Origin: Streptomyces luteogriseus
Lineage (GTDB): Bacteria; Actinomycetota; Actinomycetes; Streptomycetales; Streptomycetaceae
DNA length: 64,000 nucleotides
NCBI RefSeq assembly: GCF_014205055.1
Contig: NZ_JACHMS010000001.1
Span: forward strand, 1,612,001 to 1,676,000
Reading direction: 5' to 3'
Positions 1 through 64,000 of this stretch are shown here, piece after piece (positions within the stretch are counted from its first letter, which is position 1; every line of letters begins with the position of its first letter). The notes under the pieces are model-generated. The model made no database searches and was not told where the DNA came from. It saw nothing but the letters and a program-made list of their open reading frames with translations. The translations under genes were made by a program, and so were the position numbers.

Positions 1-156
1 CTCGTCCTCGACGTCGTGGACGGGGCCTTCTACATGCACTGGCTGGGCGACGCGGAGGGCGACTTCGTCGTGGGGGTCACGTTCCGCCAGCCCCGGGTGG
101 GCGTGGCGGAGGAACGCCTGCGCGATCTCATCGCAGAGGTGCGCGTCCGCCACTGA
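1..156 (+). CDS. C-terminal end of an unidentified protein (partial)
   Basis: This is the last 51 codons of a gene that enters from the left edge, read in frame 1 and ending at TGA. Almost every third codon position is G or C, the signature of real Streptomyces coding sequence. The fragment is mildly acidic, with a predicted strand-rich stretch (VVGVTFRQPRVG) and a C-terminal helix rich in Glu and Arg. I do not recognise the family. It converges on the ATPase gene and the two overlap tail to tail by 29 bases. Function cannot be inferred from this piece. Confidence 0.6.
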   Translation, partial: LVLDVVDGAFYMHWLGDAEGDFVVGVTFRQPRVGVAEERLRDLIAEVRVRH

Positions 157-2428
157 CCGCGTCGCCCAGCTCGCGCAGCACCCGGTCGGCGAGCTGGGCG
201 AGCCTGTCCTGCGCCCTCTCACCCGGCTCCGTCGCCGTGGCGGGCAGGCCGCTCAGCGGGTCGGCGCCGCCCCGGTCCAGGCGGGGCAGCGACTCCAGCG
301 AGATCTCGAAGCCTCGGCAGATGGCGAACAGTTCGCCCTGGTCGCGTGCGACGGGCTCGGTGTCGCTGCCGGACGCGTCGGTCTCCCACCAGCCGACGAC
401 CGCCTCGCGGAACGCCCCGAGCAGTCTGCGGGCCAGTACGACCGCTCCCATGCTCCGCAGGGCGGAGTCGTCGACGAGCAGCCGGCGCGGGCGTGGGGGG
501 CGGCCGGCGGCGGTCCGGGCGAGGGGCACGAGGCTGAGCCGTGGCCCCTCCCCCTCCTCGAGCAGCCGGTCCAGCGCCTCCTGGGTTTCCCGGAAAGGCG
601 CCCGCACCGGCTCCGGCAGCCGCTGCCCCAGGGAACCGGCCGTCGGCGGCGGGGCGACGACACGCGGGTTGTCGAGACTGTGGTCGATGCTGTCGACGCG
701 TTCCAGGAGGGTCTTCTGCTGCCCTTGGATCACGTCCAGCCGGTGGGACAGCTTCTCCAGCACGGTGTTGTCCTGGCTCGCCCGCAGCCGCTCGGCGAGG
801 CTCTGGACACCGCTGCGCAGGGCGATGTCGAAGCGGGGGTCGTCGAGCACCAGGGGCATGGTCCCGGTGGCGTCGGCGACCTGTCGGCGCATCTGCCTGC
901 AGGCGTGGCCGTTGACCACGACCAGCATCTCGATACTCGTCGCCCCCGCGACGTCGCGCGCGTGGCCGAGGAAGCCCGCGATGTCACCCACGGCGGAGCG
1001 GGTCAGCAGCGAACGCACCGGCAGCAGGACGATCCAGGCCGTGCGGGTGACCTCGATCCAGCGGGGTTCGCCCGAGCCCGGTGGCCCCGGCAGGTCTCCC
1101 AGGTCACGCGGCGGCACGTTGTGCCACCACTGGTCGCCGGCGAGTACGCGTTCCAGCCGGCGTGCCGCCTCGCTCATCGGCCGCTTCTCGTGGGTGGTCC
1201 GGATCGCCTCGTGCACGGCCTCGATGTCGATCCTCGGACCGCCGCCGAGCGCGGCATGGTCCCAGGCTCCTTCGCAGATCCGCAGGATCTGCCGGGGGAC
1301 CCCGTCGGAGAGGGTCACGACCTGGGTCACGGCGGGGTCGGTGAACGGCGCGCAGGTCTTGTCCTGCGGCACGCGGCCCGAGCCGAGCAGGTGCTGTTTG
1401 ATCAGGTCCTCGGTCGCGGGGCGCTCCCAGCTGTCGAGCCACAGCGGCAGCACCCGCTCGTGCAGGGATGCGGGAAGTGAGCTCCAGAGGTCGGGCCGGA
1501 CACAGAAGACCAGCAGACCGCCCTGGTTGACATACCGGTTGACCAGCATCTCGAAGGCGTTGAGGAACAACGCCCGGTCCTGCGCCGTCCATTCGGCGAT
1601 CTTGTCGACCTCGTCCAGCACCAGCGCGTACGGCCGGTCGCTCTGGCCGTAGACGAGGCTGAACACCGCGAACGCTTCGAGGACGCCCTGGATGCCCTGG
1701 ATCGGCTGGGTGACGCCCCGCTGCTGGAGGGGAGCCGAGGGGGCCTCGCCGGACAGCCAGCGGAAGATGTCCGTCTGGTAGACCTGGTTGGGGAGCAGGG
1801 CGAGTGCGGTGGCGAAGGCCCGGTGGTCGGTGACGCCCCGCAGATGCCGGCGGAGGTGGCTGTGGATGAGCTCCTCGTCGAGGTCGAAGGCCCGCGCGAT
1901 CTTGTGCGGGTCCAGCCGCCGGTCCCTGAGGCCGCTCAAAAACTCGTCGCGGGCGCCTCCCAGCCGGCCCGTCTCGTCCTGTTCCAGCAGTTCCGCCGTG
2001 ACGTCCGCGTAGTAGTCGGTGATGGCCTGCATGAAGTCGGCCATGGCTTCGAGGTCGTCGCGGGGGCTCATGACGCGGTGCTGGAAGACGGACCGCATGT
2101 CCACCGAGGGCTGACCGATCACCCACAGCGCGGGCGTCGGGGTGCTCTGCCTCAGGACGTCCGTGACCTGGGCGGCGAGGTGGCTCTTGCCGAGGCCGAA
2201 CTCGCCGACCAGGGCGAGGACACGGCCCCTGGTCGAGGAGTCCCCGGTGTGCCGGAGGTAGCGCTGTACCTGTTCCATGAGCTGTTCGTTGATGCGCCTG
2301 CGCACATGGATGGGCGGACGCGGGGGGCCGGTACCGACCTGGGTGGTGTCGCCGAATCCCTCCAACTGGACGCTCGTACTGCCTCGGAAGGGGTTCTCCC
2401 CCGCGACCGGGAAGGCGTCAGGGCTCAT
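128..2428 (-). CDS. AAA/STAND-like P-loop ATPase with C-terminal coiled coil
   Basis: The 766-residue protein has a Walker A motif (GEFGLGKS, residues 75-82) and a Walker B motif (ALVLDEVD, 268-275). A strand ending in CVRPD (about 305-312) could be sensor 1, and a predicted winged-helix lid lies near 373-391. After about residue 430 comes an unassigned alpha/beta region, then a likely coiled coil (545-585) and a variable tail. I chose the ATG at 2428 because AGAGGA lies about 8 bases upstream; a TTG at 2470 and an ATG at 2461 lack such a site. Its start overlaps the end of the upstream ATPase gene by 11 bases, so the two are translationally coupled and probably work together. No Arg-finger-bearing partner or known effector domain was recognised. 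It could be part of a conflict (defence) system or a chaperone-like complex; the biochemical role is unknown. Confidence 0.72.
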   Translation of the reverse strand: MSPDAFPVAGENPFRGSTSVQLEGFGDTTQVGTGPPRPPIHVRRRINEQLMEQVQRYLRHTGDSSTRGRVLALVGEFGLGKSHLAAQVTDVLRQSTPTPALWVIGQPSVDMRSVFQHRVMSPRDDLEAMADFMQAITDYYADVTAELLEQDETGRLGGARDEFLSGLRDRRLDPHKIARAFDLDEELIHSHLRRHLRGVTDHRAFATALALLPNQVYQTDIFRWLSGEAPSAPLQQRGVTQPIQGIQGVLEAFAVFSLVYGQSDRPYALVLDEVDKIAEWTAQDRALFLNAFEMLVNRYVNQGGLLVFCVRPDLWSSLPASLHERVLPLWLDSWERPATEDLIKQHLLGSGRVPQDKTCAPFTDPAVTQVVTLSDGVPRQILRICEGAWDHAALGGGPRIDIEAVHEAIRTTHEKRPMSEAARRLERVLAGDQWWHNVPPRDLGDLPGPPGSGEPRWIEVTRTAWIVLLPVRSLLTRSAVGDIAGFLGHARDVAGATSIEMLVVVNGHACRQMRRQVADATGTMPLVLDDPRFDIALRSGVQSLAERLRASQDNTVLEKLSHRLDVIQGQQKTLLERVDSIDHSLDNPRVVAPPPTAGSLGQRLPEPVRAPFRETQEALDRLLEEGEGPRLSLVPLARTAAGRPPRPRRLLVDDSALRSMGAVVLARRLLGAFREAVVGWWETDASGSDTEPVARDQGELFAICRGFEISLESLPRLDRGGADPLSGLPATATEPGERAQDRLAQLADRVLRELGDAVSGGRAPLR

Positions 2429-3605
2429 CTCGTCGGTCCTCTTCGTCGTCAGGAAGCTCATTCGGTTCAAGACCGGCCGTCTCGGATGGGTCTTCCTCGG
2501 GGGCGTCCGGTTCCGACGGGCCCCCTCTGAGGAAGTCGTCCGGCTTCGGTTCCTCCTCGGCGAACCGGAGAACTATGCGACTTCGCCGCAAGTAGGCCTC
2601 GTCGGCCTGCAGTGCCTCGTCCGCCGCCTCACGCAGAAACGTCTGGAGCTTCGCGATGCTGACGAACACCCAGGGCGCCGGCTCGCACTCGAGCAGGTCC
2701 TCGTGAATATCGACCTTCGGGCTCGGGATATCCGGAAGCTCCATCCACAGCCGTAGATATCTGCCCCAGTCCTCCCGGGCGAGCCTTCCGGTCTTGAGGT
2801 GCGTGACACCCCGCAACTGGGTTTCATCGAAAATCAGATCGATCTCCTTTTCGAGACCGGTGTATTCCGTCTCGACGAAGAAGACCACCCCGCGGTCGGC
2901 CTTCTGGTGACAGAACCGGAGGAAGGCCCATCGGGAGTCCTGGTCCTCCCACTTGATATGCGGAATGATCACCGCGAGTCTTCGGCCCAATTGCGCCAGC
3001 GCGTCGGTGAGGGCGTGCCAGGAGTCGAAGTGGTCGGGCGAGTCGATCTCCGGGCCGCAGACTTCCGCGAATCCCGGTGTCTTCTTCAGCGCCTTGACGA
3101 CGGTGCGGAAGATGCGGTCGATCACCGTACTGAGCTCCGGCGCTTCCGTGTGTCCGCTGGGCGACGACTCAAGATCGCGCCCGTTGTTCCGCACCCCGGT
3201 GACCGGCACGACGCAGACCGCACCGGACGGCTCACGCCTGCACCATGGCTTCGAGCTCTCGTCCCGGGGCTCGGTGTCGGGCCGGTCGGCGTCGCCGTCC
3301 TTGGGCTCTTCCAGTCCCGAGACGAACTCATGGACGCAGCGGTGCAGGAGACTGCTTTTTCCGGTGCCGGGCAGTCCGCTCACCACGACCAGGTGCCCGC
3401 GTCCGTCCCGGTCCGGGGTGATGTTGCGCGCGACCTGCACCAGCTGGTTGCGGAAGGTGTGTACCGCCACGGGCACGTGTTCGAGTTCCACCCACAGGTC
3501 CTCGTGACCTTCGATGCACCACGGAACCAGTGGCTCGTACGGGAGCCACGGCGGTTCACCCCCCGCGGGAGGCGTTCCGAACATGTTGCAGTGGATGTAC
3601 GGCAT
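2418..3605 (-). CDS. P-loop NTPase partner of the downstream ATPase
   Basis: This 395-residue protein carries a clear Walker A (GLPGTGKS, residues 77-84). The strand where Walker B is expected (LAVIIPHIKWED, about 210-221) has no Asp directly after the hydrophobic run, so ATP hydrolysis may be altered. The N-terminus is Pro/Trp-rich. Residues 360-395 form an acidic, Pro-rich tail. The ATG at 3605 is preceded by GGGGGA, which supports this start over upstream in-frame Met codons. The gene runs directly into the next ATPase with overlapping ends. Codon third positions are visibly richer in A and T than in neighbouring genes (for example around 2700-2960), which hints at horizontal acquisition. 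No function is recognised beyond nucleotide binding. Confidence 0.68.
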   Translation of the reverse strand: MPYIHCNMFGTPPAGGEPPWLPYEPLVPWCIEGHEDLWVELEHVPVAVHTFRNQLVQVARNITPDRDGRGHLVVVSGLPGTGKSSLLHRCVHEFVSGLEEPKDGDADRPDTEPRDESSKPWCRREPSGAVCVVPVTGVRNNGRDLESSPSGHTEAPELSTVIDRIFRTVVKALKKTPGFAEVCGPEIDSPDHFDSWHALTDALAQLGRRLAVIIPHIKWEDQDSRWAFLRFCHQKADRGVVFFVETEYTGLEKEIDLIFDETQLRGVTHLKTGRLAREDWGRYLRLWMELPDIPSPKVDIHEDLLECEPAPWVFVSIAKLQTFLREAADEALQADEAYLRRSRIVLRFAEEEPKPDDFLRGGPSEPDAPEEDPSETAGLEPNELPDDEEDRRDEP

Positions 3606-3730
3606 GGTGTGTTCCCCCGAGGTCGTGCTCCCGGGCGTCCCGTCCCCTTGGATCGCCCGGTGTCGTACATGGTGTGCGGTGGCGCCGGGGTGCCGGCGAG
3701 GCGCGCGACGGACCCATGCCTCCCCCTGAC

Positions 3731-4927
3731 TCATCCGGGTTCCGGTTTCCATTCCTGGCTCATGGCCGCGGGAGCCTGCTGAGGCTCCGGTGCGGTGGAG
3801 AGGTCCTGCCGCCACCTGTCGACGCGGGCCCACTGGAAGGTGTGGTGGAGGAGGTTGACCGTCACGATCGCGGGTCCGACGACACCCACCGTGCCGGGGA
3901 ACCTCGGTTCCAGGGCGAGGGCGAGGAGGATCGCGGTGATGCCGTTCTGCTGACCGAATCCGAGATGGGCGAGATCCGGCCAGGTCAGCCGGGGGCGCAC
4001 CAGCCGGCTGATGAGCAGGGTGACGAGCAGCTGCGCGGCGAAGGCGCTCACGCCGAGGACGAGCCCTTCCCGCAGGAAGACCTCACCGGACGCGAGGACC
4101 ACGCCGAGGACGGCCGAGGCGGCGAGGAAGGCCAGGGCGACCGCCGTGTCGAGGCCCGCGCCGAAGCGGCCCAGGCGCACCAGCAGTCCGGTCAGGGCCA
4201 CGGCGAGGACCATCATGTCCTGCGCGGCGAACAGGATCAGCGCGACCACCAGCGCCAGCGCCACGACGTCGGCGGCCGGCCGCCGGGTACCGTGCCGCCG
4301 CCCGCGCCCGAGCCAGGCGGCGGCCGCCCACCAGAGGGCCGCCACCAGGACGAACAGTCCCAGGTTGAGGAGCAGATCGCCGAACACCGTGGCGGTGTCC
4401 GTGACGACCGAGCCGTCACCGGCCGGTCCGGCGCCGTACCGGACGGCGAGGGCGGAGAAGTAGAGCGTGAGCAGGACCGTCATGGGGTCGTCGAAGGCGG
4501 CCCAGACCGACAGGATCGCCTTGGCCCGCGGCGACACCCGGTCGCTCTTCTGTGTGGCGGCCACCGACAAGGGGTCGATCTGCGCCACGGCGATGCCCAG
4601 GACGAGGTATTCCGGCCTGTCGAAGGCCAGCACCATGACGGTGGCGATGAGTGAGGCTTTGACGAGGACGCCGACGGTGACGGCGACCAGGACGACCTTG
4701 AGGGAGCGTCTGACTTCGGCGAAGTCGATGTCGTGCGTACTGCCGTAGAGTCCGATCGCGAGAAGCAGTCCTGCGGCGTACTGGTATCCGGCCGCGTGCG
4801 AGAGGTTCTCCGGGTCGGTCAGCAACCCCAGGATCGCCCCGCCGGCCAGAGCGACACAGGCGCCCACGACGACACGCGGCAGGCCTGCGCTGGTTCTGCC
4901 TCGTAACCGGCTCAGTCCCAATGCCAT
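3731..4927 (-). CDS. Cation:proton antiporter, NhaP/CPA type
   Basis: The 398-residue integral membrane protein has about eleven to twelve hydrophobic segments. It carries family motifs around QIDPLSV and FDDPMTVL, in which the charged Asp residues lie in transmembrane segments, as in Na+/H+ and K+/H+ antiporters of the CPA superfamily. The role is exchange of monovalent cations for protons at the cytoplasmic membrane; the cation cannot be read from sequence. The C-terminus is a short Pro/Glu tail, without a TrkA-type regulatory domain. The start at 4927 follows a GGAG a few bases upstream. It is transcribed in the same direction as the two ATPase genes but separated from them by 125 bases, so it is probably an independent unit. 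Confidence 0.8.
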   Translation of the reverse strand: MALGLSRLRGRTSAGLPRVVVGACVALAGGAILGLLTDPENLSHAAGYQYAAGLLLAIGLYGSTHDIDFAEVRRSLKVVLVAVTVGVLVKASLIATVMVLAFDRPEYLVLGIAVAQIDPLSVAATQKSDRVSPRAKAILSVWAAFDDPMTVLLTLYFSALAVRYGAGPAGDGSVVTDTATVFGDLLLNLGLFVLVAALWWAAAAWLGRGRRHGTRRPAADVVALALVVALILFAAQDMMVLAVALTGLLVRLGRFGAGLDTAVALAFLAASAVLGVVLASGEVFLREGLVLGVSAFAAQLLVTLLISRLVRPRLTWPDLAHLGFGQQNGITAILLALALEPRFPGTVGVVGPAIVTVNLLHHTFQWARVDRWRQDLSTAPEPQQAPAAMSQEWKPEPG

Positions 4928-5481
4928 TGCTCCGTCCGCCCTGATATCGGGTTTCGTCGCGCGGCGTGGGTCCGGGAACCATGAGGTTCGTCATTGTCGT
5001 GGCAGCGCGGGTGGTTCATCATGCACCACACGCGTACCACCGCAGTCAAAGATCGGCTGACAAGCAACGCCTTCTCACCCCCCGTAGCTGCCCGCTCGAC
5101 AAGGCGCACCCAATTCAGCGTATCGGGATAGTCGCCCGTCGGGCAGGGGATCGACGCCTCTCTTGTTGCTCATACGGATCACCGGGCCCAAGGACGCCGA
5201 TCAGGCACGCACAGTACGCGGACGGGGGACGCCCGGGGGTTGACACCGGGCACCCGTTCACATTCCATCTGATCGGCGCCCCGGAATGGCAGGGAAATGC
5301 GCCGCTTCGTTCGAAAGTCGTCTCAGCACTGTGGACGGTCGGCCGCAACCACTCTGTGGTGGTGCCTGACCAGATCCGATTCAGGAGCGGCAGAGGGAGA
5401 TCGGGGCCACATTCCCGGCGAGGGCAAGGTCACAGCCGCCCCCTCTGCTGTTCGCTCGTGTCCGTGACCTAGCATCCGAGC
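4928..5481. other. Long intergenic region between divergent antiporter and mutA
   Basis: This 554-base stretch separates two divergent genes. Both strands show mixed third-position composition, so I see no gene. It is less GC-rich than the flanks. A consensus-like TTGACA lies at 5240-5245 on the plus strand, with TTCCAT 17 bases further on, which may be a promoter. No clear terminator or riboswitch was recognised. Confidence 0.5.
5470..5481 (+). promoter_or_regulatory. Probable -10 element giving leaderless mutA mRNA
   Basis: TAGCAT (5470-5475) lies exactly six bases before the mutA ATG, and there is no Shine-Dalgarno sequence in between. This spacing would place the transcript start at the A of the ATG. 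No good -35 hexamer is obvious. Inference from spacing only. Confidence 0.4.
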
Positions 5482-7292
5482 ATGACGGTCCTGCCTGACG
5501 ACGGGCTTGAGCTGGCCGGCGAGTTCCCTGACGTGCCCCATGAGCAGTGGCAGCGCCTTGTGGCGGGTGTGCTGCGCAAATCGGGCAAGGACGTCGAGGG
5601 GGCCGAGGCCGAGGAAGCCCTGTCCACCGCGCTGGAGGACGGGTTGCGCACCCGTCCCCTCTACACCGCCCACGACTCCGCGCCCGAGCCGGGCCTGCCC
5701 GGGTTCGCGCCCTTTGTGCGCGGCGGCCGCGCCGAGGGAAACACGGTCGGCGGCTGGGACGTACGGCAACGGCACACGGTGGCCGACCGTGACGCGGTGC
5801 TCGGGGACCTGGAGAACGGTGTCACCTCCCTCTGGCTGACGGTCGGGGTAGGCGGCATCGCGGTGCCGGACCTCGGCCGGGTCCTCGACGGCGTGTACCT
5901 CGACCTGGCACCCGTCGTCCTCGACGCGGGGTGTGATGCCGAGCCCGCCGCGCGGCAGTTGCTGCGGGTGTACGAGGAGCGGGGCGTCGCCCGGGACGCG
6001 GCGCGCGGCAATCTGGGCGCGGATCCGCTCGGGCACGAGGCCCGTACCGGCCGGCGGTGCGACACCGCGCCGGCGGCGGAGCTCGCACGGCTGTGCGCCG
6101 GGGAGTACCCGGGGCTGCGGGCGCTGACCGTGGACGCGCTGCCCTACCACGAGGCCGGTGGTTCGGCCGCCCAGGAGCTGGGCTGCTCGCTGGCCACCGG
6201 GGTGGCGTATCTGCGGGAGCTGGCCGGAGCCGGGCTGGACGTCGAACAGGCCTGTGCGCAGCTGGAGTTCCGGTATGCGGCGACCGCCGACCAGTTCCTG
6301 ACGATCGCCAAGCTGCGAGCCGCGCGCCGGCTGTGGGCCCGGGTGGCCGAGGTCTGCGGAGCGCCCCGGGCGGGGGCGCAGCTCCAGCACGTCGTGACGT
6401 CGCCGGTGATGATGACGCGCCGCGACCCGTGGGTGAACATGCTGCGCTCGACGATCGCCACGCTGGCCGCGGGGGCGGGCGGGGCCGACGCGGTCACCGT
6501 GCTGCCCTTCGACCACGCCCTCGGCCTGCCGGACGCCTTCGCGCGCCGCATCGCCCGCAACACCTCCACGATCCTCATCGAGGAGTCGCACCTGGCCCGG
6601 GTGATCGACCCGGCGGGCGGCTCCTGGTACGTGGAGCGGCTGACGGACGAACTCGCCCGCGCGGGCTGGGAGTTCTTCCAGGAGATCGAGCGTGCGGGCG
6701 GACAGGCCGCCGCCCTGCGCTCGGGGCGCCTCGGCCAGGACCTGGCCGACACGTGGCGGGCCCGGAGCGCCAAGCTCGCCAAGCGGCGCGAACCCATCAC
6801 CGGTGTCAGCGAGTTCCCGTTCCTGGCCGAGAAGCCGGTGGTGCGCCAGAGCGCGCCCGAGCCGCGGTCCGGCGGGCTGCCGAGGGTGCGCCGCGACGAG
6901 GCCTACGAGGCGCTGCGCGCGCGCTCCGACGCCCACCTCGCCGCGACCGGCGCCCGGCCGCGGGTCTATCTGGCCGCGCTGGGCCCTGCCGCCGCGCACA
7001 CCGCGCGGCTGACCTTCGCCGCGAACCTGTTCCAGGCCGGCGGCGTCGAGCCCGTCGCCGAGGGCTCCTTCGAGGACAGCGGCGCCACGGAGGTCTGTCT
7101 GTGCTCCAGTGACGCGCTGTACGAGGAGCAGGCCGAGGCCGAGGCCGCGCGGCTGAGGGCCGCCGGCGCCTCGCACGTGTTCCTCGCCGGGCGTCCCGGG
7201 CAGCACTCCGGTGTCGACGCCTACGTGTTCGCGGGCTGTGACGCCGTCGCCGTGCTGTCCGCCACCCTTGACCGCATGGGAGTTGCGTCCTG

Positions 7293-7293
<1 letters not shown>
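5482..7293 (+). CDS. mutA: Methylmalonyl-CoA mutase, small (beta) subunit
   Basis: The 603-residue protein is the catalytically silent partner of the adenosylcobalamin-dependent mutase that interconverts methylmalonyl-CoA and succinyl-CoA in propionate and branched-chain catabolism. It matches the MutA layout: a TIM-barrel region with a segment near residues 310-330 ([17 protein letters not shown]), then a degenerate cobalamin domain without the DxHxxG motif. The preceding sequence has no ribosome binding site and a -10-like hexamer six bases upstream, suggesting leaderless expression. The stop overlaps the mutB start by one base (TGATG), and meaB follows, so the three form one operon. Confidence 0.93.
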
Positions 7294-9463
<2,170 letters not shown>

Positions 9464-9467
<4 letters not shown>

Positions 9468-10456
9468 TCGATGTCGACGCGTATGTGAAGGGCGTGCTCG
9501 ACGGGAAACGGGCGATCATCGCCCGTGCCATCACACTCGTCGAGTCGACGCGGCCGCAGCACCGCGCGCTGGCCCAGGAACTGCTGACGGCGCTGCTTCC
9601 GCACAGCGGCCGGGCCCGGCGGATCGGCATCAGCGGGGTGCCCGGCGTGGGCAAGTCGACGTTCATCGACGCGTTCGGCACGCTGCTGACCTCGCTCGGG
9701 CACCGGGTGGCGGTGCTGGCCGTCGACCCGTCGTCCAGCCGTACGGGCGGTTCGATCCTGGGTGACAAGACCCGGATGGAGCGCCTGGCCGTGGACCCGG
9801 CGGCGTTCGTGCGCCCCTCCCCCACGGCGGGCACGCTGGGCGGGGTCGCGAAGGCCACCCGAGAGTCGATCGTGGTGATGGAGGCGGCCGGCTACGACGT
9901 GGTCCTGGTGGAGACGGTCGGTGTCGGCCAGTCCGAGACGGCCGTGGCGAACATGGTCGACACCTTCCTGCTCCTCACCCTCGCGCGCACGGGCGACCAG
10001 CTCCAGGGCATCAAGAAGGGCGTGCTGGAGCTCGCCGACGTGATCGCCGTCAACAAGGCGGACGGGCCGCACGAGCGCGACGCCCGTGCCGCCGCGCGGG
10101 AGCTGGCGGGCGCGCTGCGCCTGATGCACGGCAAGGACGCGTTCTGGACCCCGCCGGTGCTGCACTGCAGCGCCCGCGAGTCGACCGGCCTGGACGCGCT
10201 GTGGGAGCGCCTGGAGCAGCACCGCACGCTGCTGGACTCCACGGGCCGCCTCACCGCGAAGCGCCGCGACCAGCAGGTCGACTGGACCTGGACCATGGTC
10301 CGCGACGAACTCCTCGGCCGTCTGCACGCCGACCCGGCGGTACGGGCGCTGGCGCCGGTGCTGGAGCAGCGGGTCAGGGAGGGCGAGCTCACCCCGACGC
10401 TGGCCGCCGAGCGGATCCTCGGGGCGCTCGGCGGCTCCGAGGCAGCGGGTTCCTGA
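9464..10456 (+). CDS. meaB: Mutase-associated G-protein chaperone MeaB
   Basis: The 330-residue GTPase of the MeaB/ArgK family protects and reactivates methylmalonyl-CoA mutase. It has the P-loop GVPGVGKS (residues 58-65) and a following conserved segment, [24 protein letters not shown] guanine-specificity motif lies further on. I start it at the GTG at 9464, which overlaps the mutB stop as GTGA; this fits the family N-terminus and removes a spurious long extension. The position directly behind mutA-mutB makes the partner clear. Confidence 0.93.
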
Positions 10457-10473
10457 AGCGGTAGCAACCGGGC

Positions 10474-10547
10474 CGGACATGTTCCGGGACGTCGATGTCC
10501 CGGCACGGCGGCGTTCCGGCACGGCGGCGTTCCGGAACGACGATTCC
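10474..10547. repeat. Degenerate 16-bp tandem repeat upstream of argG
   Basis: Two identical copies of CGGCACGGCGGCGTTC stand head to tail (10501-10516 and 10517-10532). They are flanked by diverged copies at 10485-10500 (CGGGACGTCGATGTCC) and 10533-10547 (CGGAACGACGATTCC), and a partial one at 10474-10484. The array fills the space between meaB and the argG promoter. Confidence 0.75.
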
Positions 10548-10558
10548 GCATATCCGGC

Positions 10559-12048
<1,490 letters not shown>

Positions 12049-12061
12049 CCCCACGGCACCG

Positions 12062-12100
12062 CGAGAGGCCGGCCCGACGGGATGTCGGGCCGGCCTCTCG
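12062..12100. terminator. Bidirectional terminator between argG and the peptidase gene
   Basis: A perfect 17-bp stem (arms 12062-12078 and 12084-12100) with a five-base loop sits between the convergent genes. There is no U-tract, as is usual in Streptomyces. Confidence 0.85.
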
Positions 12101-12105
12101 GCGTC

Positions 12106-12795
12106 CTACCGGTCGAGGGCCGCCGCGCCCTCGGTGGACACCTCGTCCGGCAGGCATCCGTCGACCCCCAGCTCCTGCCCCAGGGTGAAGGCGTCGACCC
12201 GCTCGGAGGCGCTCCCGTGGTCCCCTTCCTTCGTCCAGGGGGTCTTGTCGGCGTCACGGACGAGGGCCGTGTACACCTCGTCGACGTCCCCCGCCTCGAA
12301 GACGACCGTTCCGTCCTGCGCGGCACCCTCGAGTTCCGCGCCCGCCAGGCAGTCCGCCTGCAATTCGGCGTCCATGGTCTGCAGTTGGGCGTCGAGGCGG
12401 TTCTGTATCGCGTGACCCCACTCGTGCGCGACGACCAGATACACGAACGCGTCTCCGTACCGGTAGCCGAACCGCATGAGGTCGGTGTCCCAGGCGACGT
12501 AGTCCTCGGCCGTGGCACAGTATTGGGCGTTGTCGTCGTCCAGCGGTTCCCCGCCGCAGGTGGGGACGTCCGCGGAAGCGCCGTCGTACTCACCCAGGAC
12601 CGTGGGCGGGACGTACGTCTGCGTGAAGAACTCGGACCAGTGGGCGTCCCAGTAGGCGTCGACGCCCTGCACGGCCGTTTCGATGTCCTGGCCCATGTCG
12701 TCACGCGCGGGGGCCCCATACGCATAACCACCTGAAACCGCCAGCACAGCAATGGCGAGCACTGCGCACACGCGCATCCGAAGCTGATGGGTCAT
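12106..12795 (-). CDS. Secreted neutral zinc metallopeptidase
   Basis: The 229-residue protein begins with a signal peptide (hydrophobic residues about 9-24, then AYGAPA). It has the zinc motif HEWGH (124-128) and a downstream ELQAD (144-148) that would supply the third ligand, as in the YpfJ-type neutral zinc metallopeptidases. Four Cys residues (80, 93, 149, 214) may form disulfides outside the cell. The start is supported by GGAG six bases upstream. The substrate is unknown. It converges on argG and is monocistronic. Confidence 0.82.
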   Translation of the reverse strand: MTHQLRMRVCAVLAIAVLAVSGGYAYGAPARDDMGQDIETAVQGVDAYWDAHWSEFFTQTYVPPTVLGEYDGASADVPTCGGEPLDDDNAQYCATAEDYVAWDTDLMRFGYRYGDAFVYLVVAHEWGHAIQNRLDAQLQTMDAELQADCLAGAELEGAAQDGTVVFEAGDVDEVYTALVRDADKTPWTKEGDHGSASERVDAFTLGQELGVDGCLPDEVSTEGAAALDR

Positions 12796-12917
12796 GGTCG
12801 ACTCCGCAACTAGCCGGTGTCGCAGCGCGGCTGCGTCGTTCCGCCGCGTGCCAGGCGTTGTCTGATCCCTCTCCTACCAGTCAACGCCGGTACCGAGCCG
12901 ACCGCACCCCCGGACGG

Positions 12918-12953
12918 CCGGTGCCCCGCCGGCCCGTACCGGCGGGGCACCGG
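12918..12953. terminator. Terminator of pntAB
   Basis: A perfect 15-bp stem (12918-12932 with 12939-12953) and six-base loop lies two bases beyond the pntB stop codon. Confidence 0.85.
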
Positions 12954-12955
12954 GC

Positions 12956-14389
12956 TCAGCGTGTCGTGCCGGCCATCTCCCGGACCGGTGCGTCCAGGGA
13001 GTCCAGGCCGCGCAGGATGTCCTCCACGCGCTGCCTGGCGTCGCCGAACAGCATCTGCGTGTTCTCGCGGAAGAACAGCGGGTTCTGCACGCCCGCGTAG
13101 CCGGCGGCCATGGACCGCTTGAAGACGATCACGTTGGCCGCCTCCCACACGTGCAGGACCGGCATCCCGGCGATGGGGCTGGAGGGGTTGTCGGTCGCGG
13201 CCGGGTTGACCGTGTCGTTGGCGCCGATGACCAGGACGACCGAGGTGGCGGCGAAGTCGTCGTTGATCTCGTCCATCTCCAGGACGATGTCGTAGGGCAC
13301 GTTGGCCTCGGCGAGCAGCACGTTCATGTGCCCGGGCAGCCGGCCCGCGACGGGGTGGATGCCGAAGCGCACCTCCACGCCCCGGTCGCGCAGCTTGCGC
13401 GCCAGTTCGGCGACGGGGTACTGGGCCTGGGCGACGGCCATGCCGTAGCCCGGCGTGATGATGACCGAGGTGGCGTTGCCGAGGAGTTCCGCGGTCTCCT
13501 CGGCGTTGATCTCCCGGTGCTCGCCCTGCTCGTCGTCGTCGGCGGACGCCGCCGGGGTGCCGAAACCGCCCGCGATCACCGAGATGAAGGAGCGGTTCAT
13601 CGCCTTGCACATGATGTACGACAGGTAGGCACCGGAGGAACCGACCAGCGCGCCGGTGACGATCAGCAGGTTGTTGGCGAGCAGGAAGCCCGAAGCCGCC
13701 GCCGCCCAGCCGGAGTAGCTGTTGAGCATGGAGACGACCACCGGCATGTCACCGCCGCCGATGGAGGCGACCAGGTGCGCGCCGAGAGCGAGCGCGATCA
13801 CGGTCACCGCGATGAGCAGGCCCATGCCGGGGCGCACGACGAACGCCACCGTGAGCCCCACGAAGGCCACGAGCGCGCCGATGTTGAGAATGTGCTTGCC
13901 CGGCAGTGTCAGCGGGCGGGAGTTGATGCGCGCCGACAGCTTCAGGTAGGCGACGACGGAACCGGTGAAGGTGACGGCGCCGATGAACACCCCGATGAAC
14001 ACCTCGGCGTGATGGATGCCCAGCAGCGAACCGGACAGCTCGGCGTCGACGTCGAGGTAGCCGTTCCAGCCGACGAACGCGGCGGCGAGGCCCACGAGGC
14101 TGTGCATGATGGCGATCAGCTCCGGCATGCCGGTCATCTCCACCACCCGGGCCCGCCACAGGCCGATGCCCGCGCCGAGAGCGGTGGCGACGACGATCAG
14201 CACGAGCCCGCTCGCGGTGATGCTGCGGGAGGCGAGCCCGACAGTGGCGGCCAGGGCGACGACCATGCCCGCGATGCCCCAGACGACTCCCGAACGGGAC
14301 GTCTTGTGCTGGGAGAGTCCGGCGAGGCTGAGGATGAACAGCAGCGCCGCGACGACGTAGGCGGCCTGGGCGGCCGTGTCTGTGGTCAT
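12956..14389 (-). CDS. pntB: NAD(P) transhydrogenase subunit beta
   Basis: The 477-residue subunit of the proton-translocating transhydrogenase transfers hydride between NADH and NADP+ coupled to the proton gradient. About eight membrane helices fill residues 1-270, and the C-terminal NADP-binding domain follows (for example [20 protein letters not shown] near 310-330). A hydrophilic linker ([10 protein letters not shown]) joins the two. It lies six bases behind pntA and has almost no ribosome binding site of its own, so translation is probably coupled. The pair supplies NADPH. Confidence 0.93.
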
Positions 14390-14395
14390 CCCTGA

Positions 14396-15952
14396 TCAGC
14401 CCTTCGAGAACATGCCGAGCATGCGGCGGGTCACGGCGAATCCGCCGAAGATGTTGATGCTCGCCAGCAGGATCGCGGCGAACGACAGCACGGTGACGGC
14501 GGTGTCGCCCTGCCCGATCTGCAGCAGCGCACCGACCACGACGATGCCGGAGATGGCGTTGGTGACCGACATCAGCGGGGTGTGCAGCGCGTGGTGCACA
14601 TTGCCGATGACGTAGAAGCCGATCACGATCGCCAGGACGAACACCGTGAAGTGGCCGAGGAGTTCGCTCGGGGAGAGGGCCGTCACCAGGAACAGCGCGA
14701 GCGCTCCCACGCCCACCAGGGCGTAGGAGGACCAGGCCGGGCGGGCGGACTTCGCCGGTGTCTCGGCGGGGGCGGGTTCAGGCTCCTTCGCCGCGACGGG
14801 TGCGGGTGCGGCGGACACCTGGACGGGGGGCGGCGGCCAGGTCTTCTCGCCCTCGCGGACCACGGTGATCGAGCGCTGCACCACGTCGTCGAAGTCGAGG
14901 ACGAGCCGGCCGTCCTTGCCGGGCGTGAGCAGCTTCAGCAGGTTGACGATGTTCGTGCCGTACAACTGCGAGGCCTGGGCGGGGAGCCGGCCGGGCAGGT
15001 CGGTGTAGCCGATGATCGTCACGTCGTTGTCGGTGACGACGGCCTTACCGGCGACCGTGCCCTCGACGTTGCCGCCCTGGGAGGCCGCCATGTCGACGAT
15101 CACGCTGCCGGGCTTCATGTGCGCGACGTCCTCGGCGGTGATCAGCCGCGGCGCCGGGCGGCCCGGGATGAGCGCGGTGGTGATGATGATGTCGACGTCG
15201 GCGGCCTGCTCGGCGTACAGCTGCGCGGCGAGCCGGTTGTAGTCGTCCGAGGTGGCCTTGGCGTAGCCGTCGGTGCTCACCTCCTGCTCGGCGGTCACGG
15301 ACAGGAACTCCCCGCCCAGGGAGCGCACCTGCTCGGCCACTTCGGGCCGCGGGTCGGTGGCGCGGACGACGGCGCCGAGACTGCGGGCCGCGCCGATCGC
15401 CGCGAGCCCGGCCACTCCGGCCCCGGCCACCAGCACCTTGGCGGGCGGCACCTTGCCGGCGGCGGTGACCTGGCCGGTGAAGAACCGGCCGAAGGCGTGT
15501 GCCGCCTCGACCACGGCCCGGTATCCGGCGATGTTCGCCATCGAGCTGAGCACGTCCAGGGACTGGGCGCGCGAGATGCGCGGTACGGCGTCCATGGCGA
15601 GCACGGTGATCGGACGCCCCGCCAGCTCCTCGACCAGTTCGGGGTTGAGGGCGGGGCTGATCAGCGCGATCAGTGTCGCCCCGTCGCGCAGCCGGCCGAT
15701 CTCCTCGCTCGAGGGGGCGTTGACCTTCAGCACGATCTCCGCCTGCCACGGGTCGCCGAGCCGGGCTCCCGCCTCCTCGTAGGCCGCGTCGGAGAAGCGG
15801 GACGAGGCTCCCGCTCCCGGTTCGACCGTCACGTCGTACCCGAGCGCGACGAGTCTCCCCACGGTGGCCGGCGTCGCCGCCACCCTGGTCTCGCCCGCAG
15901 TGGATTCGGCCGGTATGCCGATCCCCTGGGGTTGCGGTTCCGCTGGGACCAT
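14396..15952 (-). CDS. pntA: NAD(P) transhydrogenase subunit alpha
   Basis: The 518-residue protein contains an N-terminal alanine-dehydrogenase-like NAD-binding part with a Rossmann loop ([20 protein letters not shown]). A Pro/Ala/Glu linker follows, then three to four membrane helices at the C-terminus, so alpha1 and alpha2 are fused as in enterobacteria. The start at 15952 (GTMVPAEP region) has GGGAG nine bases upstream; an in-frame extension of 30 residues upstream lacks family resemblance. It is first in the pntA-pntB operon. Confidence 0.93.
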
Positions 15953-16171
15953 CGTCTGCTTCTCCCGTCGTTCGACTGCCTGTCCTCCTTGGTGCCCGCA
16001 TCCTGCACGTTCGACGCGGCATCCGTGGCGGGCCGTGGTCACATGGCCGAGGAGGTCGTCCTCACACCGCCGAGGGGTTGCCGAACGACGTGTTCGGGGG
16101 TATCAGTGTGCCGCGCGGGGCGAAAAGAGTCCTGTGATGCGACGCGACACTGCCGGGAGCAGACTGTTGTC

Positions 16172-17782
16172 GTGACTAGCACGCGCCCGGGGCGCGGCCA
16201 GGCCGCGACCCCCTCCCGATCCGCGCCTCACCAGACCGTCGCGCTGGCGGCGATGATGTTCGCCGTCGCCATGACCTTCATCGACCAGACCATCGTGTCG
16301 ATCGCGGCCCCGGACATCGTCCGCGAACTGGGGCTGTCGTCCTCGGGCATGCAGTGGGTGGTCAACGCCTACCTGCTGGCCCTCGCCGCCTTCTTCGCCC
16401 TCGGCGGCCGTCTCGCGGACCTCTACGGGCCGCGCCGGGTCGTCGTCATCGGCACGGTGGTGTTCGTCGTCTCGTCGGTGCTGTGCGGTTGCGTCCCCGT
16501 AGGCGGTGCCGCACAGGCCTGGCTGATCATCTTCCGCGCCACCCAGGGACTCGGGGCGGCGCTGCTGTTCCCCGCGGCGCTGGCCGTGGTGGTGGCGGTG
16601 TTCCCGGTCGAGCGGCGCGGGCGTGCCCTCGCCCTGTTCTTCGGGGTCACGGGCGCGCTGACCGCCGTCGGCCCGCTGCTGGGCGGCTGGCTGACGAACT
16701 GGACCTGGCGCGCCGTTTTCTGGGTCAACGTGCCCGTGGCGATCGTCGCGCTGGTCCTCACGGCGCTGGCGCACATCTCCGACCGGCGGCGGTCCGGCAC
16801 GCTGGACGTGCCGGGTGCCGTCCTCATCGCGATCGGCATGGGCCTGAGCGTCCTCGGCTTCCAGCAGGCGTTCTCCTGGGGCTGGGACAGCTGGGCGACC
16901 TGGGTGTGCATCGTGGGCGGCCTGGCGGTGCTGGCCGGGTTCGTGCGTTTCGAGCGCGGGGTGGAGCATCCGCTGATCGATCTGCGGGTCTTCCGCGACA
17001 AGGCGTTCAGCGTGGACGCGCTGGTGTTGTTCTTCGCGATGCTCGCGTTCGTCCCGCTGTTCTTCTTCGCCTCCGTCTACGCCCAGGTGTCGCTGAGCGC
17101 CTCGCCGAACCAGGCGGCGCTGTTCCTGCTGTACATCTTCGTGGGCTTCGCGATCGCCTCCCAGTGGGGCGGCCGGATCCTCGACAAGAAGGGCGCCAGG
17201 CCCGCGCTGAAAATGGGCGGGGTGGTGGGCGCCGTCGGATTCGCGCTCTGGGCGGGCGAACTCACCAACCTGACCATGCACGACCAGTGGCTCTACGCGG
17301 CGCTCGCCGGGGCCGGTATCGGTTTCATCCTGGCGCCGGCGTCGACGGACGCCGTGAACCGGGCCATCGGCGCCTCCTACGGCGAGGTCACCGGCATCAC
17401 CCAGACCGTGCGCAACTTCGCGGCCAGCGTGGGCATGGCGATCTACGGCACGATCCTGACGCACGTCACGACCGACAACGTCACGGGCACCCTGGAGTCC
17501 CGCGGCGTGCCCGCCGGGACGGCGGAGAGCACGGCGCGCGACGTCACCGAATCGGTCACGGGCAACGGCGACGCCCGGCCGCCCACCGGCACCGGCCCCG
17601 CCGCCGAGGCGACCCGGGACGCGATGTCGGCGATCCGCATGGACTTCGCGGAGGCCAACCAGTGGGTGTTCTACGGCATGGCCATCGCGCTGGGCATCGC
17701 CTTCCTGTGCGCCCTGCGGCACCCGGGCGGCACGGTGGACGCGAACGCGAAGGTGGAGGAACCGGCGGCGCAGGCCCGCTGA
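16172..17782 (+). CDS. MFS transporter of the DHA2 (EmrB/QacA) family
   Basis: The 536-residue protein has about fourteen hydrophobic segments. Motifs of drug:H+ antiporters are present: FIDQTIVSIAAPDI in helix 1, GGRLADLYGPRR in the 2-3 loop, and a motif-C-like FGVTGALTAVGPLLGGWL in helix 5. It probably exports small hydrophobic compounds by proton antiport. The GTG at 16172 is 12 bases after GGGAG; a CAGACT hexamer six bases before the GTG leaves a leaderless start possible. It is divergent from pntA and converges on the VOC gene. No TetR-type partner is adjacent, so the substrate cannot be guessed. Confidence 0.83.
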   Translation: MTSTRPGRGQAATPSRSAPHQTVALAAMMFAVAMTFIDQTIVSIAAPDIVRELGLSSSGMQWVVNAYLLALAAFFALGGRLADLYGPRRVVVIGTVVFVVSSVLCGCVPVGGAAQAWLIIFRATQGLGAALLFPAALAVVVAVFPVERRGRALALFFGVTGALTAVGPLLGGWLTNWTWRAVFWVNVPVAIVALVLTALAHISDRRRSGTLDVPGAVLIAIGMGLSVLGFQQAFSWGWDSWATWVCIVGGLAVLAGFVRFERGVEHPLIDLRVFRDKAFSVDALVLFFAMLAFVPLFFFASVYAQVSLSASPNQAALFLLYIFVGFAIASQWGGRILDKKGARPALKMGGVVGAVGFALWAGELTNLTMHDQWLYAALAGAGIGFILAPASTDAVNRAIGASYGEVTGITQTVRNFAASVGMAIYGTILTHVTTDNVTGTLESRGVPAGTAESTARDVTESVTGNGDARPPTGTGPAAEATRDAMSAIRMDFAEANQWVFYGMAIALGIAFLCALRHPGGTVDANAKVEEPAAQAR

Positions 17783-17791
17783 CGAAGCCCG

Positions 17792-18274
17792 TCAGGACGT
17801 AAACAGGTCCGTCGTCCGTTCCTGGATCTGCTCGGGCGTCAGGTCCTCGATGGTCTGGGAGATCATCCAGAGATGGCCGAACGGGTCGGCGAGGCGGCCC
17901 CCGCGCTGCCCGTAGTGCTGGTCGGCGACCGGGTACACCACCGTCGCCCCGCCCCGCAGCATGGCCTCGGCCACGGCGTCGGCGTCGGGCACGTCGAGCG
18001 CCATGATCACGGGGCTGCCGCCGAGGGACGTGGGCGCCGGGTCGCCGGTGTCGGCCTCCTTGACCGCGATCGCGGCGCCGCCGAGTCGCAGCATCGCGTG
18101 CACGATCGTGCCGTCGGGGCCGGTGTACCGCTCGATCTCCTCGGCGCCGAGGGTCGCCCGGTAGAAGTCGATGGCCCGGGCTCCGTCGGAGACCACGAGG
18201 CGGGCGTAGAGGCGGGTGACGGCGGGGTGGCCGGTGGCGTGCGGTGTGCCGGGTTCGCCGGGTGCGTTCGTCAT
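17792..18274 (-). CDS. VOC-family (glyoxalase/PhnB-like) protein
   Basis: The 160-residue protein has two beta-alpha-beta-beta-beta repeats of the vicinal oxygen chelate fold, with FYRATLGAEEIERYTGPDG in the first half and HYGQRGGRLADPFGHLWMIS in the second, typical of PhnB-like proteins. Members include metal-dependent lyases, dioxygenases and antibiotic-binding proteins, and the activity here is unknown. It lies four bases behind the AraC-type regulator and has only a weak ribosome binding site, so the two are one transcript. Confidence 0.8.
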   Translation of the reverse strand: MTNAPGEPGTPHATGHPAVTRLYARLVVSDGARAIDFYRATLGAEEIERYTGPDGTIVHAMLRLGGAAIAVKEADTGDPAPTSLGGSPVIMALDVPDADAVAEAMLRGGATVVYPVADQHYGQRGGRLADPFGHLWMISQTIEDLTPEQIQERTTDLFTS

Positions 18275-18278
18275 GTCT

Positions 18279-19181
18279 TCACGATCGCGGGTCCCGGGCG
18301 GCGTGGATTGTAGAAAATCGCCGACCGGGCGGATTCCGTCGATCGCCGAGCGGTACGTGGTTGCGTTCGAGGGGCGTGCGCGGCGCGTACGCGGTCGGGG
18401 TGAGGCCGGCGAGGGCGCGGAACTCGTGGATCAGATGGGCCTGGTCGTGGTAGCCGCAGTCCGCGGCGAGGGCCGCCCAGTCCGCTGGCCCGTGTCCGGC
18501 GTTCACACGGTGCAGCAGCCGCTGGAAGCGCCGGATGCGCGCGTACCGCTTGGGTGTGAACCCCAGGTGTTCGGTGCATCGGCGCGCCAGCCGTCCGGTC
18601 GTCCAGCCGAGCCGGTCGGCGACCTCGCCGACGGGTGTGCCCCGGTCGAGCAGGGCCGCGGCGAGACGGACCCCCGGGTCGGGCGCCGGGGGGCCTGTCA
18701 CGCGCCCCGTCAGGGCCGTCTCCAGCACCCGCAGCCCGGCCCGCGGGCCCTGTGCGGCGACGGCTTCCAGCAGCCGCTCGCGCAGCACCGCACCGTCCGT
18801 GCCCCACAGTTCGCCGAGGTCCACGAGTTCGTCGCGGAGGGCGGAGACCGGGACGGTGAGGAAGGGGCGGGCGCCCGCGGGACGGAACGCCACCCACAGG
18901 ACGGCCCGCTGCTGCGCCGGGTCGATCACGGCCGGCTCCGAGAAGGGCCCGTGCACGGCCGCGCCCCGGGTACGCCGGTCCGCACCCCCCGGCGGCGACG
19001 TGGACAGGGCGTCCTCGTCGAGGTTCACCAGCAGTTGCGCCGCGCCCGTCGGCAGGGCCAGCTCGGCGGAGTGCGCGAACCGTCCCTCGGTGTAGCCCAT
19101 CGCACCGATCAAGGGCGCGAGCGCGGGCAGCGACGGCCGGACCACCAGCCCGACGGGTGCTTCCTCCGCCGTACGCGCCAT
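18279..19181 (-). CDS. AraC-family transcriptional regulator
   Basis: The 300-residue protein has an N-terminal sensing half and a C-terminal AraC/XylS double helix-turn-helix (about residues 185-275), with the second-helix signature AADCGYHDQAHLIHEFRALA. The ATG is preceded by TAGGGT exactly six bases upstream and no ribosome binding site, so a leaderless transcript is likely. It probably controls the co-transcribed VOC gene and itself; the inducer is unknown. Confidence 0.85.
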   Translation of the reverse strand: MARTAEEAPVGLVVRPSLPALAPLIGAMGYTEGRFAHSAELALPTGAAQLLVNLDEDALSTSPPGGADRRTRGAAVHGPFSEPAVIDPAQQRAVLWVAFRPAGARPFLTVPVSALRDELVDLGELWGTDGAVLRERLLEAVAAQGPRAGLRVLETALTGRVTGPPAPDPGVRLAAALLDRGTPVGEVADRLGWTTGRLARRCTEHLGFTPKRYARIRRFQRLLHRVNAGHGPADWAALAADCGYHDQAHLIHEFRALAGLTPTAYAPRTPLERNHVPLGDRRNPPGRRFSTIHAARDPRS

Positions 19182-19193
19182 ACGTCCACCCTA
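19182..19193 (-). promoter_or_regulatory. Probable -10 for leaderless araC-type gene
   Basis: On the minus strand TAGGGT (19193-19188) is followed by six bases and then the ATG at 19181. No Shine-Dalgarno sequence is present. Confidence 0.4.
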
Positions 19194-19304
19194 CGGCCGG
19201 ACCCCGATCCCCGAGGAAGTCCCCGCGCTTCACCTCCTGTCCGGCCTGTGCGATCCGTTGACGGGGGTCTGCGCCCCCCTTATCTTCTGACCGACTTCAT
19301 GGCC

Positions 19305-19331
19305 GGTTTCCCGAACGTCGTTCGGAATACC
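19305..19331. promoter_or_regulatory. Palindromic operator candidate before the GH43 gene
   Basis: CCGAAC-GTC-GTTCGG (19311-19325) is a perfect inverted repeat inside a longer imperfect one (GGT...ACC at 19305 and 19331). It lies 48 bases before the GH43 start, a suitable place for a repressor of a secreted glycosidase. Confidence 0.45.
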
Positions 19332-19378
19332 GGACAGCCCGAGCACGTACACCGCACCCCGTCCTCCGGAGAACTCCC

Positions 19379-20821
19379 TTGAGACCCATGGCCGTACGGC
19401 TGCTCCTGGCCGTCCTCGTCACCCTCGCGCCCTGCCTGGCGGGCGCGCCCGCCCAGGCCGCCGTGCCCGACTCCCCCGCCGCCGTCCACACCAACCCGAT
19501 CGCGGAGAAGCGGGCCGACCCGCACATCGTCAAACACACCGACGGCTACTACTACTTCACCGCGACCGTCCCCGAGTACGACCGCATCGTGCTGCGCCGG
19601 GCGACCACGATCCAGGGGCTGAAGACGGCCCCCGAGACGACCATCTGGACCAAGCACGCCAGCGGTGTGATGGGCGCCCACATCTGGGCGCCGGAGATCC
19701 ACTTCATCGACGGCAAGTGGTACGTGTACTTCGCGGCCGGCGCCACCGGCGACGTGTGGGCGATCCGGATGTACGTCCTGGAGGGCACGGGCGCCAACCC
19801 GCTCACCGCCACCTGGACCGAGAAGGGCCAGATCAAGACCCAGTGGGAGAGTTTCTCGCTGGACGCGACGACGTTCACCGTGAACGGCGTGCGCTACCTG
19901 GCCTGGGCGCAGCGCGACCCGTCGGTGAACAACAACACCGACGTCTACCTCGCGAAGATGGCCAATCCCTGGACGATCACCGGCGCTCCGGTGCTGCTGT
20001 CGCGGCCCACCTACTCCTGGGAGACCGTCGGCTACAAGGTCAACGAGGGCCCGGCCGTCATCCAGCACGGCGGCAAGGTGTTCCTGACGTACTCCGCGAG
20101 CGCCACCGACGCCAACTACTGCCTGGGCATGCTCACCGCCTCCGCGAGCGCGAACCTGCTCAGCCAGGCGTCGTGGAGCAAGAGCGCCACCCCGGTCTTC
20201 ACGAGCAGCGCCGCGACCGGTCAATACGGTCCGGGCCACAACTCCTTCACCGTCTCCGAGGACGGCAAGAGCGACATCCTCGTCTACCACGACCGCAGCT
20301 ACAAGGACATCAGCGGCGACCCGCTCAACGACCCCAACCGCCGCACCCGCGTGCAGAAAGTGTACTGGAACGCCGACGGCACCCCGAACTTCGGGATCCC
20401 CGTGGCGGACGGGGTCACCCCGCAGCGCTTCTCCTCGTACAACGTCCCGGACCGCTTCGTGCGCCACTACGACTACCGGGCGCGGATCGAGGCCGACGTC
20501 ACCAAGCTCGCCGACTCGCAGTTCCGCGTCGTGCCGGGCCTCACCGGCAGCGGGACCGTCTCCCTGGAGTCGGCCAATTTCCCCGGCTACTACCTGCGGC
20601 ACAAGAACTTCGAGGTGTGGCTGGAGAAGAACGACGGCAGCACGCAGTTCGCGTCCGACGCGGCCTTCCGGCAGCGCGCCGGACTCGCGGACCCGGCCGG
20701 TGTGTCGTACGAGTCCTCCAACTACCCGGGGCGATACGTCCGCCACTGGGAGTACCTGCTGAACGTGCAGGCGGTGAGCACCGCCACCGACCGGGCGGAC
20801 GCCACCTTCTACACCCAGTGA
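19379..20821 (+). CDS. Secreted GH43 glycosidase with AbfB (CBM42) domain, probable alpha-L-arabinofuranosidase
   Basis: The 480-residue protein starts with a signal peptide (cleavage likely after AQA near residue 30). A five-bladed GH43 catalytic domain follows: the catalytic base Asp in RADPHIVKHTDGYYY, the pKa-modulating region WAPEIHFIDGKWY, and the general acid Glu in YKVNEGPAVI. Residues about 340-480 form a CBM42/AbfB arabinose-binding domain with two RHYDYR/RHKNFE/RHWEYL-type repeats. It should release arabinofuranose from plant arabinoxylan or arabinan outside the cell. The TTG at 19379 is chosen because GGAG is seven bases upstream; the in-frame ATG at 19388 is too far from it. Monocistronic. 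Confidence 0.88.
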   Translation: MRPMAVRLLLAVLVTLAPCLAGAPAQAAVPDSPAAVHTNPIAEKRADPHIVKHTDGYYYFTATVPEYDRIVLRRATTIQGLKTAPETTIWTKHASGVMGAHIWAPEIHFIDGKWYVYFAAGATGDVWAIRMYVLEGTGANPLTATWTEKGQIKTQWESFSLDATTFTVNGVRYLAWAQRDPSVNNNTDVYLAKMANPWTITGAPVLLSRPTYSWETVGYKVNEGPAVIQHGGKVFLTYSASATDANYCLGMLTASASANLLSQASWSKSATPVFTSSAATGQYGPGHNSFTVSEDGKSDILVYHDRSYKDISGDPLNDPNRRTRVQKVYWNADGTPNFGIPVADGVTPQRFSSYNVPDRFVRHYDYRARIEADVTKLADSQFRVVPGLTGSGTVSLESANFPGYYLRHKNFEVWLEKNDGSTQFASDAAFRQRAGLADPAGVSYESSNYPGRYVRHWEYLLNVQAVSTATDRADATFYTQ

Positions 20822-20842
20822 CGGCACCGTATATGCGTGTAA

Positions 20843-20881
20843 TGCCCTGAATGTCTTTCCCAGGGGCGGGCACTCAGGGCA
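20843..20881 (+). other. Hairpin ending at the start of the pyruvyl transferase gene
   Basis: TGCCCTGAATG (20843-20853) pairs with CACTCAGGGCA (20871-20881) with one mismatch. The loop contains the only purine-rich ribosome-binding candidate (AGGGGCGGG), and the stem ends two bases before the GTG at 20883. It could be the terminator of the GH43 gene, a translational control element, or both. Confidence 0.5.
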
Positions 20882-20882
20882 T

Positions 20883-21809
20883 GTGCACACACAACAGGGC
20901 AAGCGACCGCGCAGGGTGCTGCTCACCGGGTGGTTCAGCTTCCGGGACAGGGAGGCGACCGCCGGGGACGTGCTGGCCCTGCGCCGGGTGGAGGACGTCA
21001 TGCGGGGGACGGGCATCCCCTACGACGTCGCCTGGAGTCCCCGTTTCCGTCCGGAGGCGCTGCATCTGGACCGGCTGTGGCCCGAGGACTACACCCACCT
21101 GGTGTTCGTGTGCGGCCCGCTGCACGGGCCGCAGGTGGAGGAGCTGCACCGGCGGTTCGCGCACTGCGTGCGGATCGCCGTGGGCACCTCGGTCATCGAC
21201 CCCGGCAGTCCCGCCGTGACCGGCTTCCATCGGGTGCTGCCCCGGGACGGGCCGGACAGTGAGCCGGTGGAGGACCTCGCGGCCCGCGCCCCGGACGTAC
21301 CGGCACGGCCCGTCGTCGGGGTGATCCTCGCGCACGGGCAGCACGAGTACGGGCAGCTGCGGCGGCACGGGCAGGTCGCCGAGGAGGTGACGCGCTGGCT
21401 GGCCGCGAAGGACTGCGGCCGCCTGGAGCTGGAGACCCGGCTGGACACGCACGACTGGCATCTGAGCGCGACGCCCGCGCAGCTGCAGTCCGTGCTGGCT
21501 CGGCTGGACCTCGTCGTCACCGACCGGCTGCACGGGCTGGTGATCGCGCTGCGGGTCGGCACACCGGTGCTGGCCGTCGACCCGGTCGCCGGCGGCGCCA
21601 AGCTGACCGCACAGGCCCGTGCCTGCGGCTGGCCCGCGCTGGTGCCCGCCGAGCGGCTGGACGTGCGGCAGTTGGACCGCTGGTGGGACTGGTGCCTGAC
21701 CGGCGGCCGGGTGACCGCACGGCAGATCCGCGACGGGTTCCGCGAGGGCACCGTGCCGGACAGCGCGGACCGGCTCGTCGAGGCGCTGGCGCGGCCGGTT
21801 CCCGGTTAG
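20883..21809 (+). CDS. Polysaccharide pyruvyl transferase family protein
   Basis: The 308-residue protein resembles the PS_pyruv_trans family, whose members add pyruvate ketals to cell-wall or exopolysaccharide sugars. The diagnostic DRLHGLVIALRVGTPVLAVD segment is present in the C-terminal half, and LLTGWFSFRD forms the first strand of the N-terminal Rossmann-like fold. The start is GTG at 20883. It sits near a glycosyltransferase, a GmhB-type phosphatase and a deacetylase, consistent with surface glycan modification, although those genes are on other transcripts. Confidence 0.72.
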   Translation: MHTQQGKRPRRVLLTGWFSFRDREATAGDVLALRRVEDVMRGTGIPYDVAWSPRFRPEALHLDRLWPEDYTHLVFVCGPLHGPQVEELHRRFAHCVRIAVGTSVIDPGSPAVTGFHRVLPRDGPDSEPVEDLAARAPDVPARPVVGVILAHGQHEYGQLRRHGQVAEEVTRWLAAKDCGRLELETRLDTHDWHLSATPAQLQSVLARLDLVVTDRLHGLVIALRVGTPVLAVDPVAGGAKLTAQARACGWPALVPAERLDVRQLDRWWDWCLTGGRVTARQIRDGFREGTVPDSADRLVEALARPVPG

Positions 21810-21913
21810 CCCGGGGGTGCCACGGGGCACCCGCTTGTACGTTCCCCGCCGTGCTTCCCCCGCCGTACGTCTCCCCGAAGGAGAGACGGTCCGGCTGTCC
21901 GGAAGGAGAGAGC

Positions 21914-22234
21914 GTGTCCATCGGCAGACTTCCCGAGAACGAGCAGCGCATCCTCGACGAGATGGAACGCGCACTGCGCCGCGACCGTCGTCTGGACCGC
22001 AAGCTGCGCACCCATCGAGTGCGCCGCCGCCCCGACCCCGCCGGCGTCCTGGCCCGTCTGGCCGCCTACCGACCCCGTGTCTGGACCGTGGCGTTCCTGG
22101 TCGCGGTGTCGGCCGGGCTGATGGTGGCCGGGATCGTCACGTCCGAGCCGGGTGTGATCTGGGCGTTCGCCGCGATATGGCCCCTGACGATGTTCGCCTC
22201 CTTCCGGCTGATGTGCCGGTGGTGCGGAAGCTGA
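21914..22234 (+). CDS. DUF3040 small membrane protein
   Basis: The 106-residue protein begins MSIGRLPENEQRILDEMERA, the typical opening of the actinobacterial DUF3040 family. A basic, Arg-rich stretch follows, then two hydrophobic helices near residues 58-98. The function is unknown; members are small inner-membrane proteins. The GTG at 21914 is preceded by GGAAGGAGAG, which fixes the start. It converges on the HAD gene. Confidence 0.85.
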   Translation: MSIGRLPENEQRILDEMERALRRDRRLDRKLRTHRVRRRPDPAGVLARLAAYRPRVWTVAFLVAVSAGLMVAGIVTSEPGVIWAFAAIWPLTMFASFRLMCRWCGS

Positions 22235-22242
22235 GCCACCCT

Positions 22243-22827
22243 TCACTCCGGGTCGGCCGTGAACGCCTCCTGGATGGGGCGCTCGTCGGCGAGGACACGG
22301 CCCTTCGGCGGTCCGTCCAGCACCGCGCGGACGGCGGTGAGCAGGTCCGGGGCGACGTGGTCGGCCCGGGCGGTCTCCTCGGGGCGGGTGTGCCCGTTCG
22401 GGACGAGGATGCCGTGGGCGCCGGCCCGGTGCGCGGCCCGCGCGCCGGCGGCGGTGGAGCCGATGACGACGAGTTCGGCGGGCCCGGTGCAGATCCGGCC
22501 CCCCGCCCAGAGCAGCATGCCGGGCTGGGGCCGGCGGCAGTGGCACCCGTCGTCGGGGCCGTGCGGGCAGACCGCGAACACGTCGAACGGGCCGAGGAGT
22601 TCGTCGACGCGGTGGTTGACGCGGCGAACGTCGGCGTCGGTGAGCAGTCCGTCCGCGACACCGGGCTGGTCGGTGACGACGCCGGTGCGGATGCCGCGCC
22701 CGCGCAGCAGGTCGAGCGCCTCGCGGGCCCCCTCGACGGGGCGGACGCGGTCGGGGTCGGCGTTGTTCGGGACGTCCTCGACGAGCGTGCCGTCGCGGTC
22801 GAACAGCACGGCTTTCACCGGGCTCAC
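22243..22827 (-). CDS. HAD phosphatase of the GmhB (histidinol/heptose bisphosphate) type
   Basis: The 194-residue protein has HAD motif I (LFDRDGTLVED) and a zinc loop CPHGPDDGCHC characteristic of the D-glycero-D-manno-heptose 1,7-bisphosphate phosphatase family. Later motifs VIGSTAAGARAAHRAG resemble motif IV, with a Ser in place of the usual Asp (the family normally has VGD), which may weaken Mg2+ binding. The GTG at 22827 overlaps the glycosyltransferase stop (GTGA) and has GGAGG upstream. It should act on a sugar phosphate feeding the partner glycosyltransferase. Confidence 0.78.
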   Translation of the reverse strand: MSPVKAVLFDRDGTLVEDVPNNADPDRVRPVEGAREALDLLRGRGIRTGVVTDQPGVADGLLTDADVRRVNHRVDELLGPFDVFAVCPHGPDDGCHCRRPQPGMLLWAGGRICTGPAELVVIGSTAAGARAAHRAGAHGILVPNGHTRPEETARADHVAPDLLTAVRAVLDGPPKGRVLADERPIQEAFTADPE

Positions 22828-23825
22828 GGGGTGGCCTCCTCCTGCCAGGCGGGGGTGTGACGGTGGCGCCAGGCACCCGCCAGCCGGTGCCAGGTCGCGG
22901 TGGGCGGGATGAGCACGCTGGTCGCCACCATCGTCGCGACCTCGTGGCGGGTGCGCGGGCCGGGGGCGATCCGGGCGCGGGCGAACTCCGCGGTGCCGGC
23001 CGCCCAGCCGAGCGCGCAGGCGGTCGCCGCCCGGCCGTGTCCGGTGGCGGCGAGGGCGCAGGCGGCGACCCCGGCGGTCGTGATGGCGGCGTGGGTGCGG
23101 ATCCGGCCGCGCGGTGCGACGGCCTTGTGCCACCAGTCGGGGCCGTGCAGATGCCGCATGAGGGCGTCGTCGGCGTTGCCGCGCTGCTGGCGCACGGACG
23201 CCCAGCGGGAGGCTGAGCGCACGGGGTGCCGGGTGGTGCGGCGGCCCTGCCGGATGCGCCAGCCCGAGTCGAGGACGCGCAGCGCGAGGTCGGCGTCCTC
23301 CCGGAAGGCGCGCTGGAAGCGTTCGTCGAAGCCACCGACCTGCTTGAGGACCTCCGTGCGGTAGGCCATGTCGGCGGTGACCCAGTGGGCGCGGACGAGT
23401 CCCGCGGTGCCGCGTTCCCAGTCGGTGGGGCGGCGTTCGCCGGGCAGCGGCACGGCGAGGACGCCCTGGATGCCGGCGGTGTCGTGGGAGGCCTCGGCGA
23501 GGTCCTCGGCGAGCTGCTCGCACCAGCGGGCGCCCACCTGGACGTCGTCGTCGAGGAACACGGTCCACGGCGTGTGCACGGCGCGCAGCCCGGTGTTGCG
23601 GGCGGCGGCGGGCCCACGACCGCCGCCGCCCAGCACGGTGGTCCGCTCCCGCAGGTCGCCGAGGACGCTCAACGGGTGCTGCAGCGGGCCGGGTTCGCGC
23701 TCGGTCCGGTCGTCTACGAGGACGATCTCCTCGGGGCGCGGTCCGGTCGCGGCGGCGAGGGCAGCGAGACAGTCGGCGAGGGTGTCCGAGGCGAGGGTGG
23801 GGATCACGACGGCGTACGGGGTCAT
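22824..23825 (-). CDS. Family 2 glycosyltransferase
   Basis: The 333-residue protein has a GT-A fold: an N-terminal nucleotide-sugar site (VIPTLASDTLADCLAAL, then EIVLVDDR) and a DxD-type motif in FLDDDVQVG. The acceptor-side acidic motif lies in FREDADLALRVLDSGW. The last third contains weakly hydrophobic helices that may associate with the membrane. The ATG at 23825 follows GGAGGG. It is translationally coupled to the GmhB-type phosphatase. Donor and acceptor are unknown; a surface glycan role is inferred. Confidence 0.83.
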   Translation of the reverse strand: MTPYAVVIPTLASDTLADCLAALAAATGPRPEEIVLVDDRTEREPGPLQHPLSVLGDLRERTTVLGGGGRGPAAARNTGLRAVHTPWTVFLDDDVQVGARWCEQLAEDLAEASHDTAGIQGVLAVPLPGERRPTDWERGTAGLVRAHWVTADMAYRTEVLKQVGGFDERFQRAFREDADLALRVLDSGWRIRQGRRTTRHPVRSASRWASVRQQRGNADDALMRHLHGPDWWHKAVAPRGRIRTHAAITTAGVAACALAATGHGRAATACALGWAAGTAEFARARIAPGPRTRHEVATMVATSVLIPPTATWHRLAGAWRHRHTPAWQEEATP

Positions 23826-23930
23826 ACGGGCGGCCCTCCCTCCGGCGGCACAGGCGAAATACCGTGCTGGCGAGTGCCGCGGTACGGCTCCCTCAAACAC
23901 CGGGCCGGGCCGCCGGGGCACGCTTCGGCG

Positions 23931-23970
23931 ACTATAAATCACGCGTATACACGCGATGTATAGTCCCGGC
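23931..23970. promoter_or_regulatory. Divergent promoter inside an imperfect palindrome
   Basis: ACTATA at 23931-23936 reads TATAGT on the minus strand, and TATAGT occurs again on the plus strand at 23959-23964. Between them is a 14-bp palindrome, CGCGTATACACGCG (23942-23955). The two -10-like hexamers face away from each other toward the glycosyltransferase and the deacetylase. The plus-strand element is six bases before the deacetylase ATG, so that transcript is probably leaderless. A dimeric repressor at the centre would control both. Confidence 0.5.
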
Positions 23971-24759
23971 ATGCCTTCTCTGACCCAGAAGATGAAGAAA
24001 ACGGGGACCGCGTTCCGAACGGCCGGAACGCTCGCGGCGACCGCCGCCCTCACCCTCGCCCTGAGCGGCTGCACCGGGGCCGACACCACGGCTCCCGCCG
24101 CCGTACGGGCCCGCCCGGCCACGGACATCGAGACGGTCCGCTTCGGCGCCGTCGACTGCCGCGAGGTCAAGTGCATCGCACTCACCTTCGACGCCGGGCC
24201 CAGCGAGCACTCCGCGCGGCTGCTGGACATCCTGAAGGAGAAGCAGGTCCCGGCGACCTTCTTCCTCCTCGGCAAGCGGCACATCGAGAAGTACCCGGAG
24301 CTGGTGCGGCGCATGGCCGACGAGGGCCACGAAGTGGCCAGCCACACCTGGGACCACAAGATCCTCACCACGCTCGGACCCGAGGAGATACGCGAGGAGC
24401 TGGAACGCCCCAACGAGGAGATAGAGCGCCTCATCGGCCGGCGCCCGACCCTGATGCGCCCGCCGCAGGGCCGCACCGACGACACCGTGCACGCCATCAG
24501 CCGCGAACTGGGCCTCTCCGAGGTCCTGTGGAGCGTGACGGCCAAGGACTACCAGACGACCGACTCCGACCTGATCACCCGCCGGGTCCTCGCCCAGTCC
24601 TCCCGGGACGGGATCATCCTCCTCCACGACCTCTACGACGGAACGGTGCCGGCGGTGCCCGGGATCATCGACGCGCTGAAGGAACGCGGCTACGTCTTCG
24701 TGACGGTGCCCCAACTGCTCGCGCCCGGCAAGGCGGAGCCGGGCGAGGTGTACCGATAA
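23971..24759 (+). CDS. Lipoprotein polysaccharide deacetylase (NodB/CE4)
   Basis: The 262-residue protein has a lipoprotein signal with lipobox LSGC (Cys34) and a NodB homology domain. Motif 1 is TFDAGP (72-77), motif 2 SHTWDH (124-129), motif 3 RPPQG (163-167), and motif 5 LLHD (217-220). In motif 1 the second Asp of the canonical TFDDGP, a metal ligand in the family, is Ala. Such proteins remove N- or O-acetyl groups from cell-wall or exported glycans. I start it at 23971, six bases after TATAGT; an ATG five codons earlier lies inside that promoter. Confidence 0.82.
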   Translation: MPSLTQKMKKTGTAFRTAGTLAATAALTLALSGCTGADTTAPAAVRARPATDIETVRFGAVDCREVKCIALTFDAGPSEHSARLLDILKEKQVPATFFLLGKRHIEKYPELVRRMADEGHEVASHTWDHKILTTLGPEEIREELERPNEEIERLIGRRPTLMRPPQGRTDDTVHAISRELGLSEVLWSVTAKDYQTTDSDLITRRVLAQSSRDGIILLHDLYDGTVPAVPGIIDALKERGYVFVTVPQLLAPGKAEPGEVYR

Positions 24760-24775
24760 CTCCCCGCCGGTTCCC

Positions 24776-24787
24776 TACGATCGGGGG
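24776..24787 (+). promoter_or_regulatory. Probable -10 for leaderless SRPBCC gene
   Basis: TACGAT (24776-24781) is followed by exactly six bases and the GTG start at 24788. A run of G between them is too close to the start to act as a normal ribosome binding site. Confidence 0.35.
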
Positions 24788-25228
24788 GTGGCGAACTTCC
24801 TGCTCGAACGCACCGTCCCGCTCCCCCTCGACGAGGCGTGGCGGCGGATCACACGGTGGCCGCGGCACGGTGATGCGGTGCCGTTGACGGCGGTCGGGGT
24901 GGTACCGCCCGGGCCGACGCGCGAGGGCACACTCGTCGTGGCCCGCTCGGGCGCCGGGCCGCTGGCCTTCGACGACCCGATGGAGGTCACGGTGTGGCAG
25001 CCGCCGCAGGACGGGGCCGCGGGGATGTGCCGGCTGGAGAAGCGGGGCCGTGTGGTGCTCGGTTGGGCCGAACTCGAAGTGCGGCCGGGTCCGGGGGGCC
25101 GTACGCGGGTGATCTGGCGGGAGGAGATCCGGATCCGGTTCCTGCCGTCGCTCTTCGACGGCCTGGTGCTGCGCTCGTCGCGGTACGTTTTCGGCCGGGC
25201 CCTGAACCGCCTGCTCAGACAGGCCTGA
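24788..25228 (+). CDS. SRPBCC (START-like) family protein
   Basis: The 146-residue protein has the helix-grip pattern of polyketide cyclase/dehydrase-like SRPBCC proteins: an N-terminal strand (FLLERTVPLPLDEAWRRITR), a run of antiparallel strands with PMEVTVWQPP and TRVIWREEIRIRF, and a long C-terminal helix (GRALNRLLRQA). Such proteins bind hydrophobic ligands; the ligand is unknown. It follows the deacetylase by 28 bases and converges on xdhC. Confidence 0.75.
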   Translation: MANFLLERTVPLPLDEAWRRITRWPRHGDAVPLTAVGVVPPGPTREGTLVVARSGAGPLAFDDPMEVTVWQPPQDGAAGMCRLEKRGRVVLGWAELEVRPGPGGRTRVIWREEIRIRFLPSLFDGLVLRSSRYVFGRALNRLLRQA

Positions 25229-25263
25229 CGAGCCGCCCCGGCGGGACGGTTCCCGACGGGGCC

Positions 25264-26415
25264 TCAGGCGACCGAACCGATCCGCCCGACTGTCTTCGAC
25301 TCCGGCTCGTGGTGGATCGGCGTGTGCGCCCCGGTCAGCGGGACCCCGCTGCCGCCCCGCTTCCCGGCGACGATCTCCGCCGCGATCGACAGGGCCGTCT
25401 CCTCGGGCGTACGTGCCCCGAGATCCAGGCCGATCGGCGAGTGCAGCCGACTCAACTCCATCTCGGTGACGCCCACTTCACGCAGGCGGGTGTTGCGGTC
25501 CAGGTGGGTGCGCCGGGAACCCATGGCGCCGACGTACGCCACCGGCAGCCGCAGTGCCAGCTTCAGCAGGGGCACGTCGAACTTGGCGTCGTGGGTGAGG
25601 ACGCACACGACCGTACGGGTGTCGACGTCCGTGCTTTCCAGGTAGCGGTGGGGCCAGTCGACGACGATCTCGTCGGCGTCCGGGAAGCGCGGCCGGGTCG
25701 CGAAGACGGGGCGGGCGTCGCACACGGTGACGTGGTAGCCGAGGAACTTGCCCATGCGGACCAGGGCGGAGGCGAAGTCGATCGCCCCGAAGACGATCAT
25801 GCGGGGTGCCGGGACCGAGGACTCGACCAGGACTGTGAGGGGCGCTCCGCAGCGAGAACCCTGCTCGCCGATCTCCAGAGTCCCGGTGCGGCCGGCGCCG
25901 AGGAAGGCGCCGGCCTCGGCGGCGACGGTGCGGTCCAGTTCCGGATGGGCGCCGAAGCCGCCCTCGCGGGAGCCGTCGGGGCGGACCACGAGGGCCCGGC
26001 CCGTCAGTTCACGCGGGCCCGAGACGATCCGCGCCACCGCCGCCGCCTCCCCCAGTGCGGCGGCGGTGAGCGCGGCCCTGACGACCGGGCGGACCGGATC
26101 GGCGGCCCGTACCGGCGTGACCAGGATGTCGATGACGCCGCCGCAGGTCAGGCCCACGGCGAAGGCGTCGTCGTCGCTGTATCCGAAGCGCTCCAGGACG
26201 GTTTCGCCGTCGCGCAGCGCCTGTTCGCACAGTTCGTAGACGGCGCCCTCCACGCAGCCGCCGGAGACCGAGCCGATCGCCGTGCCCTCGGTGTCCACCG
26301 CGAGCGCGGCGCCGGGTTGGCGGGGCGCGCTGCCGCCGACTGCCACCACGGTGGCCACGGCGAAGTCACGGCCCTGCTCGACCCACCGGTTCAGCTCCTC
26401 GGCGATGTCCAGCAT
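25264..26415 (-). CDS. xdhC: XdhC/CoxI-family molybdenum cofactor maturation factor
   Basis: The 383-residue protein has an N-terminal XdhC/CoxI domain (VAVGGSAPRQPGAALAV with the conserved GGCVEG motif near residue 52) and a C-terminal Rossmann domain (MIVFGAIDFASALVRMGKFL). In this family the protein binds and sulfurates or delivers molybdenum cofactor to xanthine dehydrogenase. The ATG at 26415 has GGAG about 11 bases upstream. It is the last gene of the purine cluster, 37 bases behind the permease gene. Confidence 0.88.
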   Translation of the reverse strand: MLDIAEELNRWVEQGRDFAVATVVAVGGSAPRQPGAALAVDTEGTAIGSVSGGCVEGAVYELCEQALRDGETVLERFGYSDDDAFAVGLTCGGVIDILVTPVRAADPVRPVVRAALTAAALGEAAAVARIVSGPRELTGRALVVRPDGSREGGFGAHPELDRTVAAEAGAFLGAGRTGTLEIGEQGSRCGAPLTVLVESSVPAPRMIVFGAIDFASALVRMGKFLGYHVTVCDARPVFATRPRFPDADEIVVDWPHRYLESTDVDTRTVVCVLTHDAKFDVPLLKLALRLPVAYVGAMGSRRTHLDRNTRLREVGVTEMELSRLHSPIGLDLGARTPEETALSIAAEIVAGKRGGSGVPLTGAHTPIHHEPESKTVGRIGSVA

Positions 26416-26452
26416 CTGTCTCGGTCTCCTCGGGGTTGCGGCGGGCGGGACG

Positions 26453-27910
26453 TCAGTGGACGCCCAGCCAGCTCTCGATCGGGTTGAGGGCGAAGTAGAC
26501 GAGGAACACCGCCGTGAGGATCCACATGAAGGTGCCGATCTCGCGCCACTTGCCCTGGGCGGTCTTGATGGCGACGTAGGAGATGACGCCCGCGGCGACA
26601 CCGGTGGTGATGGTGTACGTGAACGGCATCAGTACGACCGTGAGGAACACCGGGATGGCGGTGGCCCGGTCGGCCCAGTCCACGTGCCGGGCGTTCATCA
26701 GCATCATGGCGCCGATGACGACGAGGGCGGCGGACGCGACCTCCTGCGGCACGATCGCCGTGAGCGGGGTGAAGAACAGGCAGGCCGCGAAGAACAGGCC
26801 GGTGACCACGGAGGCCAGGCCCGTGCGGGCGCCCTCGCCGACCCCCGTGGCCGACTCGATGAACACCGTCTGGCCGGAACCGCCGGACACGCCTCCGATC
26901 GCGCCGCCGGCCCCGTCGATGAACAGCGCCTTGGAAAGGCCCGGCATACGGCCCTTGTCATCGGCGAGTTCGGCCTCGGTGCCGACGCCGATGATGGTGG
27001 CCATCGCGTCGAAGAACCCGGCGAGCACCAGCGTGAAGACGATCATCCCGACCGTCATCGCGCCGACCTCGCCCCAGCCGCCGAACCGCACGTCCCCGAA
27101 GAGCGAGAAGTCCGGCATGGAGACGGCACTGCCGTGCAGTTCGGGTGCGCCGCCCGTCCACTGCTCGGGGTCGACGACGCCGGCGGCGTTCAGGACCGCC
27201 GCGACGACCGTGCCGCTGACGATGCCGATGAGGATGGCGCCCGGGATGTTCCGGGCCTGGAGCATGAAGATCAGCAGCAGGGTCCCGGCGAACAGCAGCA
27301 CGGGCCAGCCGGCCAGTTCGCCCGCCGGGCCGAGCGCGAGGGGCGTGGCCTTGCCCTGGTGGACGAAGCCCGACTTGTAGAAGCCGATGAGGGCGATGAA
27401 CAGGCCGATGCCCATCGTGATGCCGTGCTTGAGGGCGAGCGGGATCGCGTTCATGATCATCTCGCGCAGGCCGGTGACGACCAGGAGCATGATGATCACG
27501 CCGTACATCACGCACATGCCCATCGCCTGCGGCCAGGTCATCTCGGGTGCGACCTGGGAGGCGAGGACTCCGGAGACGGACAGGCCGGCGGCGAGGGCCA
27601 GGGGGACCTTGCCGACGAAGCCCATCAGCAGGGTGGTGAAGGCCGCCGCGAACGCGGTCGCGGTGATGAGGGCCGGCTGGGCGAGGGTGGCCCCGGCCGC
27701 GTCCTTGCCGGACAGGATCAGGGGGTTGAGCAGGAGGATGTACGCCATCGCCATGAAGGTCGTGATGCCGCCGCGCACTTCACGGGCGACCGTGGACCCT
27801 CTGTGGGATATGTGGAAGTACCGGTCGAGCCAGGACCGCCCGGCCGGGACGCGGGTGCCTTCACCCGCGTCGTCGGCTGTGGTCCTCGGCTCGGTGGACT
27901 GCTGGGTCAT
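26453..27910 (-). CDS. NCS2-family purine (xanthine/hypoxanthine-type) permease
   Basis: The 485-residue protein has about 13 to 14 membrane segments and closely resembles the AzgA-like branch of NCS2: GGITTFMAMAYILLLNP near the N-terminus and FDAMATIIGVGTEAEL in the middle, with GVSGGSGQTVFIESATGVGEGARTGL after it (cited here in parts). It imports hypoxanthine, guanine, adenine or xanthine by proton symport. The ATG at 27910 follows GGGAG. It lies between the dehydrogenase operon and xdhC, and so supplies substrate to the pathway. Confidence 0.88.
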   Translation of the reverse strand: MTQQSTEPRTTADDAGEGTRVPAGRSWLDRYFHISHRGSTVAREVRGGITTFMAMAYILLLNPLILSGKDAAGATLAQPALITATAFAAAFTTLLMGFVGKVPLALAAGLSVSGVLASQVAPEMTWPQAMGMCVMYGVIIMLLVVTGLREMIMNAIPLALKHGITMGIGLFIALIGFYKSGFVHQGKATPLALGPAGELAGWPVLLFAGTLLLIFMLQARNIPGAILIGIVSGTVVAAVLNAAGVVDPEQWTGGAPELHGSAVSMPDFSLFGDVRFGGWGEVGAMTVGMIVFTLVLAGFFDAMATIIGVGTEAELADDKGRMPGLSKALFIDGAGGAIGGVSGGSGQTVFIESATGVGEGARTGLASVVTGLFFAACLFFTPLTAIVPQEVASAALVVIGAMMLMNARHVDWADRATAIPVFLTVVLMPFTYTITTGVAAGVISYVAIKTAQGKWREIGTFMWILTAVFLVYFALNPIESWLGVH

Positions 27911-27984
27911 GGGTGCCGTCTCCCAAGTTTCAAAGGGGGTTGGGATGTTCACGACCCGGGGGACGGCCCGAGACGAACAAGGGA

Positions 27985-28008
27985 CCCTGGGGGACGAAAC
28001 CCCCAGGG
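27985..28008. terminator. Terminator after the xanthine dehydrogenase genes
   Basis: CCCTGGGGG (27985-27993) pairs perfectly with CCCCCAGGG (28000-28008) over a six-base A-rich loop. It lies 12 bases beyond the molybdenum-subunit stop and before the permease, and may attenuate rather than fully separate the two. Confidence 0.7.
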
Positions 28009-28020
28009 GGACGTGACTGC

Positions 28021-30420
28021 TCAGCCCTCGGTGAGCTGGGTGCCCGTCAGGTGCTCGGGCCTCACCGGAGTCCGGTTCAGCTCGAGCCCGGTCGCGTTCC
28101 GGATCGCCGCGAGGACGGCCGGGGTGGACGACAGGGTCGGTGCCTCGCCGACGCCGCGCAGCCCGTACGGGGCGTGCTCGTCGGCGAGTTCGAGGACGTC
28201 GACCGGGATGGTCGGCGTGTCGAGGATGGTCGGGATCAGGTAGTCGGTGAAGGAGGGGTTCTTGACCTTCGCCGTCTTCGGGTCGACGACGATCTCCTCC
28301 ATGACCGCCACGCCCAGGCCCTGGGTGGTGCCGCCCTGGATCTGGCCGAGCACCGACAGCGGGTTGAGCGCCTTGCCGACGTCCTGGGCGCAGGCCAGCT
28401 CGATGACCTTGACCAGGCCGAGCTCGGTGTCGACCTCGACGACGGCCCGGTGCGCGGCGAAGGAGTACTGGACGTGCCCGTTGCCCTGGCCGGTACGCAG
28501 GTCGAAGGGCTCGGTCGGCCGGTGCCGCCACTCCGCCTCGACCTCCACGGTCTCGCCCTCCAGGACGTCGGCCAGGTCGGACAGGACCTCACCGCCGTCG
28601 GTGACGACCTTGCCGCCCTCCAGGAGCAGTTCGGCCGTCGCCCAGGCCGGGTGGTAGGAGCCGAACTTGCGGCGCCCGATCTCCAGGACCTTCTCGCGGA
28701 CCAGCTCGCAGGAGTTCTTCACCGCGCCGCCGGTGACGTAGGTCTGCCGGGAGGCCGACGTCGAACCGGCGCTGCCCACCTGGGTGTCGGCCGGGTGGAT
28801 CGTCACCTGCGTGACGCCCAGCTCGGTGCGGGCGATCTGCGCGTGGACGGTGACGCCGCCCTGGCCGACCTCCGCCATGGCGGTGTGCACGGTGGCGACG
28901 GGCTCGCCGCCGACGACCTCCATGCGCACCTTGGCGGTGGAGTAGTCGTCGAACCCCTCGGAGAAGCCCACGTTCTTGATGCCGACCGCGTAGCCGACCC
29001 CGCGTACGACGCCTTCGCCGTGCGTGGTGTTGGACAGGCCGCCGGGCAGCTGCCGTACGTCGGCGCCCTCGCTGGACTCCCACTGGCGCTCCGGCGGCAT
29101 GGGCATCGCCTTGACGCGGCGCAGCAGTTCGGCGACGGGGGCCGGGGAGTCGACGGGCTGCCCGGTCGGCAGGAGCGTGCCCTGCTCCATGGCGTTGAGC
29201 CGGCGGAACTCCACCGGGTCCATGCCGAGCTTCGCGGCGAGCTTGTCCATCTGCGCCTCGTAGGCGAAGCACGCCTGGACCGCGCCGAAGCCTCGCATGG
29301 CGCCGCAGGGCGGGTTGTTGGTGTAGAGGGCGATGGCCTCGATGTCCACGTCCTCGACCACGTACGGGCCGACGGACAGGGAGGAGGCGTTGCCGACGAC
29401 CGCCGGGGAGGCGGAGGCGTAGGCGCCGCCGTCCAGGACCATCCGGCACTTCAGGTGGGTGAGCTTGCCGTCCTTGGTGGCCCCGTGCTCGTAGTACAGC
29501 TTCGCGGGGTGGCGGTGGACGTGGCCGAAGAACGACTCGAACCGGTTGTAGACGATCTTGACGGGCTTGCCGGTGCGCAGGGCCAGCAGGCAGGCGTGGA
29601 TCTGCATCGACAGGTCCTCGCGGCCGCCGAAGGCGCCGCCGACGCCGGAGAGCGTCATCCGCACCTTGTCCTCGGGCAGGCCGAGCACGGGGGCGATCTG
29701 GCGCAGGTCGCTGTGCAGCCACTGAGTGGCGATGTAGAGGTGGACGCCGCCGTCCTCCTCCGGCACGGCGAGGCCGGACTCGGGGCCGAGGAAGGCCTGG
29801 TCCTGCATGCCGAAGGTGTACTCGCCCGTGACGATCACGTCGGCCCGCTCGCGGGCGGCCGCCACGTCACCGCGGACGATCGGCTGGCGGTGCACGATGT
29901 TGGGGTGCGGGACGTGGCCGGCGTGGTGGTCGTCGCGGTTCTCGTGGACGAGGAGCGCGTCCGGAGCTGTCGCGGAGGCCTCGTCGGTGATGACGGGCAG
30001 TTCGCGGTAGTCGACCTTGATCTTCGCGGCGGCCCGGCGCGCGGTCTCCGGGTGGTCGGCGGCGACCAGGGCGACCGGCTCGCCGTGGTGGCGGACCTTG
30101 CCGTGGGCGAGGACCGGGGTGTCCTGGATCTCCAGCCCGTAGTTCTTCACGTCGGTGGGCAGGTCGTCGTACGTCAGCACGGCGTAGACGCCCGGCATGG
30201 CCAGGGCCTCGCCCGTGTCGATGGACACGATCTCGGCGTGCGCGACGGTCGAGCGGAGGATCTGCCCCCACAGCATGTCCTCGTGCCACATGTCGGACGA
30301 GTACGCGAACTCGCCGGTGACCTTGAGGGTGCCGTCGGGGCGGAGCGTCGACTCGCCGATGCCGCCCTTGGTCTGGGATCCCTGGGTGATCTTCGTGGGG
30401 GTGCCACTGGGGGAAGCCAT
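28021..30420 (-). CDS. Xanthine dehydrogenase, molybdenum-binding subunit
   Basis: The 799-residue catalytic subunit has the small aldehyde-oxidase-type N-terminal domain (GESTLRPDGTLKVTGEFAYS). The large molybdopterin domains follow, with the conserved GVGGAFGGREDLSMQ and CGAMRGFGAVQ segments, and GLRGVGEAPTLS near the end, where the catalytic Glu is found in the family. It oxidises hypoxanthine and xanthine to urate. The start is two bases after the stop of the 2Fe-2S subunit. It is the third gene of the FAD / 2Fe-2S / Mo operon. Confidence 0.93.
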   Translation of the reverse strand: MASPSGTPTKITQGSQTKGGIGESTLRPDGTLKVTGEFAYSSDMWHEDMLWGQILRSTVAHAEIVSIDTGEALAMPGVYAVLTYDDLPTDVKNYGLEIQDTPVLAHGKVRHHGEPVALVAADHPETARRAAAKIKVDYRELPVITDEASATAPDALLVHENRDDHHAGHVPHPNIVHRQPIVRGDVAAARERADVIVTGEYTFGMQDQAFLGPESGLAVPEEDGGVHLYIATQWLHSDLRQIAPVLGLPEDKVRMTLSGVGGAFGGREDLSMQIHACLLALRTGKPVKIVYNRFESFFGHVHRHPAKLYYEHGATKDGKLTHLKCRMVLDGGAYASASPAVVGNASSLSVGPYVVEDVDIEAIALYTNNPPCGAMRGFGAVQACFAYEAQMDKLAAKLGMDPVEFRRLNAMEQGTLLPTGQPVDSPAPVAELLRRVKAMPMPPERQWESSEGADVRQLPGGLSNTTHGEGVVRGVGYAVGIKNVGFSEGFDDYSTAKVRMEVVGGEPVATVHTAMAEVGQGGVTVHAQIARTELGVTQVTIHPADTQVGSAGSTSASRQTYVTGGAVKNSCELVREKVLEIGRRKFGSYHPAWATAELLLEGGKVVTDGGEVLSDLADVLEGETVEVEAEWRHRPTEPFDLRTGQGNGHVQYSFAAHRAVVEVDTELGLVKVIELACAQDVGKALNPLSVLGQIQGGTTQGLGVAVMEEIVVDPKTAKVKNPSFTDYLIPTILDTPTIPVDVLELADEHAPYGLRGVGEAPTLSSTPAVLAAIRNATGLELNRTPVRPEHLTGTQLTEG

Positions 30421-30422
30421 GA

Positions 30423-31004
30423 TCAGACCGCCTCTCCCTGCCGGGCGGCCGCGAGGCGGACCGCGTCCATGATCTTCTCGTAGCCGGTGCAGCGGCACAG
30501 GTTGCCCGACAGCGCCTCGCGGATGTCCGCGTCGGTCGGGGTCGGGTTGCGCTCCAGCATCTCGTCGGCGGCGACCAGCAGACCGGGGGTGCAGAAGCCG
30601 CACTGCACGGCGCCGGCGTCGATGAACGCCTGCTGGACCGGGGAGAGCTCGGTGCCCTCGCCGGTGTGCGAGTCGCTGCCCTTGGCCTCCCACTGCTGGG
30701 CGTTCTGCAGGGACGTACCGCAGGCACCGGAGGCGCAGCCGCCCTCGGCGCGCTGCTTGGCGAAGTCGGCGAGCCCCTCGACGGTGACGACCTCGCGGCC
30801 CTCCACCTGCCCGGCGGCGACCAGGCACGAGCACACCGGCACACCGTCCAGGCGGACCGTGCAGGAGCCGCATTCGCCCTGCTCGCAGGCGTTCTTCGAA
30901 CCCGGCAGGCCGAGCCGCTCCCTCAGCACGTACAGCAGGGACTCGCCCTCCCACACGTCGTCGGCTTCCTGCGGACGGCCGTTGACCGTGAAGTTGACAC
31001 GCAT
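30423..31004 (-). CDS. Xanthine dehydrogenase, 2Fe-2S subunit with Cys-rich insertion
   Basis: The 193-residue electron-transfer subunit has a plant-type 2Fe-2S site (C40, C45, C48, C60) and a second site (C135, C138, C170, C172) typical of the family. Between them, about residues 83-119, is an insertion with an extra C90-x4-C95 pair; homologues without it are about 160 residues long. The ATG overlaps the stop of the FAD-subunit gene (ATGA). Electrons pass from the Mo centre through these clusters to FAD. Confidence 0.92.
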   Translation of the reverse strand: MRVNFTVNGRPQEADDVWEGESLLYVLRERLGLPGSKNACEQGECGSCTVRLDGVPVCSCLVAAGQVEGREVVTVEGLADFAKQRAEGGCASGACGTSLQNAQQWEAKGSDSHTGEGTELSPVQQAFIDAGAVQCGFCTPGLLVAADEMLERNPTPTDADIREALSGNLCRCTGYEKIMDAVRLAAARQGEAV

Positions 31005-31894
31005 CACGCAGCTCCCTCGGTGAGGCGGCGGGTGCCGCGGTAGGACTCCCAGGTCCAGGTCAGGGTGCGGCGGGCCATGACGCCGACCGCGTGGCGGCGG
31101 TAGCTCGCGGTGCCCCGGACGTCGTCGATCGGGTTGCAGGCGGCGGAGCACAGGTCCGCGAACTGCTTGGCGACCGACGGAGTGATGATCTTCCCGTTGT
31201 CCCAGAAGCCGCCCTCCTCCAGCGCGGCGTTCAGGAACTCCTCGGCGGCCTTGGCCCGGACGGGTGTCGGGGCGGCCGAGCCGATCCCCGTCCGCACGGT
31301 CCGCGTCTCGGGGTGCAGCGCGAGCCCGAAGGCGCACACGGCGATGACCATCGCGTTCCTGGTGCCCACCTTGGAGAACTGCTGCGGTCCGTCGGCCTTC
31401 TTCACGTGCACGGCGCGGATCAGCTCGTCGGCGGCTAGCGCGTTGCGCTTCACGCCCGTGTAGAACGCGTCGATCGGGATGCGACGCGAGCCGCGCACCG
31501 ACTCGACCTCCACCTCGGCGCCCGCGGCGAGCAGGGCGGGGTGGGCGTCACCGGCCGGGGAGGCGGTGCCGAGGTTGCCGCCGACGCCGCCGCGGTTGCG
31601 GATCTGCGGGGAGGCGACCGTGTGCGAGGCGAGGGCGAGACCCGGCAGCTCGGCGCGCAGGTTCTCCATGATCTTCGTGTACGGCACGGAGGCACCCAGC
31701 CGCACGCTGTCCTCGCCGACCTCCCACTCGGAGAGGTCGCCGACGCGGTTCAGGTCCAGGAGGTACTCGGGCCGGCGGTGGTCGAAGTTGATCTCGACCA
31801 TCACGTCGGTGCCACCCGCAATCGGCACAGCTGTGGGGTGCTCGGCTTTCGCGGCGAGCGCCTCCTCCCAGCTGGCGGGGCGAAGGAAGTCCAT
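31004..31894 (-). CDS. Xanthine dehydrogenase, FAD-binding subunit
   Basis: The 296-residue protein is the FAD subunit (CoxM-like): PIAGGTDVMVEIN is the first FAD-pyrophosphate loop, and RNRGGVGGNLGTASPAGD the second. The C-terminal CO-dehydrogenase flavoprotein domain ends in VDDVRGTASYRR. The ATG at 31894 is chosen because the family starts MDFLRPASW. It heads the operon and is read divergently from the PucR regulator. Confidence 0.93.
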   Translation of the reverse strand: MDFLRPASWEEALAAKAEHPTAVPIAGGTDVMVEINFDHRRPEYLLDLNRVGDLSEWEVGEDSVRLGASVPYTKIMENLRAELPGLALASHTVASPQIRNRGGVGGNLGTASPAGDAHPALLAAGAEVEVESVRGSRRIPIDAFYTGVKRNALAADELIRAVHVKKADGPQQFSKVGTRNAMVIAVCAFGLALHPETRTVRTGIGSAAPTPVRAKAAEEFLNAALEEGGFWDNGKIITPSVAKQFADLCSAACNPIDDVRGTASYRRHAVGVMARRTLTWTWESYRGTRRLTEGAA

Positions 31895-32200
31895 GACCGG
31901 CTCTCTTCTTCGTCTTCTCGTGGGGCGTTCAGATTGAGCCAATCCGTGTGCGGCGGTCCCGGCTCGTTCATGTGCTGTTTACGCGTAGTGGCCTCAGTAC
32001 ACAGCGCGCTGCGCCGACCGAGTCAGTCACGGAAACCATGAAGGAGTTGGCTGGCCAGGACAGGCATCTTGTAGATTCGTATGAACGGAGGTCCTCAGAA
32101 ACCTCCTCGTTCTCCTGTGGAAACGCGCGACACGGTCGCGTGACCTGGGACACAGCCCGGGCAGGGTTTGATTTCGAGACAAAGAACGGCGGCGACGAGA
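31895..32200. promoter_or_regulatory. Divergent control region between xdh operon and pucR-type gene
   Basis: This 306-base region should hold both promoters. The clearest symmetry is an imperfect palindrome at 32084-32111, AACGGAGGT against ACCTCCTCGTT, a candidate PucR operator. An ATG at 32081 with a short in-frame run of 20 codons overlaps it but has no ribosome binding site, so I do not call a leader peptide. Confidence 0.45.
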
Positions 32201-33874
32201 ATGCGGCTGCGCGCACTGCTGGACACCGACGCGCTGGGCCTCAAGCTGCTCGGCGGTGAGGACGAGCTGGACCGCACCGTTCGGGGTGTGATGACCACCG
32301 ACCTGCGCGACCCCAGCCGCTACCTCGCCGGCGGCGAACTGGTGCTCACGGGCCTGGCCTGGCGCCGGGACGCCGACGACTCGGAGCCTTTCGTCCGGAT
32401 CCTGGTGCAGGCGGGCGTGACGGCCCTCGCCGCGGGCGAGGCCGAGCTGGGGGACGTCCCCGAGGACCTGGTCGTGGCCTGCGCCCGGCACCACCTGCCG
32501 CTCTTCGCGGTGCACGAGTCGGTGGCGTTCGCGACCATCACCGAGCACGTCGTACGGCAGGTGTCCGGCGAGCGCGCGGGCGATCTCGCGGCGGTCGTCG
32601 ACCGCCACCGCCGGATGATGACCTCGGGTCCGGCGGGCGGCGGCCCGGACGTGGTCCTGGACCTGCTCGGCACGGACCTGGACCTGCGGGCCTGGGTCCT
32701 CTCCCCCACCGGTCGCCCGATCGCCGGCTCGAAGACGGCGGGACCCGCCCTGCCGGCCGAGGCCTGCGCCCGGCTCGCCGGGGAACATCTGGCCGCCACC
32801 CGCACGGGCCGCCGAGGCCCCCACCGCGTCACCCTGGACGCCACGACGTACTCCCTGTTCCCGGTGCGCTCCACGGGCCGCTCCCCGCAGCCGGCCCGGG
32901 ACGTCCGCGAAACCGTCCTGTCGGACTGGCTGCTGGCCGTGGAGGCGGACGCCGGAGACTGGCCCGAGGAGCGCCTGGACCTGCTCTACGGCGTCACCCA
33001 GCTGATCGCGGTCGAGCGGGACCGCCGCGACGCGGCCCGCACGGTCCGCCGCCGCCTGGCCCAGGAGGTCCTGGAACTGGTGCAGACGGGCGCTGCCCCC
33101 GCCGAGATCGCCGCCCGGCTGCGCGTGGCCGCACCGGTGCTGCTGCCCGGCCTGGGCGCCGCGCCGCACTGGCAGGTGGTGGTGGCCCGCGTCGACTGGG
33201 AGGGCGAGGAGATCGAGGCCGGCCCGGTGGCGCAGGCCCTGCTGGAGGAGGTCCTCGTCGACCCCGCGGTCGCCGGGCCGGAGCACTCCGACCGCATCGC
33301 CGTGGCCCACACGGGCGGCGAGGCCATCGCCCTGATGCCCCTCCCGGCCGTCTCCGCCGAGCACGACGGCTCGGAGACGGGTGTCCTCGCGGACGCGCTC
33401 CTGGCGTCGGTACGGGAGCCGCTCACGGCCGGCCTGAACGACGACGGCCGCCTCACCCTCGGCGTCAGTGCGGCCGTCCACTCGGCGGAAGGCCTGCGGG
33501 GCGCGCTGGAGGAGGCCCGCCACGCCCGGCGCGTCGCCGCGGCCCGCCCCGGCCGGGTCTGCGCGGCCGGCCACCAGGAGCTGGCCTCGCACGTCCTGCT
33601 GCTGCCCTTCGTCCCGGACGACGTCCGCCGGGCCTTCACGGCCCGCCTCCTGGACCCCCTGCGCGACTACGACCGCCGCCACCGCGCCGAGCTGATCCCC
33701 ACCCTGGAGGCCTTCCTCGACTGCGACGGTTCCTGGACCCGCTGCGCCACCCGTCTGCACCTGCACGTCAACACGCTGCGCTATCGGATCGGCCGGATCG
33801 AGCAGTTGACGAGTCGTGATCTGTCGCGGCTCGAGGACAAGCTGGATTTCTTCCTGGCACTGCGCATGAGCTGA
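32201..33874 (+). CDS. PucR-family transcriptional regulator of purine catabolism
   Basis: The 557-residue protein has the N-terminal PucR domain (MRLRALLDTDALGLKLLGGE, with VMTTDLRDPSRYL), a middle GGDEF-like region and a C-terminal HTH_30 (LHVNTLRYRIGRIEQL near residues 525-540). PucR-type proteins activate purine-use genes in response to pathway intermediates such as allantoin. Divergence from the xanthine dehydrogenase operon supports that role. I take the ATG at 32201; a TTG 11 codons earlier is possible, and neither has a strong ribosome binding site. Confidence 0.9.
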   Translation: MRLRALLDTDALGLKLLGGEDELDRTVRGVMTTDLRDPSRYLAGGELVLTGLAWRRDADDSEPFVRILVQAGVTALAAGEAELGDVPEDLVVACARHHLPLFAVHESVAFATITEHVVRQVSGERAGDLAAVVDRHRRMMTSGPAGGGPDVVLDLLGTDLDLRAWVLSPTGRPIAGSKTAGPALPAEACARLAGEHLAATRTGRRGPHRVTLDATTYSLFPVRSTGRSPQPARDVRETVLSDWLLAVEADAGDWPEERLDLLYGVTQLIAVERDRRDAARTVRRRLAQEVLELVQTGAAPAEIAARLRVAAPVLLPGLGAAPHWQVVVARVDWEGEEIEAGPVAQALLEEVLVDPAVAGPEHSDRIAVAHTGGEAIALMPLPAVSAEHDGSETGVLADALLASVREPLTAGLNDDGRLTLGVSAAVHSAEGLRGALEEARHARRVAAARPGRVCAAGHQELASHVLLLPFVPDDVRRAFTARLLDPLRDYDRRHRAELIPTLEAFLDCDGSWTRCATRLHLHVNTLRYRIGRIEQLTSRDLSRLEDKLDFFLALRMS

Positions 33875-33879
33875 TACGC

Positions 33880-33911
33880 GGGGTGTCCCGGCGGCAAACC
33901 CGGGGCACCCC
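33880..33911. terminator. Terminator after the PucR-type gene
   Basis: A 12-bp stem with one T:G pair (33880-33891 with 33900-33911) and an eight-base loop starts six bases after the stop codon. Confidence 0.75.
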
Positions 33912-34024
33912 CGAGTCCCACGACTTTGTGAAATCCTTCACCCACCCCCTTGGCCCGGCCCGCCGATTCGTGCTGAGATGCCGCCACCACTCAACAGCTC
34001 GATGGCGTGCTCGGGGAGGGCAAC

Positions 34025-34807
34025 GTGGCGCATACCGCCATGTCTGGTAACGGAACGACCGCCGGTGACGATCCCCTCCAGACCGCGGTATGGCGGCTGC
34101 GCTCCCGCGGATGCTGGGCCGACGCGGCCGCCCTGCTGCTGCCGGCCACACCGGCGGCGGCGCTCCAACGCGCGTCGTTGCTGGTGGAACGGTGTCTGTA
34201 CACCGAGCAGGGCTGGGAGGAGGCCGAGGACGCGCTGCGCACGGCCGAGGCGATGGCCCACAGCGACGACGAACGCGGCGCGGCCGCTTGTGAACGCGGT
34301 TACTTGGCCTACGCGGCGACACTGCTCGCGGTGCGGGACCGGGCCGACGAGGCGCGGGCCGCGCTCGGGCGGGCGGCGGCGCTGGTCCCTCCGGGGGCTC
34401 CGGCGCGGGCTCTGCTGGACTTCCGGCGCGGGCTCCTGGCGGAGAACCTGACGAGCGCGCCCCAGGCCGCGCGGGCCGCGTACCGCCGGGCCCACGCGGG
34501 CGCGACGGCGCACTCCGACCCGCTGCTGCTGTCCTTCACGTGGCGTCATCTCGCTGGACTCGCTCTGCGGGAAGGGGAGTTGGCGGAAGCGCGGCACGGT
34601 TTCGCGGAGTCGCTGCGGATCCGGGAGGAACTGGGCTATCTCGTCGGCACGGCCCCGGCCCTGGTGTCCCTGGCCGACACGGAGACGGAGCCGGAGGCGT
34701 CCCGGTTGCGGGAGGAGGCCCGGCGGTTGTTCCGGCTGCTCGGGGGCGTACCGACGTGGCTGTCCCGCCAGTTGGCTCCGCCGGTTCCGCCGGCTGCGAC
34801 GGCTTGA
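34025..34807 (+). CDS. TPR-like helical repeat protein of unknown function
   Basis: The 260-residue protein is almost entirely alpha-helical and Ala/Arg/Leu-rich, with helix pairs resembling tetratricopeptide repeats (for example GWEEAEDALRTAEAMA, RADEARAALGRAAALV, GELAEARHGFAESLRIREEL). It has no signal peptide or membrane segment, so it is probably a cytoplasmic scaffold. The GTG at 34025 is preceded by GGGGAGGG at good spacing; a GTG six codons upstream is less well placed. Monocistronic and convergent with the GntR gene. No specific role can be inferred. Confidence 0.65.
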   Translation: MAHTAMSGNGTTAGDDPLQTAVWRLRSRGCWADAAALLLPATPAAALQRASLLVERCLYTEQGWEEAEDALRTAEAMAHSDDERGAAACERGYLAYAATLLAVRDRADEARAALGRAAALVPPGAPARALLDFRRGLLAENLTSAPQAARAAYRRAHAGATAHSDPLLLSFTWRHLAGLALREGELAEARHGFAESLRIREELGYLVGTAPALVSLADTETEPEASRLREEARRLFRLLGGVPTWLSRQLAPPVPPAATA

Positions 34808-35162
34808 CACTCGGCGCCGGGGCTGGGGGCGGGTGGGTCCGCGACCCGGCGTCGAATGGTGCCGCTGCTCGGTGCTGAGGCCGGGTCGGTTCGCAGCCCG
34901 GCGGAACGGGGTGCCGCTGCGCCCACCCGTGCCGCCCCTGGCGGCACGGGTGCCCGCAGCTAGGCGGCTGCGCATGCCCGCGGCTGGGCCGGCCCGCACC
35001 CGCCGGACCACGCAAGGGGCCGTGTCGGGGGGTGTCCGCCCGCAGCGGTTGGCGCGTCAACGGACGGTTAGTCGGTACGCAACCCCATCGCGCCGTTCCG
35101 AGGACGGACACCCCCCGGCGCGGCCCCGACCCACACCCGGCGAGAAGGCGCAGGCGCGTCAC
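34808..35162. other. Highly structured non-coding region between convergent genes
   Basis: No frame looks coding on either strand. It contains a hairpin with a perfect 13-bp stem and three-base loop (34924-34936 with 34940-34952). It also has a long-range stem of 12 perfect base pairs, GGGGGGTGTCCG (35027-35038) with its complement at 35105-35116, enclosing 66 bases. Inside that loop GGCGCG (35051-35056) can pair with CGCGCC (35089-35094). The simplest view is a bidirectional terminator region, but the nested layout would also suit a structured RNA. Confidence 0.55.
34924..34952. terminator. Strong hairpin, terminator candidate
   Basis: CACCCGTGCCGCC pairs perfectly with GGCGGCACGGGTG over the loop CCT. 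It is 117 bases beyond the TPR-like gene, so it may instead end transcription from the other side or be part of a structured RNA. Confidence 0.6.
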
Positions 35163-36035
35163 TCAGCCCGCCGCAGCCGCCCCCGCGAAGTGCTCGCCCA
35201 CCAGCGCCCGCACCACATCAAGGTCCCGTGCGACCAGCGCGTCCAGCAACGCCGTGTGCTCGTGCGCGTCCGCCACCAGATCGGCTCGCCCCCGGCCCCC
35301 CGGCCCTCCCCCGACCAGCGGCCACTGCGCCCTGCGATGCAGGTCCTCCGCGATCTGGACCAGCTGCTCGTTGCCCGAGAGGGACAGCACGGCCCGGTGG
35401 AACCCCCGGTCGGACTCCGCGTAGGTCGCGCGGCAGCCGGAGGACGCCGCGCGGACCGTCGCCTCGGCGAGAGGCCGCAGCTCGGCCCAGCGCTCGGCAG
35501 GCACGGTACGGGCCAGCCGGAGCATCACCGGGACCTCGATCAGCGCCCGGACCTCGGCCAGCTCCGCCAGTTCCCGCACACCCCGCTCGACCACCCGGAA
35601 CCCACGGTTCGGCACGACCTCGACGGCCCCCTCGAGGGCCAGTTGCTGCATGGCCTCCCGGACCGGCGTCGCCGAGACCCCGAACCGCTCGCCCAGCACC
35701 GGCGCCGAGTACACCTCCCCGGGCCGTAGATCCCCCGCCACCAGCGCGGCCCGCAGCGCGTCCAGGATCTGCCCCCGCACCGAGGCCCGCTGAACCACCG
35801 GCCGGGGCCGGGGAGCGACGGGGAGCGGCGGCTCACTGTGCGTGTGCTCCCCCCGCACCGCCCCGCCCTGCTGCGGCACCCGGGCAGGCGCCGACGCCTG
35901 CCCGGACGGCACACCCGCCGCCGCACCCGCACCCATCACCGCACCCACCGCCGCCCACGGATCACCCGTGCCCGCGGAGCCCTGCGCTCCCTGCCTCACG
36001 GGTCCTCCTCCGGACGTATCGGTACTTGGGGTCAT
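35163..36035 (-). CDS. GntR/FadR-type regulator with long low-complexity N-terminus
   Basis: The 290-residue protein has a winged helix (about residues 84-150: LDALRAALVAGDLRPGEVYS, then GERFGVSATPVREAMQQLAL) and a C-terminal all-helical FCD ligand domain with the metal-site residues typical of FadR relatives (for example FHRAVLSLSGNEQLVQIAED). Residues 1-80 are Gly/Ala/Pro-rich and unlike a usual GntR N-terminus. No good ribosome binding site precedes the ATG at 36035 and no ATG lies nearer the winged helix apart from residue 34, so the true start may be internal. The regulated genes are unknown. Confidence 0.8.
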   Translation of the reverse strand: MTPSTDTSGGGPVRQGAQGSAGTGDPWAAVGAVMGAGAAAGVPSGQASAPARVPQQGGAVRGEHTHSEPPLPVAPRPRPVVQRASVRGQILDALRAALVAGDLRPGEVYSAPVLGERFGVSATPVREAMQQLALEGAVEVVPNRGFRVVERGVRELAELAEVRALIEVPVMLRLARTVPAERWAELRPLAEATVRAASSGCRATYAESDRGFHRAVLSLSGNEQLVQIAEDLHRRAQWPLVGGGPGGRGRADLVADAHEHTALLDALVARDLDVVRALVGEHFAGAAAAG

Positions 36036-36121
36036 TACGGCGGGTTGTTACTCGTCCGTCAAGCACCATAAGCGCCCCGGCCCCCAGTTCAAATCCCCGT
36101 TCAACTTCCGGAGATCTTGAG

Positions 36122-36140
36122 TAAGGTTAGGCTTACCTTC
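36122..36140. promoter_or_regulatory. Iron box (DmdR1/IdeR-type operator)
   Basis: TAAGGTTAGGCTTACCTTC closely matches the 19-bp actinobacterial iron box (AGGTTAGGCTAACCT core), with dyad symmetry AAGGT...ACCTT. It lies 36 bases before the FhuF-like gene, so that gene should be repressed when iron is plentiful. Confidence 0.8.
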
Positions 36141-36175
36141 AAGAGCCCCGTTTCACCCGACGGATCGGTGATCAC

Positions 36176-37027
36176 ATGCCTGCGCCCGTTTCGGCCGTCT
36201 CCGGCGCCTACACCCGTCTGGCCGAGGTTCTCCCGGGACTGGCGGTCACCGAACTGAGCGCTCACGAGGAGACCCCGTACGGCGGCGGCTGGACCACGGC
36301 CGCCGACCTCGCGGCCGCGGGCCCCGCCCTGGACCGCTTCCTCGCGTGGGACGTGGACCAGATCGAACGGGACTACGGCCGCCAGGCCCGCCCCGACGTC
36401 GTCGCCACCTTCGGCCTGCACCGTTACGCCTGGCCCGCGTGCCTCCTGATCACCGTGCCGTGGTTCCTGCACCGCCGGGTCCCCCGCTACCCCGTGACGC
36501 ACGTCTCGTACGACCGCACCGCCCCGGACCACGCCCTCGGACGCATGGCCGTCCGCCCCGCCGGCTTCGCCTGCCTGCCCGGCGACGAGGCGGCCGCACT
36601 GCCCGGCGCCCGGGTCGTCCCCGACGAGGAGGCCCTGCGCGCGGAGGTGCGGGCGGCGGTGGCCGAGCACCTGGAGCCGGTACTGACCGGTTTCGGCCCC
36701 CGGATGCGGCGGCGCGGCCGCGCCCTGTGGGGTATGGCGACCGACGAGATCGTCGAAGGGGTCTGGTACGTCGCCCAGCTGCTCGGCGAGATCGAGGAAC
36801 GGCGCGCGATGCGCGAGCTGGAGCTACTGCTGCCGGGTGCGACCAAGCCGTACGTCGGCACGGCGGCATTCCGGGAGCTGACCGGCCCCGGCGGCGAGCC
36901 GCTGCTCACCCGGGACCGCGCGAGCTGCTGCATGTTCTACACACTCCGCCCCGAGGACACCTGCGCCACCTGCCCCCGCACCTGCGACTCGGAACGCGTC
37001 ACCAAGCTGCTGGCCACGGCCAGTTGA
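36176..37027 (+). CDS. FhuF-like (2Fe-2S) ferric-siderophore reductase
   Basis: The 283-residue cytoplasmic protein ends in a FhuF-type 2Fe-2S motif: CC at residues 257-258, then C268-x2-C271 with a further Cys (SCCMFYTLRPEDTCATCPRTC read in parts). FhuF-like proteins release iron from imported ferric siderophores by reduction. The iron box just upstream independently supports iron-controlled expression. The ATG at 36176 is preceded by GGAT at workable spacing. Monocistronic. Confidence 0.87.
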   Translation: MPAPVSAVSGAYTRLAEVLPGLAVTELSAHEETPYGGGWTTAADLAAAGPALDRFLAWDVDQIERDYGRQARPDVVATFGLHRYAWPACLLITVPWFLHRRVPRYPVTHVSYDRTAPDHALGRMAVRPAGFACLPGDEAAALPGARVVPDEEALRAEVRAAVAEHLEPVLTGFGPRMRRRGRALWGMATDEIVEGVWYVAQLLGEIEERRAMRELELLLPGATKPYVGTAAFRELTGPGGEPLLTRDRASCCMFYTLRPEDTCATCPRTCDSERVTKLLATAS

Positions 37028-37332
37028 GCTCCCGCGGGGCCGAATCCCCTCCCGCTGCCCCGTAAGATCATCGCGAAACCGGACACCCGCACGCCCGCAG
37101 GCGATTCACATGATCCTCACGCGTGACGGGAACTTTCCGGGGAACCACTCGTACGGGTAGTCTTGTTCGAACTCAACTCCCGCCCCTCACGCGGCAGTTC
37201 GAGCAGAACGCCGCCCCGGGCATTCCCTTGCACTTCCTTGGCGGCCTCTTGCCCCGAAACCCCCTGAGGGCCGATGGGATTGGGCCACTATGGCGGGCGT
37301 TACGCCCTATCCCAATGCAAGGGACCACCCAG
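37028..37332. other. Intergenic leader of the DUF2637 gene with nested hairpin
   Basis: No gene is seen in these 305 bases. TAGTCT at 37158-37163 could be a -10 element, preceded by GGAACC at 37141-37146, the order seen in some ECF sigma promoters but with short spacing. Close to the gene, ATTGGG (37279-37284) pairs with CCCAAT (37311-37316) around an inner GGGCG/CGCCC hairpin (37295-37307). This structure ends two bases before the AAGGGA ribosome binding site. Confidence 0.5.
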
Positions 37333-38376
37333 ATGAGACTGACCGACATATCGCTGAACTGGCTGCTTCCGGGCGCCGTGCTTCTCCTGGGCATGCTGGC
37401 GGCGGTGGCGGTGCTCGCGCGCGGCAAGCGCTCCTCGGTCAAGGACACGAGCGCGGACGACTCCTGGGAGCGCAGCGAGGAACGCCGCAGACGCAAGGAA
37501 GCCCTCTACGGCACCCTCTCTTACCTCCTCCTCTTCTGCTGTGCGGCCGTCGCCGCCCTGCTCTCCTTCCACGGCCTGGTCGGCTTCGGCGAGCAGAACC
37601 TCGGGCTCTCCGGCGGCTGGCAGTACCTCGTCCCGTTCGGCCTGGACGGCGCGGCGATGTTCTGCTCCGTCCTCGCGGTGCGCGAGGCCAGCCACGGTGA
37701 CGCGGCGCTCGGCTCCCGGATACTGGTCTGGACGTTCGCCTTCGCCGCGGCCTGGTTCAACTGGGTGCACGCACCCCGGGGCATCGGTCACGCGGGTGCC
37801 CCCCACTTCTTCGCCGGCATGTCCCTGTCGGCGGCGGTCCTGTTCGACCGCGCGCTGAAGCAGACCCGCCGGGCCGCGCTGCGGGAGCAGGGCCTGGTGC
37901 CCCGCCCGCTGCCGCAGATCCGTATGGTGCGCTGGCTGCGGGCCCCCCGGGAGACCTACCGCGCCTGGTCGCTGATGCTCCTCGAGAATGTGCGCAGCCT
38001 GGACGAGGCCGTCGACGAGGTGCGCGACGACCGGCGCAAGAAGGAAGAGACCCGGCAGCGGCGGCGTGACCAGCAGCGCGTGGAGCGGGCCCAGTTGAAG
38101 GCGATCAGCCGCGGTCACCGCGGCCACTTCGGCCGGGGTGGCGGACGGCAGCAGCTGGAGGTGCAGGTGGAGCGCGGCTCCTCGCAGGTCTCCGCGGAGC
38201 CTGCCATATCGGCGCCGGAGCCCCTGCCCGTGCGCTCGCGTCCCTCCCTTCAGCCGGCGCGCAAAGGAACTGACCCCGTGACCGTCGACCTCACCGCGGA
38301 GGACGACACCATGGCGCTGCCGCGTCTGGACTCCCTGGAGCGCAAGCTCAAGGACCTTGAGCAGCAGTTCGGTTAG
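37333..38376 (+). CDS. DUF2637 (SpdB/TraB-like) membrane protein
   Basis: The 347-residue protein has an N-terminal membrane helix (WLLPGAVLLLGMLAAVAVLA) and then a DUF2637 domain of four helices (residues about 55-165: YGTLSYLLLFCCAAVAALLS, and LVWTFAFAAAWFNWVHAPRG). A long basic, charged tail follows (RKKEETRQRRRDQQRVERAQ), with a short C-terminal coiled coil. DUF2637 proteins occur beside plasmid transfer and developmental genes in Streptomyces; the function is unknown. The start at 37333 has AAGGGA nine bases upstream; the ATG at 37315 overlaps that site. Confidence 0.78.
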   Translation: MRLTDISLNWLLPGAVLLLGMLAAVAVLARGKRSSVKDTSADDSWERSEERRRRKEALYGTLSYLLLFCCAAVAALLSFHGLVGFGEQNLGLSGGWQYLVPFGLDGAAMFCSVLAVREASHGDAALGSRILVWTFAFAAAWFNWVHAPRGIGHAGAPHFFAGMSLSAAVLFDRALKQTRRAALREQGLVPRPLPQIRMVRWLRAPRETYRAWSLMLLENVRSLDEAVDEVRDDRRKKEETRQRRRDQQRVERAQLKAISRGHRGHFGRGGGRQQLEVQVERGSSQVSAEPAISAPEPLPVRSRPSLQPARKGTDPVTVDLTAEDDTMALPRLDSLERKLKDLEQQFG

Positions 38377-38397
38377 CCGAGCCGGGGCGAAGCAGCC

Positions 38398-38427
38398 AGG
38401 GGGCGTGGCCTGCGGGCCGCGCCCCCT
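38398..38427. terminator. Bidirectional terminator
   Basis: A 13-bp stem with one T:G pair (38398-38410 with 38415-38427) and a four-base loop lies between the convergent DUF2637 and kinase-like genes. Confidence 0.8.
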
Positions 38428-38433
38428 CGGCGT

Positions 38434-38916
38434 TCACACCGCCTCCGCCTCCAGCTCGAACCAGACGGCCTTGCCCACGCCGTGCGGCCGGACCCCCCAG
38501 GAGTCCGCGAGGGACTGCACCAGGAGCAGGCCCCTGCCGTTCGTACCGTCGTCGGCGACCGGTACGCGCAGCCGGGGCCTGCGGGCCACGAAGTCCCGTA
38601 CCTCCACCCGCAGTCCGTGCGGCCCGACGGTGGCCGTGAGGACCGCGTCGTGGTCGGTGTGGACGATCGCGTTGGTGACGAGTTCGCTGGTGAGCAGTTC
38701 CGCCACGTCCGACTGCCCGTGCTTCCCCCACTGCCCGAGCAGTTCCCGCAGGGCCCTGCGGGCTTCCGGGACGGCCCGCAGGTCCGCCCGCCCGAGTCTG
38801 CGCCTCAACTGCGGTACCGATTCCTGCTCCGTGACATCGTCGGCCCCGTCCTCCACCGTCTTCGTCGAGAAGCCCCCGATCGCTATGGGACCGCCTCGTC
38901 GTGCCTGCCTCTCCAT
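38434..38916 (-). CDS. HATPase_c anti-sigma-factor-type ATP-binding protein
   Basis: The 160-residue protein is a GHKL ATPase of the RsbW/SpoIIAB-like family that abounds in Streptomyces. The N-box is SELVTNAIVHTD, the G1-like part VRDFVARRPRLR is degenerate, and the G2 box is GRGLLLVQSLADSWGV. Family members bind sigma factors or anti-anti-sigma (STAS) proteins and may phosphorylate the latter. The partner is not adjacent; a STAS protein occurs in this window at 56.5 kb, but no link is shown. The ATG at 38916 follows a G-rich stretch. Confidence 0.85.
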   Translation of the reverse strand: MERQARRGGPIAIGGFSTKTVEDGADDVTEQESVPQLRRRLGRADLRAVPEARRALRELLGQWGKHGQSDVAELLTSELVTNAIVHTDHDAVLTATVGPHGLRVEVRDFVARRPRLRVPVADDGTNGRGLLLVQSLADSWGVRPHGVGKAVWFELEAEAV

Positions 38917-39281
38917 GACCCCCGCCCGCGCGCCGATGTCGGTTCCCCTCCTGCTCGAACACGTTCACGGGGATCCATGCCCCAACGGGAACGCGGCAGT
39001 CATGTCGAATCGTCAACGACCGGGTGTTCGGCCACCGGCACGGGACGGGCGGTCCGTGCGGCGGACCGCTGAGCGCTGCGGCGGTGAGGGGGAAGGGGAC
39101 AAGAGGGTAGCCGGTCGGACTCCCCGGGTGGATCCTGACCGCCGGAGATCGGACGATGGGCCGATGGCCGGCTGCCGATCTCTGCGTACGCGGTGAAGGG
39201 CTGAGGCGGCGGGCGCCCGTGCGCGGCGCCCCGCTGAAGTTGGCCGAAGTACGACGGTCTTGACGTCCGCCGGGACCGGTA
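38917..39281. other. Intergenic region upstream of the kinase-like gene
   Basis: I see no gene in this 365-base stretch; all frames have ordinary third-position composition for non-coding DNA here. It should contain the promoter of the HATPase gene and otherwise holds only short GC-rich inverted repeats. Confidence 0.4.
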
Positions 39282-39323
39282 CGGGGCCGTCCTCCCCACC
39301 CCCGTGGCGGGAGGACGGCCCCG
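39282..39323. terminator. Terminator of the secreted-protein gene
   Basis: A perfect 15-bp stem (39282-39296 with 39309-39323) and a 12-base loop lies 18 bases beyond the stop codon of the minus-strand gene. Confidence 0.82.
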
Positions 39324-39341
39324 GTCTTCCGTCGGGCGCGG

Positions 39342-39962
39342 TCAGTACAGCTTGTTGACGGCGGTGGTCGTGGTCTTCTTGAAGGCGGCCACGGGGGCGT
39401 CGTCGAAGTCGCCCATCTGGCCCCATCCCACGACGGTGACGGTCCTGCCGTCCCGTCCGACGGACATCAGCGAGATGTCCGTGGCACCCCAGGACGTCTC
39501 GGTGTGCAGGCCGCGGACGCGGGCGCCCTCCTCGACCGGCAGAGTGCCGTAGTCCCGGCCCTCGGCCTCGACGTCGGGGTCGTTCTTCTCGATGCGGTCG
39601 GCGCAGGTGCGGATCAGGTCGTCGTAGTGCTTCGCCAGGGCCTTGGCCAGGGCGGCTGTGTCCGCCACGACGGTCAGCTGCACGGCGTTGGTGTCCAGGT
39701 CGGTCCGGAACTCCCGGTGCCGGTAGTCGTAGGAGGGCACGCCCTCCGTGCTCACACAGGTGCCGAGTCCCTCCGGGAACCCTTCGGTGACCGGGCCGGC
39801 CGTCCAGGCCGATGTCGGGTGCGGCGGCAGCTGGGACGCCGACAGGAACTTCGGTGCGGCGGCCGGGGCGGCACCGGCGGCCGGGGCCGTGAGGACCGTG
39901 CCGGCCGCGAGGGCGGCGACGGTGAGTGCGGTGAGCGCGCTCGCTCGGATGTGCTTGGGCAT
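39342..39962 (-). CDS. Secreted protein of unknown function
   Basis: The 206-residue protein has a clear Sec signal peptide (residues 1-32: basic start, hydrophobic core, AGAAPA). The mature part resembles small actinobacterial secreted or PknH-sensor-like proteins: two Cys (in GTCVST and RTCADR) could form a disulfide, and alternating strands and helices follow (TNAVQLTVVADTAALAKALA). The start at 39962 has GGGGGA upstream. It is divergent from the membrane-anchored HTH gene 230 bases away, which might respond to it; that link is speculation. Confidence 0.7.
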   Translation of the reverse strand: MPKHIRASALTALTVAALAAGTVLTAPAAGAAPAAAPKFLSASQLPPHPTSAWTAGPVTEGFPEGLGTCVSTEGVPSYDYRHREFRTDLDTNAVQLTVVADTAALAKALAKHYDDLIRTCADRIEKNDPDVEAEGRDYGTLPVEEGARVRGLHTETSWGATDISLMSVGRDGRTVTVVGWGQMGDFDDAPVAAFKKTTTTAVNKLY

Positions 39963-40193
39963 GGATGTCCCCCGTGGGTGAATGCGTGGATGGTCGATGC
40001 CGCCGCGAGGCCGGCTGGTCGGCCCGGACCTGCTCGGTGCGACACCAGAAGCATCAGCGGTCACACCGGGCGGAAGCAACAGCCCGCATCCGATCCGGCA
40101 CGGTGGAACCATCCCAGCCCGTCTGACGTGCAGGTACATGGGGTGCCTGGGATGCCGTTCCGGGCCGGGTCGGACCGAGAGGACGGGGGAACG

Positions 40194-41546
40194 GTGTCGG
40201 CACAGGACGACGTCGACGACGTCGCGGAGTTCGCGGCGCTGCTGAGGACGCTGAAGGAGCGCACGGACCGCAGTTACGGCTCGTTGGCCCGGCGCCTGGC
40301 GATGAACACCTCGACCCTGCACCGCTACTGCGCGGGCGAGGCGGTCCCGCTCGACTTCGCCCCCGTGGAGCGTTTCGCCGCCCTGTGCGGGGCGTCCCCG
40401 GAGGAACGTCTGGAGCTGCACCGTCGCTGGCTCCTGGCGGTGGCCGCGCGGCAGCGGCCCCGGACGGCGAACACGGCCGACACGGCCGACACGGCGAGCA
40501 CGGCCGGTACGGCGCAGGAGGGCGCGGTCGCCGCCGCGGCGGACGAAGCGGAGCACGCACCGGACGTGGCCGACGACTCGGCGGAGGGCCCTGCGGAAGA
40601 ACCACCGCTCCCCCGTCACCCCTGGTACCGGCGCAGACGTGGCGCGGTCGGGCTGACCGCCGCCTGCGTGGTGCTCGCGGCACTCGGGGGCCTCGCGGCG
40701 CTGCCGGACGGGCGGCGTGCACCCGCCGGCGACCGGGCGGGCTCGGCCGGTCCGGCCCCCTCCGCCATGACGGAGACCAGGGCACCGGACCGGCGCGACG
40801 CCTCCCCCACTCCGAGCGGTGGCTCCCCGAGTCCCCGGCGGTCCTCTCCCTCCGTCACCCCGGAGCAGCCGAAGCCCTCCCCGACACCCTCCCCCCGCAC
40901 CACCCCGCCCACCGGCGGCTCCGCGCCCGCCCCGCCCCTCACCTGGTCGGCCGATTCCCAGGCCTGGAAACTCGGCTGCGGTCACGACTACGTCGTCGCC
41001 AAGCCGCCCGGGCAGGTGCCACCACCGCCCGTCCCGCAGGACGCGGGGGTCTGGGCCGCATCACAGAACGCGGTGCACGGCGGCGAGACGCTCGTACAGC
41101 TGACCGTGCAGGGGCGAACGGACACGGCTGTCGTACTGGAGGCACTGCGCGTGCGCGTGGTGGGGCGGACGGCCCCGGCGCAGGGCAACGCCTACGCCAT
41201 GGGCCGGGGCTGCGGCGGTTCGATCACCCCTCGTTCCTTCGACGTGAACCTGGACAAGGACCGCCCCATCGCCCGCGCGGTCGCCGGGAGCGACACGGGC
41301 ACGCCGATCCCGGCGGTGCGCATGCCGTACCGCGTCTCCGCGCGGGACCCCGAGGTGCTGCTGGTCAACGCCAGAACCCAGGGGTGCGACTGCCGCTGGT
41401 ACCTGGAGCTGGACTGGTCCTCGCAGGGCCGCACGGGCACGGTCCGGATCGACGACGACGGCCGCCCGTTCCGGACCAGCGCCATCAAGGGGCTGTCCCG
41501 CTACGTGTACGACCTCTCGGCCCGCGAGTGGATGCCGTACAGCTAG
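40194..41546 (+). CDS. Membrane-anchored helix-turn-helix protein with extracellular domain
   Basis: The 450-residue protein has an XRE-like HTH (residues 17-62: SYGSLARRLAMNTSTLHRYC). A linker with five Thr-Ala tripeptide repeats (93-107) precedes a single membrane helix (150-170). Beyond it come a Pro/Ser/Thr-rich stalk (175-255) and a C-terminal domain (260-450) with paired Cys (GCGHDYV; CDCRWYLEL). This layout places a DNA-binding domain inside and a sensor domain outside the cell. The GTG at 40194 follows GGGGGA. Its stop codon overlaps the poxB stop. The C-terminal family is unknown to me. Confidence 0.75.
   Translation: MSAQDDVDDVAEFAALLRTLKERTDRSYGSLARRLAMNTSTLHRYCAGEAVPLDFAPVERFAALCGASPEERLELHRRWLLAVAARQRPRTANTADTADTASTAGTAQEGAVAAAADEAEHAPDVADDSAEGPAEEPPLPRHPWYRRRRGAVGLTAACVVLAALGGLAALPDGRRAPAGDRAGSAGPAPSAMTETRAPDRRDASPTPSGGSPSPRRSSPSVTPEQPKPSPTPSPRTTPPTGGSAPAPPLTWSADSQAWKLGCGHDYVVAKPPGQVPPPPVPQDAGVWAASQNAVHGGETLVQLTVQGRTDTAVVLEALRVRVVGRTAPAQGNAYAMGRGCGGSITPRSFDVNLDKDRPIARAVAGSDTGTPIPAVRMPYRVSARDPEVLLVNARTQGCDCRWYLELDWSSQGRTGTVRIDDDGRPFRTSAIKGLSRYVYDLSAREWMPYS
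40470..40514 (+). repeat. Five 9-bp tandem repeats in the linker of the HTH membrane protein
   Basis: Five in-frame units of the form nnnACGGCn encode NTA, DTA, DTA, STA and GTA. Being in frame, copy-number change would alter linker length without breaking the gene. Confidence 0.75.
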
Positions 41547-43285
41547 AACCGGGGCACGTTGCGCAGGTTGGAGCGGGCCATCTGCAGCATCCGGCCGACC
41601 CCGCCGTCCAGCACGATCTTCGAGGCGGACAGGGCGAAGCCGGTCACCATCTCTGCCTTGATCTTCGGCGGGATGGACAGCGCGTTGGGGTCGGTGACGA
41701 CGTCGACGAGGGCCGGCCCCTTGTGCTTGAAGGCGTCCTTCAGGGCCCCTGGGAGGTCCTTGGGCTTCTCGACGCGCACCCCGTACGCACCACAGGCGCG
41801 GGCGACGGCGGCGAAGTCGGGGTTCTTGTTCGCGGTGCCGTACGACGGGAGGCCGGCGACCAGCATCTCCAACTCGACCATGCCGAGGGAGGAGTTGTTG
41901 AACAGCACGACCTTCACGGGCAGGTCGTACTGGACGAGCGTCAGGAAGTCGCCCATCAGCATGGAGAAGCCGCCGTCGCCGGACATCGACACGACCTGCC
42001 GTTTGCGGTCGGTGAACTGGGCGCCGATCGCCATGGGCAGCGCGTTCGCCATCGAGCCGTGGGAGAAGGAACCGATGACGCGGCGCCGGCCGTTGGGTGA
42101 GATGTAGCGGGCGGCCCAGACGTTGCACATACCGGTGTCGACGGTGAACACGGCGTCGTCGGAGGCCACTTCGTCGAGCACGGACGCCACGTACTCGGGG
42201 TGGATCGGCGTGTGCTTCTCGACCTTGCGGGTGTACGCCTTCACCACCCCCTCCAGCGCGTCGGCGTGCTTCTTCAGCATGCGGTCGAGGAAGCGGCGGT
42301 TCTTCTTCTCCTTCACCCGCGGGATCAGACAGCGCAGCGTCTCCCGTACGTCGCCCCACACCGCGAGGTCCAGCTTGGAGCGGCGGCCGAGGTGTTCGGG
42401 CCGGACGTCGACCTGGGCGATCTGGACGTCGTCGGGGAGGAACGCGTTGTAAGGGAAGTCGGTGCCGAGCAGGATCAGCAGGTCGCACTCGTGGGTGGCC
42501 TCGTAGGCGGCGCCGTAGCCGAGCAGGCCGCTCATGCCCACGTCGAAGGGGTTGTCGTACTGGATCCATTCCTTGCCGCGCAGGGCGTGCCCGACCGGGG
42601 ACTTGATCTTCCCGGCGAACTCCATGACCTCGGCGTGCGCGCCGGCCGTGCCGCTGCCGCAGAAGAGGGTGACCTTGCCGGCGCTGTCGATCATCTCGAC
42701 GAGCCGGTCGATCTCGGCGTCACCGGGCCGGACCGTGGGGCGGGAGGTGACGAGGGCGGTCTCGGCCGCCTTCTCCGGGGCGGGCCGGTCGGCGATGTCG
42801 CCGGGCAGGGTGACGACGCTGACACCGCTGCGTCCGACCGCGTTCTGGATGGCGGTCTGCAGCAGCCGCGGCATCTGCTCCGGGCTGGAGATCATCTCGC
42901 TGTAGTGGCTGCACTCGGCGAACAGCCGGTCGGGGTGGGTCTCCTGGAAGAAGCCGAGGCCGATCTCGCTGGACGGGATGTGCGAGGCGAGGGCGAGGAC
43001 CGGGGCCATGGAGCGGTGGGCGTCGTAGAGGCCGTTGATGAGGTGGAGGTTGCCCGGGCCGCAGGAGCCGGCGCAGGCGGCGAGCCCGCCGGTGATCTGT
43101 GCCTCGGCACTGGCGGCGAAGGCGGCGGTCTCCTCGTGCCGGACGTGGATCCAGTCGATGGCGGAGTTTCGGCGGACGGCGTCGACGACCGGGTTGAGAC
43201 TGTCACCGACGACGCCGTAGAGACGCTTGACTCCGGCACGGGTCAGGATGTCGACGAACTGTTCAGCGACGTTCTGTTTGGCCAT
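41543..43285 (-). CDS. poxB: Pyruvate oxidase/dehydrogenase, thiamine-diphosphate enzyme (PoxB-type)
   Basis: The 580-residue protein has the three-domain layout of ThDP enzymes: an N-terminal pyrimidine-binding domain with the catalytic Glu in IHVRHEETAAFAASAEAQ, a central nucleotide-binding domain, and a C-terminal pyrophosphate domain with the GDGGFSM...NNSS motif. It most resembles PoxB, which decarboxylates pyruvate to acetate and CO2 with electrons to quinone. The C-terminal membrane-binding peptide of E. coli PoxB is not evident. It lies 66 bases behind the PP2C-like gene on the same strand. Confidence 0.87.
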   Translation of the reverse strand: MAKQNVAEQFVDILTRAGVKRLYGVVGDSLNPVVDAVRRNSAIDWIHVRHEETAAFAASAEAQITGGLAACAGSCGPGNLHLINGLYDAHRSMAPVLALASHIPSSEIGLGFFQETHPDRLFAECSHYSEMISSPEQMPRLLQTAIQNAVGRSGVSVVTLPGDIADRPAPEKAAETALVTSRPTVRPGDAEIDRLVEMIDSAGKVTLFCGSGTAGAHAEVMEFAGKIKSPVGHALRGKEWIQYDNPFDVGMSGLLGYGAAYEATHECDLLILLGTDFPYNAFLPDDVQIAQVDVRPEHLGRRSKLDLAVWGDVRETLRCLIPRVKEKKNRRFLDRMLKKHADALEGVVKAYTRKVEKHTPIHPEYVASVLDEVASDDAVFTVDTGMCNVWAARYISPNGRRRVIGSFSHGSMANALPMAIGAQFTDRKRQVVSMSGDGGFSMLMGDFLTLVQYDLPVKVVLFNNSSLGMVELEMLVAGLPSYGTANKNPDFAAVARACGAYGVRVEKPKDLPGALKDAFKHKGPALVDVVTDPNALSIPPKIKAEMVTGFALSASKIVLDGGVGRMLQMARSNLRNVPRF

Positions 43286-43351
43286 GGTTCTCGTCTGCCC
43301 CTTCGGTCTCCTGGGATCCCTCCGGGTTCCATCAAGTCACACCGCTCGCGC

Positions 43352-45475
43352 TCACGCCTCCCAAACCGCCGCGGCCGTACGGTCGTCCGCATAACCCTTG
43401 ACCCGCACCTGGGAGTCGGCGAGGAACTCGGCGAGGCCGGGCGGTTCGGGACGGGACCACCGCTCGGCCAGGTACTCGCCCAGCTCGGGCTCCCCGCGCA
43501 GGGGCTCGGCGAGGCCGCCGCTGCACATCAGGAGCGTGTCACCCGGGCGGGCGACGGAGGTCCGGAAGCGGAAGGGCTCCCGGGGCGGTTCCGGGGCCGG
43601 TTCGTACGGGCTGGGCGGGGTCGGGATGCCCAGGTCCATGGTGAGCCGGTCGCCCCCGGGGGTCTCGGAGGGCGGCGAGCCGTAGCCCAGAACCGGTTCG
43701 CCCTTGATGTCGGTGACCTGCGGCTCGATGTCCTGCCACTCCCCCTCGCGCAACCGGAACAGTCCGCCCGGTCCGACCCCGAAGAACACGCGCGTGCGGC
43801 ACCCGGGGTCGGCGGACAGCAGCAGGCAGCGCAGGCCGGCCGCGTACTCCTCGGGGTCGACGCCCTGCTCGTGGGCGCTGGCCCGGAGCTTGCCGAGGCT
43901 GCGGTCGGTGAGCCGGTGCAGCCCGGACTTCAGGTCGCCGCGCCGGCCGTCCCTTATGTCCTCGGCCAGACGTGCGTGGCTGCGTCCGACGGCCCGCCCG
44001 ATCCAGTGACAGGCCTCGGCGGCGGCCCGGTGCGCACCCGGTGCGGCCCGGGCCCCGGTCGCCATCGCCACCAGCAGCAGCGCGTGCTCACCCGTCCCGA
44101 ACCGGGCGGTGAGCAGCGAGTCCCTGCGGGGCTCGCCCCGATAGCGCGCGGAGTCGCCCCGCACGGAAACGGCCCGCAGCGTACAGGCCCCGTACCGTGC
44201 CCCGTCCAGCACGGTGTCCGCCACGAGATCGTCGAGGTCGTCCGGGTCGGCGGCCGGGAGAGCGGTGGGTTCGGCGTCGTACGTGGGCGGCCGGGTGCCC
44301 ACGTGGCCTCGGGGCCGGGGAGCCGGGGTGGGACGCTCGATCCGGGGGCCGTCCTGGTCGGGCGGCGGGTTCGTGGGGGGTGAGGGCGGAGGATCGACGG
44401 GGCGCGTCGGCACCGGCCGAGGCACCGCGGCACGCGGATCCGCGGACGGCGGCTCGGTGGGGAGCGGCGGCAGGGGCGGCTGACCGTCGGGGCTGGACGT
44501 CACGTGTGGCGAGGTGACGGGGTGGGGCGTCACGGGCGGTGAAGCGGCGGGGCGCCGCGGCACGGGCGGCCACGCGGCCGGCGTCGGAGTCGGGGTCGGG
44601 TATGCGGCGTCTTGAGGCTCGGCATCGGGGGACGTGGCTCCCCCCGGCTCGGGCGGAGCCGACGCCGACGTGGACCCGCCGGGCTCGGGCGGATCGGACG
44701 CGGAGCCACCGGAGCCGGCGGCAGGGGCCTGAGAAGCGGGGCCGGCGGGTGGGCCCGCCTCGGTGGCCGACGACGCCTCCGCTTTCGGCCAGGCCGGAGG
44801 GGCCGTGGGAGGCGGCGGCACCGAGGGCGTCCGCGAGGCGGGGAACGCCGGGGGTGCAGGCGGCCCCAGGCTCTCCGAGGGCGGACGGGGGGCGGCCGCG
44901 GGCGTGGTGGCGCCGCCTGACCGCTCACCCGAGGACGAACGGGAGCCGGTCGCAGCCGAGGATGCGCCGCCCGGCCACTCGTCCGAAGGCGGACCGGCCG
45001 TCTCCGAGGACACGCTGCCCGGCTGCCCGTCCGAGGGGGGACGAGGCCCGGTCGAGGCCGTCGCGTCGCGTGGCGGTTCGTCCGTCGGGGCGCGGTCGGG
45101 GGTCCGCTCGGGGCGACCCGGCGGTTCCGGCGCGGTCGGGAAGCTCATGGGCCCGGTGGGCCGGGGCGGTGGCGGCTCCCAAGGGGCGCGTTGCGGCGCC
45201 CGGCCGTTCGGGCGGGTCGGGGCCGGCACGTCGTCGGCACCCGTCCGGGGCCCCGGAACCACCGGATCCGCGCCGAGGGACCGCGCCGCCGGCCGGTCCG
45301 GAGAGCCGCCGGTCCGCCCCTCCGTCCCGTCTCCCACCGCCCCCGACGCCGACGCGAACCGGTCGTCCAGCGAATCCCGTGCCGGTGTGGGGCCCGTGTC
45401 GTCGGTGGAGTCCTCGTACAACTCCCTCCACCAGTCGTCCTCGTGACCGGTGGGCCTTCCCCCCTGCTGGCTCAT
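43352..45475 (-). CDS. PP2C-like protein with degenerate metal site and long Pro-rich N-terminus
   Basis: In this 707-residue protein, residues 1-420 are low-complexity Pro/Ser/Ala/Gly-rich. Residues 424-707 align in order with PPM/PP2C phosphatases, but key metal ligands are replaced. The DGxxG motif is AMATG (470-474), the CSDGL motif is CSGGL (651-655), and only the last Asp motif (DDRTAAA, 697-703) remains. It is therefore probably a pseudophosphatase that binds rather than dephosphorylates. The ATG at 45475 has no ribosome binding site, and GACAAT lies seven bases upstream, so it may be leaderless. It precedes poxB. Confidence 0.75.
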   Translation of the reverse strand: MSQQGGRPTGHEDDWWRELYEDSTDDTGPTPARDSLDDRFASASGAVGDGTEGRTGGSPDRPAARSLGADPVVPGPRTGADDVPAPTRPNGRAPQRAPWEPPPPRPTGPMSFPTAPEPPGRPERTPDRAPTDEPPRDATASTGPRPPSDGQPGSVSSETAGPPSDEWPGGASSAATGSRSSSGERSGGATTPAAAPRPPSESLGPPAPPAFPASRTPSVPPPPTAPPAWPKAEASSATEAGPPAGPASQAPAAGSGGSASDPPEPGGSTSASAPPEPGGATSPDAEPQDAAYPTPTPTPAAWPPVPRRPAASPPVTPHPVTSPHVTSSPDGQPPLPPLPTEPPSADPRAAVPRPVPTRPVDPPPSPPTNPPPDQDGPRIERPTPAPRPRGHVGTRPPTYDAEPTALPAADPDDLDDLVADTVLDGARYGACTLRAVSVRGDSARYRGEPRRDSLLTARFGTGEHALLLVAMATGARAAPGAHRAAAEACHWIGRAVGRSHARLAEDIRDGRRGDLKSGLHRLTDRSLGKLRASAHEQGVDPEEYAAGLRCLLLSADPGCRTRVFFGVGPGGLFRLREGEWQDIEPQVTDIKGEPVLGYGSPPSETPGGDRLTMDLGIPTPPSPYEPAPEPPREPFRFRTSVARPGDTLLMCSGGLAEPLRGEPELGEYLAERWSRPEPPGLAEFLADSQVRVKGYADDRTAAAVWEA

Positions 45476-45686
45476 GCCCGTAATTGTCCACCGCACGAGC
45501 CGGATGAAAACGGGGCTTGTGGAAAAAACCGGCCGGCCGCGGGCAGGTGATCGACACGTCGGGTGAGCCGTAGAACGGTCATCCGAAATCCGCGGTCCGG
45601 CGGGGCGCGGGCGGCTGACCTGCGGGTCTGGGGCTCAGCCACGCTTCTGACCTGCGTGTTCTCCCGTGTTCCGGCAGTCTGGTCAG

Positions 45687-46169
45687 ATGGGAGTGTGGGA
45701 CCTCCTGCTGGTCGGGCTGGTCATCCTGCTCGGGCTGTGCGGAGTGCTGCTGCCCGCCATGCCGGGATCGTTGCTGGTGTGGGCCGCGGTCATGTGGTGG
45801 GCGCTGAAGGATCCGCGGCCCGTCACATGGTGGGTGCTGGTCGGGGCCACGGTCCTGCTGCTGGTCTCCCAGGCCGTCCGCTGGGCTCTGCCGCCGCGGC
45901 GGCTGCGGATGAACCGCACCAGCCGCCGCATGCTGGCGTGCGCCGGCGTCGGGTCCGTCCTCGGCTTCGTCCTGGTCCCCGTCCTCGGCGCGATCCCGGG
46001 GTTCCTCGGCGGTGTCTACCTCTTCGAACGGTTCCGCCTCGGCCGTCACGCCGACGCGGTCGCCGCCCTGCGCACGGTCATGCGCGCGGGCGGCTCCAGC
46101 ATTCTGGCCGAACTGTTCACCTGCCAGCTGATCGCGGCGGCCTGGGTGGGCGCGGTCGTCTGGGGCTGA
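45687..46169 (+). CDS. DUF456 membrane protein
   Basis: The 160-residue protein is hydrophobic, with about four to five membrane helices in the DUF456 pattern: GLCGVLLPAMPGSLLVWAAV, then VLGFVLVPVLGAIPGFLGGV with the Gly/Pro-rich signature. Its function is unknown. The start is uncertain: neither the ATG at 45687 nor a GTG seven codons earlier has a ribosome binding site. Convergent with ogt. Confidence 0.78.
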   Translation: MGVWDLLLVGLVILLGLCGVLLPAMPGSLLVWAAVMWWALKDPRPVTWWVLVGATVLLLVSQAVRWALPPRRLRMNRTSRRMLACAGVGSVLGFVLVPVLGAIPGFLGGVYLFERFRLGRHADAVAALRTVMRAGGSSILAELFTCQLIAAAWVGAVVWG

Positions 46170-46216
46170 GCCCGCACCCCTCAGGCGGGAAGTCGGGGGA
46201 GAACTCAGGCGAGTAG

Positions 46217-46711
46217 TCAGGCAGGAAGGACGCCCTCGTGCGTCAGCAGCCGCACCTTGCGGTCCAGGCCCCCCGCGTATCCGGTCAGTGCGCCGTCCGC
46301 CCCGATCACCCGGTGGCACGGGCGGACCACCAGCAGCGGATTCGCGCCGATCGCACCGCCGACGGCCCGCACGGCAGCCCGGGGCGCCCCGATGCGCGCG
46401 GCGATCTCGCCGTAGGTCGTGGTCGAGCCGTAGGGGATGTCGTCCAGCGCTTCCCAGACCTTCTCGCGGAAGGCGGTGCCTTCGGTACGCCAGGTCAGGC
46501 GGAACTCCTTCAGCTCCCCGGCGAAGTAGGCGGCGAGCTGCTCCTCGGCCTCCCGGAAGGGCCCGGGGTCGCGTCGCCAGTCCTCCCGCACCTCGCGCCC
46601 GCCCTTCTGCCCGGGCACCGACAGTGAGGTCAGCTCGCCGGTCGGGGCGGCGGTCAGGAGCAGCGGCCCGAGGGGGCCGGGCACACTCGTCCAGTAGGTC
46701 GGGCAGGTCAT
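46217..46711 (-). CDS. ogt: Methylated-DNA--protein-cysteine methyltransferase
   Basis: The 164-residue protein transfers the methyl group from O6-methylguanine (and O4-methylthymine) to its own active-site Cys132 in the PCHRV motif. The HTH that holds DNA and the Arg finger lies in YGEIAARIGAPRAAVRAVGG. Its ATG overlaps the stop of the ada-alkA gene (ATGA), so alkyl-damage proteins are made together. Confidence 0.93.
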   Translation of the reverse strand: MTCPTYWTSVPGPLGPLLLTAAPTGELTSLSVPGQKGGREVREDWRRDPGPFREAEEQLAAYFAGELKEFRLTWRTEGTAFREKVWEALDDIPYGSTTTYGEIAARIGAPRAAVRAVGGAIGANPLLVVRPCHRVIGADGALTGYAGGLDRKVRLLTHEGVLPA

Positions 46712-48123
46712 CGGGACTCCCACTCCCCTGCTGCGCGCAGGTGGTTCAGTGCGTACGAGCGCCATGGGCGCCAGCTGTCGGGGACGTCGAGGCCGGGCGG
46801 GGCGACGTCCGGGTCGCCGAGGGCGCGGGTGCGGATGTCGGCCACCGTACGGGCGTCCAGGCCGGGCACGGACCGCAGGGCGTCCTGCGCGTCGTCCCGG
46901 TCGGCGCCCGGGTCCAGGCGTACGGCACCGTCGGCGAGGGCGGCGGTGAGCGCGCCGAGGGTGCCGCCGGGCTCGGCGCCGGCGAGCACGGCCGGCTCGG
47001 GGAAGAGGTGGGTGAGGCTGCCGCAGGGGGCGTCGAGGGCCTTGCCGTAGCGGCGTACGAGCCGTTCCGCCTCGGTGCGGCCGGTCAGGGCGCGTACCGC
47101 GAGTTCCTCCGGGTCGGCGGTGCCCGGCGAGCGCAGGCCGGGCCGGGCGGCGACCAGCGGGGCGAGGCGCGGGTCTGCGGCGAGGCGCTCGTCGACGGCG
47201 TAGGGATCGGCGTCGAGGTCGAACAACCGCCGCAGCCGCTGGACGGCGGTGGTCAGGTCACGCGGGTCGGTGAGGTGCAGCCGGGCGTCGAGCCAGCCGC
47301 CCGGGTGGGCGCCGAGTCCGGTCCGGGGGGCGCCGGGGCGTTCGTCGACGGCGACGATGCCGGTGCCGTACGGGAGGCGGAGGGTGCGCCGGTAGGTGCG
47401 GGCGCCGGGCGGGCCGCTCACCTCCTCGATGCCGGGTACGGCCTCGTGTTCGAGCAGGTCGAAGACGGGTCCGGCGAGGTAGGGGCCGCGGTGGGCGAGC
47501 CGGAGCGGGATGCCGGCGTTCGGGGTGGCCGTACGGCGGTTCCGGCCGTGCTTCGGCGCGGCGGCGCGCAGCTCGCTCGGGGTCGACGCGTACACCGCCC
47601 GGATCGTGTCGTTGAACTGCCGCACGCTGGCGAAGCCCGACGCGAAGGCGATCTCGGTGATCGGAAGTCCGGTGGTCTGGACGAGGACGCGTGCGGTGTG
47701 GGCCCGCTGGGCCCGGGCGAGGGCGACCGGGCCGGCGCCGAGTTCGGCGGTGAGCTGCCGCTGCACCTGCCGTGCGCTGTAGCCGAGACGTCCGGCGAGC
47801 CCGGCGACGCCTTCCCGGTCGACGACGCCGTCGGCGATCAGCCGCACGGCCCGGCCCACCACGTCCGCGCGGGCGTTCCACTCGGCGGAGCCGGGCACGG
47901 CGTCCGGGCGGCACCGACGGCAGGCCCGGAAGCCCGAGCCCTGCGCGGCGGCGGCCGTGGCGAAGAACCGTACGTTGGCCCGCTTGGGGGTGACCGCGGG
48001 GCAGCTCGGCCGACAGTAGATGCCGGTCGTCTCGACGGCGAAGAAGAACACCCCGTCGAAACGGGCGTCACGACTGCGCACGGCCTCGTACCTGGTGTCC
48101 TCGTCCGTTCCCTGGTCTCTCAC
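46708..48123 (-). CDS. Ada-type regulator fused to an AlkA-like glycosylase domain
   Basis: The 471-residue protein starts with an Ada zinc domain (C37, C41, C68, C71; C37 would be the methylphosphotriester acceptor). An AraC-type HTH follows (about 85-190: EIAFASGFASVRQFNDTIRA), then an AlkA domain (about 200-471). In the AlkA part the usual helix-hairpin-helix GxGxWTA and the segment with the catalytic Asp appear altered and shortened: VPGLDARTVAD is followed almost directly by SWRPWRSYA. It should still sense methylated DNA and activate this operon, but glycosylase activity is doubtful. The GTG at 48123 gives the family N-terminus. Confidence 0.85.
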   Translation of the reverse strand: MRDQGTDEDTRYEAVRSRDARFDGVFFFAVETTGIYCRPSCPAVTPKRANVRFFATAAAAQGSGFRACRRCRPDAVPGSAEWNARADVVGRAVRLIADGVVDREGVAGLAGRLGYSARQVQRQLTAELGAGPVALARAQRAHTARVLVQTTGLPITEIAFASGFASVRQFNDTIRAVYASTPSELRAAAPKHGRNRRTATPNAGIPLRLAHRGPYLAGPVFDLLEHEAVPGIEEVSGPPGARTYRRTLRLPYGTGIVAVDERPGAPRTGLGAHPGGWLDARLHLTDPRDLTTAVQRLRRLFDLDADPYAVDERLAADPRLAPLVAARPGLRSPGTADPEELAVRALTGRTEAERLVRRYGKALDAPCGSLTHLFPEPAVLAGAEPGGTLGALTAALADGAVRLDPGADRDDAQDALRSVPGLDARTVADIRTRALGDPDVAPPGLDVPDSWRPWRSYALNHLRAAGEWESR

Positions 48124-48289
48124 AGGTCCAGTCTCCGCCGTCGCCCGGACGGTCGCTGGCGGAAATCGGACACCGCGATCGGGGGGGGTGCGCGGCGGCG
48201 GCGACCGGGGGCCGAGGCCCCGACGCGAACCGACGAGGGTCTGCCCGCCGTAGGCCGAATGACCCAGGCTTCTCGTCTGCCGGGTTCTG

Positions 48290-48356
48290 TGATCGGCCGG
48301 CTGCGGGTCCGTCGTGGTCGCTCGCGCGGTTCCCCGCGCCCCTGACAGGGCGCGGG
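48290..48356. repeat. Streptomyces-type dispersed intergenic repeat with hairpin
   Basis: The segment with GGCTGCGGGTCCGTCGTGG followed by GCGGTTCCCCGCGCCCCTGA resembles, from memory, a repeat found many times between genes in Streptomyces chromosomes. Its end forms a hairpin, CCCGCGCCC (48333-48341) with GGGCGCGGG (48348-48356), that can act as terminator. Confidence 0.6.
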
Positions 48357-48363
48357 AGCGGGC

Positions 48364-48409
48364 CCTGACCTGCGGCGCGGGGCGGGCCCGCCCCGCGCCG
48401 CAGGTCAGG
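48364..48409. terminator. 46-bp perfect palindrome terminating rsgA
   Basis: Arms 48364-48386 and 48387-48409 are exact reverse complements with no unpaired loop base, and the palindrome abuts the rsgA stop codon. With the hairpin at 48333-48356 it forms a tandem terminator. Confidence 0.85.
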
Positions 48410-49543
48410 CTACGCGCGCCAGTGCGCCCCCCGCTTCGCCTCCAACGCGGCCTTGCCGATCGCTCCCTTCCGCTTCCAGTCCTTGCGGATCTCGGCCCGG
48501 AGACGGGCGTCGGTCTTGGCGACGATGCGCTGGTTCTCCCGCAGCAGCTTGCGGTAGCTCTCCAGCCGCCGCACCGGCAGCTCACCGCTGTCGATCGCGG
48601 CCAGTACGGCGCACCCCGGCTCCGCCTCGTGGGCGCAGTCGTGGAAGCGGCACCGCTCGGCCAGTTCCTCGATCTCGGAGAACACCTGCCCGACACCGGT
48701 CCCGGCGTCCCAGAGTCCGACGCCGCGCAGTCCGGGGGTGTCGATCAGGACGCCTCCGCCGGGCAGGACGAGGAGATTGCGCGTGGTCGTGGTGTGGCGG
48801 CCCTTGCCGTCGACGTCACGGGTGGCCTGGACGGTCATGACGTCCTCGCCGAGCAGCGCGTTGGCGAGGGTCGACTTGCCCGCGCCGGACTGCCCGAGCA
48901 GCACGGACGTCCCCCCGCCGACGAGCGCGGCGACCACGTCGAGCCCGTCCCCGTCGACGGAGCTGACGGGCACGACCGGCACGCCGGGCGCGCTCGTCTC
49001 CACGTCCTGGACGAGGTGCGCGCGGGTCACGGCGTCCGGCACGAGGTCGGCCTTGGTGAGGACGACGACGGGCTGGGCCCCGGATTCCCAGGCGAGCGCG
49101 AGGAACCGCTCGATGCGGCCGAGGTCGAGCTCGACCGCGAGGGACACGGCGATCACGGCGTGGTCGACGTTGGCCGCGAGGATCTGCCCCTCGGACCGCT
49201 GCGAGGAGGTGGAGCGGACGAAGGCGGTGCGGCGCGGCAGGCAGGTGCGGACGTAGCGCGGGTTCCCGCCGGGTTCGACGGCGACCCAGTCGCCGGTGCA
49301 CACGACCCGCAGGGGGTCGTGCGGGGTGACGAACGCGGTGTCGGCCCGCAGCGGCCCGTCGGCGGTGACGACGTCACACTGCCCGCGGTCGACCCGCACG
49401 ACCCGGCCGATGAGCAGGCCTTCGGCCTCGTACGGGGCGAACTCGGTCTCCCAGCCCGCGTCCCAGCCGTAGGGCTCGAGCGGATGCGAGGCAGAGGAGG
49501 ACGAACCCGGGAGAGAAGAGAAAGACAAGGGGTGACCCTTCAC
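48410..49543 (-). CDS. rsgA: Ribosome small-subunit-dependent GTPase A
   Basis: The 377-residue circularly permuted GTPase helps late maturation of the 30S subunit. An N-terminal OB-fold precedes motif G4 (TKAD, 163-166), then G1 (GQSGAGKS, 217-224) and G3 (DTPGLR, 268-273). A zinc site follows (C298, H301, C303, C311), with a basic C-terminal helix. The GTG at 49543 has no strong ribosome binding site; a small ORF 45 bases upstream has an excellent one, and initiation here may depend on it. It ends in a perfect palindromic terminator. Confidence 0.92.
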   Translation of the reverse strand: MKGHPLSFSSLPGSSSSASHPLEPYGWDAGWETEFAPYEAEGLLIGRVVRVDRGQCDVVTADGPLRADTAFVTPHDPLRVVCTGDWVAVEPGGNPRYVRTCLPRRTAFVRSTSSQRSEGQILAANVDHAVIAVSLAVELDLGRIERFLALAWESGAQPVVVLTKADLVPDAVTRAHLVQDVETSAPGVPVVPVSSVDGDGLDVVAALVGGGTSVLLGQSGAGKSTLANALLGEDVMTVQATRDVDGKGRHTTTTRNLLVLPGGGVLIDTPGLRGVGLWDAGTGVGQVFSEIEELAERCRFHDCAHEAEPGCAVLAAIDSGELPVRRLESYRKLLRENQRIVAKTDARLRAEIRKDWKRKGAIGKAALEAKRGAHWRA

Positions 49544-49588
49544 AAGGGTGGCCCCGGCACTGCGCTCGAAGGCGCTGAGAGAAAGAGG

Positions 49589-49660
49589 TCAGCCGGAGGC
49601 CACGGAGGTGGACTTGATGAACTTCCGGATGCGGGCAGCGCCCATCTCAGAGACAGCCAT
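49589..49660 (-). CDS. 23-codon small ORF upstream of rsgA
   Basis: The reading frame begins with ATG at 49660, preceded by AGGAGGT at seven bases, the best ribosome binding site in this part of the window. It encodes a basic peptide starting MAVSEMGAARIRKF and ending in a Ser/Thr-rich tail, then TGA. Third positions are mostly G or C. It is on the rsgA strand with a 45-base gap, so it could be a leader peptide controlling rsgA or a small protein. I do not recognise the family. Confidence 0.6.
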   Translation of the reverse strand: MAVSEMGAARIRKFIKSTSVASG

Positions 49661-49869
49661 CGATCACACCTCCTGCTCGTCACACAGCCGACGGCGGCAG
49701 CAACAGGCCGCCGCGCGATTCGCCCCCACCTTAGAGGCGTGCGCCCCTCGGGCGCCACGGAATTAAACCCACCCTCACGGGGCCGTCCGGGACGGCTCCC
49801 CAAAGCCCCCCGTGCACGACGCGCACGTGATGGCCGGACGTGGTGCACTGGAATCACGGGAGGTGCAGC

Positions 49870-50271
49870 ATGTCAGGTCGCGCAGGCAAGACCCGCAATA
49901 TCTTTCTGGTGTGGCTGATCTGGCCGCTGATCACGCTGGGCATCTACCACCTGGTCTGGTACTACAAAGTGAATCGCGAGGCCCGGGAATTCGATTCACG
50001 CATCGAGGTCAATCCGGCGCTGGCGGTGCTGGCCGTCACGGTCGGCTGGCTGGTGATCGTTCCGCCCTTCGTTTCGGTCTACAACACCGGTCTGCGCATT
50101 GCGCGCATGCAGCAGTCGGCCGGGATGGAACGGAGCTGCAATCCCTGGATCGGCTTCATCCTCTACATCGTGGCCGTGCTGTTCCCGCTCTACTACCAGC
50201 ACGAGCTGAACCAGATCTGGGCTCGGTACCAGAACGCTGAAGAGGGCGAGCAGGTGCCGCTCGCGGCCTGA
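49870..50271 (+). CDS. DUF4234 membrane protein
   Basis: The 133-residue protein begins with the DUF4234 pattern (NIFLVWLIWPLITLGIYHLV, then YYKVNREAREFD) and has three membrane helices: about residues 11-32, 47-70 and 100-117. The function is unknown. GGGAGGTGC upstream fixes the ATG at 49870. Some codons are less GC-rich than the neighbours. Convergent with the CBM2 fusion gene. Confidence 0.83.
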   Translation: MSGRAGKTRNIFLVWLIWPLITLGIYHLVWYYKVNREAREFDSRIEVNPALAVLAVTVGWLVIVPPFVSVYNTGLRIARMQQSAGMERSCNPWIGFILYIVAVLFPLYYQHELNQIWARYQNAEEGEQVPLAA

Positions 50272-50283
50272 CGAGAGGGTTCG

Positions 50284-51777
50284 TCAACTGCCCTTCGCGC
50301 AGGCGTGGCCGTTCACCTCGAAGTCGTACGGCGGGGAGTTCTTGCCGTGCCAGGAGGCGAGGAAGCCGAAGGCCAGGTCGCCGCCCGCGGGGACCGACTT
50401 GTTGTAGTCGGCGGCGGTGGCGGTGACGCGGGAGCCGTCCTGGGAGACGGAGGCGTCCCACATCTGGCCGACCTTCTGGCCGTCCCGGAAGGACCAGGCG
50501 ACGCGCCAGGAGTCGAGGGCCTCGGCGCTGGTGACGGTGACGGTGGCCTGGAAGCCGTCGGGCCACTGGTTGACCAGGTCGTACTCGACCCGGCAGACGG
50601 GGTCCCCGCTCTCGTCGGGTTCGGTGCGCTCGGTGGACGAGGAGGTGCCCTGCGGTTCGGTGTGGCGGTTCCTGCCCTCCGGCTTGCCGGACTTCTCCGG
50701 CTGCTTCGTGCCCTGGGTGGTCCGGTCGGCCGGCTTGGAGGTGGCGGGCGGCAGGGACGGGGCGGACGGCAGGGGCGGAGCGGGGTCGGCCACCGGCTGG
50801 CGGTCGGCGCCACCGGATGCGCCGAGGTCGTCGCCTCCGCCGCCGAAGGGCATCAGGGAGACGCCGAGAGCCAGCACGGAGACCAGGACCGCCGCGACGA
50901 GGAGGCCGTTGCGGGCGACGCGTGCCTTCTGCTCGCCGTCCTCCGGTTCACCGGCCGCCTTGTCCGCCGAGCCGGGGCGTCCCGCAGCGAGCCGCACCTC
51001 TGCGGCGCGGCGGCGGCGCTCCAGATAGGCGAGGCCGCCCCAGCCGATCACTCCGCCGGCCAGCGCCCCGGGCAGGGCGCCGCCGTGCAGGCGCAGGCAG
51101 GCGGCGGCCTCGGCGCACTGCACGCAGGTGGCGAGGTGCCGTGAGAGGTCGCCGGGGGTCTCGGCCGCGGAGGAGCGGGTGACGGCGTCCAGCAGCCGGG
51201 CGTAGCTGCGGCACCGAGCGTCCATCGGCGTGTCGAGGTGGTTGCGGTGGCAGCGGTCCCGGAACAGGGTGCGCACCTGCTGGAGTTCCTCGGCGGCGCC
51301 GTCCGGGTCGAGGCCCAGGCGGCGGGCGACCACGGACAGCGGCAGCGCCTCCACCTCGGTGAACCACAGCAGTTCCGCGTCCGCCTGCTGCAGATCGCGC
51401 AGGCCGCGCAGCGCGAGCGGGCGCTGCAGGGGCGGGCCGGAGTATCGGGCGGCTTTGTCCGAGTTGAGCCACAGGCGCAGGTCGGGGTCGAGTTTGTGGC
51501 CCTGCCCCTCCTCCTCCCAGGCCGCTGCCGTGGTGCGTACGGAGGTCAGCAGCAGAGGTATGCGGGGCAGCCGGGCCGGGCGGCGGGCGGTGCCGCGGAC
51601 CGCGCCGGTCTCGGCGGCGCGGGCCTCGCGTATGCCGTGTGCGAACGCCTCGCGGCCGAGCTGTGCGGCGGCCGTGGAACCGGAGGTGCACAGGTCCGCG
51701 TACGCGAGGACCGCGTCCCAGCACTCGGAGAACAGCGCGGCCTCGGTGGCGTCCTGAGGGGTCGGCAGGTCGGGCAT
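50284..51777 (-). CDS. Sigma-factor-like / zinc anti-sigma / membrane / CBM2 fusion
   Basis: The 497-residue protein combines parts that are normally separate. Residues about 10-190 are helical and resemble ECF sigma regions 2 and 4 (LRDLQQADAELLWFTEVEAL, ARRLGLDPDGAAEELQQVR). Residues about 195-235 carry a ZAS-type zinc motif (H-x3-C-x2-C in RHLATCVQCAEA). A membrane helix lies near 290-315 (NGLLVAAVLVSVLALGVSLM), then a Pro/Ser/Thr stalk. Residues about 395-497 form a family 2 carbohydrate-binding module with the usual bracketing Cys pair and Trp residues. The likely topology is N-terminus inside and CBM outside. GGAG before the ATG at 51777 fixes the start. Role inferred: sensing of insoluble polysaccharide. 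Confidence 0.75.
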   Translation of the reverse strand: MPDLPTPQDATEAALFSECWDAVLAYADLCTSGSTAAAQLGREAFAHGIREARAAETGAVRGTARRPARLPRIPLLLTSVRTTAAAWEEEGQGHKLDPDLRLWLNSDKAARYSGPPLQRPLALRGLRDLQQADAELLWFTEVEALPLSVVARRLGLDPDGAAEELQQVRTLFRDRCHRNHLDTPMDARCRSYARLLDAVTRSSAAETPGDLSRHLATCVQCAEAAACLRLHGGALPGALAGGVIGWGGLAYLERRRRAAEVRLAAGRPGSADKAAGEPEDGEQKARVARNGLLVAAVLVSVLALGVSLMPFGGGGDDLGASGGADRQPVADPAPPLPSAPSLPPATSKPADRTTQGTKQPEKSGKPEGRNRHTEPQGTSSSTERTEPDESGDPVCRVEYDLVNQWPDGFQATVTVTSAEALDSWRVAWSFRDGQKVGQMWDASVSQDGSRVTATAADYNKSVPAGGDLAFGFLASWHGKNSPPYDFEVNGHACAKGS

Positions 51778-51911
51778 GAGTCTCCTGCATCCACAAGCGA
51801 GGTCAACTCACCACATCGGCATTGGAGTTGGGGGGAACCTCGCGGCAGGGGGAGAGCTTTTCACGCCTCCCACACAACTGACAAGCGCCCTGTTCAGATA
51901 TCACGACAGGA

Positions 51912-51960
51912 CGGCCGCACCCCATGACTCCACGCTCAAGGTGTCATACGGGTGCGGCCG
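51912..51960. terminator. Strong hairpin downstream of the radical SAM gene
   Basis: CGGCCGCACCC (51912-51922) pairs with GGGTGCGGCCG (51950-51960), continued by ATGAC/GTCAT (51924-51928 with 51943-51947). Confidence 0.75.
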
Positions 51961-51976
51961 CCCGGCGACTCAATGC

Positions 51977-51995
51977 CGTGCCGTGAAAAGGCACG
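51977..51995. terminator. Second hairpin downstream of the radical SAM gene
   Basis: CGTGCC (51977-51982) pairs with GGCACG (51990-51995) over a seven-base A-rich loop, 18 bases beyond the stop codon. Confidence 0.55.
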
Positions 51996-52012
51996 ACGTC
52001 ATCGAACTGTTA

Positions 52013-53332
52013 TCAGACGGCGGTGGGTTCGTCGGCCGGGAGGCTGTCCATGAAGGAGCTCACCGAGAAGACCGCGTTGCCGGCGCCGGGCGGGCCGTAG
52101 CCGGGGGGCGAGGAGAGACCGAAGTCCTCCATGGTCTGCCGGTAGGCCTGGAGCAGACGGATGTGGTACTCCAGCGGCGCGCCCTGCGGGTTGGCCTTGC
52201 CGAGCGGCGTCGTGGGCTCCGGGCACCAGGTGGTGAAGCGGGGCGTGATGCCGTGCGACATGAAGAAGCGCAGGCCCTCGGTGGTGGAGTCGATCGCCTC
52301 GTCGACCGTCTTGAAGCCGAACGGCTCCGCCATCTCGACGCCCGCGACGAAGTTGGGGATCACGTTGCGCGCCCCGAACACCTCCGCCGAGTCCAGGATC
52401 CGCTTGTGCCACACGTCCCGGCCGACGTACCGCTCCTTGCCCGGGCAGTACATCTTGAACAGGTACTCGTCCCACACCTCGTAGTTGGGGTGGTAGATCT
52501 GCACGCCGTAGTCCTTGAACCGCTGGACGTCGTCGCGCGGGAGGGCCTGGGCGACGACCTTGCCGATCCAGCGGCCCGGGAAGTGCTCCTCGATGGCCTT
52601 GGCGTACCGCCCGTAGAAGTCCGCCTCGTCCAGGCCCTGGACCTTCGACGTGATCGCTCCACCGGTGAGCGTGTACGCGGTGGACACCTTCGCGGTGTCG
52701 TACCTGTTGATGATCTCGAGCGCCTCGAGGACCTCGTCGACGTCCTTCACACCCGTGTACGGGCGGCCCGCCGCCTTGTGCTGGCGCCAGTTGTGGTTGA
52801 TGTCGCAGTACTGGCACTCCTCCTTGGCACCGAAGTACTGGCACACGCGGAACGCGGTCAGGTAGATCAGGTAACCCCACTGGATGGTCGGGGCGACCTC
52901 CATGACCGACTTCCCGTTGGCGAGGGTGTGCCGGTAGTACTCGGGCATCGGTGGCACACCGACGTCTGAGATCCGCTTGCCGTCGAGGTAGAGGCCGAGC
53001 ACGCCGTCGTCGTTCGCGGCGACGCGGTACGGCGAGGACGGGTTCACCCGGACCGAGACGACGGTGCGGCGCAGGTCGTAGGGGCCGCCGGTGAGGATGA
53101 TCTCCTCGGGCGGCCGGCGCAGCGCCGCCTCGCCCAGCTCGGGCAGGGTGCCGTGGTCGAAGGAGAAGATGAAGTACGACTTCGGCTTGACCTCGCCGCC
53201 CTCGTTGTCGCTGAGCGCGGACGGGTCGAAGGCGACGCCGCCGCGGAGCAGGTCCTCCTTGAAGACGGCTTCCCGCGGCACGTGCGGGAACCGCTCCATC
53301 AGATCCTCGACCAGCGCGGTACGGCTGCCCAT
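52013..53332 (-). CDS. Radical SAM protein with CX8CX2C cluster motif
   Basis: The 439-residue protein has its iron-sulfur ligands at C164, C173 and C176, a C-x8-C-x2-C spacing unlike the usual C-x3-C-x2-C. They follow an unusually long N-terminal domain of about 160 residues. TLTGGAITSKVQGLD is a likely GGE-like SAM-binding segment, and YHPNYEVWDEYLFKMYCPG and GVEMAEPFGF resemble later barrel strands. The ATG at 53332 has GGAGGAG upstream. The substrate is unknown; no peptide, cofactor or tRNA-modification partner is adjacent. Confidence 0.78.
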   Translation of the reverse strand: MGSRTALVEDLMERFPHVPREAVFKEDLLRGGVAFDPSALSDNEGGEVKPKSYFIFSFDHGTLPELGEAALRRPPEEIILTGGPYDLRRTVVSVRVNPSSPYRVAANDDGVLGLYLDGKRISDVGVPPMPEYYRHTLANGKSVMEVAPTIQWGYLIYLTAFRVCQYFGAKEECQYCDINHNWRQHKAAGRPYTGVKDVDEVLEALEIINRYDTAKVSTAYTLTGGAITSKVQGLDEADFYGRYAKAIEEHFPGRWIGKVVAQALPRDDVQRFKDYGVQIYHPNYEVWDEYLFKMYCPGKERYVGRDVWHKRILDSAEVFGARNVIPNFVAGVEMAEPFGFKTVDEAIDSTTEGLRFFMSHGITPRFTTWCPEPTTPLGKANPQGAPLEYHIRLLQAYRQTMEDFGLSSPPGYGPPGAGNAVFSVSSFMDSLPADEPTAV

Positions 53333-53455
53333 CCCGTGTCTCCTCCCGGTTCGGACGTACGACTCCTCACGGTATGCCCATGGGTGTGCGGGGCGGGTAC
53401 CGGGTCCCCCCGAGTCTGGAGAATGCCCCGTTCGTGATGTTTTGCCAGGGTGATG

Positions 53456-55896
<2,441 letters not shown>

Positions 55897-55909
55897 GCGC
55901 ACACAGGGA

Positions 55910-55947
55910 GCGGGGGCTGCCTGCACCGGCGGGGGCTGCCCGCACCG
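55910..55947. repeat. Two tandem 19-bp repeats
   Basis: Units at 55910-55928 and 55929-55947 (GCGGGGGCTGCCTGCACCG and the same with one change) lie between convergent aldO and the winged-helix gene. Confidence 0.75.
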
Positions 55948-55983
55948 AAGGCGGGGGGCGCCTGCGTGCTGCGGCCCGTCGGG

Positions 55984-56334
55984 TCAGGTCGCCGTGCGCG
56001 GGCCCCTCCCGGTCACGGAGGTAGTGGCGCGGTCGGCCTCGTCCTTGACGAGCAGGGACATCAGGGAGGCCACGGTCAGACCCGCCTCGGCCGGGTGGCG
56101 CAGCACCTTGCCGGGATCGATGCGGTACGTGTTGGTCCTTCCCTCCCGAGTGTGGGAGAGGTATCCGTCCTGCTCCAGGTCGGCGATGATCTTCTGTACG
56201 GCCCGCTCGGTGAGCCGGCAGTGGGCCGCGATGTCCCGGATACGAGCACTGTGGTTGTCGGCAATGGCGGCCAGCACGCGGGCATGGTTGGTGAAGAAGG
56301 TCCATCCGGTGTGTGGCTCGGGCACTCCATCCAT
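55984..56334 (-). CDS. Winged-helix (MarR/ArsR-like) transcriptional regulator
   Basis: The 116-residue protein is a compact winged helix: NHARVLAAIADNHSARIRDI, then AHCRLTERAVQKIIADLEQD as the recognition helix and GYLSHTREGRTNTYRID as the wing. No ligand domain is present. The ATG is preceded by TAGAGT exactly six bases upstream, with no ribosome binding site, so the transcript is probably leaderless. It is divergent from the STAS-ANTAR gene and could control it. Confidence 0.82.
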   Translation of the reverse strand: MDGVPEPHTGWTFFTNHARVLAAIADNHSARIRDIAAHCRLTERAVQKIIADLEQDGYLSHTREGRTNTYRIDPGKVLRHPAEAGLTVASLMSLLVKDEADRATTSVTGRGPRTAT

Positions 56335-56370
56335 GCCGCAACTCTAACGACAGAACATTCACGCACTCAA
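56335..56370 (-). promoter_or_regulatory. Promoter of the winged-helix gene (leaderless)
   Basis: On the minus strand TTGAGT (56370-56365) and TAGAGT (56346-56341) are 18 bases apart. The -10 is followed by six bases and the ATG, placing the transcript start at the start codon. Confidence 0.55.
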
Positions 56371-56469
56371 ATACATGTACTTCATTTCGTGTATCGATTG
56401 ACGGGTGTGGGGTAGAGGGGCAACGCTGGAAGCGGAGGCAAGGCGAACAGAACGAGGGAGAACCGGGCC

Positions 56470-57252
56470 ATGCCGGAGCCTGCGTACGCTGCGTGGTCTC
56501 ACACACCGGAGAAGGCCGCACCCACACCGGTCGACCGTGCGCCGGCGGCGATCCCGCCCTGCATGGCGACCATGGACGTCGTCCCGGACGGTGACCGCAT
56601 GACCGTGACGGTGTGGGGCGAACTCGACCTGGGCAGCCGACGGTTGCTCCCCGAGCTGTACGACATGCTCACCCTGTCCGGCACCGGCATCGACCTGCGC
56701 CTGGACGCGGTCGGGTTCTGCGACTGCTCCGGTCTCAACGCGCTGCTGGATCTGCGTACCCGCGCGGTCGACGAGGGCAAGACGGTCACCGTACGGTCCT
56801 GCGGCATCGCGGTCGAGCGCGTGCTCGACCTGACCGGCATGCGGGAGCTGTTCGCGGACTCCGGCAGGCCGGAAGGCGCCGCACCCCCGGCCGCGCCGGC
56901 CCAGGACCCGCCGGAGGAGGACGGCCGGGGCCTCCGCGCCGAAGTCACCCAGCTGCGCCGCGCCATGCAGACCCGGCCCACCATCGACCTGGCCCGCGGC
57001 ATCCTGATGGCCTCCTTCGGCCTGAGCCCCGAGGAGGCCTGGAGCGTCCTGGTCAGGACCTCCCAGAACACCAACACCAAGCTGCACCACCTGGCCCAGG
57101 ATGTGGTGGGCACCGCGGGCGGCAGGACGCTGCCGGAACAGGTGCAGCAACAGCTGGCCGCCGCGGTCGCCGGCGCGAACCGCTCGGGCGAGGCGGCGGC
57201 GCGCCCCGCGGGCCTGTCCGCCGAGGACGGGGACCGCACCACCGGGGGCTGA
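56470..57252 (+). CDS. STAS domain protein fused to an ANTAR RNA-binding domain
   Basis: The 260-residue protein has a STAS (anti-anti-sigma) domain at about residues 35-130 (VTVWGELDLGSRRLLPELYD; the phosphorylatable Ser would be in DCSGLNALLDLR) and an ANTAR domain at about 155-212 (LRRAMQTRPTIDLARGILMA, then SPEEAWSVLVRTSQNTNTKL). STAS domains answer to RsbW-like kinases, while ANTAR domains bind dual-hairpin RNAs and prevent termination. The fusion suggests RNA-level control governed by a stress-type partner switch. A good ribosome binding site precedes the ATG. Confidence 0.87.
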   Translation: MPEPAYAAWSHTPEKAAPTPVDRAPAAIPPCMATMDVVPDGDRMTVTVWGELDLGSRRLLPELYDMLTLSGTGIDLRLDAVGFCDCSGLNALLDLRTRAVDEGKTVTVRSCGIAVERVLDLTGMRELFADSGRPEGAAPPAAPAQDPPEEDGRGLRAEVTQLRRAMQTRPTIDLARGILMASFGLSPEEAWSVLVRTSQNTNTKLHHLAQDVVGTAGGRTLPEQVQQQLAAAVAGANRSGEAAARPAGLSAEDGDRTTGG

Positions 57253-57318
57253 CACACCCGTACTGAGGCATCATGGGCAGGCCACCACCGGCCAGTACCC
57301 ACCCTCAGCAGGCGGGCA

Positions 57319-57354
57319 CTTTATAAAGCCCCTTTCCAAACCCCTTGTCGAAAG
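57319..57354. promoter_or_regulatory. Operator candidate cluster upstream of the ROK gene
   Basis: Three symmetric elements are evenly spaced: CTTTATAAAG (57319-57328), CTTTCCAAAC (57332-57341) and CTTGTCGAAAG (57344-57354). The last is part of CCAAACCCCTTGTCGAAAG, which recurs before the sugar transport operon. Autoregulation by the ROK protein is the likely meaning. Confidence 0.55.
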
Positions 57355-57436
57355 TCCCGGCAGACCATAGCCTGGCGCCGCGCCGGTGCTGACGTCGACC
57401 CGGCCCGGCCGGTCTGGGAAGGAATGGGGCACCCCG

Positions 57437-58681
57437 GTGAAGCGCACATCACGTGACATCCGCACCGCGAACCGCTACGAGGTGCTGCGCCAGATCATCG
57501 CGGAGTCACCCACGTCCCGGCAGGAGCTGGCGGCCGCCACCGGCCTCAGCCTCGCCACGGTCGCCACCCTCGTCGGCGAGCTGCTCGACCTCCGCATGAT
57601 CACCGAGGTCGGCTTCGAGGACTCGGCGGGTGGCCGCCCCCGGGGCCTGGTCGCCGTCAACAGCTCGGGCGGCGCACTGATCGGCGTCGACATCGCCGAG
57701 ACGTACGTCCACGTCGAGCTGTTCGACCTCGGGCTGAACGTGCTGGCCCGCGCCGAGGAGGACGTCCGGCCCAGCGAGAGCCTGCCCGAGCAGGTGGTGG
57801 CCCATGTGGCCACCGCCGTCGGCTCGGTGGTCACCCAGGCCGGCATCGAGGGCGCCCGGGTGCTCGGGGTCGGCGTGAGCGTGCCGGGGCAGGTGGACCG
57901 CGCGACCGGCACCTCGGAGTACGCGCCCAACTGGGACTGGCACGACGTACCGCTCCTCGAGCTGCTCACCGAGCACATCGCCTACCCCCTTTACCTGGAC
58001 AACCCGCTGCGCGCCAGCGCGGTCGCCGAGCTGTGGTTCGGTGCCGCGCGCGGGCACGGGAACGCCGTGGTGGTGAACCTCGGCACCGGCGTGGGCGCCG
58101 GTCTCGTCCTGGGCGGCGGACTGCACCGCGGGGTCAGCAACAGCGCCGGCGAGTGGGGCCACACCACGATGGTGCTGGACGGACGCCTGTGCCGGTGCGG
58201 CGACCACGGCTGTGTGGAGGCGTACGTCGGCGCGCGCGGCATCATGCTGAACCTGCGCGAACTCAGCCCCGACAGCCCGCTGCTGCATGCCGAGGACCAG
58301 ACGGCGACCATCGACGCCCTGGCCCGCGGGGTCGCGGCGGACGACCCCGTGGCACGCCGGGTCGTCCACGAGACCGCCCGCTACCTGGGCGCCGGCGTCG
58401 CGGACCTGGTCAACCTGTTCAACCCCGAGATCGTCGTGCTGAGCAGCTGGGTCGCCCGCACCCTGGGCGAGCCGCTGCTGCACGAGGTGCGCGAGGCCGT
58501 GACCCGGCACGCGCTGCCACGGCCGCTGGCCGCCACCGAAGTCGTCCTCTCCCCGATCCCCACCGACCCGGTGTGCCTGGGCGCGGCCACGTTCGCGCTC
58601 GAAGGCGCCCTCCAGACCGTCGGGCAGAAGAACGGCAAACGCGCCGCCCCCGTGAGGAGCCGTACCACCACACCTTCGTAG
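57437..58681 (+). CDS. ROK-family transcriptional regulator
   Basis: The 414-residue protein has an N-terminal winged helix (SRQELAAATGLSLATVATLV) and a C-terminal ROK sugar-kinase-like domain with the ATP-type loop (VVVNLGTGVGAGLVLGGGLH) and zinc motif CRCGDHGCVEAY. Such regulators usually repress sugar-use genes until a sugar binds. The position ahead of the ABC importer and beta-galactosidase genes, with a shared upstream motif, points to those as targets. The GTG at 57437 gives the family N-terminus and follows a G-rich site. Confidence 0.9.
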   Translation: MKRTSRDIRTANRYEVLRQIIAESPTSRQELAAATGLSLATVATLVGELLDLRMITEVGFEDSAGGRPRGLVAVNSSGGALIGVDIAETYVHVELFDLGLNVLARAEEDVRPSESLPEQVVAHVATAVGSVVTQAGIEGARVLGVGVSVPGQVDRATGTSEYAPNWDWHDVPLLELLTEHIAYPLYLDNPLRASAVAELWFGAARGHGNAVVVNLGTGVGAGLVLGGGLHRGVSNSAGEWGHTTMVLDGRLCRCGDHGCVEAYVGARGIMLNLRELSPDSPLLHAEDQTATIDALARGVAADDPVARRVVHETARYLGAGVADLVNLFNPEIVVLSSWVARTLGEPLLHEVREAVTRHALPRPLAATEVVLSPIPTDPVCLGAATFALEGALQTVGQKNGKRAAPVRSRTTTPS

Positions 58682-58757
58682 CGGCGGAACCAACTCCTCC
58701 GCACCCTCCACGCGTTCGAAATCGCGAACCGGACACAACGCTTCGCACAGACTTCGT

Positions 58758-58786
58758 CCAACCCCTTGCCGAAGCCTTAGCCGAAG
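58758..58786. promoter_or_regulatory. Operator candidate upstream of the sugar ABC operon
   Basis: CCAACCCCTTGCCGAAG (58758-58774) nearly repeats the element before the ROK gene, and is followed by a second half-copy, CTTAGCCGAAG (58776-58786). It lies about 115 bases before the binding-protein start. The rest of the 220-base region holds no gene. Confidence 0.55.
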
Positions 58787-58901
58787 CTCTAGCGTCCCGC
58801 ACCGCACCTCTCTTTGAGCCATCTGGCGCGAGCCTCCGGGCCGTGAGCCATCAGGCAGTGAGCCGCAGAGCCGCAGCCGCACTCGAGACAAGGACGTCAG
58901 C

Positions 58902-60164
58902 ATGTCGGCATCGAGCAACATGAACTGGGACCGCCGAAACGTACTGCGGGCCGCGATGGGCCTGGCCGCCGCCGGCGGACTCGCCGCGTGCGGCAGCAAC
59001 ACCGGCCGGAGCGGCGGCGGGTCGGGCGACGGCCTGGTCCAGTACTTCCACGCATACGGCGAGGCCGGTGTCGAGCAGGCCGTGAAGCGGTACGCGAAGG
59101 ACTACAAGGACGCCAACGTCACCACGCAGTGGATCACCGGCAACAACTACGAGCAGAAGCTCTTCGCCGCGCTGCTCACCAAGAACGCGCCGGACGTCTT
59201 CGAGTTCCACCCGCAGATCCAGCTCGTCAAGAGCGGCCAGGTGGCGGACCTGACCGACATCATCGAGCCGGTCAAGGACGACTTCAACCAGGCCGACATC
59301 AAGTCGCACACGGTCGACGGCAAGATATACGGCGTCCGGATGATCGACGACCCGCAGTTCCTCTTCTACCGGCCCTCGCTGTTCAAGAAGGCCGGAGTCG
59401 AGGTGCCGACCACGCTGGAAGAGCTGATCGAGGCCGCCGACAAGCTGACCACCAGCAAGGTCAAGGGCATCTTCCTCGGCAACGACCTGACCTCGATCGA
59501 CCGCCCGCTGATCTGGTCGGCCGGCGCCGACACGCTCACCGCGGACAACAAGCCCGCCTTCAACACCGACGCCGTCGCCGAGGGTCTCAAGCAGCTGCGT
59601 GGCCTGTTCACCAGCGGCAACCTGCTTCTCGACGCCCCCGCCGACTCGTGGGATCCCTCGGCCTTCATCCAGGGCCTGACGGCGATCCAGTGGTGCGGCA
59701 TGTGGGCCATGCCGGCCATGCAGAAGGCGCTCGGCGACGACATCGGCATCTTCCCCTTCCCGAAGGTCGGTTCGGCCGGCAAGCAGTCCGTCTACAACGG
59801 CGGCTGGTCGATGTTCGTCAACGCCAAGAGCAAGAACGTCGAGGCGGCCAAGGAATACGTGAAGTGGCTGTGGATCGACCAGAAGAAGCACCAGGAGGAC
59901 TTCGCCACCTCCTACGGCTTCCACATCCCGCCGCGCACCTCGCTCGCCCAGTCCGCGAGCAAGCTGAAGTCCGGCCTGCCTGCCGAGGGCGTCAAGCTCT
60001 TCAACGAGTTCGGCCACTTCGACAACATCGGCTGGACCCAGGCCATGATCGCCGCCTTCTGGGACGTGATCGCCAACACCATCCGCAAGGACGGTGACCC
60101 GAAGGCCCAGCTCGACGCCTGTGAGAAGAAGGTCAACGCCGAACTCAAGAAGCTCTTCGGATAG
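58902..60164 (+). CDS. Sugar ABC transporter, solute-binding lipoprotein
   Basis: The 420-residue protein has a twin-arginine-type signal (RR at 11-12) ending in a lipobox (LAAC, Cys30), so it is probably exported folded and lipidated. The mature protein is a family 1 extracellular binding protein (YRPSLFKKAGVEVPTTLEEL; NGGWSMFVNAKSKNVEAAKE). The beta-galactosidase gene downstream suggests a galactoside as ligand. AAGGA lies upstream of the ATG. First gene of the transport operon. Confidence 0.9.
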   Translation: MSASSNMNWDRRNVLRAAMGLAAAGGLAACGSNTGRSGGGSGDGLVQYFHAYGEAGVEQAVKRYAKDYKDANVTTQWITGNNYEQKLFAALLTKNAPDVFEFHPQIQLVKSGQVADLTDIIEPVKDDFNQADIKSHTVDGKIYGVRMIDDPQFLFYRPSLFKKAGVEVPTTLEELIEAADKLTTSKVKGIFLGNDLTSIDRPLIWSAGADTLTADNKPAFNTDAVAEGLKQLRGLFTSGNLLLDAPADSWDPSAFIQGLTAIQWCGMWAMPAMQKALGDDIGIFPFPKVGSAGKQSVYNGGWSMFVNAKSKNVEAAKEYVKWLWIDQKKHQEDFATSYGFHIPPRTSLAQSASKLKSGLPAEGVKLFNEFGHFDNIGWTQAMIAAFWDVIANTIRKDGDPKAQLDACEKKVNAELKKLFG

Positions 60165-60184
60165 ACCACCGGACGGATCTCGAC

Positions 60185-61150
60185 ATGTCGACCACCACCA
60201 CGCGCGGGGTCGCCCAGCCCGCCCCGGCCAAGGTCTCCCAGCCTCGGCCGCGGCGGGGCCTGAGGGCGAGCAGCACCTTCAACTTCTGGCTCTTCACCGG
60301 GCCGTTCCTGATCGGCCTGGTGATCTTCGTCTTCGTGCCGATCGGCTGGAGCATCTGGCTCAGCTTCTTCGAGGCGCGCTTCACCGTCACGCCGAGCGAG
60401 TTCGTCGGCTTCGACAACTACAAGCAGATCCTGACGGACACGAACTTCCGGAACTCGCTGGTCACGTTCACCGTGTTCGCCGCGTTCATCGTGCCCGCCA
60501 CCTGGGCCCTCTCGCTGGGTCTGGCGCTGCTGGTCAACCGGCTGCGGTTCATGCGGGCGTTCTTCCGGTCGGTGTTCTTCCTGCCGACCGCGGTCAGCTA
60601 CGTCGCCGCCGCGCTGATCTGGAAGATGTCCATCTTCAACGGCGTCCGCTTCGGTCTGGCCAACACCGTCCTCGGCTGGTTCGGCGTCGACAACATCGCC
60701 TGGCTGGCCAACCCGGACCCGCCCTGGTACTGGCTGGTCATCGTGACCGTCCGCCTCTGGCTGCAGTCGGGCTTCTACATGATCCTGTTCATCGCGGCGC
60801 TCCAGAACATCCCGCGGGAGCTGTACGAGGCCGCCTCGATCGACGGTGCCAAGCCGGGCTGGCAGACCTTCCGGCACATCACGCTGCCGCAGCTGCGGGC
60901 CACGTCCACCGCGGTGATCCTGCTGCTGCTGGTCGCTGCCTACCAGGCCTTCGACGAGTTCTTCAACCTGCTCGGCAAGGCCACCTGGGGCCAGCCGCCG
61001 CTGGTCGAGCTCTACAAGATGGCCCTCGGCCAGAACCAGAACTACGGCGCGGGCAGCGCGGGCGCGGTCGTGCTGACCCTGCTCATCTGCGTCGTCACAC
61101 TGCTCCAGGGCAAGATCATGGGCTTCGGAAGGGGTGAGGAGTCCAAGTGA
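60185..61150 (+). CDS. Sugar ABC transporter permease (MalF-like)
   Basis: The 321-residue protein has six membrane helices and the EAA loop that contacts the ATPase (YEAASIDGAKPGWQTFRHIT near residues 215-235). It forms the channel with the next gene, whose start overlaps its stop. No ATPase gene is present in the operon, so a shared ATPase such as MsiK, which serves many Streptomyces sugar importers, is expected. Confidence 0.92.
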   Translation: MSTTTTRGVAQPAPAKVSQPRPRRGLRASSTFNFWLFTGPFLIGLVIFVFVPIGWSIWLSFFEARFTVTPSEFVGFDNYKQILTDTNFRNSLVTFTVFAAFIVPATWALSLGLALLVNRLRFMRAFFRSVFFLPTAVSYVAAALIWKMSIFNGVRFGLANTVLGWFGVDNIAWLANPDPPWYWLVIVTVRLWLQSGFYMILFIAALQNIPRELYEAASIDGAKPGWQTFRHITLPQLRATSTAVILLLLVAAYQAFDEFFNLLGKATWGQPPLVELYKMALGQNQNYGAGSAGAVVLTLLICVVTLLQGKIMGFGRGEESK

Positions 61151-62031
61151 CCACCACGGCACCCGACATCGGCAAGGCGGCGAAGCCGGCCAAGGCCAAG
61201 CGCGGCGGCGGCGTCATGGGCAGCACCGGTCTGTACATCGCGACCGGTATCGCCGCCCTGCTCTTCCTGATCCCCTTCTATCTGATCGTCCGCAACGCGC
61301 TGATGACGGACCCGGAGATCACGGGCGAGACCTGGAAGTGGTTCCCCACGTCCATCCAGTGGGGCAACATCACCGAGCCGTTCGACGACGTCACCGTCGA
61401 CTTCGCGCAGTCCCTGTGGAACTCCGTGGTCGTCGCCGTCCTCCACACGGCGGGAATCCTGCTGATCTGCTCGATGGCCGGGTACGGACTGGCCCGGATC
61501 CCGTACAAGCACGCCAACAAGGTGTTCTACGCCGTCCTGGTGACCCTGATGGTTCCCACGGCCGTCACCTTCGTGCCGAGCTTCGTGCTGGTCTCGTCCC
61601 TCGGCTGGGTCGACAGTTACCGGGGTCTGATCATCCCGGGCCTCTTCAGTGGTTTCACGTGCTTCCTCTTCCGGCAGTACTTCCTGGGGTTCCCGAAGGA
61701 GCTCGAGGAGGCGGCGCGGGTGGACGGGCTCGGCTACTGGGGCGCGTACTGGCGGATCGTCGTACCCAACTCGCTGAACTTCTTCGCGGCCATCGCCACG
61801 ATCACCTTCATCAACGGCTGGAACGCCTTCCTGTGGCCCCTGGTCATCGGACAGGATCCGAGTGCCTGGACAGTCCAGGTGGCGCTGTCGTCGTATATGA
61901 CGAACCAGACCGTCAACTACCACCTGATCTTCATGGCCACGGCCATCTCGATCCTGCCCCTGATCTTCGTCTTCCTCTTCCTCCAGCGCTGGCTGGTGCA
62001 GGGGATCGCACAGACCGGCATCAAGGGCTGA
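61147..62031 (+). CDS. Sugar ABC transporter permease (MalG-like)
   Basis: The 294-residue protein is the second channel subunit, with six helices and an EAA loop (LEEAARVDGLGYWGAYWRIV). Its GTG overlaps the end of the first permease gene by four bases. The C-terminus (LQRWLVQGIAQTGIKG) is typical of MalG-type permeases. Confidence 0.92.
   Translation: MTTTAPDIGKAAKPAKAKRGGGVMGSTGLYIATGIAALLFLIPFYLIVRNALMTDPEITGETWKWFPTSIQWGNITEPFDDVTVDFAQSLWNSVVVAVLHTAGILLICSMAGYGLARIPYKHANKVFYAVLVTLMVPTAVTFVPSFVLVSSLGWVDSYRGLIIPGLFSGFTCFLFRQYFLGFPKELEEAARVDGLGYWGAYWRIVVPNSLNFFAAIATITFINGWNAFLWPLVIGQDPSAWTVQVALSSYMTNQTVNYHLIFMATAISILPLIFVFLFLQRWLVQGIAQTGIKG

Positions 62032-64000
<1,969 letters not shown>

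What the first reader, a model, noticed from the sequence alone, without database searches (positions are those of the whole stretch)
50284..51777. One-polypeptide sigma-like / anti-sigma / membrane / cellulose-binding protein
A sigma-like helical part, a ZAS zinc motif, a membrane helix and an extracellular CBM2 occur in a single chain. In Clostridium thermocellum, RsgI-type anti-sigma factors with outside carbohydrate modules sense polysaccharide and release a separate sigma factor. Here both halves seem fused, which would make a self-contained sensor or a tethered regulator needing proteolysis. No glycosidase motif is present, so binding rather than cleavage is the job.
Basis: partly seen in the sequence, partly recalled or inferred. 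Interest (0 to 1): 0.72.

Follow-up and report, generated by a model that had tools for sequence, protein, structure and literature searches.

The report
Cellulose-binding membrane protein with pseudo-sigma domain
A Streptomyces membrane protein carries a cellulose/chitin-binding module outside the cell and, inside, a built-in anti-sigma zinc domain joined to a sigma-factor-shaped domain that has lost the residues a sigma factor needs, so it looks like a sugar sensor built around a sigma mimic rather than a working sigma factor.

Summary
Window 50284-51777 (-) encodes 497 aa: an ECF-sigma-shaped region (10-182), a ZAS zinc motif (C189-x24-H214-x3-C218-x2-C221), one strong membrane helix (~290-311), a Pro/Ser/Thr linker and a CBM2 (395-493). 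The sigma homology is real: all PDB sequence hits of the family profile, and the top 24 Foldseek hits, are sigma factors. The fusion as such is not new. ECF52 proteins (SCO4117 of S. coelicolor) have this plan, and this genome carries a separate, intact ECF52. What is unusual is that the window protein and its ricin-lectin paralogues are not ordinary sigma factors. They fail the ECF model (TIGR02937). The core-RNAP-binding Asp of region 2.2 is Asp in 30/30 ECF52 proteins and 0/35 of these; the basic charge of region 2.4 and of the -35 recognition helix is gone or reversed. The zinc ligands are invariant, and the domain is still constrained (about 80-90% identity, low dN/dS) in at least 74 named Streptomyces. 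I read it as a conserved pseudo-sigma/ZAS sensor of insoluble polysaccharide, probably acting by sigma mimicry or sequestration, not as a released sigma factor. That mechanism is inference. Novelty: new variant of a known kind.

The parts
50284..51777 (-). complete gene, 497 aa: pseudo-sigma / ZAS / TM / linker / CBM2
   Evidence: orthologues
51232..51777 (-). residues 1-182: ECF-sigma-shaped region (sigma2-like 10-89, linker 90-118, sigma4-like 119-182) with eroded RNAP- and DNA-contact residues
51082..51231 (-). residues 183-232: ZAS anti-sigma zinc domain, C189-x24-H214-x3-C218-x2-C221
51022..51081 (-). residues 233-252: conserved weakly hydrophobic, helix-broken segment (GALPGALAGGVIGWGGLAYL), shared with ECF52; probably not membrane-spanning
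   Evidence: 91% identity, dN/dS about 0.14; KD mean 1.24; broken helix in the low-confidence full-length model
50845..50910 (-). residues 290-311: membrane helix, basic flank (10 K/R against 7 D/E in 253-290) on the N-terminal side
50602..50844 (-). residues 312-392: Pro/Ser/Thr/Gly-rich linker evolving without detectable constraint
   Evidence: 45% identity, dN/dS about 1.1; composition
50299..50595 (-). residues 395-493: CBM2, with W405, W440, Y458 and the Cys395/Cys493 pair nearly invariant
51800..51832 (-). conserved upstream dyad CCAACTCC-N-GAGTTGA, roughly 20-55 bp before the ATG; its CAACTC and GAGTTG arms are identical in all 38 aligned loci
   Evidence: the same pattern with exact arms occurs at 3 other places in the genome, all inside coding sequence

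Best explanation
It is a vertically inherited Streptomyces branch of the ECF52 lineage. The anti-sigma zinc domain, membrane helix and outside polysaccharide module are kept, while the sigma domain has become a pseudo-sigma that keeps the fold but not the surfaces for core RNA polymerase and promoter DNA. Most likely working: the CBM2 docks the hypha to insoluble polysaccharide (cellulose or chitin); the signal crosses the single membrane helix, by tension or by regulated proteolysis as proposed for ECF52; and the cytoplasmic pseudo-sigma/ZAS unit changes state and acts on another sigma/anti-sigma pair, by mimicking a sigma factor (PhyR-like) or by freeing its ZAS to hold another ECF sigma. 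Shown here: ancestry, domain order, loss of sigma contact residues, retained zinc ligands, purifying selection. Inferred: outside location of the CBM, ligand, signal transfer, and the target of the mimic (the genome's intact ECF52 is the first candidate).
For: Sigma ancestry: family profile against own-genome ECFs prob 96, E 1e-9; orthologues alone prob 82, E 1e-5; against own ECF52 prob 98 across sigma, ZAS and the hydrophobic segment. With the ECF52 row left out, all 7 PDB hits up to E = 1 are sigma factors. AF2 pLDDT 81; top 24 Foldseek hits are sigma factors, sigma4 superposes at 1.3-1.6 A. Loss of function residues: region 2.2 Asp 30/30 in ECF52 and 14/15 in canonical ECFs, against 0/35 here; region 2.3 aromatic 30/30 (ECF52) against none; region 2.4 net charge +2.0 against -0.9; recognition helix +2.4 against -1.3; R167 30/30 against Q in 14/16. 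ZAS ligands kept. Not listed among 89 TIGR02937 hits in its genome, whereas the intact ECF52 scores 58.9 bits. Constraint: N-terminal identity to orthologues in G009/G007/G013 (92/84/82%) only a little below that of the true ECF52 in the same genomes (94/88/89%); dN/dS 0.16-0.19 in sigma2-like and ZAS parts. Ricin-lectin paralogues share the same N-terminal plan.
Against: No binding or transcription data. Residue loss was judged by alignment; a sigma with unusual contacts cannot be excluded, and even ECF52 lacks some canonical residues (Q42 is mostly A, S163 mostly V, R164 is L). One near-orthologue (L016, G003) has lost the whole ZAS yet keeps the pseudo-sigma, membrane helix and CBM, which argues that the ZAS is not always needed. 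The Foldseek E-values are modest (best 0.03). No partner was identified. dN/dS is a simple Nei-Gojobori estimate in a high-GC genome, so only the comparison between regions is meaningful.
Confidence: 0.5

Rival explanations
1. It is a working ECF52-type sigma factor with unusual contacts: the ZAS holds its own sigma domain until polysaccharide binding triggers proteolysis, and the freed sigma domain directs transcription.
For: Same domain order as SCO4117, for which truncation data support proteolytic release (PMC5826349, PMC8999054). Sigma2 and sigma4 folds retained. Strong constraint on the sigma2-like part.
Against: Loss of the region 2.2 Asp, region 2.3 aromatic, region 2.4 basic residues and the basic recognition helix in the orthologues, while 30/30 ECF52 proteins keep the Asp, the aromatic and R167. 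No TIGR02937 hit.
Confidence: 0.2
2. It is mainly a surface tether or adhesin: the CBM2 fixes hyphae to cellulose or chitin and the cytoplasmic part is an inherited anchor with little signalling role.
For: CBM2 with the three binding aromatics and the disulphide pair conserved; no partner identified; adjacent genes vary.
Against: The cytoplasmic half is the most conserved part (about 81-96% identity outside one loop, against 76% for the CBM2) and its zinc ligands are invariant in 75/75: the reverse of what a passive anchor predicts.
Confidence: 0.2
3. It acts with the neighbouring radical SAM protein (52013-53332), which lies just upstream on the same strand, in a joint pathway.
For: A radical SAM homologue is found upstream on the same strand in 80/80 named loci; the gene occurs only in genomes with the radical SAM gene (16 of 22 with it, 0 of 15 without; p about 6e-6 before phylogenetic correction).
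Against: In G022 the radical SAM gene is reduced to fragments while this gene is intact; 6 genomes have the radical SAM gene elsewhere without this one; the gene has its own conserved upstream element. Block inheritance explains the linkage.
Confidence: 0.1

Closest known systems
ECF52 sigma factors (SCO4117, Streptomyces coelicolor)
   Same: Sigma2-sigma4, ZAS zinc finger, TM, Pro-rich linker and carbohydrate module in one chain; 28% identity from residue 9 to 246 to this genome's ECF52, including the conserved segment after the ZAS
   Different: SCO4117 has an NPCBM-type module and a sigma domain recognised by TIGR02937 (PMC5826349); here a CBM2 and a sigma domain without the contact residues. 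This genome has both genes.
ECF53 group (C-terminal fusions with carbohydrate modules or hydrolases, PMC8999054, PMC10766802)
   Same: Predicted fused anti-sigma/TM/carbohydrate domains
   Different: Sequences not available here; group membership not tested
Ricin-lectin paralogues in Streptomyces (L031, L032 in this genome)
   Same: Same pseudo-sigma/ZAS and a lectin-type outside module; 35-41% identity
   Different: Ricin B lectin instead of CBM2; separate, well-supported clade
PhyR/NepR (Alphaproteobacteria) sigma factor mimicry
   Same: A degenerate ECF-like domain conserved without (inferred) sigma activity; PhyR and NepR-complex structures appear among the Foldseek hits
   Different: PhyR has a receiver domain and is soluble; no receiver here; mimicry is inferred only
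IutY (Pseudomonas putida) sigma/anti-sigma fusion
   Same: Membrane-bound anti-sigma fused to an ECF sigma, activated by proteolysis (PMC8999054)
   Different: Iron surface signalling, working sigma, no carbohydrate module
RsgI/SigI (Clostridium thermocellum)
   Different: Two separate proteins; no RsgI domain match here

Membership tests
ECF52 sigma factor | ECF sigma domain recognised by the standard model (TIGR02937) | tested here: not met
   Not among the 89 hits in its genome; the genome's ECF52 scores 58.9 bits against a cut-off of 42.9
ECF52 sigma factor | sigma2 and sigma4 fold / homology | tested here: met
ECF52 sigma factor | residues for core RNAP and promoter contact | tested here: not met
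ECF52 sigma factor | ZAS zinc finger following the sigma domain | tested here: met
   C-x24-H-x3-C-x2-C, 75/75
ECF52 sigma factor | transmembrane helix and Pro-rich extension | tested here: met
   hydropathy only, no dedicated topology predictor was available
ECF52 sigma factor | C-terminal carbohydrate-binding module | tested here: met
   CBM2 here, NPCBM in this genome's ECF52
ECF52 sigma factor | directs transcription from its own promoters | not testable with these tools
   needs biochemistry
CBM2 | PF00553 above cut-off, surface aromatics, terminal Cys pair | tested here: met
   97.8 bits against cut-off 24; W405, W440, Y458, C395, C493
RsgI-type anti-sigma factor | RsgI N-terminal domain and a separate SigI partner | tested here: not met
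   Pfam gives only CBM2; presence of a SigI gene was not searched for
PhyR-type sigma mimic | receiver domain fused to sigma-like domain | tested here: not met
   no receiver domain
PhyR-type sigma mimic | binds an anti-sigma factor in place of the sigma factor | not testable with these tools
   needs binding assays

The most novel reading that the evidence does not exclude
Streptomyces evolved a set of membrane-bound sigma mimics from ECF52 sigma factors: pseudo-sigma domains fused to their own anti-sigma domain and to outside lectin or cellulose-binding modules, which tune working ECF sigma factors (ECF52 first) in trans when hyphae touch insoluble polysaccharide. This would be a surface-sensing counterpart of PhyR, so far known from Alphaproteobacteria.
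Probability: 0.3. Interest if true: 0.72.

Novelty: new variant of a known kind. Interest (0 to 1): 0.45.

Why it matters
Automatic annotation calls these proteins either 'cellulose binding domain-containing protein' or, for relatives, 'sigma-70 family sigma factor'. If the sigma half is a mimic, counts of sigma factors that include these fusions are too high, and a group of receptors linking contact with plant or fungal polysaccharide to development or secondary metabolism has been overlooked. The family gives a graded series from working to pseudo-sigma with the anti-sigma part held constant, which makes it possible to test how a sigma/anti-sigma fusion turns into a mimic.

Tried and rejected
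(1) Direct Pfam/NCBIfam identification of the N-terminal half: no hit; only 11 of 35 family members touch Sigma70_r4_2 at E <= 1. (2) Two membrane helices, which would put the CBM inside: the 233-252 segment is below the usual hydrophobicity level (KD 1.24 against 2.41), is helix-broken in the low-confidence model, and is followed by RRRR. (3) The radical SAM gene as obligate partner: decayed in G022, present alone elsewhere. (4) Upstream dyad as a regulon signal: only 4 exact sites in the genome, the other 3 inside genes; GCTTGTCAGTTGTG is unique in the genome. (5) Upstream RNA structure: z -1.17, no Rfam family. (6) Full-length AF2: mean pLDDT 50, used only for rough secondary structure. (8) Published precedent for a pseudo-sigma with ricin or CBM2 modules: none in the held library, which lacks most subscription papers.

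Full report
What is there. The minus-strand ORF 50284-51777 encodes 497 residues with a good ribosome-binding site and a single plausible start. The host genome is 8.7 Mb in two contigs and the named orthologues are nearly all Streptomyces. Order: helical region 10-182; zinc motif C189-x24-H214-x3-C218-x2-C221; a conserved weakly hydrophobic segment 233-252; a basic stretch 253-290; a membrane helix of about 290-311; a Pro/Ser/Thr/Gly linker; CBM2 at 395-493 (E 5e-28).

Is the N-terminal half sigma-like? Pfam, NCBIfam and TIGR02937 do not see it. More sensitive tests do. Profile-profile comparison with 15 ECF sigma factors of the same genome gives probability 82 (orthologues only) and 96, E 1e-9 (orthologues plus paralogues, no ECF52 row). 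Against the ECF52 protein of the same genome it gives 98 over residues 10-250. A PDB profile search without the ECF52 row returns seven chains up to E = 1, all sigma factors. AF2 of residues 1-232 has pLDDT 81. Foldseek's first 24 PDB hits are all sigma factors, best E 0.034 and probability 0.98; sigma4 alone superposes at 1.3-1.6 A over about 50 residues. The global TM-scores are low (about 0.25), which I attribute to different domain orientation.

The kind is known. ECF52 sigma factors are defined as ECF sigma domain, zinc finger, TM, Pro-rich extension and carbohydrate-binding domain. SCO4117 is the studied member, and proteolytic release has been proposed (PMC5826349; PMC8999054). The genome has its own ECF52: a 672-residue ORF with a TIGR02937 hit of 58.9 bits and an NPCBM domain. 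ECF52 is found at high identity in most of the 37 Streptomyces genomes sampled.

What differs. Column by column, the 16 CBM2-type proteins and 19 ricin-type paralogues lack the region 2.2 Asp (Asp in 30/30 ECF52 and 14/15 canonical ECFs; 0/35 here) and the region 2.3 aromatic (Tyr in 30/30 ECF52; none here). Region 2.4 charge falls from +2.0 to -0.9. In the CBM2 type the recognition helix goes from +2.4 to -1.3, with Glu164 invariant where many canonical ECFs have Arg, and Gln for R167 in 14/16. That these positions contact the beta-prime clamp helices, the -10 element and the -35 element is established knowledge of ECF structures, not tested here. Hydrophobic core positions (L15, Y26, A27, L76, V80, L137, A151, L154, G155) are kept. 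The zinc ligands are invariant in ECF52, ricin and CBM2 groups alike, apart from L016, which lacks the ZAS region. The CBM2 and ricin groups are separate clades (support 1.0 and 0.91). Relatives in other replicons and genomes show a range: L222 (Streptomyces sp. NBC_01001 plasmid; by reading, a ricin-like C-terminus) keeps a more normal sigma part and is annotated as sigma-70 family, whereas L221 (S. cadmiisoli plasmid, CBM2-type, about 40%) is also eroded (read by eye).

It is not a decaying relic. The cytoplasmic half is more conserved than the CBM2 (about 81-96% apart from the variable loop 57-71, against 76%). dN/dS is 0.16-0.19 in the sigma2-like and ZAS parts, 0.39 in the sigma4-like part and about 1.1 in the linker (relative values only). 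Identity between the same genomes is only a few points below that of the true ECF52 in most pairs. In the CBM2, W405, W440, Y458 and the C395/C493 pair are nearly invariant. By CBM2a precedent (own knowledge) this is a flat face for crystalline cellulose or chitin, and the disulphide fits an outside location.

Surroundings. A radical SAM homologue (NF045502) lies upstream on the same strand in 80/80 named loci, and no sampled genome has the gene without at least remnants of it. In G022 it is in fragments while this gene is intact, and six genomes have it elsewhere without this gene. I treat the linkage as block inheritance. The gene has its own conserved upstream region: a dyad CAACTC/GAGTTG at nearly fixed spacing, identical in all 38 loci aligned, and GCTTGTCAGTTGTG further up, unique in the genome. 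Operator, promoter or RNA hairpin is unresolved.

Mechanism. Shown: ancestry, domain order, eroded sigma surfaces, retained zinc site, purifying selection, conserved CBM2 face. Inferred: CBM outside, polysaccharide ligand, signal through one helix, and sigma mimicry or sequestration acting on another sigma/anti-sigma pair. I put 0.5 on the pseudo-sigma sensor reading, 0.2 on a working unusual sigma and 0.2 on a tether.

Noticed in passing
window 51778-51890 (-): Conserved upstream region: dyad CCAACTCC...GAGTTGA with arms identical in all 38 aligned loci, and GCTTGTCAGTTGTG, unique in the genome. Function (operator, ECF-type promoter or hairpin) unknown.
   Followed up: partly
window 52013-53332 (-): Variant radical SAM protein (NF045502) just upstream on the same strand in 80/80 orthologous loci; fragmented in G022; present alone in six Streptomyces of the sample.
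   Followed up: partly
window 49840-50271 (+): DUF4234 membrane protein, convergent with the gene, found in only 3 of 80 orthologous loci: a recent local insertion or a loss elsewhere.
   Followed up: no
L016 (genome G003): Orthologue that has lost the whole ZAS region in frame but keeps pseudo-sigma, membrane helix and CBM2.
   Followed up: partly
L031, L032, L227 (same genome): Three further ECF52-like proteins with the eroded sigma part and a ricin-type C-terminal module (confirmed by Pfam in L031 and L032, by reading in L227).
   Followed up: partly
L222 (Streptomyces sp. NBC_01001 plasmid): Relative with an apparently less eroded sigma part and a ricin-like C-terminus, annotated as sigma-70 family sigma factor: a possible intermediate.
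   Followed up: no
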